From the NCBI GenBank assembly GCA_947176995.1, contig CAMWSY010000005.1, forward strand, positions 1 through 35,263: 35,263 bases of DNA. Reading direction: 5' to 3'. Each line of letters starts with the position of its first letter. Position 1 is the first letter of the stretch. This DNA comes from an uncultured Porphyromonadaceae bacterium (GTDB taxonomy: Bacteria > Bacteroidota > Bacteroidia > Bacteroidales > Muribaculaceae). Below the pieces are notes generated by a model, which made no database searches, was not told the DNA's origin, and saw only the letters and a list, made by a program, of their open reading frames with translations. Made by a program: the position numbers and the translations under genes. This document shows positions 1 through 35,263 of this stretch, piece by piece.

Positions 1-852
1 GGTATCGGGATTAAGTATTTCGTGATAGATCGAATTGTCCCAAACGATTTCAGCCACATTCATCCCCGGCGTTTTGCGGCTTACCGTCTCCATGCGGCGG
101 TATTCGTTTCCACCTTTGTAGGTCAGCTCCGGCAGATGCGCGTATGTGGCTTTGTTTCCCGCTGTTTGCGATGGGTGGGGGAGTCGTCGGCGTGTCGGTT
201 CATCACCGTTCTGCACCGTTTCCACCCTCAGGTCTTGCAGTGCCACTCGTCGGTCAAGCCCCCGGTTTGTCACCTCGATTTCAAGTTGTTGCGATTCACC
301 GTTCCAGTCGCTGTCAGTGCGGCTTGTCACCCCTCCGCCGATCCCTACGCTCCCTTCCTCGATTGCAAAAGGAGCGGTTATCATCACCTTGTCAGGCTTC
401 TCCGACTCATAGACCTCAAGAACGTAATTCCCCGACAGCTTTGCTTTCACCTCAGCCGGTGGCACCTTCACGCTGTAGTGCCGGTAGAGCACCGTCGTCA
501 TTCCCGGTTCCGAAGCCTCCCCGTAACCAATTTCAGCAAGATTGAAACCGTCGAGATATTCGCTTTCCACCAGTCCGTCATCCAGTCCGTCGGCATCAGT
601 GTGGCGCACGCGGCAGCGCAGAAAGGGCATCCACGACTCATCCTCACCATCGGGAGCTATCAGGTCAAACGTCAGGCGCAGCCCGTCGCTCTCTCCCGCC
701 ATTGTCACGGGTGTCGTGGCCGCCATGTCACCGTTGCGCCACTGCACGCATCCCACCCTGCCGTCATGCACCTTTACGGTCATTTTCGCCTCGACAGCGA
801 TTGTCAGGGCGGTAAGCAGAGCGGCAAGCAGAGTTGTTATTCGGGCTATCAT
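1..852 (-). CDS. DUF5103-like (type IX secretion plug-like) protein, C-terminus truncated by the window edge
   Basis: Minus-strand frame open from ATG at 852 to the left edge, so absent from the ORF track. Hand translation starts MIARITTLLAALLTALTIAVEA (signal peptide) and ends ...LPELTYKGGNEYRRMETVSRKTPGMNVAEIVWDNSIYHEILNPDT, resembling DUF5103 N-terminal regions. Confidence 0.8.
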   Translation of the reverse strand, partial: MIARITTLLAALLTALTIAVEAKMTVKVHDGRVGCVQWRNGDMAATTPVTMAGESDGLRLTFDLIAPDGEDESWMPFLRCRVRHTDADGLDDGLVESEYLDGFNLAEIGYGEASEPGMTTVLYRHYSVKVPPAEVKAKLSGNYVLEVYESEKPDKVMITAPFAIEEGSVGIGGGVTSRTDSDWNGESQQLEIEVTNRGLDRRVALQDLRVETVQNGDEPTRRRLPHPSQTAGNKATYAHLPELTYKGGNEYRRMETVSRKTPGMNVAEIVWDNSIYHEILNPDT

Positions 853-855
853 AAT

Positions 856-901
856 CGCAAATTTAGCAAATTCATTCCTTGCAATTCTGCGAAATTGGCC
901 A
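856..901 (-). promoter_or_regulatory. Putative promoter/operator of the DUF5103-like gene: TGGCCAATTTCGCA-N22-TAAATTTGCG
   Basis: TAAATTTG matches the Bacteroidetes -7 box TAnnTTTG. The same two blocks with the same spacing occur at 27875-27920. Confidence 0.5.
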
Positions 902-946
902 TAAAATATTAATTTTATCCCATCAAAAAATCAACACGCTTTTAAG

Positions 947-2080
947 ATGAAACTATTTGACGTTTATCCTCTGTTCGACATAGAGATAACCCGTGGCAAA
1001 GGTTGCCGCGTGTGGGATGCGCAGGATCGTGAATATCTCGACCTCTATGGCGGCCACGCTGTGATTTCTGTCGGACACAGTCATCCGCGCTATCTTGAGG
1101 CACTCAACGATCAGGCGTCGAAACTGTTGTTCTACTCCAACTCAGTAGTTAATTCACTTCAGCAGAAACTCGCCGACCGTCTCGGCAAGGCAAGCGGCTA
1201 CGACGATTACGCCCTCTTCCTCGTCAACTCAGGAGCTGAGGCCAACGAGAACGCTATAAAACTCGCTTCTTTCCACACTGGCCGCAGCCGTGTCATCGCT
1301 TTAGACAAAGCTTTCCATGGCCGCACATCGGCTGCAGTCGAGGCGACCGACAATCCTAAGATTCAGGCTCCTGTCAACCATTCCGGTCATGTCACCTTCC
1401 TTCCGCTCAACGACATTGAGGCCGTTAAGACCGAGCTCGCCAAGGGCGACGTGGCAGCCGTCATCTTCGAGCCTATTCAGGGCGTGGGGGGCATACGCAT
1501 GGCTACCGACGACTTCATGCGTCAGTTGCGCGAAGTCACCGAGCAGACAGGCACGGTTCTTATCGCCGACGAGATTCAGTGCGGCTACGGACGTTCAGGC
1601 AAATTCTTCGCCCATCAGTGGGCAGGCATCCGTCCCGACATTATCACCGTCGCAAAAGGCATAGCCAACGGTTACCCCTTCTCAGGCGTCCTTATCTCTC
1701 CGAAATTCGAGCCCGTCTACGGTATGCTCGGCACCACATTCGGCGGAAACCATCTTGGATGCGCGGCAGCCTGTGCGGTACTCGACATCATGGACGATGA
1801 AAAACTTGTCGATAACGCTCATGAGATCGGTGAATACCTCATATCCCGCCTGAAAGAGATACCCGGTATAAAAGAAGTGCGCGGCCGTGGCCTCATGATC
1901 GGCATTGAGTTTGATCAGCCCGCCAAAGACCTGCGCCGTCGTCTCATCTTCGACGAACACGTCTTCACCGGAGCAGCTGGAACCAACATCATTCGTCTGC
2001 TTCCGCCCCTCTGTCTCTCCCGTGCCGAAGCCGACGAGTTCCTTGACAAATTCACCCGTCAGCTCGAGAAAGGATTATAA
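947..2080 (+). CDS. argD: Acetylornithine/succinylornithine aminotransferase (class III PLP aminotransferase)
   Basis: Full-length ORF with class III aminotransferase motifs (NSGAEANENAIKLA, VIFEPIQGVGG, LIADEIQCGYGRSGKFFA, TTFGGNHLGCAAA). Confidence 0.9.
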   Translation: MKLFDVYPLFDIEITRGKGCRVWDAQDREYLDLYGGHAVISVGHSHPRYLEALNDQASKLLFYSNSVVNSLQQKLADRLGKASGYDDYALFLVNSGAEANENAIKLASFHTGRSRVIALDKAFHGRTSAAVEATDNPKIQAPVNHSGHVTFLPLNDIEAVKTELAKGDVAAVIFEPIQGVGGIRMATDDFMRQLREVTEQTGTVLIADEIQCGYGRSGKFFAHQWAGIRPDIITVAKGIANGYPFSGVLISPKFEPVYGMLGTTFGGNHLGCAAACAVLDIMDDEKLVDNAHEIGEYLISRLKEIPGIKEVRGRGLMIGIEFDQPAKDLRRRLIFDEHVFTGAAGTNIIRLLPPLCLSRAEADEFLDKFTRQLEKGL

Positions 2081-2098
2081 GTTAAGATCTCTCCATAA

Positions 2099-2434
2099 GT
2101 GTCAGTAAACAAAGTCATACTTGTAGGGAATGTCGGGCGTAAACCCGACATTCGCTATATCGGGCAACGTCCGGTTGCCACATTTTCGTTTGCCACCACT
2201 GAGCGCGGCCGACGCACTCCCGACGGAACTGAGACTCCCGACCGCACCGAGTGGCACAACATCGTCATGTGGGATCACGCCGCTGAGATAGCCGAGCGTT
2301 ACATCGACAAAGGCACCAAACTATTCATTGAAGGAAAACTACGCACCCGCGTTTGGCAGGACGCCAACGCCATCAAGCACAACATCACTGAAATCATCGT
2401 CGACACCTTCGACATCCTCTCCCGCCCCTCCTGA
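2099..2434 (+). CDS. ssb: Single-stranded DNA-binding protein (OB fold), short form, GTG start
   Basis: MSVNKVILVGNVGRKPDIRY...TEWHNIVMWDHAAEIAERYIDKGTKLFIEGKLRTR is a typical SSB OB fold. The acidic C-terminal tip is absent. Confidence 0.88.
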   Translation: MSVNKVILVGNVGRKPDIRYIGQRPVATFSFATTERGRRTPDGTETPDRTEWHNIVMWDHAAEIAERYIDKGTKLFIEGKLRTRVWQDANAIKHNITEIIVDTFDILSRPS

Positions 2435-2465
2435 CTCTGCATTTTCACCTCCCTTCCTTTCCCTC

Positions 2466-2504
2466 TCCGATGTCTCTGAGTACTCTGAGTTCTCCGAGTT
2501 CTCC
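2466..2504. repeat. Tandem 9-mer array TCCGAKTYC (about 4.3 units)
   Basis: TCCGATGTC TCTGAGTAC TCTGAGTTC TCCGAGTTC TCC. The same period-9 unit occurs at 24721-24759. Confidence 0.75.
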
Positions 2505-2510
2505 TTCTAC

Positions 2511-2537
2511 AAAAAAATGACCTCGCAAGAGGTCATT
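2511..2537 (-). terminator. Intrinsic terminator of the 2-oxoacid oxidoreductase operon
   Basis: Perfect 9-bp stem AATGACCTC/GAGGTCATT with a 4-nt loop. On the minus strand it is followed by a run of T; it lies at a convergent gene junction. Confidence 0.85.
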
Positions 2538-2560
2538 CCTTCATTTCGTTACAATTCGAT

Positions 2561-3097
2561 TTACCCCACCAGCTCCATGCCGCGGCGTATGGCCTTTTCA
2601 TTGTCGCCGAGCAGATGATGGTGACGCTCCGGCAGAGTCTTTTTCAGTCCCTTCATCACATCCTCCACGCTTACTATTCCGCGGGCCTTGATCAGTGCCC
2701 CGAGGAGCAGCATATTGTAGGTTTTCGGGTTACCTAACTCAAACGTTGCCTCCATCGCGTTGACTGGAATGATATTTATGTCAGTGCGTGTTGGCTTGTG
2801 GTGGATACCGTAAGGGTCATAGATCAGCGTGCCCCCCGGTTTCACAGTCCTCTCAAATTTATCAAGACTCTGCTGGTTGAGTATCACCGCCGTGTCATAT
2901 TCGTCGAGTATCGGCGAGCTGATTTCGTTATCCGACAGAATCACAGTCACATTAGCAGTGCCACCGCGCTGTTCTGGTCCGTAAGAAGGCATCCATGTCA
3001 CCTCCTTGCCGTCGAGCAGAGCGGCGTAAGCCAGAATCTTACCCATCGACAGAACCCCTTGTCCGCCGAAACCTGCCATGATTATTTCCTCTTTCAT
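2561..3097 (-). CDS. 2-oxoacid:acceptor oxidoreductase, gamma subunit
   Basis: MKEEIIMAGFGGQGVLSMGKILAYAALLDGKEVTWMPSYGPEQRGGTANV is the family signature. First (distal) member of the alpha/beta/gamma/ferredoxin operon. Confidence 0.9.
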   Translation of the reverse strand: MKEEIIMAGFGGQGVLSMGKILAYAALLDGKEVTWMPSYGPEQRGGTANVTVILSDNEISSPILDEYDTAVILNQQSLDKFERTVKPGGTLIYDPYGIHHKPTRTDINIIPVNAMEATFELGNPKTYNMLLLGALIKARGIVSVEDVMKGLKKTLPERHHHLLGDNEKAIRRGMELVG

Positions 3098-3873
3098 TTT
3101 TTCGGCGTGTTATTTTTGAGATCCCCGAGCGGGTATTTTGCTTCCATGTGTTCCACAAGCCATTCGTTGGATTTGACAGGCGACATTTTCCATCCCGAAT
3201 TACACTGGCTCACAACCTCGACAACCGACGTGCCCAGCCCGTCCATTGAGTTCTGAAAAGCCTTCTTGATAGCGTTTTTGGTCTTGCGCACGGCAGCCGC
3301 ATCGTTCACTGCCTGACGCGTCACATAGCACGTTCCGTCAAGTTGGGCGAAAATATCGGTGATTGCCAGTGGGTAACCATTCAGATCCACCCGGCGCCCG
3401 TAGGGAGTTGTTGAAGTCTTCATCCCCTCAAGCGTGGTAGGCGACATCTGGCCTCCCGTCATGCCATATATACCGTTGTTTATGAAGATTATGGCGATAT
3501 TTTCACCACGGTTGGCCGCGTGGATTGCCTCGCCTGTGCCGATAGCCGACAGATCACCGTCGCCCTGATAGGTGAACACCAGTTTCTTGGGCCAAAGGCG
3601 TTTCACTGCCGTAGCCACTGCGGGTGCACGACCGTGGGCGGCCTCGATCCAGTCCACGTCGATGTAGTTGTAGGCAAACACTGCGCAACCCACCGGAGCG
3701 ATTGCAACGGCACCGGTCTTGTCAAGTCCCATTTCGTCGATGACTTCGGCGACAAGTTTGTGCACCACTCCGTGACCGCAGCCGGGGCAATAATGCATCA
3801 CATTGTCGTTCAGCAGTCGCGGACGCGAAACGACCTTATTCTCCGGTTTGACTATATCTTCGCGATTCATCAC
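3094..3873 (-). CDS. 2-oxoacid:ferredoxin oxidoreductase, beta (TPP-binding) subunit
   Basis: CPGCGHGVVHKLVAEVIDEMG and GDGDLSAIGTGEAIHAANRGENI...NNGIYGMTGGQ motifs; overlaps the gamma subunit by 4 nt. Confidence 0.92.
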   Translation of the reverse strand: MMNREDIVKPENKVVSRPRLLNDNVMHYCPGCGHGVVHKLVAEVIDEMGLDKTGAVAIAPVGCAVFAYNYIDVDWIEAAHGRAPAVATAVKRLWPKKLVFTYQGDGDLSAIGTGEAIHAANRGENIAIIFINNGIYGMTGGQMSPTTLEGMKTSTTPYGRRVDLNGYPLAITDIFAQLDGTCYVTRQAVNDAAAVRKTKNAIKKAFQNSMDGLGTSVVEVVSQCNSGWKMSPVKSNEWLVEHMEAKYPLGDLKNNTPKK

Positions 3874-4973
3874 TTCACTTCAATTAGAGAGTTAAGAGCT
3901 GTGAGCACTTCCGAGGGACTCGGGATGATTCCACCCATTCTGCCGCAGTGCTTCACCGGCACGCGCCCTTCGGTGGCGAGACGCACATCCTCGATCATCT
4001 GGCCGGCGTTCATCTCCGGCACAAGTATTCCCTTCACTTGGCGTGAAAGCTCGCTGATTCTTTCGTAGGGGAAAGGCCAGAGGGTGATCGGTCGTAGCAG
4101 ACCCACCTTTATGCCCGCTTCGCGCGCGGTGTGGATAGCCGCTTGGCTTATGCGTGCCATAGAGCCGAAAGCCACCATCAGCCATTCGGCATCATCGGTC
4201 ATATATTCCTCATAGCGCACCTCGTTAGCCTCGATGCGGCGGTAGGTTTCCTGAAAACGCTCGTTGTTTTTCTCCATCACATGCGAGTCAAGCTCAAGCG
4301 TGGTGATGATATTGTTGCGGCCGCGCTTGTCGGCATCCCCCGTGGCTGCCCACGGGCACTGCTCGAGCACCTCCTCATCGGTGCGGCGCGGTCGTTGCGG
4401 CGGAAGCACCACCTTCTCCATCATCTGACCCACCATGCCGTCGACAAGTATCATTGCCGGAGTGCGGTATTTGAAGGCGAGGTCAAAACCGAGCCCCACG
4501 AAGTCCGCCATCTCCTGTACCGATTTCGGTGCAAGCACGATCAGGTGATAGTCGCCGTGACCTCCACCCTTGGTGGCTTGGAAATAGTCGCTCTGCGACG
4601 GGTGTATGGTGCCCAGTCCCGGGCCGCCGCGCATCACGTTCACAATCAGAGCCGGCAGCTCGCCGGCGGCTATATAGGAGATACCCTCCTGCATCAGCGA
4701 GATGCCGGGGCTGCTCGACGAAGTGAACACCGCTTTGCCGGTAGCTGCTCCGGCATATACCATGTTGATGGATGCAAGCTCGCTTTCTGCTTGAAGCACA
4801 ACCATTCCGGTGGTCTCCCACGGCATCAGGGCCTCAAGAGTCTCAAGCACCTCACTCTGCGGGGTGATGGGATATCCGAAATATCCGTCGCATCCGTAGC
4901 GCACTGCGGCATGGGCGATTGCCTCATTGCCTTTCATCAGCACTACATCTCCTTTTGTTCCGTTATTACTCAT
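3870..4973 (-). CDS. vorB: 2-oxoacid:ferredoxin oxidoreductase, alpha subunit (VorB-like)
   Basis: KGNEAIAHAAVRYGCDGYFGYPITPQSEVLETLE...TSSSSPGISLMQEGISYIAAGELPALIVNVMRGGPGLG. Confidence 0.9.
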   Translation of the reverse strand: MSNNGTKGDVVLMKGNEAIAHAAVRYGCDGYFGYPITPQSEVLETLEALMPWETTGMVVLQAESELASINMVYAGAATGKAVFTSSSSPGISLMQEGISYIAAGELPALIVNVMRGGPGLGTIHPSQSDYFQATKGGGHGDYHLIVLAPKSVQEMADFVGLGFDLAFKYRTPAMILVDGMVGQMMEKVVLPPQRPRRTDEEVLEQCPWAATGDADKRGRNNIITTLELDSHVMEKNNERFQETYRRIEANEVRYEEYMTDDAEWLMVAFGSMARISQAAIHTAREAGIKVGLLRPITLWPFPYERISELSRQVKGILVPEMNAGQMIEDVRLATEGRVPVKHCGRMGGIIPSPSEVLTALNSLIEVK

Positions 4974-4991
4974 GCGTGCGCTCTATCTTTT

Positions 4992-5237
4992 TCATTTAGG
5001 CATTTCACCGCGGTCGATCACGCGGTAGACTTCAATGCAGGCGTCCGGGCATACTGCCGAACATGCCGCACATCCGATGCATGCCGCCTGATTCTTGGCA
5101 TAGGCATAGAGATAGCCCCGGTCATTCACTTCGCGGGTCTGGAGTGCCAACACGTCACACGGACAGGCAACCACACAAAGGCTGCAACCCTTGCAACGCT
5201 CGCGGTCTATCTCGACCGCCCCATATACTTTTGCCAT
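4992..5237 (-). CDS. 4Fe-4S ferredoxin subunit of the 2-oxoacid oxidoreductase
   Basis: MAKVYGAVEIDRERCKGCSLCVVACPCDVLAL...CIGCAACSAVCPDAC has two CxxCxxCxxxC clusters. Start trimmed from the track's 5333 to the ATG at 5237. Confidence 0.88.
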   Translation of the reverse strand: MAKVYGAVEIDRERCKGCSLCVVACPCDVLALQTREVNDRGYLYAYAKNQAACIGCAACSAVCPDACIEVYRVIDRGEMPK

Positions 5238-5556
5238 AATAGTTCCTTTTCTGCTTTGAAGTCGGCACGGCGATTTTATGCCGCACCCTTTACTCTGATG
5301 CAAAACTAAGGATTTATTTTTTGAGTTACACACCTTTTAACACTTTCTTAACCTATTGCACACTATGTCTTAAAGTGAGCAATGTTCACGGTGGCAAAGT
5401 TTTACGTTAGGCGTCATCTTTGTGCAAGGTTTTGATAGATATGTTAACAACTATTAACCCGGCTTGATGGTTCTTATTTTTGAGTTGGGTTAAATTTGTA
5501 AAATCATTGTGGACCCGCTTCGGTAAAACATCTCTTTAATCTATTTAACTGAATAT

Positions 5557-6894
5557 ATGTCAGACTCTTCTACTATAAAGAAACAGATATTGTCACTCAC
5601 TGGGTTTCAGAAACTGAACCCGATGCAGCTTAAAATGGCTGAGACCGACGACAGGCGGATAATTATGCTTGCTCCCACTGGCTCGGGCAAGACAATCGCA
5701 TTTTCGATAAGACTTCTCCGTTTCATGCGCCGCCCCGGTTCTGGCACGCAGGCGATCATTCTTGCACCTTCGCGTGAACTGGCGTTGCAGATTGCAGGAG
5801 TGTTGAAGAAAATTGCTCCGGCCTATCGCACAACGCCGCTTTTCGGCGGACATTCATTCCGCGATGAGTCCAATTCCATGTCCTCAAACACTCCCGACAT
5901 AATTGTGGCCACTCCCGGTCGTCTGCTCGACCACATCGGACGCCGCAATATCGACCTGACCACGGTCTCGGCGCTTGTCATCGACGAGTACGACAAGTGC
6001 CTTGAGCTCGGTTTCATGGAGGAGATGAAGCGCATAATCCACAAGATAAAGAATGCGCGTCTTACCATACTCACCTCAGCCACGGCTATCGAGAGCCTTC
6101 CTCAGGAAGTCTCGCTTGAGAATATCGTGACCTTTGATTACCGCGAGGACACCAAGGAGGAGGCTGCCGCAAAGCCCGATATCGAGATTATCGAGGTGCC
6201 CTCGCCGTTGCCCGACAAACTGGCGACACTCATTGATCTGCTTCGTGCATTGGAGCCCGGCACACGTTCCATAATCTTCACAAATCATCGTGAGAGCGCC
6301 GAGCGTGTTCATCAGGAACTGCGCAAGGCCGGACTCCCGGCGGGGCTCTATCATGGCGGCATGGAGCAGCAGGATAGGCAGCTTGCAGTCTCGCTTCTGC
6401 GCAACGGCACGACTCCGGTTCTGTCAGCTACCGACCTTGCGGCCCGAGGTCTGGATATTCCCGATATTGATGCTGTGATTCACTACCATGTCCCGGTATC
6501 GCCCGAAGCGTGGACACATCGCAACGGCCGCACGGCACGTGCGGGGGCTTCGGGTAAGGTCTACACGATTCTCTCCGACAAGGATGACCGTCCAGAGTTT
6601 ATGGATGCCGACCGCGTCTGGGCGCCCCCTCATTCCGAGGGCATAGCTGCCTCGGCTTCCCTTCCTGTCACATTGCTGATAAATCTCGGTAAGCGTGACA
6701 AAGTTTCCCGTGGCGACATACTCGGTTTTCTCACCAAGCAGGCGGGACTTGACGGTGCCGATGTTGGCCGCATTGAGGTCGACGATCGTTTCTCCACGGT
6801 AGTGCTCACCCCCGCAGCGGCAAAGCAGCTTGCCGAGTCCTCGCAGCCGCAGAAAATCAAGGGACATCGCTTCCGCCCCGAATTTATTTCCTGA
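5557..6894 (+). CDS. DEAD/DEAH-box RNA helicase
   Basis: Motifs APTGSGKT, PSRELALQ, TPGRLLDHI, VIDEYDKCLE, TSAT, ATDLAARGLDIP, HRNGRTARAG. Confidence 0.93.
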   Translation: MSDSSTIKKQILSLTGFQKLNPMQLKMAETDDRRIIMLAPTGSGKTIAFSIRLLRFMRRPGSGTQAIILAPSRELALQIAGVLKKIAPAYRTTPLFGGHSFRDESNSMSSNTPDIIVATPGRLLDHIGRRNIDLTTVSALVIDEYDKCLELGFMEEMKRIIHKIKNARLTILTSATAIESLPQEVSLENIVTFDYREDTKEEAAAKPDIEIIEVPSPLPDKLATLIDLLRALEPGTRSIIFTNHRESAERVHQELRKAGLPAGLYHGGMEQQDRQLAVSLLRNGTTPVLSATDLAARGLDIPDIDAVIHYHVPVSPEAWTHRNGRTARAGASGKVYTILSDKDDRPEFMDADRVWAPPHSEGIAASASLPVTLLINLGKRDKVSRGDILGFLTKQAGLDGADVGRIEVDDRFSTVVLTPAAAKQLAESSQPQKIKGHRFRPEFIS

Positions 6895-7713
6895 TCACTT
6901 CATTTCGCAGGTCTGCTCACAGTCGCCGTACTCATATCCACTATTGGCAATGACGGCATAGCCCGCGTTGCTTCGATGGCACTCCCGCCCGCTGTCGGCG
7001 TGAGCTATCTCGTTGTGTGGCAGATGCCCGACATGACTCGTGAGGCTATCGTCCCTCCTGAACTTAATCGTCCTGACATTAGTGTAATCATTTCAGATTC
7101 ACGTGGATTGAGCGTGTCGCGCAACATTGCCATAGACACCTCCGCTTCTGATATATGCCTGATTGCCGATGACGATACAGTGATTTTGCCCGAGGCGTTT
7201 GCCCGTATCCGTGAAGTGTTTGAGGTCGGTGATGCTCCTGACATAGCGTTATTCCGCATAGTCGGTAAAAACAAGAAATACCCGTCATACCCTCTCAGGA
7301 TTGGCCACCGTTTACCGCGCGGGTATTGGGTCACATCCTCCGAGATTGCATTTCGCACCAGCTCTGTCTGTGGCAAGCTCCGTTTTCGGCCTTGTTTCGG
7401 GCTGGGCGCGCCTCGCTTCACGGCGGCTGAGGAAGCCTTCTTTATAGCCGACGCATTGCGTCTTGGCTTGTCGGTCGATATGATTCCCGTCGGTATATGT
7501 AGTCAGCCGTCACTTTCATCCGGGGAGCGTCCCTATTCTCCCGACGGTGGATTTGCGGCATCGCAGGGAGCTTATATCCGTTATGTGCATGGCATTCTGC
7601 CGGGTTTGCCACGTCTCATCCTTTTTTCGTGGCGTGCCTTCAGGACGCATAAAGCCCCCTTCTTTCACACCCTGAACCATGCTTTTCAAGGTTTCGTTTG
7701 CAAAACTGCTTAA
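6895..7713 (+). CDS. Family 2 (GT-A) glycosyltransferase; start codon unresolved
   Basis: The track starts at ATG 6976, but the same frame upstream encodes GLLTVAVLISTIGNDGIARVAS, the expected GT-A first strand. ADDDTVI is the DxD region. No ATG/GTG/TTG lies between the helicase stop (6892-6894) and 6976. Confidence 0.7.
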   Translation, partial: SLHFAGLLTVAVLISTIGNDGIARVASMALPPAVGVSYLVVWQMPDMTREAIVPPELNRPDISVIISDSRGLSVSRNIAIDTSASDICLIADDDTVILPEAFARIREVFEVGDAPDIALFRIVGKNKKYPSYPLRIGHRLPRGYWVTSSEIAFRTSSVCGKLRFRPCFGLGAPRFTAAEEAFFIADALRLGLSVDMIPVGICSQPSLSSGERPYSPDGGFAASQGAYIRYVHGILPGLPRLILFSWRAFRTHKAPFFHTLNHAFQGFVCKTA

Positions 7714-7727
7714 TTGTTGTAACTTTG
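7697..7727 (+). promoter_or_regulatory. Bacteroidetes-type promoter for the DHH phosphoesterase gene
   Basis: TTTG (7697-7700)-N19-TAACTTTG (7720-7727), a full match to the consensus. Confidence 0.7.
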
Positions 7728-7769
7728 CATATTCCTAACAAAATTGAGCATTGCAATAGTAATCCAGCC

Positions 7770-8804
7770 ATGATAGGTAACGACATAGACAAGAAATCGG
7801 TCAGGACACTGGCGCAGCTTATCGAGCAGTGCAACACAGTGGTCATCACCTGTCATGTAAAGCCCGACGGTGATGCGGTGGGGTCGACGCTTGCACTGAT
7901 GCACATTCTATCCACGCTCGGGAAGGCTGTGCACATTGTCACTCCCGATTCTCCGCCACGTTCACTCCGTTTCTTGCCCGGATGTAAGGATGTTGTTGCA
8001 GTCTCCTCTCAGGAAGATTTTTGTCGCTCGCTTGTCAGCAAGGCGGAACTCATCTTCTGTCTTGACTTTAACGCCCTAAACCGCATTGACCGGCTCGCTC
8101 CCTACATCAGGCGGGCGAAAGCAAAGAAGGTTCTTATTGACCACCATCTCGATCCCGAGTCGTTTGCCGATATAACTATCTCGCATCCTGCTGAGTCCTC
8201 GACATGTGCGTTGCTGTTCAAAGTCATTTGTGCGCTTGGGCTGCGCCCGATAATCGACAAAAAGACAGCCATGTGTCTCATGACCGGCATAATGACCGAT
8301 ACGGGCAATTTATCCTACAACGCCAACGACCCCGATCTTTACATCATAGTCGCTGATCTCTTGCGCCTTGGAGTCAATAAAGTGCGTCTGTGGGAGCGGC
8401 TTAACATAAAGACTCAGAGTCAGCTTCGTCTTAATGCGTTTGCAGTCGACAGCCGCATGGAGCTGCTCATGAACGGACGTGCCGCACTCATCACCCTTAA
8501 TTCCGACGATCTTGCCCGCTATGATTATGTTAAGGGCGACACTGAGGGGCTTGTGAACGTTCCGCTCACTATTCCCGAGGTTGCGGTTTCCGTCTTTATG
8601 CATCAGGAACCGGGATTCATAAAGGTTTCTATGCGTTCCAAGGGAGAATTTCCGGTAAATAAAATTTGTTCCGCGCACTTTGGTGGCGGCGGTCATCTGA
8701 ACGCAGCCGGAGGCGAGTTTAAGGGACACATGCGCGAGGCTGTCGACACACTCCGCAAAGTCCTTCCCGATTATGCGCAGTATCTTCCCATAGTTGAAAA
8801 ATAA
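7770..8804 (+). CDS. DHH-family phosphoesterase (NrnA-like oligoribonuclease/pAp phosphatase)
   Basis: CHVKPDGDAVGSTLAL, CLDFNALNR, LIDHHLDPE, MTDTGNLSY, and C-terminal HFGGGGHLNAAGGEF (DHHA1). Start set to MIGNDIDKK at 7770, downstream of the promoter. Confidence 0.9.
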   Translation: MIGNDIDKKSVRTLAQLIEQCNTVVITCHVKPDGDAVGSTLALMHILSTLGKAVHIVTPDSPPRSLRFLPGCKDVVAVSSQEDFCRSLVSKAELIFCLDFNALNRIDRLAPYIRRAKAKKVLIDHHLDPESFADITISHPAESSTCALLFKVICALGLRPIIDKKTAMCLMTGIMTDTGNLSYNANDPDLYIIVADLLRLGVNKVRLWERLNIKTQSQLRLNAFAVDSRMELLMNGRAALITLNSDDLARYDYVKGDTEGLVNVPLTIPEVAVSVFMHQEPGFIKVSMRSKGEFPVNKICSAHFGGGGHLNAAGGEFKGHMREAVDTLRKVLPDYAQYLPIVEK

Positions 8805-8863
8805 ATTAGTTAACAATCCAATATAAACCGATCACTGAAATCTCACTCTTCCACGATAAGGTC

Positions 8864-9451
8864 ATGATAAAAAGCAAATCATCCCTGTTCACTGTCATCG
8901 CTCTGCTGCTTCCGCTATTTGCGGCGATGATGTCATCATCCTGCTCGAAACGCAAGAGCTATGCCGAGCTGCTTAATGATGAAAACTACGCTGTCAACGC
9001 TTTCCTTGCAAATCATAGGGTCATAAATTCCATTCCTGCCGACTCCGTGTTTGAGTATGGTGAGAATGCGCCATATTATCGTCTTAACGAGGAGGGCACT
9101 CTTTATATGCAGGTACTTGATCCCGGAACTCGCACCGATAAGGCTGTCTATGATGAGCTGATCTATTTCCGCTTCATGCGCACCAATCTCAGCGAACTGT
9201 GGCAGACAGGTGAGTCAATACCCGAGGGCAACGATGTGGACATGTCTATCGAGCCCACAAGCTTCAGGTATCAGAACTTCACCCTCCAGTCCTACACCAC
9301 CTATGGTACAGGTATTCAGGAACCTCTCAAGTTCCTTGGTATCGACTGTCGCGTAAATCTGGTAGTAAAGTCGCAGCTTGGTCTCACAAGTGAGATCGCG
9401 TCTGTGGTGCCGTTCCTCTACAATTTGCGATACTTCCGCGCACAGACCTGA
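8864..9451 (+). CDS. DUF4827-like lipoprotein
   Basis: Signal peptide with a lipobox-like MMSSSC. The body resembles DUF4827 (PPIase-like fold) and sits between a DHH phosphoesterase and glmM. Confidence 0.72.
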   Translation: MIKSKSSLFTVIALLLPLFAAMMSSSCSKRKSYAELLNDENYAVNAFLANHRVINSIPADSVFEYGENAPYYRLNEEGTLYMQVLDPGTRTDKAVYDELIYFRFMRTNLSELWQTGESIPEGNDVDMSIEPTSFRYQNFTLQSYTTYGTGIQEPLKFLGIDCRVNLVVKSQLGLTSEIASVVPFLYNLRYFRAQT

Positions 9452-9517
9452 TTCTGTGCCGCTTGAAATAATTTATAGAAATCTGTCTCTCCCTCCGTTC
9501 ATTACTTCTTTGCACAA

Positions 9518-10912
9518 ATGTCTTTAATAAAATCCATTTCCGGTATTCGCGGAACGATCGGCGGGAAAACTGGCGAAGGGCTTTCTCCTGTCGACATAGT
9601 GAAGTTTACGGCAGCTTATGCTGCTTTCATCGACAAGTCAACACCTGCCGACAAGCCCCGCCGCGTGGTTGTCGGACGCGATGCGCGTCTCTCAGGCCCG
9701 ATGGTTTCCAACCTCGTTACGTCCACGCTTGCAGCAATGGGTTTTGATGTGGTTAATATCGGGTTGGCCACAACCCCGACCACAGAGATCGCTGTTACAG
9801 GTGAGGGAGCATGTGGTGGTATTATCATAACCGCATCCCACAATCCCGCTCAGTGGAATGCTCTGAAGCTTCTTGACGCCAACGGCGAGTTCCTGAACGA
9901 TGCGCAGGGAAAAGAGGTGCTTCGCATTGCAGCTGAAGAAGATTTCTCTTTTGCCGGAATAAATGAACTCGGATCGGTGTCAACCAACGACACTTGGCTG
10001 CGCCGCCACATCGATGCCGTGCTTGCCCTTCCGCTGGTCGACCGTGAGGCTATCGCGGCAGCCGGATTCCGTGTGGCTGTTGATGCAGTCAATTCAATCG
10101 GGGGAGTGGCGATACCCGCTCTTCTGCGTGCGCTTGGCGTTAAGGAGGTAGTTGAACTTAACTGCGATCCCACCGGACGCTTTGCACACACTCCTGAGCC
10201 CATTCCTGAAAACCTCACCCAGATTTCCGACCTCATGCGCACCGGCATTGCCGATGTCGGTTTTGTTGTTGACCCCGACGTTGACCGTCTCGCCATAGTG
10301 ATGGAAAACGGTGAAATGTTTGTCGAGGAATACACCTTGGTGGCTATTGCCGATTATGTGCTGCGTCACACTCCCGGTGCTACTGTCAGCAACCTCAGTT
10401 CGTCGCGTGCCCTGCGTGACGTCACCGAAGCGCTCGGATGCACCTATTCTGCTGCCGCCGTGGGTGAGGTTAATGTTGTTACTGAAATGCGTCGCACTGG
10501 TGCCGTTATCGGCGGCGAGGGCAACGGTGGAGTAATTTATCCCGCCCTCCATGCCGGCCGCGATGCTCTTGTGGGGGTGGCTCTCTTCCTTTCGCATCTC
10601 GCCCATGAGAAAGTCTCGGTTACCGAGCTTAAGAAGCGTTATCCGGCCTATGCAATAGCCAAGAACAAGATTCAGCTTACCCCCGGCATTGATGTCGATG
10701 CCATTCTTGAGGCGATAAAGGGTAAATATTCAGGAGAGAAGATAACCGATATCGACGGTGTGAAGATTGATTTCCCCGATGCGTGGGTGCATCTGCGCAA
10801 ATCCAATACCGAGCCTATCATACGCATCTATTCTGAGGCTCACACCATGGAGGAGGCTCAGAAACTTGCCGAGGATATAATAGCTGTTGTCAACGAAATC
10901 ACTGGAAAATGA
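9518..10912 (+). CDS. glmM: Phosphoglucosamine mutase
   Basis: GIRGTIGGKTGEGLSP, active-site TASHNPAQWNALKLL, DPDVDRLAI, GGEGNGGVIYP, RKSNTEPIIRIYSE. Confidence 0.92.
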   Translation: MSLIKSISGIRGTIGGKTGEGLSPVDIVKFTAAYAAFIDKSTPADKPRRVVVGRDARLSGPMVSNLVTSTLAAMGFDVVNIGLATTPTTEIAVTGEGACGGIIITASHNPAQWNALKLLDANGEFLNDAQGKEVLRIAAEEDFSFAGINELGSVSTNDTWLRRHIDAVLALPLVDREAIAAAGFRVAVDAVNSIGGVAIPALLRALGVKEVVELNCDPTGRFAHTPEPIPENLTQISDLMRTGIADVGFVVDPDVDRLAIVMENGEMFVEEYTLVAIADYVLRHTPGATVSNLSSSRALRDVTEALGCTYSAAAVGEVNVVTEMRRTGAVIGGEGNGGVIYPALHAGRDALVGVALFLSHLAHEKVSVTELKKRYPAYAIAKNKIQLTPGIDVDAILEAIKGKYSGEKITDIDGVKIDFPDAWVHLRKSNTEPIIRIYSEAHTMEEAQKLAEDIIAVVNEITGK

Positions 10913-11994
10913 GTGATAACCGCGATGAACTCTTTTATCAGGCCCTTGACTTGCTCAAGGGCTTGATTGCAATTCCACGCATCAGTCGCGACGAGACTGC
11001 CGCCGCCGATCTTGTGGAGAACTTTATGCGTGAGCAGTGCGGCAGCCGGGCCGTTGTCACCCGTCACGGTAACAATATCCTTGCTGTCCCTGTTGGTCAT
11101 GATGATCGCACCGACATTCCGGTGCTTCTTCTCAATAGTCATATCGACACGGTGAAGCCGGCTGCCGGATGGTCACGTGACCCATTCACGCCAGTGATTG
11201 ATGAGTCAACCGGTCGGCTCTACGGCATAGGAAGCAACGATGCAGGAGCATCGCTTGTCTCTCTGGCTGCCGCTTTCATTCATTTTCTATATTCCGAAGT
11301 TCCGTCATCCTATCGCCTGCTGTTTCTTGCATCCTGCGAGGAGGAGGTGAGCGGTAAAGGTGGTATGGAGATGATGGTGCCTTTGCTCCCTCATATCGAC
11401 AAAGCCCTTGTGGGCGAACCCACTGGGATGCGTCCCGCCATAGCCGAAAAGGGATTGATGGTGCTTGATTGCGAGGTGCATGGTGTGTCGGGACACGCCG
11501 CACGAAACGAGGGTGTCAACGCTATCTATAAAGCACTTCCCGCAATATCGGCCTTGCGTTCGCTTCGCTTCCCGGTTGTGTCAGAGATGCTTGGCCCAGT
11601 CAAGATTTCTGTAACGCAGATCGAGGCCGGCACCCAGCACAATGTTGTTCCCGACCTTTGCCGTTTTGTTGCCGACGTTCGCACGACCGACGCCTATTCC
11701 AACGTCGAAACGCTCGAAATGATATGCCGTGCTCTTCCCGACGTTGATGTGAAGGCTCGTTCAACGCGGCTGAATCCGTCAGGCATAGCGTCCGATGATC
11801 AGCTTGTGATGCGGTTTGCCATGCTTGGGCTCGAGCCGTTCGGGTCTCCCACGCTTTCCGATCAGGCTCTCATGCCGTGGCCGTCGCTCAAAGCCGGTCC
11901 CGGTGATTCTGCACGATCCCACTCCTCCGATGAGTACATTGTTCTTGACGAGCTGCGCGAGGCAATCGACATTTATATAACTGTCTTGCAATAA
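10909..11994 (+). CDS. argE: M20-family peptidase, probable acetylornithine deacetylase
   Basis: LLNSHIDTVKP, GIGSNDAGASLVSLAAAF, ASCEEEVSGKGGMEMM, EPTGMRPAIAEKGLMVLDCEVHGVSGHAAR; overlaps glmM by 4 nt. Confidence 0.8.
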   Translation: MSDNRDELFYQALDLLKGLIAIPRISRDETAAADLVENFMREQCGSRAVVTRHGNNILAVPVGHDDRTDIPVLLLNSHIDTVKPAAGWSRDPFTPVIDESTGRLYGIGSNDAGASLVSLAAAFIHFLYSEVPSSYRLLFLASCEEEVSGKGGMEMMVPLLPHIDKALVGEPTGMRPAIAEKGLMVLDCEVHGVSGHAARNEGVNAIYKALPAISALRSLRFPVVSEMLGPVKISVTQIEAGTQHNVVPDLCRFVADVRTTDAYSNVETLEMICRALPDVDVKARSTRLNPSGIASDDQLVMRFAMLGLEPFGSPTLSDQALMPWPSLKAGPGDSARSHSSDEYIVLDELREAIDIYITVLQ

Positions 11995-12071
11995 AATTTT
12001 AGTCTTGTTCCGACAAAAAGTGCTTCCGAGTGGTTATATAAGAAGAAATAACTTTTAACACGCCCCCTATT

Positions 12072-12689
12072 ATGAAAAAGGCTCTTACCCTTCTCGCTGT
12101 GATATCAGCGATACTTTTTGCTCCCTGCGCGGCATCGGCTCAGTCGGCATCCGACATTCTCTCAAAACTCGGAACTGTGGCAAACAATGTGCTTGGCTCC
12201 GGAAAAGTCACAATTGCCGATCTTGAAGGCACATGGAGCTATGTGGAGCCTGCGGTGGAGTTCAAGAGCGACAATCTGCTGAAAAAGGCCGGTGGATCGG
12301 TTGCATCCACAACGATAGTCAATAAGCTGAAACCTTACTATCAGAAAGTGGGCATGGATAAAATGACCCTTTCGGTCGACTCTGCCGCTACATTCAAGAT
12401 GTCTGTTGGCAAGATTCCGCTCACAGGGCAGATCGTGGCATCGGAGACCGACGGCCAGTTTGTCTTTCAGTTCAAGGCTGCAAACAAGATCAACATGGGC
12501 AAGGTGAACGCCTATGTGTCGAAGACAGCCACAGGTCAGATAAAACTCACGTTTGACGTTTCCAAACTCATCTCGCTTGTCGAGACAGTGGCAAAAATAT
12601 CCGGTAATTCATCCATGAAGACTGTTTCATCGATGCTTACATCCTATGATGGTCTCACTGCAGGATTTGTTTTGAAAAAATCTAAATAA
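12072..12689 (+). CDS. DUF4923-like secreted protein
   Basis: Signal peptide MKKALTLLAVISAILFAPCAASAQ followed by a DUF4923-like body (LEGTWSYVEPAVEFKSDNLLKKAGGSVA...). Confidence 0.75.
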   Translation: MKKALTLLAVISAILFAPCAASAQSASDILSKLGTVANNVLGSGKVTIADLEGTWSYVEPAVEFKSDNLLKKAGGSVASTTIVNKLKPYYQKVGMDKMTLSVDSAATFKMSVGKIPLTGQIVASETDGQFVFQFKAANKINMGKVNAYVSKTATGQIKLTFDVSKLISLVETVAKISGNSSMKTVSSMLTSYDGLTAGFVLKKSK

Positions 12690-12692
12690 AAA

Positions 12693-12724
12693 TTTGCAGG
12701 GATTTATAAAAAAATATATTTTTG
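12693..12724 (+). promoter_or_regulatory. Promoter of the trp operon leader
   Basis: TTTG (12693-12696)-N20-TATTTTTG (12717-12724). Confidence 0.75.
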
Positions 12725-12749
12725 CCTTTGTAAAAACAAAAACGTAATT

Positions 12750-12821
12750 ATGTCAACGACCACAAACTACAACAGCAAGTTTTATTGGTGGCGTCGGAAG
12801 GATCTCTTTCGATGGCGTTGA
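12750..12821 (+). CDS. trp operon leader peptide (23 aa, below the ORF-track length cutoff)
   Basis: Hand translation MSTTTNYNSKFYWWRRKDLFRWR*: tandem Trp codons at 12786-12791 and a third at 12813-12815. Upstream of a terminator and trpB. Confidence 0.85.
   Translation: MSTTTNYNSKFYWWRRKDLFRWR
12792..12814 (+). promoter_or_regulatory. Pause/anti-antiterminator hairpin of the trp leader
   Basis: CGTCGGAAGG (12792-12801) pairs with TCTTTCGATG (12805-12814): 10 bp including G-U pairs, 3-nt loop. Confidence 0.6.
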
Positions 12822-12870
12822 CGTGCGATTTTACTTGATATAAGCACCATAAATTAAAATTAAAATAAAT

Positions 12871-12916
12871 AAACCATCGATGGATCCGGTAAGACACTGA
12901 CCATCGATGGTTTTTC
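12871..12916 (+). terminator. Intrinsic terminator (attenuator) in the trp leader
   Basis: AAACCATCGATGG (12871-12883) / CCATCGATGGTTT (12901-12913), 13-bp perfect stem, 17-nt loop, followed by the T-tract. Confidence 0.85.
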
Positions 12917-12918
12917 AT

Positions 12919-12957
12919 TTCGTGATTAATACTTTGTAATAAGTTTAGATCACTTCA
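12919..12957 (+). promoter_or_regulatory. Unknown 5'-leader element, copy 1 (upstream of trpB)
   Basis: TTCGTGATTAATACTTTGTAATAAGTTTAGATCACTTCA is 30/40 identical to the epimerase leader (counting one flanking base). GTGATT/GATCAC arms with a 20-nt loop. Confidence 0.5.
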
Positions 12958-12968
12958 TTTATAATATA

Positions 12969-14162
12969 ATGAAATACAAAACAACACTTCCGGTCGACGA
13001 AAAAGGCTTCTACGGACGCTTTGGAGGAGCCTATATTCCTGAGATTCTCTATAGCAACGTCTCCAATCTTAAAAAGGCGTTTGCTGAGGCCATTGACGAC
13101 CCCGCTTTCATCAGCGAGGTTGAGACGTTGCTCGCCGACTATGTGGGGCGTCCATCGCCATTGTATAAGGCTGAATCCTTGTCGCGTCATTATGGTGCTA
13201 AGATCTATCTGAAGCGCGAAGACCTGAATCACACAGGCGCCCACAAGATAAACAACGCAATCGGGTCTGCGCTTCTGGCACGTCGCATGGGCAAGACACG
13301 TCTTATCGCCGAAACCGGGGCGGGGCAGCATGGAGTAGCCACGGCGACTGTTGCGGCGCTGCTGGGTATGCCGTGCGTGGTATATATGGGGGCGACCGAT
13401 GTGGAGCGTCAGCAACCCAACGTGCAGCGTATGCGTATGCTTGGTGCCGAGGTGCGCCCCGTTCATTCCGGCAACAAGACCCTGAAAGATGCCACCAATG
13501 AGGCTATCCGCGACTGGTGCTGCAATCCGGCCGACACATTTTATGTTATCGGAAGCACAGTCGGTCCGCATCCCTATCCCGAGATGGTCGCCTATTTCCA
13601 GTCGGTGATAAGCCGCGAGATCAAGGCGCAGCTTCTGGCCAAGGAAGGGCGTGAGAATCCTGATTATGTGATAGCCTGCATCGGAGGAGGAAGCAATGCT
13701 GCCGGAGCATTCTACCATTTTATTGATAACCCTGAGGTGAAATTAGTTGCGGTGGAGGCTGCCGGGCTTGGTACTGACACCGACATGACAGCCGCCTCGA
13801 TTCTTACCGGAACGCCGGGCATACTCCACGGCTCGCGCACACTACTGTTGCAGACCGACGACGGTCAGATCATCGAACCCTACTCTATATCCGCCGGTCT
13901 CGACTATCCCGGTGTAGGTCCGCTTCATGCGTTCCTTGCTGAGTCGGGACGCTCTAAGGTGCTTGCGGCGACCGATGACGAAGCGCTTGCGGCTGCCTAC
14001 TTCCTCACCCGCAACGAAGGAATAATTCCAGCCCTTGAGTCGGCACACGCGCTTGCAGGGCTTGAAAAGATAAAGTTCAACAAAGATGATATTGTCGTGG
14101 TTAACCTATCGGGACGCGGCGACAAAGATATGTCGACATATATCAGCCATTTGGAAAAATGA
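12969..14162 (+). CDS. trpB: Tryptophan synthase beta chain
   Basis: [71 protein letters not shown]. Confidence 0.97.
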
Positions 14163-15550
14163 AAACAATAACCACACTTCTCCCGGCCGATCTGGAGACC
14201 CCGGTGGGGATATATCTTAAAGTCAGGGATATATACCCGCAGTCGGCACTGCTTGAGAGTTCTGACTACCACACCACGCAGAACTCCGTGTCGATTATCG
14301 GTGTGGATCCGGTAGCTCATTTCATGGTGCGCAATGATGAAATAGAGCAGACATGGCCCGATGGGCGGAGCACAAGCATGAAGGCCGACCACACCACCGT
14401 GGTTCGCGAGCTGCGCAATTACACAGCCTCATTCAGCGCTCTGGCTGTACCCGGTGTCACCAATGGGCTTCTCGGTTACACTGCTTATGATGCCGTGCGC
14501 TATTTTGAGCCGACAGTTCCTGTCAGCAAGCCGGCTCCCGAGTTCGCCCACATCCCCGACATACTCTATATTTTCTACCGCTTCATAATTCAGGTCAATC
14601 ACTTCCGCAACGAGATGACCATAGTGGAGAATATACCCGATGGCGGCGTGTCCGAAACTCCCCGGCTCATCAGCATCCTGAAAAACAACAATATGCCCCT
14701 CTATGGCTTTACGGCTGCCGATGACGTCACTTCCACACTTACCGATGAAGGCTTTATGTCTATCGTCGAGAAGTGTGTGGCTCACTGCAAGCGTGGCGAT
14801 GTGTTTCAGATTGTCCCTTCTCGCCGGTTTTCTCAGGGCTTCAAGGGCGATGATTTCAACGTCTATCGTGCTCTCCGTTCAATCAATCCCTCCCCTTATC
14901 TTTTCTACTTCGATTTCGCCTCTTTCAGGGTGTTCGGTTCATCTCCCGAAACACATCTGCGCGTTAAGGATGGCAAGGCCTATATTGATCCGATAGCCGG
15001 AACGTTCCGACGCACCGGCAATGATACCCGCGACCGCGAGCTCGCCGAAGCTCTCCTTCATGACGAGAAAGAAAATGCCGAACACATCATGCTTGTCGAC
15101 CTTGCACGCAACGACCTTAGCCGGTCAGGTGGAAAAGTCGATATCGAGTTCATGCGGCAGATTCAGTTCTATTCCCATGTGATCCACATGGTGTCGAGAG
15201 TACGTGCCGAGCTTCCTGCCGATGCTGACATCTTTGCGCTATTTGCCTCGACTTTCCCTGCCGGCACTCTTAGCGGCGCACCAAAAGTGAGAGCCATGCA
15301 GATCATCGACTCCCTTGAACCACATGCCCGCAAGATCTATGGCGGATGCCTCGGCTATCTCGGATTCGACGGCTCGATTAATCAGGCGATCACCATCCGC
15401 ACGTTTATCAGCACCGGTCAACGTCTTTACTCGCAGGCCGGAGCGGGAATCGTTGCGCACTCCTCACCCGCAACCGAATTGCAGGAGACAAACAATAAAC
15501 TCGGCGCTCTGCGCGGTGCCGTCGATATGGCCTCACGTTTCAACCCATGA
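14159..15550 (+). CDS. trpE: Anthranilate synthase component I
   Basis: [10 protein letters not shown] feedback-site motif, [45 protein letters not shown]. Confidence 0.95.
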
Positions 15551-16134
15551 TACCGACTGCTCAAATGAAACTACTTGTATTCGACAACTACGACTCGTTT
15601 ACCTACAACATAGTCCATGCTTTGCGTCAGCTCGGTGTCAATCCCGATGTGCGTCGCAACGATGCAATAACTCTCGACGAAATTGACGCTTACGATAAAA
15701 TCATAATCTCTCCGGGACCCGGTATACCCGAGGAGGCCGGTTTGCTCATGCCCATGCTTGAACGCTACGCCTCCGTCAAACCGATTTTGGGAGTGTGTCT
15801 CGGCCATCAGGCTATAGGTCAGCATTTCGGCGCACGTCTCCACAATCTCACCGACGTGTTTCATGGTGTGGCAACCCCCGTTGTTGTGACCGACACAACC
15901 GATTATCTCTTCGATGGACTTCCTACTGAGATAGAAGTCGGCCGTTATCACTCATGGGTGGTCGACCGTGAGAATTTCCCCTCCGATCAGCTTGAGATCA
16001 CGGCCGTCGATGAATCCGGCATGATCATGGCGATGCGCCACCGCTGGCTCGACATACATGGAGTGCAGTTCCACCCCGAGAGCGTCCTGACCCCGCAGGG
16101 CATGAAAATCATTGAAAACTGGCTTAGACACTGA
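15547..16134 (+). CDS. trpG: Anthranilate synthase component II (glutamine amidotransferase)
   Basis: VFDNYDSFTYNIVH, ISPGPGIPEEAG, GVCLGHQAIG, VQFHPESVLT. Start at 15547 (ATGA overlap with trpE) or 15565. Confidence 0.94.
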   Translation: MIPTAQMKLLVFDNYDSFTYNIVHALRQLGVNPDVRRNDAITLDEIDAYDKIIISPGPGIPEEAGLLMPMLERYASVKPILGVCLGHQAIGQHFGARLHNLTDVFHGVATPVVVTDTTDYLFDGLPTEIEVGRYHSWVVDRENFPSDQLEITAVDESGMIMAMRHRWLDIHGVQFHPESVLTPQGMKIIENWLRH

Positions 16135-16145
16135 TACTGCGAATT

Positions 16146-17141
16146 ATGAAAAATCTTCTTTACCGCATGTTTGAGCATGGCAACCTGTCGCGCACCGAAG
16201 CGCGCGATGTTATGCTCAATATCGCCGACGGACGCTACAACGACTCTCAGCTTGCAGCCTTCATGACAGTCTTTCTCATGCGCAGCATCACTACCGATGA
16301 GCTTACCGGGTTCCGCGATGCGATACTTGAGCGTCGTCTGCCCGTTGATTTCGGCGATGTCGACGCTATCGACATTGTAGGCACTGGCGGCGACGGCAAA
16401 AATACCTTCAATATCTCCACCGCATCCTGTTTTGTCGTGGCCGGCACAGGGCGCAAGGTCGTGAAGCATGGTAACTATGGAGCCAGCTCCGTCTCGGGTG
16501 CATCCAATGTGCTGGAGCATCATGGAGTGAAGTTCTCCTCCGATATCGATAAACTGTCGCGTTCCCTCGACGAGAGCGGAGTCTGCTACCTTCATGCACC
16601 TTTTTTCAGTCCTGCGCTCAAGAGCGTGGCTTCGGTGAGGAAATCCCTTGCCGTGCGCACCTTCTTCAACATGCTCGGCCCGCTTGTCAATCCCGTTCTT
16701 CCGCGTCATCAGCTTCTCGGGGTATATAACCTCAAGCTCATGCGGCTTTACACCTACATAGCCCAGAACGAGGGCATAGCCTGCACGGTGGTGCATTCGC
16801 TCGATGGCTACGATGAAATCTCGCTCACATCGCCGTTCAAGGTGTCGGGCCCGACAGGGGAGCGCATCTACCGTCCCGAGGAGCTTGGTTGGGCAACTGC
16901 ATCGCAGCAGGAATTGTGGGGAGGCGACACCATAGCCGAGGCTGCAAAGATTTTTGATGACGTGCTCGACGGCAATGCAACTCCTGCGCAGGAAAATTGT
17001 GTGGTTGCCAACAGTGCCTTTGCGCTTGTCACCCTTGAGCCCCGTCTCTCCATTGCCGAGGCTCGTGCGCTTGCCGAGGAATCTATCCATTCGGGCGCGG
17101 CACGCAAAGTATTCAACAAATTCTGCGAGATAAACCGATGA
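16146..17141 (+). CDS. trpD: Anthranilate phosphoribosyltransferase
   Basis: DIVGTGGDGKNTFNIST, KHGNYGASSVSGASNVLEHHG. Confidence 0.95.
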   Translation: MKNLLYRMFEHGNLSRTEARDVMLNIADGRYNDSQLAAFMTVFLMRSITTDELTGFRDAILERRLPVDFGDVDAIDIVGTGGDGKNTFNISTASCFVVAGTGRKVVKHGNYGASSVSGASNVLEHHGVKFSSDIDKLSRSLDESGVCYLHAPFFSPALKSVASVRKSLAVRTFFNMLGPLVNPVLPRHQLLGVYNLKLMRLYTYIAQNEGIACTVVHSLDGYDEISLTSPFKVSGPTGERIYRPEELGWATASQQELWGGDTIAEAAKIFDDVLDGNATPAQENCVVANSAFALVTLEPRLSIAEARALAEESIHSGAARKVFNKFCEINR

Positions 17142-17926
17142 ACGATATCCTTCAGAAAATAGCCGCTAACAAGCGTCGGGAAGTCGCAGCCATTGATCCG
17201 GGCGACAGAGCGCTCCAGCATCTCATAGCTGTCTATGACAAACTGCCCGATACGCATTCCATGGCGGCCAGTCTGCGCTCTACTCCCGGCGGTATTATCG
17301 CCGAGTTCAAGCGCCGTTCTCCATCCAAGGGTGAGATCTTCCCTATGGCCGACGTTGCCGAGGTGATTCCGCAATACGTTCAGGGCGGTGCAGCCGCTTG
17401 CTCGGTGCTTACCGACACCCGTTACTTCGGAGGGGCTTCAACCGATCTGGCTGTCGCGCGCACATTGGCCGGCGGAGTGCCGCTTTTGCGCAAGGACTTT
17501 GTGGTCACCCCGGCGCAGATATATAACGCCCGTCTGCTTGGGGCGAGCGCGATTCTCCTTATTGCGGCTATTCTTACACCCGATGAGCTGGAGCAGTACA
17601 ATAACCTTGCCCATACACTCGGCATGGAGGCGCTTGTGGAGATACACGATATAAGCGAGCTCGATAAAATCAACTTCCACCCCGACATGCTTGGAGTCAA
17701 CAACCGCGATCTATCATCGTTCCACACCGATGTGAATCATTCGATGGAACTTGTCGCATCACTCCCCGCCGACACCCTGCTGGTAGCTGAGAGCGGAATC
17801 AAGACGCCTGCCGACCTGTGCCGACTGCGTGATGCCGGATTTACAGGATTTCTGATAGGGGAGGCCTTCATGTCGACTCCGGAACCCGGTGCAACACTAA
17901 AAAAATTTATCAATGCAACAGTCTGA
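17138..17926 (+). CDS. trpC: Indole-3-glycerol-phosphate synthase
   Basis: IIAEFKRRSPSKG, LRKDFVVTPAQIYNARLLGASAILLIAAIL, LVAESGIKTPAD. Confidence 0.95.
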   Translation: MNDILQKIAANKRREVAAIDPGDRALQHLIAVYDKLPDTHSMAASLRSTPGGIIAEFKRRSPSKGEIFPMADVAEVIPQYVQGGAAACSVLTDTRYFGGASTDLAVARTLAGGVPLLRKDFVVTPAQIYNARLLGASAILLIAAILTPDELEQYNNLAHTLGMEALVEIHDISELDKINFHPDMLGVNNRDLSSFHTDVNHSMELVASLPADTLLVAESGIKTPADLCRLRDAGFTGFLIGEAFMSTPEPGATLKKFINATV

Positions 17927-18629
17927 AAATCCGTCGGCACCCCGTCATGCTGACATGATGCTGAAAATATGCGGAATGTGCGATCCTGACAATATTGCTC
18001 AGGTTGCATGTCTCACTCCCATGCTCATGGGATTTATATTCTGGGAAGGCTCCCCGCGCAATGCCATAGGCATATCCCGTGACGTGTTCGACACCCTTCC
18101 CCCCTATGTGCGCTCCGTAGGTGTTTTTGTCAACGCTCCTCTTGAGGAGATTGTTGATACCACATCGCGCTACGGCATCCGCGTCGTTCAGCTCCACGGT
18201 GAGGAATCCCCGCAGTGCTGCAAGGAATTGCGCGACAGAGGTTATGCCGTCATAAAAGCAGTGAAAGTGCCCGCCGGAGCCAATAAGTTCTTCCTGTCAC
18301 TGCTTGAGCCTTATCGCGGGTGTGTCGATATGCTACTGTTCGACACTTCAGGAAGCAAGCCCGGAGGCAATGGCAGTAAATTTGACTGGGCGGTTCTCGA
18401 TGATTACACCCTTGGCATACCATATATGCTCAGCGGTGGCATAGGTCCCGATGATGTGGAGACGGTAAAAGCGGCCATGAAGCCCGGACTTGCCGGGATT
18501 GATCTCAACAGCCGCTTTGAGACCGCACCCGGCCACAAGGACGTCACCCGACTCGCCAACTTCATTCTTCAACTACGCAAACTCAACGAAAATGAACCGA
18601 TTGACCGCCCTTTTTGGGAAAAAGCATAA
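17913..18629 (+). CDS. trpF: Phosphoribosylanthranilate isomerase
   Basis: MLKICGMCDPDNIAQVA, VVQLHGEESPQCC, LFDTSGSKPGGNGSKFDW, GIDLNSRFETAPGHKD; overlaps trpC by 14 nt. Confidence 0.93.
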   Translation: MQQSENPSAPRHADMMLKICGMCDPDNIAQVACLTPMLMGFIFWEGSPRNAIGISRDVFDTLPPYVRSVGVFVNAPLEEIVDTTSRYGIRVVQLHGEESPQCCKELRDRGYAVIKAVKVPAGANKFFLSLLEPYRGCVDMLLFDTSGSKPGGNGSKFDWAVLDDYTLGIPYMLSGGIGPDDVETVKAAMKPGLAGIDLNSRFETAPGHKDVTRLANFILQLRKLNENEPIDRPFWEKA

Positions 18630-19374
18630 CGACATTCTTTCTGTTTTCTTCACCGCCGGATATCCGCATATCGACAGCACTGTGCCCGTCATACAAGCTC
18701 TTGCCAGCAAGGGAGTCGATATGGTCGAAATCGGTATTCCGTTCTCCGACCCCATGGCCGACGGCCCTGTTATTCAGGCAAGCAGCTCAAAGGCTCTTGC
18801 TGGTGGCATGACACTGCGACGCCTTATCGGTCAGGTAAAGGAGGCGCGGGCTAAAGTCCCCGACATGCCCTTCATCCTCATGGGATATCTGAATCCCGTG
18901 ATGCACTACGGTATAGAAGACTTTTTCCGTGACGCGCATGAAGCGGGTGTCGATGGTGTTATTATCCCCGACCTTCCGTTCGACGACTATTTATCCGACT
19001 TCAAGGAACTCAGCCGGCATTACGATATACCCATGATCATGCTTATCACACCTGAGACCTCACCCGAGCGTATCAGGTTGATCGACAGCCATTGCGACGG
19101 ATTTATCTATATGGTGTCGGCGGCATCGACAACCGGTGCTAAAGACCGTTACAGTGAAGAGCAGCTTGATTACTTCCACCGCATCAACGCGATGAATCTC
19201 AAGCATCATCGCCTCATCGGTTTCGGTATATCCAACCCTGTCACATTCGGTCAGGCTCAGGCAAGTGCATCGGGCGCGATTATCGGCTCACACTTCATCA
19301 AGTGTCTTGACAAGGCCGATGGCGACCCCGACAAAGCCGTGGATATGCTTTTGCAATCGATAGGCCGCGCTTAA
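18592..19374 (+). CDS. trpA: Tryptophan synthase alpha chain
   Basis: MNRLTALFGKKHNDILSVFFTAGYP, MVEIGIPFSDPMADGPVIQ, GVDGVIIPDLPFDD. Start trimmed from the track's 18490 to 18592; overlaps trpF by 38 nt. Confidence 0.94.
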   Translation: MNRLTALFGKKHNDILSVFFTAGYPHIDSTVPVIQALASKGVDMVEIGIPFSDPMADGPVIQASSSKALAGGMTLRRLIGQVKEARAKVPDMPFILMGYLNPVMHYGIEDFFRDAHEAGVDGVIIPDLPFDDYLSDFKELSRHYDIPMIMLITPETSPERIRLIDSHCDGFIYMVSAASTTGAKDRYSEEQLDYFHRINAMNLKHHRLIGFGISNPVTFGQAQASASGAIIGSHFIKCLDKADGDPDKAVDMLLQSIGRA

Positions 19375-19401
19375 GAGTAGGGACGCACGAACCGTGCGTC
19401 C
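19374..19401 (+). repeat. Palindromic repeat AGAGTAGGGACGCACG-NNN-CGTGCGTCC, copy 1 (possible trp operon terminator)
   Basis: 9-bp perfect stem GGACGCACG/CGTGCGTCC starting at the trpA stop codon. Near-identical copy at 24867-24894. Confidence 0.75.
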
Positions 19402-19414
19402 TGTTTAATATATT

Positions 19415-20575
19415 TCACATCCGCCGCGAGAACATCCACGATAAGATTCCGCAGGCAAGCATGATAAACGCCGAAGTCTGCGACATGTCACCGATTCCGG
19501 CGATCGGCGATACGATTCCTCCTGCGATAAATCCCGACGCTCCCACGATTGCCGACGAAGCTCCTATTGCCTTACGTCCGGCATTCATGGCGAGCGTTGT
19601 CACCGACGGGAAAATAAATCCGCACCCCGTTATGGCAACCCATGTGCAGCTTTCATAAAGCCAGAAGTTTTCCATCAGAAAAGCGTTAGCCACAAGTCCC
19701 GCGCTCGCTGCGGTAAGCATCACTGCACCCGTGAGTGTGGCCGCCTCGAGAGTCGGGAACTTCAGCGCGGCCACGCTCCCGAGCATAGTGCCCAGAGCGT
19801 TCACCCCGAACACTACCGCAAATGCTATCTCGCTGTAGCCGTATTTCTCCTGAACGATGAACGATGCCGATGATATGTAGCCGAAAAGAAGGGCCATTGC
19901 AAGGGCATACAGCACAATGTACCGCATGAATCTTCTGTCGCGCAGCATCATTCCGAACTGCCCGAAAAGCCCCTTGTAGCTTCCCCTGAAACGCTTTTCA
20001 CCCGGAAGTGACTCCTTGAAAAACAAAGTCATCACCAGCAGCACGATGCCGATTCCGAGCAGAGTCCAGAAAACACCCTGCCACCCCGCGGCCTCCGAGA
20101 CAAAGCCGCCGATAACCGGTGCTGTCACGGGCGCTACGCCGTTTATTGCGCCGATAAGAGTCATTATCTTCACAAGATCACGCCCCGAGTAGCAGTCGGT
20201 TGCCACCGATCTTGACAGGACTATGCACCCCGCGCCTCCAAGTCCTTGGAAGAAACGCAAAGTGTTGAATATGCTTATTGAAGTGCAGTATATTGAGGCG
20301 ATAGTAGCTACTGAGAAAAGGGCAAGCGATACCATCATTACCGGCCTGCGGCCGTAGCGGTCACTCACGGGCCCGAAGAATACCTGACCGAGCGCAAGCC
20401 CGAGAAGTGCTGTCGAGATGCCGCTCTGCACTGCCGAGGCCGAGGCATGGAATATCTCCGACATGGCGGGGAGCGAAGGCAGATACATGTCGGTGATAAA
20501 CGGCCCGAATGCCGACATCAGACCCAGAAACAGCATGAGAAAAACAAAATATAAATTTCCGTATCCTCTATCCAT
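19415..20575 (-). CDS. Bcr/CflA-family multidrug efflux MFS transporter
   Basis: FGPFITDMYLPSLPAMSEIF, GQVFFGPVSDRYGRRPVM, QGLGGAGCIVLSRSVATD, about 12 hydrophobic segments. Confidence 0.9.
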   Translation of the reverse strand: MDRGYGNLYFVFLMLFLGLMSAFGPFITDMYLPSLPAMSEIFHASASAVQSGISTALLGLALGQVFFGPVSDRYGRRPVMMVSLALFSVATIASIYCTSISIFNTLRFFQGLGGAGCIVLSRSVATDCYSGRDLVKIMTLIGAINGVAPVTAPVIGGFVSEAAGWQGVFWTLLGIGIVLLVMTLFFKESLPGEKRFRGSYKGLFGQFGMMLRDRRFMRYIVLYALAMALLFGYISSASFIVQEKYGYSEIAFAVVFGVNALGTMLGSVAALKFPTLEAATLTGAVMLTAASAGLVANAFLMENFWLYESCTWVAITGCGFIFPSVTTLAMNAGRKAIGASSAIVGASGFIAGGIVSPIAGIGDMSQTSAFIMLACGILSWMFSRRM

Positions 20576-20597
20576 TGCCTGAAAACATACTCTTGAT

Positions 20598-20631
20598 TAA
20601 AAAAATTAGGACATCCCTTTTATGGGATGCC
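20598..20631 (-). terminator. Intrinsic terminator downstream of tRNA-Cys
   Basis: Minus strand: GGCATCCC ATAAAA GGGATGTC followed by TAATTTTTTT. Confidence 0.7.
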
Positions 20632-20648
20632 CCTTACGCTTGATTGGG

Positions 20649-20719
20649 AGGTTCCTAGCAGAATCGAACTGCTGTAAACGGTTTTGCAGACCGGCGCCTA
20701 ACCACTCGGCCAAGGAACC
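20649..20719 (-). tRNA. tRNA-Cys (anticodon GCA)
   Basis: Minus strand GGTTCCTTGGCCGAGTGGTTAGGCGCCGGTCTGCAAAACCGTTTACAGCAGTTCGATTCTGCTAGGAACCT: 7-bp acceptor, loop CTGCAAA, T-arm GCAGTTCGATTCTGC, discriminator U73. CCA not encoded. Confidence 0.95.
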
Positions 20720-20761
20720 TTTTTTGATGCAATCACAGGCGTTTTTCCCGCAAATGCACTG

Positions 20762-20793
20762 CAAAGGTAAAATCTTTCTTCTATATTCCCAAA
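20762..20793 (-). promoter_or_regulatory. Promoter of tRNA-Cys
   Basis: Minus strand TTTG-N20-TACCTTTG, a full consensus match. Confidence 0.65.
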
Positions 20794-20834
20794 ATTTTTT
20801 CTGAAAATGTTTTTATTTTTGCAACATAATTCTC

Positions 20835-20914
20835 AGTGAAGTGATTTAAGCTTAAATGCCGTGGCTCATTTCACTTCGTGATTAGCATTGTGTAACAGGT
20901 TTGAATCACATCAA
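20835..20914 (+). promoter_or_regulatory. Structured 5' leader of the lipoprotein aldose epimerase, including copy 2 of the shared element (20875-20914)
   Basis: AGTGAAGTGA (20835-20844) / TCATTTCACT (20866-20875) 10-bp stem, then TTCGTGATTAGCATTGTGTAACAGGTTTGAATCACATCA with GTGATT/AATCAC arms. A -7-like TATTTTTG lies at 20814-20821. Confidence 0.5.
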
Positions 20915-20932
20915 CAAATCATCTTATATCAA

Positions 20933-22081
20933 ATGAAAAAAATCTATTCTGCCATTGCCGCTGCATCTGTTCTGGCTTTGGCTGCCTGCAACTCAGCCGA
21001 CAAGCAGGCGACAACCCTCTCAGGTCTTGACCCTGAAAACTTCGTGGCCGACGTCAATGGTAAGAAGACTGCGCTCTACACACTCAAGAACGACAAGGGC
21101 ATGGAGGCGTGCATCACCAACTTTGGCGGTCGCATCGTCTCTGTCATGGTGCCCGACAAGGACGGAAATATGACCGACGTTGTGCTTGGATTCGACAATA
21201 TCAACGACTATCTTCCCGAGAACAACCGCACTGACTTCGGCGCTGCAATCGGCCGTTACGCCAACCGCATCAATCAGGGACGCATCGTTATCGAGGGCGA
21301 CACCATTCAGCTTCCCCAGAACAACTACGGCCACTGCCTCCACGGTGGTCCCGACGGATGGCAGTATAGCGTCTATGACGTGCTCGAGGCTACCGACAAC
21401 ACCCTGAAGCTCGCCCTCACTTCACCCGACGGCGACGCAAACTTCCCCGGTAAGATCGATGTTGTGCTCACCTACACACTTACCCCCGACAATGCGCTCG
21501 ATATAAAGTATGAGGCAACATCCGATGCTCCCTCGATCATCAACATGACCAACCACTCCTACTTCAACCTCAACGGCAACCCCAACGAGGCTATCACCAA
21601 CAACACCCTTACTCTTGCTGCTGCCAACTACACTCCGGTTGACTCGACATTCATGACCACAGGTGAGATTCTTCCCGTTGCAGGCACTCCCATGGATTTC
21701 ACTTCGGGTCGCGTTATCGGTGACGACATCGACAACTTCGACTTCGTGCAGATCAAGAACGGTCTTGGCTACGACCACAACTGGGTGCTCGACAACCCCG
21801 GCAACGACAACATTCCCGCTGCCACACTTTATTCACCCACTACCGGCATCGTTCTTGAGGTGCTCACCGACGAGCCCGGCATTCAGGTCTACACCGGCAA
21901 CTTCCTTGACTCGACCGTGACAGGTAAAAACGGCATTGTCTACAATCCCCGTAACGCTATCTGCCTTGAGACTCAGAAGTACCCCGACACCCCCAACAAA
22001 CCCGAGTGGCCTTCGGCTGCTATCTCGCCTGAGAAGCCCTACTCGAGCCACACCGTGTTCAGCTTCTCGGTTCAGGAATAA
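20933..22081 (+). CDS. Aldose 1-epimerase, predicted lipoprotein
   Basis: MKKIYSAIAAASVLALAACNS lipobox, then an aldose epimerase domain (GRIVSVMVPDKDG, AAIGRYANRINQGR, LHGGPDGWQ, TNHSYFNLNG, GYDHNWVLD). Start trimmed from the track's 20888. Confidence 0.9.
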   Translation: MKKIYSAIAAASVLALAACNSADKQATTLSGLDPENFVADVNGKKTALYTLKNDKGMEACITNFGGRIVSVMVPDKDGNMTDVVLGFDNINDYLPENNRTDFGAAIGRYANRINQGRIVIEGDTIQLPQNNYGHCLHGGPDGWQYSVYDVLEATDNTLKLALTSPDGDANFPGKIDVVLTYTLTPDNALDIKYEATSDAPSIINMTNHSYFNLNGNPNEAITNNTLTLAAANYTPVDSTFMTTGEILPVAGTPMDFTSGRVIGDDIDNFDFVQIKNGLGYDHNWVLDNPGNDNIPAATLYSPTTGIVLEVLTDEPGIQVYTGNFLDSTVTGKNGIVYNPRNAICLETQKYPDTPNKPEWPSAAISPEKPYSSHTVFSFSVQE

Positions 22082-22116
22082 AATACCGGCGTCACGCTCA
22101 GGCGTGTTAAAAATAT

Positions 22117-22155
22117 GCGGGATCCACCCTTTTTAGGCGTGGATTCCGCTTTTTA
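22117..22155 (+). terminator. Intrinsic terminator of the epimerase gene
   Basis: GCGGGATCCAC (22117-22127) / GTGGATTCCGC (22139-22149) followed by TTTTTA. Confidence 0.8.
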
Positions 22156-22187
22156 TTTGTCATTACAATTTAATTACGTTATCTTTA
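22156..22187 (+). promoter_or_regulatory. Promoter of the sensor gene
   Basis: TTTG-N20-TATCTTTA, immediately after the terminator. Confidence 0.6.
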
Positions 22188-22192
22188 CAAGC

Positions 22193-24664
22193 ATGACAAA
22201 TATCACCCATCTTATGACCACATCTGTTATAACCGCCATATATCGCCGTCTGCTCCTTTTCATGGCAGCCCTGTTGTTGCTGCCGGTGGCTCTGGTTGCA
22301 GACGACAATGTTGCTCTGACTGACTCGGTTGCATCCGATACAACCGAGGTTGATTCCCGTCCGCTTCTTGTGGTGCTCAACAGCTACAACGAGGCCCGGC
22401 AGGGAGTGATTGATATTGAGCCGGTGGTGAAAGCGGCCAGTGAGCATAAGGTGCGGGTGAATATTGAGCATATCGAGATCGCGCGCGTGCGCAACGATTC
22501 TATTTATGATATAACCGCCAATGCCCTTTTTGATAAATATAGTGATGAGAAGCCCGACTATGTGGTGATAGTCGGAGGCATGGGCACGACCTTCATAGAT
22601 CGCATACGTCAGGAGTGGGGTGACCAGATTCCTATTGTGTTTGTGGGAGTGACCGAGTATGTCGGTGATCGCGACGACTATTATACCGGCACAGAGAACT
22701 TTGTGGATTACTCCACATGGCAGCATATCGATTCCGTCTACACCGGGGCCAATCTGCTTTATGTCTCGCAGCCTTATTTCCCTGAAAAAACGGTGGATCT
22801 CATGGCTGAGACCATATCCGGCTTGAAAGAGATAGTGTTTATCGGCGATGATAAGTGGATAAACCGTTATCTCGAAAATAAGCTGCGCACCTACATCAAG
22901 GAAAAATATCCCAAATTGAACTTCAGGTGGATGCTTTGCAATAGTGCTGAGAAGCGCGAGGAAATGGATAGGCTTATTGCCGATTATAAGAAAGGGCGTG
23001 GCTTGCTTCTGAGCACATGGAGCTACGAGCGTCCGTCGTTGCTTGGATTCCCTGTGCTCGTCACTCAGGATTATAATTCAATTGCCACATCACCTAATCC
23101 TATATTTGCGCTTACACCCATGTATTTGCAGCTTGGGGCTGTTGGCGGTCATTTCTATGACGAGGATATTTTCAGCCATAATATCAGGAGTGCGATAGAT
23201 CATCTGGTGACCGACAGTTATCTTGACACCATTCCCAATATTACTGTTGAGCGAGGGGCCAACATGATTAATTACGACCGTTATGTCGGCACAAGACACG
23301 CCTTTGAGCCGATACCCGATGATGTGGAGATTATCAATGAGCCGCCATCCTTCTGGGAACGCTACAAGTGGATCATTATCATTGCCCTCATTGTGATAGC
23401 ATCAATCATGCTTATCATGCACATTGTCACGAGAGATCAGAGAGCAAAAGCCAAGTTCTTCAAGCAGCTCGACACCATTCTTCAAGGGATGCCGGTAGCT
23501 TTCATGACAGTGGATGTAAAGTTGGATGAGAACAACAGGATTATTTCCTCAAGCTTTGAGCAGACCAACGAGCGTTACCGCGATGTGATCCTTGAAAACA
23601 ATCTCGCCATTAAGAAAGGCAAGTTTTATGAAGACACACGCGATCTACTTGTATCGCAGGTTCAGGCTGCGTTTGACGCCCCCGACAATAAAGCCGTCAC
23701 CTACACTAAGTATTTCCAGAGGTCGGGCAAGACCTACGAGTGGCTCTTCAAGCGCGACCCGCAGCTGCCGCGATGCTATGTCTATGGAGTGGATATCAGC
23801 GAGCTTGCGGCATCACGTCGCAACTTGGCTGCAACCAAGAGTCAGTTGGAGATAGCCCTCCTTTCCGCGCGGCTTATCCCGTGGGTATGGGATATAGCCG
23901 GCAAGCGGCTTGCCTATGACCGCATTCGTGCCACACATAATCGGGCTGGTTCAGTCGGCGAAGTGACAGTGTCACGCCGTGGCTACATCGATAACCGTCG
24001 TCTTGTCAACCTCATTCACCCCGACGATCGCATCAAGCTTGCAAGAAACTTCAACGACCTTGCTTCCGGCAAAATTAAGCGCTGGGAGGGATATATGCGC
24101 ATTGCCGACACCACGGCATCCGTCCCGGGACTATATCACAATGCCAGGATCACTGCTCTTGCCCTTGAGACCGATGAAAATGGCAGAGTCCTTACCATAA
24201 GCGGTGCATTACTCATCGACAAGCCCATTGAAGAAAATCACGCAAAGGAAAATGCCGTAGCGTCCTCATCCTCTCAGGCTGCTATTGCCTTGGGTACAGG
24301 CAGCAGCGACATAGTTATAGTGGAGCCTTATGAGAGCAACTACATCCTTTACGATGCCATTCTTTCAAAGAAATACACCACACATCGCGTATCATCGGCC
24401 GACGAAACACGTCAGTTGCTTGCCGATGTCGTTCCCGGGCTTGTGATAATCAACATCGACACCGAGGATGAAGAAGATATAATGAGCATATTGGATACCA
24501 TACATTCCCGTTATCCCGATGTGCCGGCCGTAGCCATAACCTCTCATGCTACCTCGCTCAATACCGTCGATGTCAGGATCAGGAGAAGCTTTGTTTCAGT
24601 GCTCACATTGCCCGTAACCCCGAGCAACCTCATCAACGAAATCTCCCGCCTTCTCCACCACTGA
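22193..24664 (+). CDS. Periplasmic-binding-domain/PAS sensor with a degenerate C-terminal receiver and no histidine kinase core
   Basis: Signal/TM, periplasmic domain (LVVLNSYNEARQGV...), TM (WIIIIALIVIASIMLIMHIV), PAS regions (FFKQLDTILQGMPVAFMTVD; LIHPDDRIKLARNFNDLASGKIKRWEGYMR), then IVIVEPYESNYILYDAILSKKY...LVIINID...VAITSHA...LTLPVTPSNLI. Start may be 22193 or 22214. Confidence 0.78.
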   Translation: MTNITHLMTTSVITAIYRRLLLFMAALLLLPVALVADDNVALTDSVASDTTEVDSRPLLVVLNSYNEARQGVIDIEPVVKAASEHKVRVNIEHIEIARVRNDSIYDITANALFDKYSDEKPDYVVIVGGMGTTFIDRIRQEWGDQIPIVFVGVTEYVGDRDDYYTGTENFVDYSTWQHIDSVYTGANLLYVSQPYFPEKTVDLMAETISGLKEIVFIGDDKWINRYLENKLRTYIKEKYPKLNFRWMLCNSAEKREEMDRLIADYKKGRGLLLSTWSYERPSLLGFPVLVTQDYNSIATSPNPIFALTPMYLQLGAVGGHFYDEDIFSHNIRSAIDHLVTDSYLDTIPNITVERGANMINYDRYVGTRHAFEPIPDDVEIINEPPSFWERYKWIIIIALIVIASIMLIMHIVTRDQRAKAKFFKQLDTILQGMPVAFMTVDVKLDENNRIISSSFEQTNERYRDVILENNLAIKKGKFYEDTRDLLVSQVQAAFDAPDNKAVTYTKYFQRSGKTYEWLFKRDPQLPRCYVYGVDISELAASRRNLAATKSQLEIALLSARLIPWVWDIAGKRLAYDRIRATHNRAGSVGEVTVSRRGYIDNRRLVNLIHPDDRIKLARNFNDLASGKIKRWEGYMRIADTTASVPGLYHNARITALALETDENGRVLTISGALLIDKPIEENHAKENAVASSSSQAAIALGTGSSDIVIVEPYESNYILYDAILSKKYTTHRVSSADETRQLLADVVPGLVIINIDTEDEEDIMSILDTIHSRYPDVPAVAITSHATSLNTVDVRIRRSFVSVLTLPVTPSNLINEISRLLHH

Positions 24665-24720
24665 CCATCCCCCTCACGGCGCCTCCACCAAATTCTCCGC
24701 CCCCTAAACCTTCAAAGCTC

Positions 24721-24759
24721 TCCGAGTTCTCCGAGTCCTCCGATATCTCCGCGTCCTCC
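24721..24759. repeat. Tandem 9-mer array, second locus
   Basis: TCCGAGTTC TCCGAGTCC TCCGATATC TCCGCGTCC TCC; same unit as 2466-2504. Confidence 0.75.
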
Positions 24760-24765
24760 CCTCAA

Positions 24766-24963
24766 GCCCGTGTAACGGGCGAAACAAGTGCCAGCACCCG
24801 GTGACCGGAGGGAACCGGGTGTAAGTCGTGCATTTTGTGTGAGCTGCGGAGCTGCGAAACAGCCATAGAGTAGGGACGCACGGCCCGTGCGTCCTCCTGA
24901 TTATCAACACGCAACGCGTGTGACTCATTCGTCAAAAGCAAAATGACCTCGCAGGAAGTCATT
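24766..24963. repeat. Cluster of intergenic palindromes with a degenerate terminator module
   Basis: GCCCGTgtaACGGGC (24766-24780), CACCCGGT...ACCGGGTG (24795-24821), AGAGTAGGGACGCACGGCCCGTGCGTCC (24867-24894), ACACGCaacGCGTGT (24907-24921), AAAATGACCTCGCAGGAAGTCATT (24940-24963). Confidence 0.7.
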
Positions 24964-25819
24964 TATTACCCACATACTTGCTCACCAGCTCCTTATAACT
25001 CTTGCTCTTTACAAAATCGCTGATCCACAGATTCATTGAGTCGAGAAGCAAAGAATCCCCCTTATTGGTGGTCCAGCATTTGAGCTGTGAGAACGACAGG
25101 TCGACCGACGTGTCGAGTTGCGGATAATCGGCCGCCATGCGTTGAGCCACAAATTGCCCCGCTGCCGCGCGCGGTATGTCCCCTAAGACCACTGAGATTA
25201 AAAGTTGTTCCTCGGTGTGGTTCATATCCTCGTGCACATGGATGGTATCACCGATTTCGCGGCCTAAGGTGTGCAGACGCGCCACGACAGGTGTTCCGGC
25301 AGCAGCCCACACATCCTTTCCGCCGAGTTCCTGCTGGGAGCTCAGTGCCACGTTGCCGGCCGAGTCTGCCAGTTGCACCAGCACCTGCTTGTCGCGGTAC
25401 ACCGGCACTGTGAAACCATATTTTTCTTTGAGCGATGCGGTCACAGGCATGTCAGAGACAATCATGTCATATCTTCCAGAGGTGAGTTTCGACAGAGCTT
25501 CGGGGAGCGAGCTGAAAGCGTTTATTTTTACCGGCACATCATGGGCGCGGGTAATTTCCATCAGCATTTCATATCCGAAACCGTCAAGCGAGTCTGAGGC
25601 CGTCGACAGTGTCATTGGCGACAGTTCGATAGCCACATTAAGAGTGTCCCCACCGGCGGGAACGTCACTCACAGTCATCACAGGCACGCTGCACAGCCTC
25701 ATGAGGTAAGATGTGCCCGTGGCGGCAGCGCACACGGCGGTTACGGTAAGTATAATCCGTAGCAGGCGATATCTTGATACCGTCTTGACCGAATGAAAGG
25801 AAAATTTAGGTTGCCTCAT
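24959..25819 (-). CDS. Periplasmic solute-binding protein family 3 domain, membrane-anchored
   Basis: N-terminal TM, then DTLNVAIELSPMTLS...DGFGYEMLMEITRAHDVPVKINAFSSLPEALSKLTSGRYDMIVSDMPVT. No transglycosylase domain. Confidence 0.8.
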   Translation of the reverse strand: MRQPKFSFHSVKTVSRYRLLRIILTVTAVCAAATGTSYLMRLCSVPVMTVSDVPAGGDTLNVAIELSPMTLSTASDSLDGFGYEMLMEITRAHDVPVKINAFSSLPEALSKLTSGRYDMIVSDMPVTASLKEKYGFTVPVYRDKQVLVQLADSAGNVALSSQQELGGKDVWAAAGTPVVARLHTLGREIGDTIHVHEDMNHTEEQLLISVVLGDIPRAAAGQFVAQRMAADYPQLDTSVDLSFSQLKCWTTNKGDSLLLDSMNLWISDFVKSKSYKELVSKYVGNK

Positions 25820-27831
25820 CAGTTGCGGAACTCTATTGACAGGCCGAGTTGAAAACGTCGTGGGTTGAGCGGGTAATGCGGAAGCGAGAAATAGTCAGGC
25901 TTGCCGAAAAGTCCCTGATTGACGTGCGACATCATCACATAGAATCGTGTGCGTCCGAGTTTCATGTTCAGGTAGGCGTTCATAAACGGGAAACCGCCGC
26001 ATTCAGTCTCGTCCTGCGTATAGAATGTCATTGTTGCGGGCTGGTAGCCGTAAGCCTTGTACTTGGTGTAGAAGTCGCAGTCCACACCCATCTGCACGGC
26101 CAGCACACGTGCGATTTTGAAAAGTATGTAGAGATTGCTGTTTATCGCTATCGACGGCATCGGCAGAATCGCCTTATCCGAAGTCTTCTGCCAGATTACG
26201 CGGTTGTCCCAGTGCAGGGCGCGGTAAGCAAGATTCTGATAGAGTTGCAGAGTGAGAACCTGAATGTTGCCGCCGTATTGTGTAGGCAGGCACTCGTTGT
26301 TGAAGTACACCAGATTCTGTATATTCTCCACATCGGCCGAGATGCGTGTTTTTGTCAGTGGGAAAGCAATTTCACCACCTAATTTCACGCGCCTTGTTTT
26401 TCCGAAATCATTTTCCCAGATAAAGTGATTTGAAATATAGTTTTCGGCGAAATATGAAGGCGTTGAATTTGTGAAACGTCCTCTCACGTTCACATCCAGC
26501 GAATCGCGTCCGAGCGGAATGCGGGTTTCGGCATGACCGTCGAGGAGCACATCCCCTGCCGTGCGCCCCGAGATACCGAGCTCGCCCGTAGCTCCGTAAT
26601 GCAGTATCGATCCCTGCTGCTTGGTCAGTTGCGCGCCTATGGTCAGGCGGCCGTCCTTTTTCTTTGCCGCGGGTATGGGGCCGTCGTAATCGGTGAGTGA
26701 GCCGCGGTTCTCAAGAAACAGCGCGGAGTCGGCATTCTGTTTGTACGACCGCAGGTCAAAAGTTGCATACGCCGACAATCCGAACTTGGCATACTTGTTG
26801 AAACCTTCGAGAAGCGATAGACCCACCGTGTTGCTTAGCGACGAGTAGGTTGTCAGGTCTTGCGATCCATCCTCGTTGAGATAGGTGTTTTCCCAGAAAC
26901 TTTGATCCTGCGAGGCATTTGTGTTGCGGAAACGGTGTTTACCCTCCTTCCAGTTGAAAGTGTAGATGATTGCTGTGACAGGCACAAACTCCACTCTATC
27001 CACTGTATCCTCTTCAGTTGTCACATCTCGCCAGAAACCGAGTTTGTATCGGCCGTTGACATAGATATCCGTTCCTTTGTTGCGGTTTGATGCGCGGTTG
27101 AGCCGGGTCGGTATGGTTTTGGGGTCTATTGCCGTTGAACCTCCCTGCATTTCTGCCGGGTCGGTGATATACAGGTCATCCGTTATGCCGCCGTTCTCTT
27201 TATTGAGGAGGTTGTAATGGTACTGGTAAGCCTGAATGTCAAATCTTTCGCCGATATACGATGTCGAGAATCCCCATGTGAAACATTTTGCGGCCTGATT
27301 GTCATAGCTTCCCTTTGAGTAGAGATAATCCGTCATTGCCCCTATTTGCAGACGCTTGTTCACATTACCCGAGAAGATTCCCTTCAGTCGGTCTTGCGAG
27401 TTGTAGCGTCCGCCGCCGAAGTTGTAGCTCAGGAAAGTCAGCGGAATGCGGGAATTGTAGTAACGCATTTTCGACTGCGACGGCAACCATGCTTCAAGAG
27501 CGTCTTTGAAAAAGAAATCGCTCATGCTGCTTCGGTCAGTGTAGATCATGTTGATACCCGGCCCACCGAGATTACCGGTCGTGGCGTATGCAGGGCTGAT
27601 TGCCGACGGAACCGACTGCATCGAGTAATTGATGTAGTTGGTGTCGACAACCGCAGGCTCCTGAAGGCCGAGTGGTTCCACGAGCTTCCATGCGTACACC
27701 TTCGGCTCGATAGCCTCCGTGTGGCTGTGCGACGTTTCGCCCGGCCGCCCGGCACCCGATTGGGCGTTGGCGGTCAATACGGCCGTCAGCAACAGCATTA
27801 TAGCGCAGATATATCGGTAGATCAGTTTCAA
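25819..27831 (-). CDS. Putative outer-membrane porin (Bacteroidetes putative-porin family), TTG start
   Basis: Signal peptide ...LLLTAVLTANAQ; long beta-strand-rich body ending LQLGLSIEFRN with a C-terminal aromatic/hydrophobic pattern. Confidence 0.8.
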   Translation of the reverse strand: MKLIYRYICAIMLLLTAVLTANAQSGAGRPGETSHSHTEAIEPKVYAWKLVEPLGLQEPAVVDTNYINYSMQSVPSAISPAYATTGNLGGPGINMIYTDRSSMSDFFFKDALEAWLPSQSKMRYYNSRIPLTFLSYNFGGGRYNSQDRLKGIFSGNVNKRLQIGAMTDYLYSKGSYDNQAAKCFTWGFSTSYIGERFDIQAYQYHYNLLNKENGGITDDLYITDPAEMQGGSTAIDPKTIPTRLNRASNRNKGTDIYVNGRYKLGFWRDVTTEEDTVDRVEFVPVTAIIYTFNWKEGKHRFRNTNASQDQSFWENTYLNEDGSQDLTTYSSLSNTVGLSLLEGFNKYAKFGLSAYATFDLRSYKQNADSALFLENRGSLTDYDGPIPAAKKKDGRLTIGAQLTKQQGSILHYGATGELGISGRTAGDVLLDGHAETRIPLGRDSLDVNVRGRFTNSTPSYFAENYISNHFIWENDFGKTRRVKLGGEIAFPLTKTRISADVENIQNLVYFNNECLPTQYGGNIQVLTLQLYQNLAYRALHWDNRVIWQKTSDKAILPMPSIAINSNLYILFKIARVLAVQMGVDCDFYTKYKAYGYQPATMTFYTQDETECGGFPFMNAYLNMKLGRTRFYVMMSHVNQGLFGKPDYFSLPHYPLNPRRFQLGLSIEFRN

Positions 27832-27874
27832 AACAAGTCGTTGATGGAGAGATTTAATTTAATAACTTCTTTCT

Positions 27875-27920
27875 CGCAAATTTACACAAAAAAAACGACT
27901 TGAAATTGCGAAATTGGCCA
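27875..27920 (-). promoter_or_regulatory. Putative promoter/operator of the porin operon: TGGCCAATTTCGCA-N22-TAAATTTGCG
   Basis: Both blocks and the 22-nt spacing are identical to 856-901. Confidence 0.5.
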
Positions 27921-27926
27921 CTCGAT

Positions 27927-29159
27927 TTATTTCGACGGCATGAATCTCACCGTTATCTGGTGCGATGGATTGAGTATCAGCTTCGCTGCATGTTGTATAT
28001 CGTTGGGCGTCAATGTGAAATATCGCGACATGACCTCTCGTGTGTCACGGCCGTATATTTCATTCTGAGCCATGTCGATGCAGCGTGGCAGGCAACCGAG
28101 ATTGTCAAGAGTCCGTGCGCTCTCATAGAGATTTATGGCGCGTTGCAGAGTCGCATCGTCCACCCCGTCTGCCACAAGTGAGGCAACCTCATGTTCAATA
28201 GCTTCGGTCGCTTCCTCCGGGTTGATCCCGTCACGCAGTTTGGCATTTATGTGCAGCAGTCCGGGATCACGGCTTCCGTCAATTGATGCATCGATGTTGT
28301 GAAACATCTTGGTTCTCCTCACAAGCCGGTCATAGAGAACCGACGATGTGCCTGTGCCGAGAATATCCGAGAGAATATCCGCAGCCACATAGTAGGGTGA
28401 ATCCTGACCCGGCATGGGGTAGTTTATTGCCACAAGAGCCGACGGCACATTACCGGTCGTTTCTGCCTGCCGCGGTGCATCGGGCAGCGCTTCTGTAGGC
28501 AGACAGCGCGCTGTGGTCGGGCGGTCAGGAATCGGTGCAAACCACTTCTCGGCCAGCCGCAATGTTTCCTCCCACGATATGTTGCCGCACACCGACAGCA
28601 CAGCGCGCGACGGGGAGTAATGTGTGAAATAGAAGTCCTTTACATCCTCAAGCGTTGCCGCCGCCACGTGATCAGGTGTGAGACCTATCACAGGCCAGCG
28701 GTAGGGATGCTCCTTGAATGCCGTTGACCGGGTGATATGCCCGAGTGTTCCGTAAGGGCGGTTGAGGCATTGCTGTTTGAATTCCTCTATCACAACCCCC
28801 TTCTGCACATCGAGCGTCTTTTGCGAGAATGCGGGCGAGATCATCCGGTCACTCTCGAGCCAGAAAGCAGTCTCGGCGTTATGTGCCGGCACGAGGTCGT
28901 AGTAGCAGGTCAGGTCAGGCGACGTCCACGCATTGTCAGTTCCTCCGGCACGCTCTATCTCCCGGTCGAACGACGGGATGTTCACCGATCCGCCGAACAT
29001 CAGATGCTCCATCAGGTGGGCGATTCCGGTCAGTTCTGGCCGTTCGTCGGCCGAACCGGTGTCATAGATGACGGACAGTGCCACCATTGTGGTGGCACTG
29101 TCGTAGGAGTGTATGACGCGCAGACCGTTGGCAAGCCGGGCGCGGTTGATCTCATTCAT
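27927..29159 (-). CDS. M16-family zinc metallopeptidase
   Basis: GIAHLMEHLMFGGS (HxxEH), GVVIEEFKQQ, VLSVCGNISWEETLRLAEKWF. Confidence 0.92.
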   Translation of the reverse strand: MNEINRARLANGLRVIHSYDSATTMVALSVIYDTGSADERPELTGIAHLMEHLMFGGSVNIPSFDREIERAGGTDNAWTSPDLTCYYDLVPAHNAETAFWLESDRMISPAFSQKTLDVQKGVVIEEFKQQCLNRPYGTLGHITRSTAFKEHPYRWPVIGLTPDHVAAATLEDVKDFYFTHYSPSRAVLSVCGNISWEETLRLAEKWFAPIPDRPTTARCLPTEALPDAPRQAETTGNVPSALVAINYPMPGQDSPYYVAADILSDILGTGTSSVLYDRLVRRTKMFHNIDASIDGSRDPGLLHINAKLRDGINPEEATEAIEHEVASLVADGVDDATLQRAINLYESARTLDNLGCLPRCIDMAQNEIYGRDTREVMSRYFTLTPNDIQHAAKLILNPSHQITVRFMPSK

Positions 29160-30049
29160 TTCACAACGCTCATCGATATGATGCGCACATCCTCTTTCGG
29201 ACGGTCGTTGCGGTCGGTCTCGACCTTTTGGATCTTGTCGACCACGTCCATACCCTTGGTGACTTCGCCAAACACGGTGTAGGCACCGTCAAGATGCGGT
29301 GTGCCGCCGATAGTGGTGTAGTCCTGACGGGCCTGATCCGAAAGCTTCGCAGGATTCTCCGCAGCCTTCTTCTCTGCCTCGGCGATAAGCTCCTCCTGAA
29401 GTTTCTGGAGGCCGGCCTGATCGCGGTTCTTGCGCAATTCCTTCACCTTGTCGGCTTGCTTTTGGGCAAGCTCTTGGAAGATGGTGCTCACCTGCTGCAT
29501 CTGCATGTTGCGCTCCATCTGTGTCAGGGTCGAGTCATTGAACACCTTGCCAGTCACGATGTAGAATTGCGAGCCCGACGAGCGGCGCTCGGGATTCACA
29601 TTGTCGCCGGTGCGTGCGGCGGCCAGAGCGCCACGCTTGTGGTAGTGCTTCGGGTAGTCGATCTCGGCGGCGAGAGTGTAGCCGGGATCACCTTCGCCGA
29701 GCATCTTTCCCGCAGGAGCCGTGCGGCTGTCGGGGTCACCTGCCTGCACCATGAAGTCGTTTATCACGCGGTGAAACAGTGTGCCGTCGTAATATCCCTC
29801 TTTGGCGAGTTTTGCGAAATTGTCGCGGTGGCCCGGAGTGTCGCCGAAAAGACGCACCTGTATGTCGCCCATCGTGGTCTTGATGTCGACAAGGATGTCA
29901 TCCTGCTTGGCGGCAGTGTCTGCTGGCTGTGTCGTTGTCATGTCGTTAGAGTTGTCGCTCTCGGTTTTCCCTGAATTGCCGCTCCCGGCGCAGCCCGACA
30001 GAGCTGTCACGGTTAGGCATAGAAACCCGAAACGCTGAAATCTGTTCAT
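29156..30049 (-). CDS. Cyclophilin-type peptidyl-prolyl isomerase, lipoprotein
   Basis: Lipobox LSGC; TTMGDIQVRLFGDTPGHRDNFAKLAKEGYYDGTLFHRVINDFMVQAGDP; HLDGAYTVFGEVTKGMDVVDKI. Confidence 0.92.
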   Translation of the reverse strand: MNRFQRFGFLCLTVTALSGCAGSGNSGKTESDNSNDMTTTQPADTAAKQDDILVDIKTTMGDIQVRLFGDTPGHRDNFAKLAKEGYYDGTLFHRVINDFMVQAGDPDSRTAPAGKMLGEGDPGYTLAAEIDYPKHYHKRGALAAARTGDNVNPERRSSGSQFYIVTGKVFNDSTLTQMERNMQMQQVSTIFQELAQKQADKVKELRKNRDQAGLQKLQEELIAEAEKKAAENPAKLSDQARQDYTTIGGTPHLDGAYTVFGEVTKGMDVVDKIQKVETDRNDRPKEDVRIISMSVVK

Positions 30050-30075
30050 TGTGTCGTGTCAGTGGAAAGAGTTTC

Positions 30076-30453
30076 TCAGAGCCGGTCAGGGAAGACACGC
30101 TTGTATATGCGGCGGAAATTGTCGTCCGAAGCCGTCAGCTCCGCGGCACGTTCCTTGTAGTCTTTTCCCCAGATGCTTTCGAGAAGATCGCCTATGTAGC
30201 GGCGTTCGCGGTCACGCTCTATGGCACCTTTGACGAGCCGGTCTATAGGCTCGGCGTTTGCCACGGGATTGATAGCGTTGAGATATCGCGCGGCACTGAC
30301 ACTGAATTGGCCGTTCAGATCGGCTCGCATGAGCAGATCAATCACTTTTCCCAGTGTTGCGGCATCGATTCGGTCAATGTGGTTGGCGATATACTCGTAG
30401 GCTGCCAGCCCGTCTGTCGCATTCTCAAGCCTTTGAAGGTCGTCGTTGGTCAT
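30076..30453 (-). CDS. Conserved-looking hypothetical protein
   Basis: MTNDDLQRLENATDGLAAYEYIANHIDRIDAATLGKVIDLLMRADLNGQFSVSAARYLNAINPV...; start trimmed from the track's 30522 to 30453, just after the upstream gene ends. Confidence 0.7.
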   Translation of the reverse strand: MTNDDLQRLENATDGLAAYEYIANHIDRIDAATLGKVIDLLMRADLNGQFSVSAARYLNAINPVANAEPIDRLVKGAIERDRERRYIGDLLESIWGKDYKERAAELTASDDNFRRIYKRVFPDRL

Positions 30454-30472
30454 TGCTCTGGAAGATCGTTGT

Positions 30473-31378
30473 TTATGCAAAGAGAGGTGAGGGGTACACG
30501 CCTTCTTTGGTGAGCTCTGCAAATTTCTCCACTACCGAGGGACGGTCAGCTGCGTATGTCACGCCAAACCATTTGCTGTCGGTGTCGAGCACCTTCACTG
30601 TTGCCTCGCCGCTGTTGATGAGAGTGTCGATGGCAAGCGGGATGAAGAACTCCGCCTTAGGTTTCTCGATGTTTGAGTCAAGGAATTTCTTGAACTCGCG
30701 CTCCGAGTAGTCGAAATAGTCGGGAGTGAAGCCCCAAAGGTTCATCGATACCGGGGTGGCGGGATCAAGTTTCTGCTCCTTACCATCCTCGTCGGTGAAG
30801 ACGATCTCATGCTCGGGATTGTAGGAGATGGCTGTGCGCTCCACAACCGATGTGAGAAGACCATCCTTGGTCTCGCACACGCCGCGTGCCACAGAGCCGT
30901 TCTCGGTCATCGTGTTGCCTACGCGGAAACCTACCATGCAGTAGTCACCCTTGCGGTCATGCTCGCGTGAAAGCTCTTTGGCGATAACCTCAAAGGCATT
31001 GCGGCCGTAGAAGTCATCGGCATTGATTACTGCAAACGGTTCCTTGATCACATCCTTACCCATCAGCACGGCGTGGTTTGTGCCCCACGGTTTGGTGCGG
31101 TCTGCCGGGCAGGTGTAGCCCTCGGGGAGAGCATCGGTCGACTGGAACACTACTTCAACAGGGATATGTCCCTCATATTTCTTGAGAACTTTCTCGCGGA
31201 AGTCCTGTTCGAAGTCTTTACGGATTACAAACACGATCTTTCCGAAACCGGCCTTGATGGCGTCGTAGATCGAGTAGTCCATGATAGTCTCACCTGAAGG
31301 CCCGAGCGGATCGAGCTGCTTGAGACCTCCATAGCGGCTGCCCATACCGGCAGCCAGCACAAAGAGTGTAGGTTTCAT
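30473..31378 (-). CDS. Sugar-phosphate nucleotidyltransferase (NTP_transferase family)
   Basis: MKPTLFVLAAGMGSRYGGLKQLDPLGPSGETIMDYSIYDAIKAGFGKIVFV; in the galK/galM cluster. Confidence 0.85.
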   Translation of the reverse strand: MKPTLFVLAAGMGSRYGGLKQLDPLGPSGETIMDYSIYDAIKAGFGKIVFVIRKDFEQDFREKVLKKYEGHIPVEVVFQSTDALPEGYTCPADRTKPWGTNHAVLMGKDVIKEPFAVINADDFYGRNAFEVIAKELSREHDRKGDYCMVGFRVGNTMTENGSVARGVCETKDGLLTSVVERTAISYNPEHEIVFTDEDGKEQKLDPATPVSMNLWGFTPDYFDYSEREFKKFLDSNIEKPKAEFFIPLAIDTLINSGEATVKVLDTDSKWFGVTYAADRPSVVEKFAELTKEGVYPSPLFA

Positions 31379-31392
31379 CTTGAGATTTTATA

Positions 31393-32439
31393 TTAAGCTT
31401 TGAAGCTGAATACGATTGTTTCATCAAACACCTCTCCCTCGCGGAGCACCGTGTTGGGGAAGTTCTGATGATTGGGGCTGTCGGGGAAATGCTGGCACTC
31501 GAGTGCTACACCCTCGCGGTTCTGGTAGGGGCGTCCTTCGGGGTTGAGAGGAGTTTCTCCGCCAAACCAGTTGGCTGTGTATAGCTGCACTGCCGGCTGG
31601 GTGGTCGAGATCGTGAGCTCGCGGCCGGTCTTCGGGTCACGCAGCCATGCTATCGGTGCGAGTCGGCCCGGTACCCAGTTGTCGGCTACAAAGCAGTGAT
31701 CATATCCGCGCCCTATGTGCAGAGCCTCAAAATCCTCGTTGATGTCGCGGCCGATTGGCTTGGCTGTTGTGAAGTCCATCGGTGTGCCCTCTACGGTAGC
31801 GATTTCGCCGGTGGGAATTTGTCCCTCATCGGTGGGAAGCCAGCGCGAGCAAGCCAGCTTCAGCTCATGGTCGAGTATGTCGCCGCTGTTCTCACCTGCC
31901 AGATTGAAGTAAGTGTGGTTTGTGAGGTTGAGGATCGTGGGAGCGTCCGTCACGCCGGTGTAGTGGATTGTGAGCTCGTTGTCGTCATTCCATGTGTACG
32001 CCACTCTCACGTCGAGTGCGCCGGGATAACCCTCTTCGCCGTCAGGACTGATGCGTGTGAATGCCACCGTGTCGTCATCCTCTACCGTCGTGTCCCATAT
32101 TCTGTTCTGGAACCCCGTGGGGCCGCCGTGCAGATGGTGCGGGCCGTTAGTGGCCTTGAGCTTGTACTCCTTGCCGTCGATCGAGAATGTGGCGTTGGCT
32201 ATGCGGTTGGCATAGCGGCCCGGTGTCTTGCCTGCGCACGGGCCGTCGGCCATGAAGTCAGCGGGATCGGCATAGGTTGTGATCACGTTCTGTATGTTGC
32301 CGGTAGCGTCAGGGACATTGATTTCCGTCACTCCTGCTCCGAGGGAGCTGAGCACTACGCTCGCTCCCTTGGAGTTGGTGATGGTGGCAAGTGTGATTTC
32401 CCCAAATTTTGAGGCTACCTTTTCAATTTTTACTGCCAT
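31393..32439 (-). CDS. galM: Aldose 1-epimerase (cytoplasmic)
   Basis: GKTPGRYANRIANATFSIDGKEYKL, HHLHGGPTGFQNRIWD, NLTNHTYFNLAGE, GYDHCFV; no signal peptide. Confidence 0.92.
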   Translation of the reverse strand: MAVKIEKVASKFGEITLATITNSKGASVVLSSLGAGVTEINVPDATGNIQNVITTYADPADFMADGPCAGKTPGRYANRIANATFSIDGKEYKLKATNGPHHLHGGPTGFQNRIWDTTVEDDDTVAFTRISPDGEEGYPGALDVRVAYTWNDDNELTIHYTGVTDAPTILNLTNHTYFNLAGENSGDILDHELKLACSRWLPTDEGQIPTGEIATVEGTPMDFTTAKPIGRDINEDFEALHIGRGYDHCFVADNWVPGRLAPIAWLRDPKTGRELTISTTQPAVQLYTANWFGGETPLNPEGRPYQNREGVALECQHFPDSPNHQNFPNTVLREGEVFDETIVFSFKA

Positions 32440-32478
32440 GTGTGTTAAGCGTTGGTGAAAGAGTAGGGGAGCGGCTTT

Positions 32479-33612
32479 TTAGCCGATGCGGTGTGCGCCG
32501 TCGCTGATCACAACGTCATACACGCGGGGCTCGTGGCCATACTTGGCGGCAAACTTCTCGCGTGCTGTGGCGATGAACTTGTCATAGAGCTCATCCTTGA
32601 CGAGGTTGATGGTGCAGCCGCCGAAACCGCCGCCCATGATGCGCGAGCCGGTCACGCCGCACTCTTTGGCTATGTCGTTCAGGAAATCTAGCTCCTCGCA
32701 TGAAACCTCGTAGTCAGCCGACAGACCGTGGTGTGTTTCATACATGCGCTTGCCCACTGTCTCGTAGTCGCCACGCATGAGAGCGTCACACACGTCGAGC
32801 ACTCTCTCCTTCTCGCCGATCACAAACTTTGCGCGGCTGTAATCCTCCGCACTGATTTCATCCTTGATTGAATCGAGCATTTCCATGTTGGCGTCGCGCA
32901 GAGTCTCGATACCGAGTTTGGCGGCAACGCGCTCACATGATTCGCGGCGCTTGTTGTAGGGTGAGTCAACCAGCTCATGCTTGACCACTGAGTCAAGAAG
33001 CACGAGTTTGTAGCCTACGGGATCAAACGGGAAGTACTCGAACTCGCTTGAACGGCAGTCCAGACGCATCAGGTTGCCCTTCTTGCCGAAGATCGAGGCA
33101 AACTGGTCCATGATGCCGCAGTTCACACCGCAGTAGTTGTGCTCGGTGCTCTGGCCGATGCGGGCAAGCTCAAATTTGTCGATCTTGTTGTCGTTGAACA
33201 TATCGTTCAGCGCAAATGCAAAACAGCTCTCGAGGGCTGCCGACGACGACAGGCCTGCGCCAAGAGGAATGTTGCCTGCAAAAACAGCGTCAAAACCTTC
33301 GACCTTGCCGCCACGCTTGATGATCTCGCGGCATACACCGAAGATGTAGCGTGCCCACTGCTGTGCGGGAGCATCCTCCTCATTGAGGCCGAATTCCACA
33401 TACTCGTCGATGTCAACCGAGTAAACGCGCACTTTGTCAAGACCGTTAGGCTTGATTTCTGCTTCAATTACTTTGTCAATAGCTCCGGGAAACACAAACC
33501 CGCCGTTGTAGTCGGTGTGTTCGCCGATAAGGTTGATACGGCCTGACGATGCGTAGCGGACGCCCTCGGCGCCGAAGCGGTTTTTGAACTCTGCTCTGAT
33601 TTTGCTGTCCAT
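32479..33612 (-). CDS. galK: Galactokinase
   Basis: GRINLIGEHTDYNGGFVFPGAID, GNIPLGAGLSSSAALE, GSRIMGGGFGGCTINLV. Confidence 0.95.
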   Translation of the reverse strand: MDSKIRAEFKNRFGAEGVRYASSGRINLIGEHTDYNGGFVFPGAIDKVIEAEIKPNGLDKVRVYSVDIDEYVEFGLNEEDAPAQQWARYIFGVCREIIKRGGKVEGFDAVFAGNIPLGAGLSSSAALESCFAFALNDMFNDNKIDKFELARIGQSTEHNYCGVNCGIMDQFASIFGKKGNLMRLDCRSSEFEYFPFDPVGYKLVLLDSVVKHELVDSPYNKRRESCERVAAKLGIETLRDANMEMLDSIKDEISAEDYSRAKFVIGEKERVLDVCDALMRGDYETVGKRMYETHHGLSADYEVSCEELDFLNDIAKECGVTGSRIMGGGFGGCTINLVKDELYDKFIATAREKFAAKYGHEPRVYDVVISDGAHRIG

Positions 33613-33664
33613 GATATAGAAATATAGATAGTTTTTGAGAATTTTCTTAATGATGATTCTGTAG

Positions 33665-33672
33665 CAAATATA
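33665..33672 (-). promoter_or_regulatory. -7 box of the galK promoter
   Basis: Minus strand TATATTTG, 3 nt after the rpoD terminator; no clear -33 box. Confidence 0.45.
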
Positions 33673-33674
33673 AC

Positions 33675-33704
33675 AAAAACCCGCCGTTAATCACGGCGGG
33701 TTTT
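33675..33704 (-). terminator. Intrinsic terminator of the sigma factor gene
   Basis: AAAACCCGCCG/CGGCGGGTTTT, 11-bp perfect stem, 7-nt loop, T-tract on the minus strand. Confidence 0.88.
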
Positions 33705-33772
33705 ATGAAAAATTATGAGAAAATGGTTCTCAGTAATATCTTTTTTACAATGCGGCTTTGTGAGGAAGTCTG

Positions 33773-34633
33773 TTACTGTCCCAGATATGCCTTCAGGTGC
33801 TTGCTGCGGGGGCCTTTAAGGCGGCGGATTGCCTTTTCCTTGATCTGGCGGACGCGTTCGCGTGTCAGGTCAAATTTTGCACCGATCTCCTCGAGGGTCA
33901 TCTCTTGGCAGCCTATGCCGAAGAACATCTTGAGTATCTCACGCTCGCGTTCGTGAAGCTGGCGGAGTGCGCGCTCCACTTCGCGCGACAGTGATTCCTG
34001 ATTCAGCGAAGCGTCGGCCGAGGGGGAGTCGTCGTTCGACAGCACATCGAGCAGGCTGTTGTCCTCGCCCTCTACAAAAGGAGCGTCCACCGAGATCGAG
34101 CGTCCCGAGACCTTGAGCGTGTCGGCGATTTTGTCCACAGGCACATCAAGCGAGGCGGCGAGTTCCTCGGGAGAGGGACGGCGCTCGTTCTCCTGCTCGA
34201 ACTTCGACAGGGCTTTGCTTATCTTGTTGAGGGTTCCTACCTGATTGAGCGGCAGACGCACGATGCGCGACTGCTCGGCGAGTGCCTGAAGGATCGACTG
34301 GCGGATCCACCACACTGCGTATGAGATAAATTTGAAACCCCTCGTCTCGTCGAATTTCTGAGCGGCCTTGATCAGCCCCATGTTACCCTCGTTTATGAGG
34401 TCAGGAAGGCTGAGTCCCTGATTCTGGTACTGTTTGGCCACAGAAACCACGAAACGCAGGTTGGCGCGTGTGAGCTTGTCGAGAGCTCTCTCGTCACCCT
34501 GTTTAATGCGCTGAGCGAGTTCGACTTCCTCCTCTACGGTGATCAGGTCCTCACGGCCTATTTCTTGGAGATATTTGTCGAGAGATGCGCTCTCGCGATT
34601 TGTGATTGAACGTGTAATCTTCAGCTGTCTCAT
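33773..34633 (-). CDS. rpoD: Primary sigma factor (sigma-70, Bacteroidetes short form)
   Basis: [74 protein letters not shown]...[18 protein letters not shown]...[28 protein letters not shown]. Confidence 0.96.
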
Positions 34634-34762
34634 GGTTCGTCTCTTTCTTTTCGCGGATATTAAACGTGCGAAATTACGAAAAATCTAACAATTTCCGGCT
34701 ATTAAAAGCCTTCTAATTTTGTTAAACTTTGCCAAACCTCAGTTGCTCAGGATTGTGTGGCC

Positions 34763-35263
34763 TTATTCGAAAATCGAGAGAACAGGGCGTCCGATCCACA
34801 CCTGCGGAGTCTCGAGTCCGAAGATGCGGGCGATGGTGGGGGCTACGTCAAACTGCATCATGCTCTCGGGAATCTCATTGCCTCCTTTGCGTATTCCCTT
34901 GCCGAGAATGATAAACGGAGTCTCCATCTCCTGCATTGTTTTGCCGCCATGTCCCTTGCCGATACCGCCGTGATCGGCAGTGACTATGATGATTGAATTG
35001 TCATATATTCCGGCCTCCTTAGTTGCCTGAACGATCTCGGCCACGCATGAGTCAAGTTCATGAAGCTTGGCGTAATATTGCGGTGTGTCGTGCCCTGCGA
35101 CATGTCCGGCATGGTCTGGCTCGTCATAAACGATGTTGAGCAGAGTGGGTTTGGCCGACTTGATATATTCGCAGGCAGCTTTTGTAGTTGACTGGTTGAG
35201 CGGCTTTTCGCTTATCACACGGTCGAGATTGAGAGCGAGGGTGTCACACACATAGCGTATGCC
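34763..35263 (-). CDS. Alkaline-phosphatase-superfamily protein, N-terminus truncated by the window edge
   Basis: NIVYDEPDHAGHVAGHDTPQYYAKLHELD and IIIVTADHGGIGKGHGGKTMQEMETPFIILGKGI metal-site motifs; frame open to the right edge. Confidence 0.85.
   Translation of the reverse strand, partial: GIRYVCDTLALNLDRVISEKPLNQSTTKAACEYIKSAKPTLLNIVYDEPDHAGHVAGHDTPQYYAKLHELDSCVAEIVQATKEAGIYDNSIIIVTADHGGIGKGHGGKTMQEMETPFIILGKGIRKGGNEIPESMMQFDVAPTIARIFGLETPQVWIGRPVLSIFE

Follow-up and report, generated by a model that had tools for sequence, protein, structure and literature searches.

A conserved tandem-tryptophan leader peptide and a putative ribosome-mediated attenuator upstream of the trp operon in Muribaculaceae

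Comparative analysis of the region upstream of trpB indicates that the trp operon of a Muribaculaceae bacterium is very probably governed by a ribosome-mediated transcription attenuator, in which a ribosome would stall at the Trp codons of a short leader peptide. The window analysed is the whole stretch of 35,263 nucleotides of contig CAMWSY010000005.1, and all features described here lie on its forward strand. A sequence-only reading of this DNA had proposed a translation-coupled Trp attenuator; the comparative data strongly support it, through the conserved open reading frame (ORF) with tandem Trp codons (WW), the pairings between the RNA arms, the protector hairpin and the held-out matches of a covariance model. 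Judged from sequence, the Trp attenuator is of a kind already known, and what is new is the RNA pairing that would decide its outcome in Muribaculaceae.

The leader ORF and its locus

The leader peptide ORF (MSTTTNYNSKFYWWRRKDLFRWR*; 12750-12821, 23 codons) is conserved in the family. It contains Trp codons at 12786-12788, 12789-12791 and 12813-12815 and ends with a stop codon at 12819-12821; 147 nt separate this codon from the ATG of trpB (12969). The tandem UGG UGG (12786-12791) is the proposed stall site, and its six columns are invariant among 34 aligned leaders. The Bacteroidales promoter consensus is TTTG-N20-TAnnTTTG, and a promoter of this type (12693-12724) precedes the ORF, with TTTG at 12693-12696, a 20-nt spacer and TATTTTTG (TAnnTTTG) at 12717-12724; the −7 element TAnnTTTG was present 5′ of the leader ATG in 35/40 homologous leaders compared to 5% in shuffles. 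An intrinsic terminator (12871-12916) follows, with a stem formed by 12871-12883 and 12901-12913 and a T-run. The window sequence and its folding placed leader ORF, promoter and terminator exactly where the sequence-only reading had put them, and confirmed its 23-residue ORF with tandem Trp codons between the other two elements.

Downstream, trpB (12969-14162; Pfam PALP and trpB homologues) is the first gene of the operon that the leader would control, and trpE, trpG, trpD, trpC, trpF and trpA (14159-19374; Pfam) complete the order trpBEGDCFA according to the Pfam content of the window. The upstream neighbour encodes a DUF4923 lipocalin-like protein (Pfam). Within the gap between terminator and trpB, a stretch of about 45 nt (12913-12960) corresponds to the right end of a repeat that is dispersed in the genome, with copies at five other places; the repeat looks like a MITE, since its copy at locus L006 has terminal inverted repeats (TGAAGTGATGTAAACTTA...TAAGTTTAAATCACTTCA). 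This gap measures 56 nt in the window and 19 nt in the same-genus locus L008.

Records named Muribaculaceae and Duncaniella share their leaders with loci of the window's family, in agreement with its placement in Muribaculaceae. We scanned the 46 same-family trpB loci with enough upstream sequence for ORFs of 8-45 codons that start with ATG and contain WW. Such an ORF was found 5′ of trpB at 40/46 loci versus 14/2480 dinucleotide shuffles (0.56%), and nearly all family WW ORFs are followed by a terminator-like hairpin. Five or six of the 46 loci lack a WW ORF; L039 has the WW motif in an ORF interrupted by an N. Across the phylum, a WW ORF was seen at 47/78 named trpB loci, almost all of them in Bacteroidales. 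This comparison of sequences confirms that the WW leader ORF upstream of trpB is not a chance occurrence. The earlier reading had staked its claim on conservation of the WW codons in homologous leaders; they are conserved, and the claim stands.

Two WW candidates were set aside: the ORF at L138, which has no good terminator and whose sequence resembles the coding DNA of relatives at the same place, and the peptide at L082, dismissed as chance. At L038 and L084 (Duncaniella sp.), a single-Trp ORF (MKQNASYYLRWRRFGLLIRPK...) occupies the leader position and is possibly a decayed or altered attenuator. The leader is absent from L010 (G026:C45), of the same genus as the window, where the DUF4923 stop codon abuts the trpB ATG (AATAATG); promoter, peptide and attenuator are therefore missing there. 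The gene trpB was found in 48/149 family genomes, and in 38/110 of those of good quality, so many Muribaculaceae appear to be without this trp operon.

A covariance model, R1, was built on the family leaders (34-leader alignment), the window included. It gave 84 bits on the window, from which it was in part built, and about 70 strong matches in 397 family genomes. All 16 held-out strong matches examined lie 5′ of trpB and encode a WW peptide, typically WWRIGNNYRWQ, and four weaker matches (down to E 8e-6) do so as well. The weak matches L206, L207, L209 and L213 (E about 1e-6 to 4e-5), considered as paralogous leaders, were rejected as chance terminator-like matches because they have no WW ORF or trp gene. 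A search of the window's genome with R1 gave no second strong match besides the trp site.

Alternative pairings of the leader RNA and the proposed mechanism

The leader RNA can form three mutually exclusive pairings among four arms. Directly 3′ of the Trp codons in the window, arm 1 (12792-12800) pairs with 12806-12814 to form a protector hairpin (1:2; −13.0 kcal/mol, z −3.0), and the segment from WW+3 to +36 folds better than its own shuffles in 40/40 leaders (mean −11.5 versus −6.4). Arm 2 (12806-12815) supplies the 3′ side of this protector (12806-12814) and also the 5′ side of the antiterminator (12809-12815, UCGAUGG), whose partner is arm 3 (CCAUCGA, 12874-12880), located inside the 5′ arm of the terminator (3:4). 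The terminator, from 12871 to 12913 plus the T-run, has a folding energy of −21.8 kcal/mol (z −5.6). Among the 34 leaders, the antiterminator 2:3 shows 88.4% standard pairs and 28 double-changed cells versus 11.5 in shuffles, and the terminator 91% standard pairs and 55 double-changed cells versus 19.9; since the shuffles leave relatedness in, these counts are to be read as support and not as probabilities. Arms 2 and 3 vary jointly (CGAUGGC/GCCAUCG, AUCGGCGG/CCGCCGAU, GCAUCGGUGG/CCACCGAUGC and GCGACGCCU/AGGCGUCGC), and arm 2 scores 20.9 against its own terminator 5′ arm, compared to 16.5 ± 0.46 when arms are swapped among family members. On this alignment evidence, 1:2, 2:3 and 3:4 are conserved as alternative pairings, the latter two with compensatory changes. 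Since arm 2 encodes part of the peptide as well, conservation of the residues ...RW may reflect, at least in part, a constraint on the RNA.

At its leading edge, a stalled ribosome extends some 12-13 nt beyond the codon in the A site, and arm 2 starts a median of 22 nt past the first Trp codon in the family leaders. With this general footprint length, a ribosome stalled at WW would reach to just short of arm 2, masking arm 1 and leaving arm 2 free. The layout of the locus, in which a tandem-Trp leader peptide and then an intrinsic terminator precede the trp genes, is that of a ribosome-mediated Trp attenuator.

In the mechanism that we propose, transcription would begin at about 12730, with translation of the leader peptide following behind RNA polymerase. 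When Trp-tRNA is scarce, the ribosome is predicted to stall at the UGG codons 12786-12791 and to mask arm 1, and arm 2, thus freed, would pair with arm 3, no terminator would form and trpBEGDCFA would be transcribed. When Trp is sufficient, the ribosome would reach the stop codon (12819-12821) beside arm 2 and cover this arm, arm 3 would pair with arm 4 and transcription would end. The terminator should form too if the leader is not translated, with arm 2 trapped in the 1:2 hairpin. We infer the stalling, its timing and the Trp response from this arrangement of parts, by which the leader should switch the trp genes on only at Trp shortage.

Folding energies constrain how such a switch could work. 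In the window, 2:3 amounts to 7 contiguous pairs versus 13 for the terminator, and L008, the closest relative, has a 2:3 run of just 6. The fold of 12804-12892 containing 2:3 is no stabler than shuffles (z −0.3), and with arm 2 free and all of the RNA present, the minimum-energy fold of the window leader is the terminator. Because the equilibrium favours the terminator, antitermination would have to be kinetic, taking place before arm 4 is made. Contact between arm 2 and a ribosome at the stop codon is predicted for only 23/41 family leaders; in the remaining leaders, 1:2 would have to re-form.

Antiterminator topologies in Bacteroidales and competing explanations

To compare leaders across the order, arm 2 was scored against the terminator 5′ arm (score A) and against the terminator loop plus 3′ arm (score B). 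Muribaculaceae (42 distinct leaders) gave a mean A of 21.2 (shuffled 11.7) and B of 12.3 (shuffled 11.9), with A exceeding B in 37 and B exceeding A in 3. Conversely, the other Bacteroidales together with two outlying family members (37 leaders) gave an A of 10.5 (11.8) and a B of 19.0 (11.7), with B higher in 35/37 and A in 2; the contrast of 37:3 versus 2:35 has a Fisher p of 5e-16, calculated on related rows that are not independent. Outside Muribaculaceae, GTCGTGAG or GTCGTAAG (GTCGTRAG) lies at about WW+26 to +30, often over the leader stop codon, and complements the terminator loop and 3′ arm CTCACGAC. In this 2:4 form, the loop could give arm 2 a first pairing partner while the 3′ arm is still incomplete. 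On the trpB tree, one change separates the two topologies if L047 is left out and two if it is included; L047 was counted as unclear because its B match is off position, a threshold on the scores set the states, and ten ambiguous rows (L007, L008, L026 and L078; L041, L096, L098, L126, L128 and L153) were assigned by eye for this count. These results suggest that the trp attenuator of Bacteroidales probably exists in two topologies, which share peptide, position and terminator, differ in the half of the terminator that arm 2 captures, and are separated by one switch.

Two family members carry the second topology, L053 (G148) and, by a loose match, L041 (G083). Their trpB sequences group with those of Bacteroidaceae and Tannerellaceae. 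This grouping suggests a joint move of operon and attenuator, possibly by horizontal transfer. The leaders of L096, L098 and L101 (rumen Bacteroidaceae/Bacteroidales) have a terminator and a weak antiterminator (GTCGC/GCGAC, 5 pairs), and could possibly represent a third form.

The window could itself use the second topology: in an otherwise identical attenuator, the partner of its arm 2 would be the terminator loop plus 3′ arm. The palindrome CCATCGATGG occurs in both terminator arms of the window, arm 2 scores 18 with either, and 2:4 is the rule in other Bacteroidales; being self-complementary and present in both arms, the palindrome makes the two topologies indistinguishable from the window alone, which is assigned by its family. 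Since the rest of the family scores far above shuffles for A and near them for B, we regard the 2:4 reading of the window as unlikely.

Other explanations dispense with a stalling ribosome altogether. Promoter and hairpin might merely serve as an insulator between the DUF4923 gene and trp, and the WW ORF might be incidental; intergenic promoters and terminators are commonplace, and L010 manages without them. However, the terminator sits 3′ of the trp promoter and would block trp itself, and shuffles come nowhere near the conservation of the WW ORF and of the arm pairings, which makes insulation highly improbable. Equally hard to credit is a non-ribosomal sensor, such as a T-box, a TRAP-like protein or a Trp riboswitch, governing the terminator. 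T-box and TRAP systems do regulate trp operons in other phyla, but no Rfam family reaches its threshold here, and conservation centres on the tandem Trp codons within the ORF and on pairings just past the stalled ribosome. The ribosome-mediated attenuator with 2:3 antitermination therefore remains our preferred reading.

Relation to known leaders and significance

The Bacteroid-trp RNA (Rfam RF01692) was described by Weinberg et al. 2010, where it appears in the main text as a table row only (PMC2864571). The window leader resembles it in belonging to Bacteroidota, in its location 5′ of trp genes, in its short tandem-UGG ORF and terminator, and in the distance of about 22-30 nt from the first Trp codon to arm 2. 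It differs in that the antiterminator arm CGAUGGC of window and family pairs with the terminator 5′ arm, unlike GTCGTRAG, which pairs with the loop and 3′ arm and is absent from the window leader; the peptide endings differ as well (WWRIGNNYRW(Q/R) in the family versus, typically, WWWRxLQLxKS). RF01692 had no match in the window at gathering (49 bits) or up to E 10 and none in the window's own genome; none of the 149 family genomes has a match over the cut-off, and the best score, 40 bits, comes from a genome with a trpB that does not cluster with the main set of the family. Of the RF01692 matches from the order, 15/16 contain a WW ORF, and most of those inspected by eye have the second topology. 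The structure drawn by Rfam has neither pairing: it shows a long leader hairpin and breaks off within the terminator 5′ arm. Since the window leader does not reach the score threshold and lacks the common RF01692 pairing, we do not file it as a member, and on present sequence evidence it is best described as a homologous-looking, structurally distinct variant. The sequence-only reading had left the choice between a divergent Bacteroid-trp and an independent example, and the answer falls in between: position, peptide and terminator kind agree with Bacteroid-trp, and the RF01692 match and antiterminator topology do not.

Against the 4227 Rfam families, searched up to E 10 over 12550-13050, no family reached its threshold; matches below cut-off were taken as chance (e.g., Ocean-V on the other strand, 31.3 versus 75 bits), and the enterobacterial Trp leader model gave no match at all. 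The E. coli trpL attenuator combines tandem Trp codons with a 1:2 protector, a 2:3 antiterminator and a 3:4 terminator. The family leaders share this design, including an antiterminator that uses the terminator 5′ arm, although sequence and phylum are unrelated, so the likeness would most simply be explained by convergence. In flavobacteria, of the same phylum, leader-peptide attenuation has been inferred 5′ of amino-acid operons in a paper whose passages on the subject name no trp leader (PMC9723704); in the flavobacterial trpB loci of our set, unlike in the window, no short WW leader followed by a terminator was recognised. Bacteroidetes are not named in PMC2965389, and we found no paper on a Muribaculaceae trp leader in the open-access literature.

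Together, these results point to a candidate Trp sensor for about 70 of the 397 sampled genomes of the family, left unannotated by the Rfam model. Muribaculaceae are abundant mouse gut bacteria, and the loss of the leader in L010, within the same genus, offers an uncontrolled relative for comparison. The two topologies form a natural comparison in which an attenuator would change its pairing partner and keep its logic, and they show why one covariance model misses a whole family. If true, this would be a naturally occurring example of rewiring in a regulatory RNA that keeps its function.
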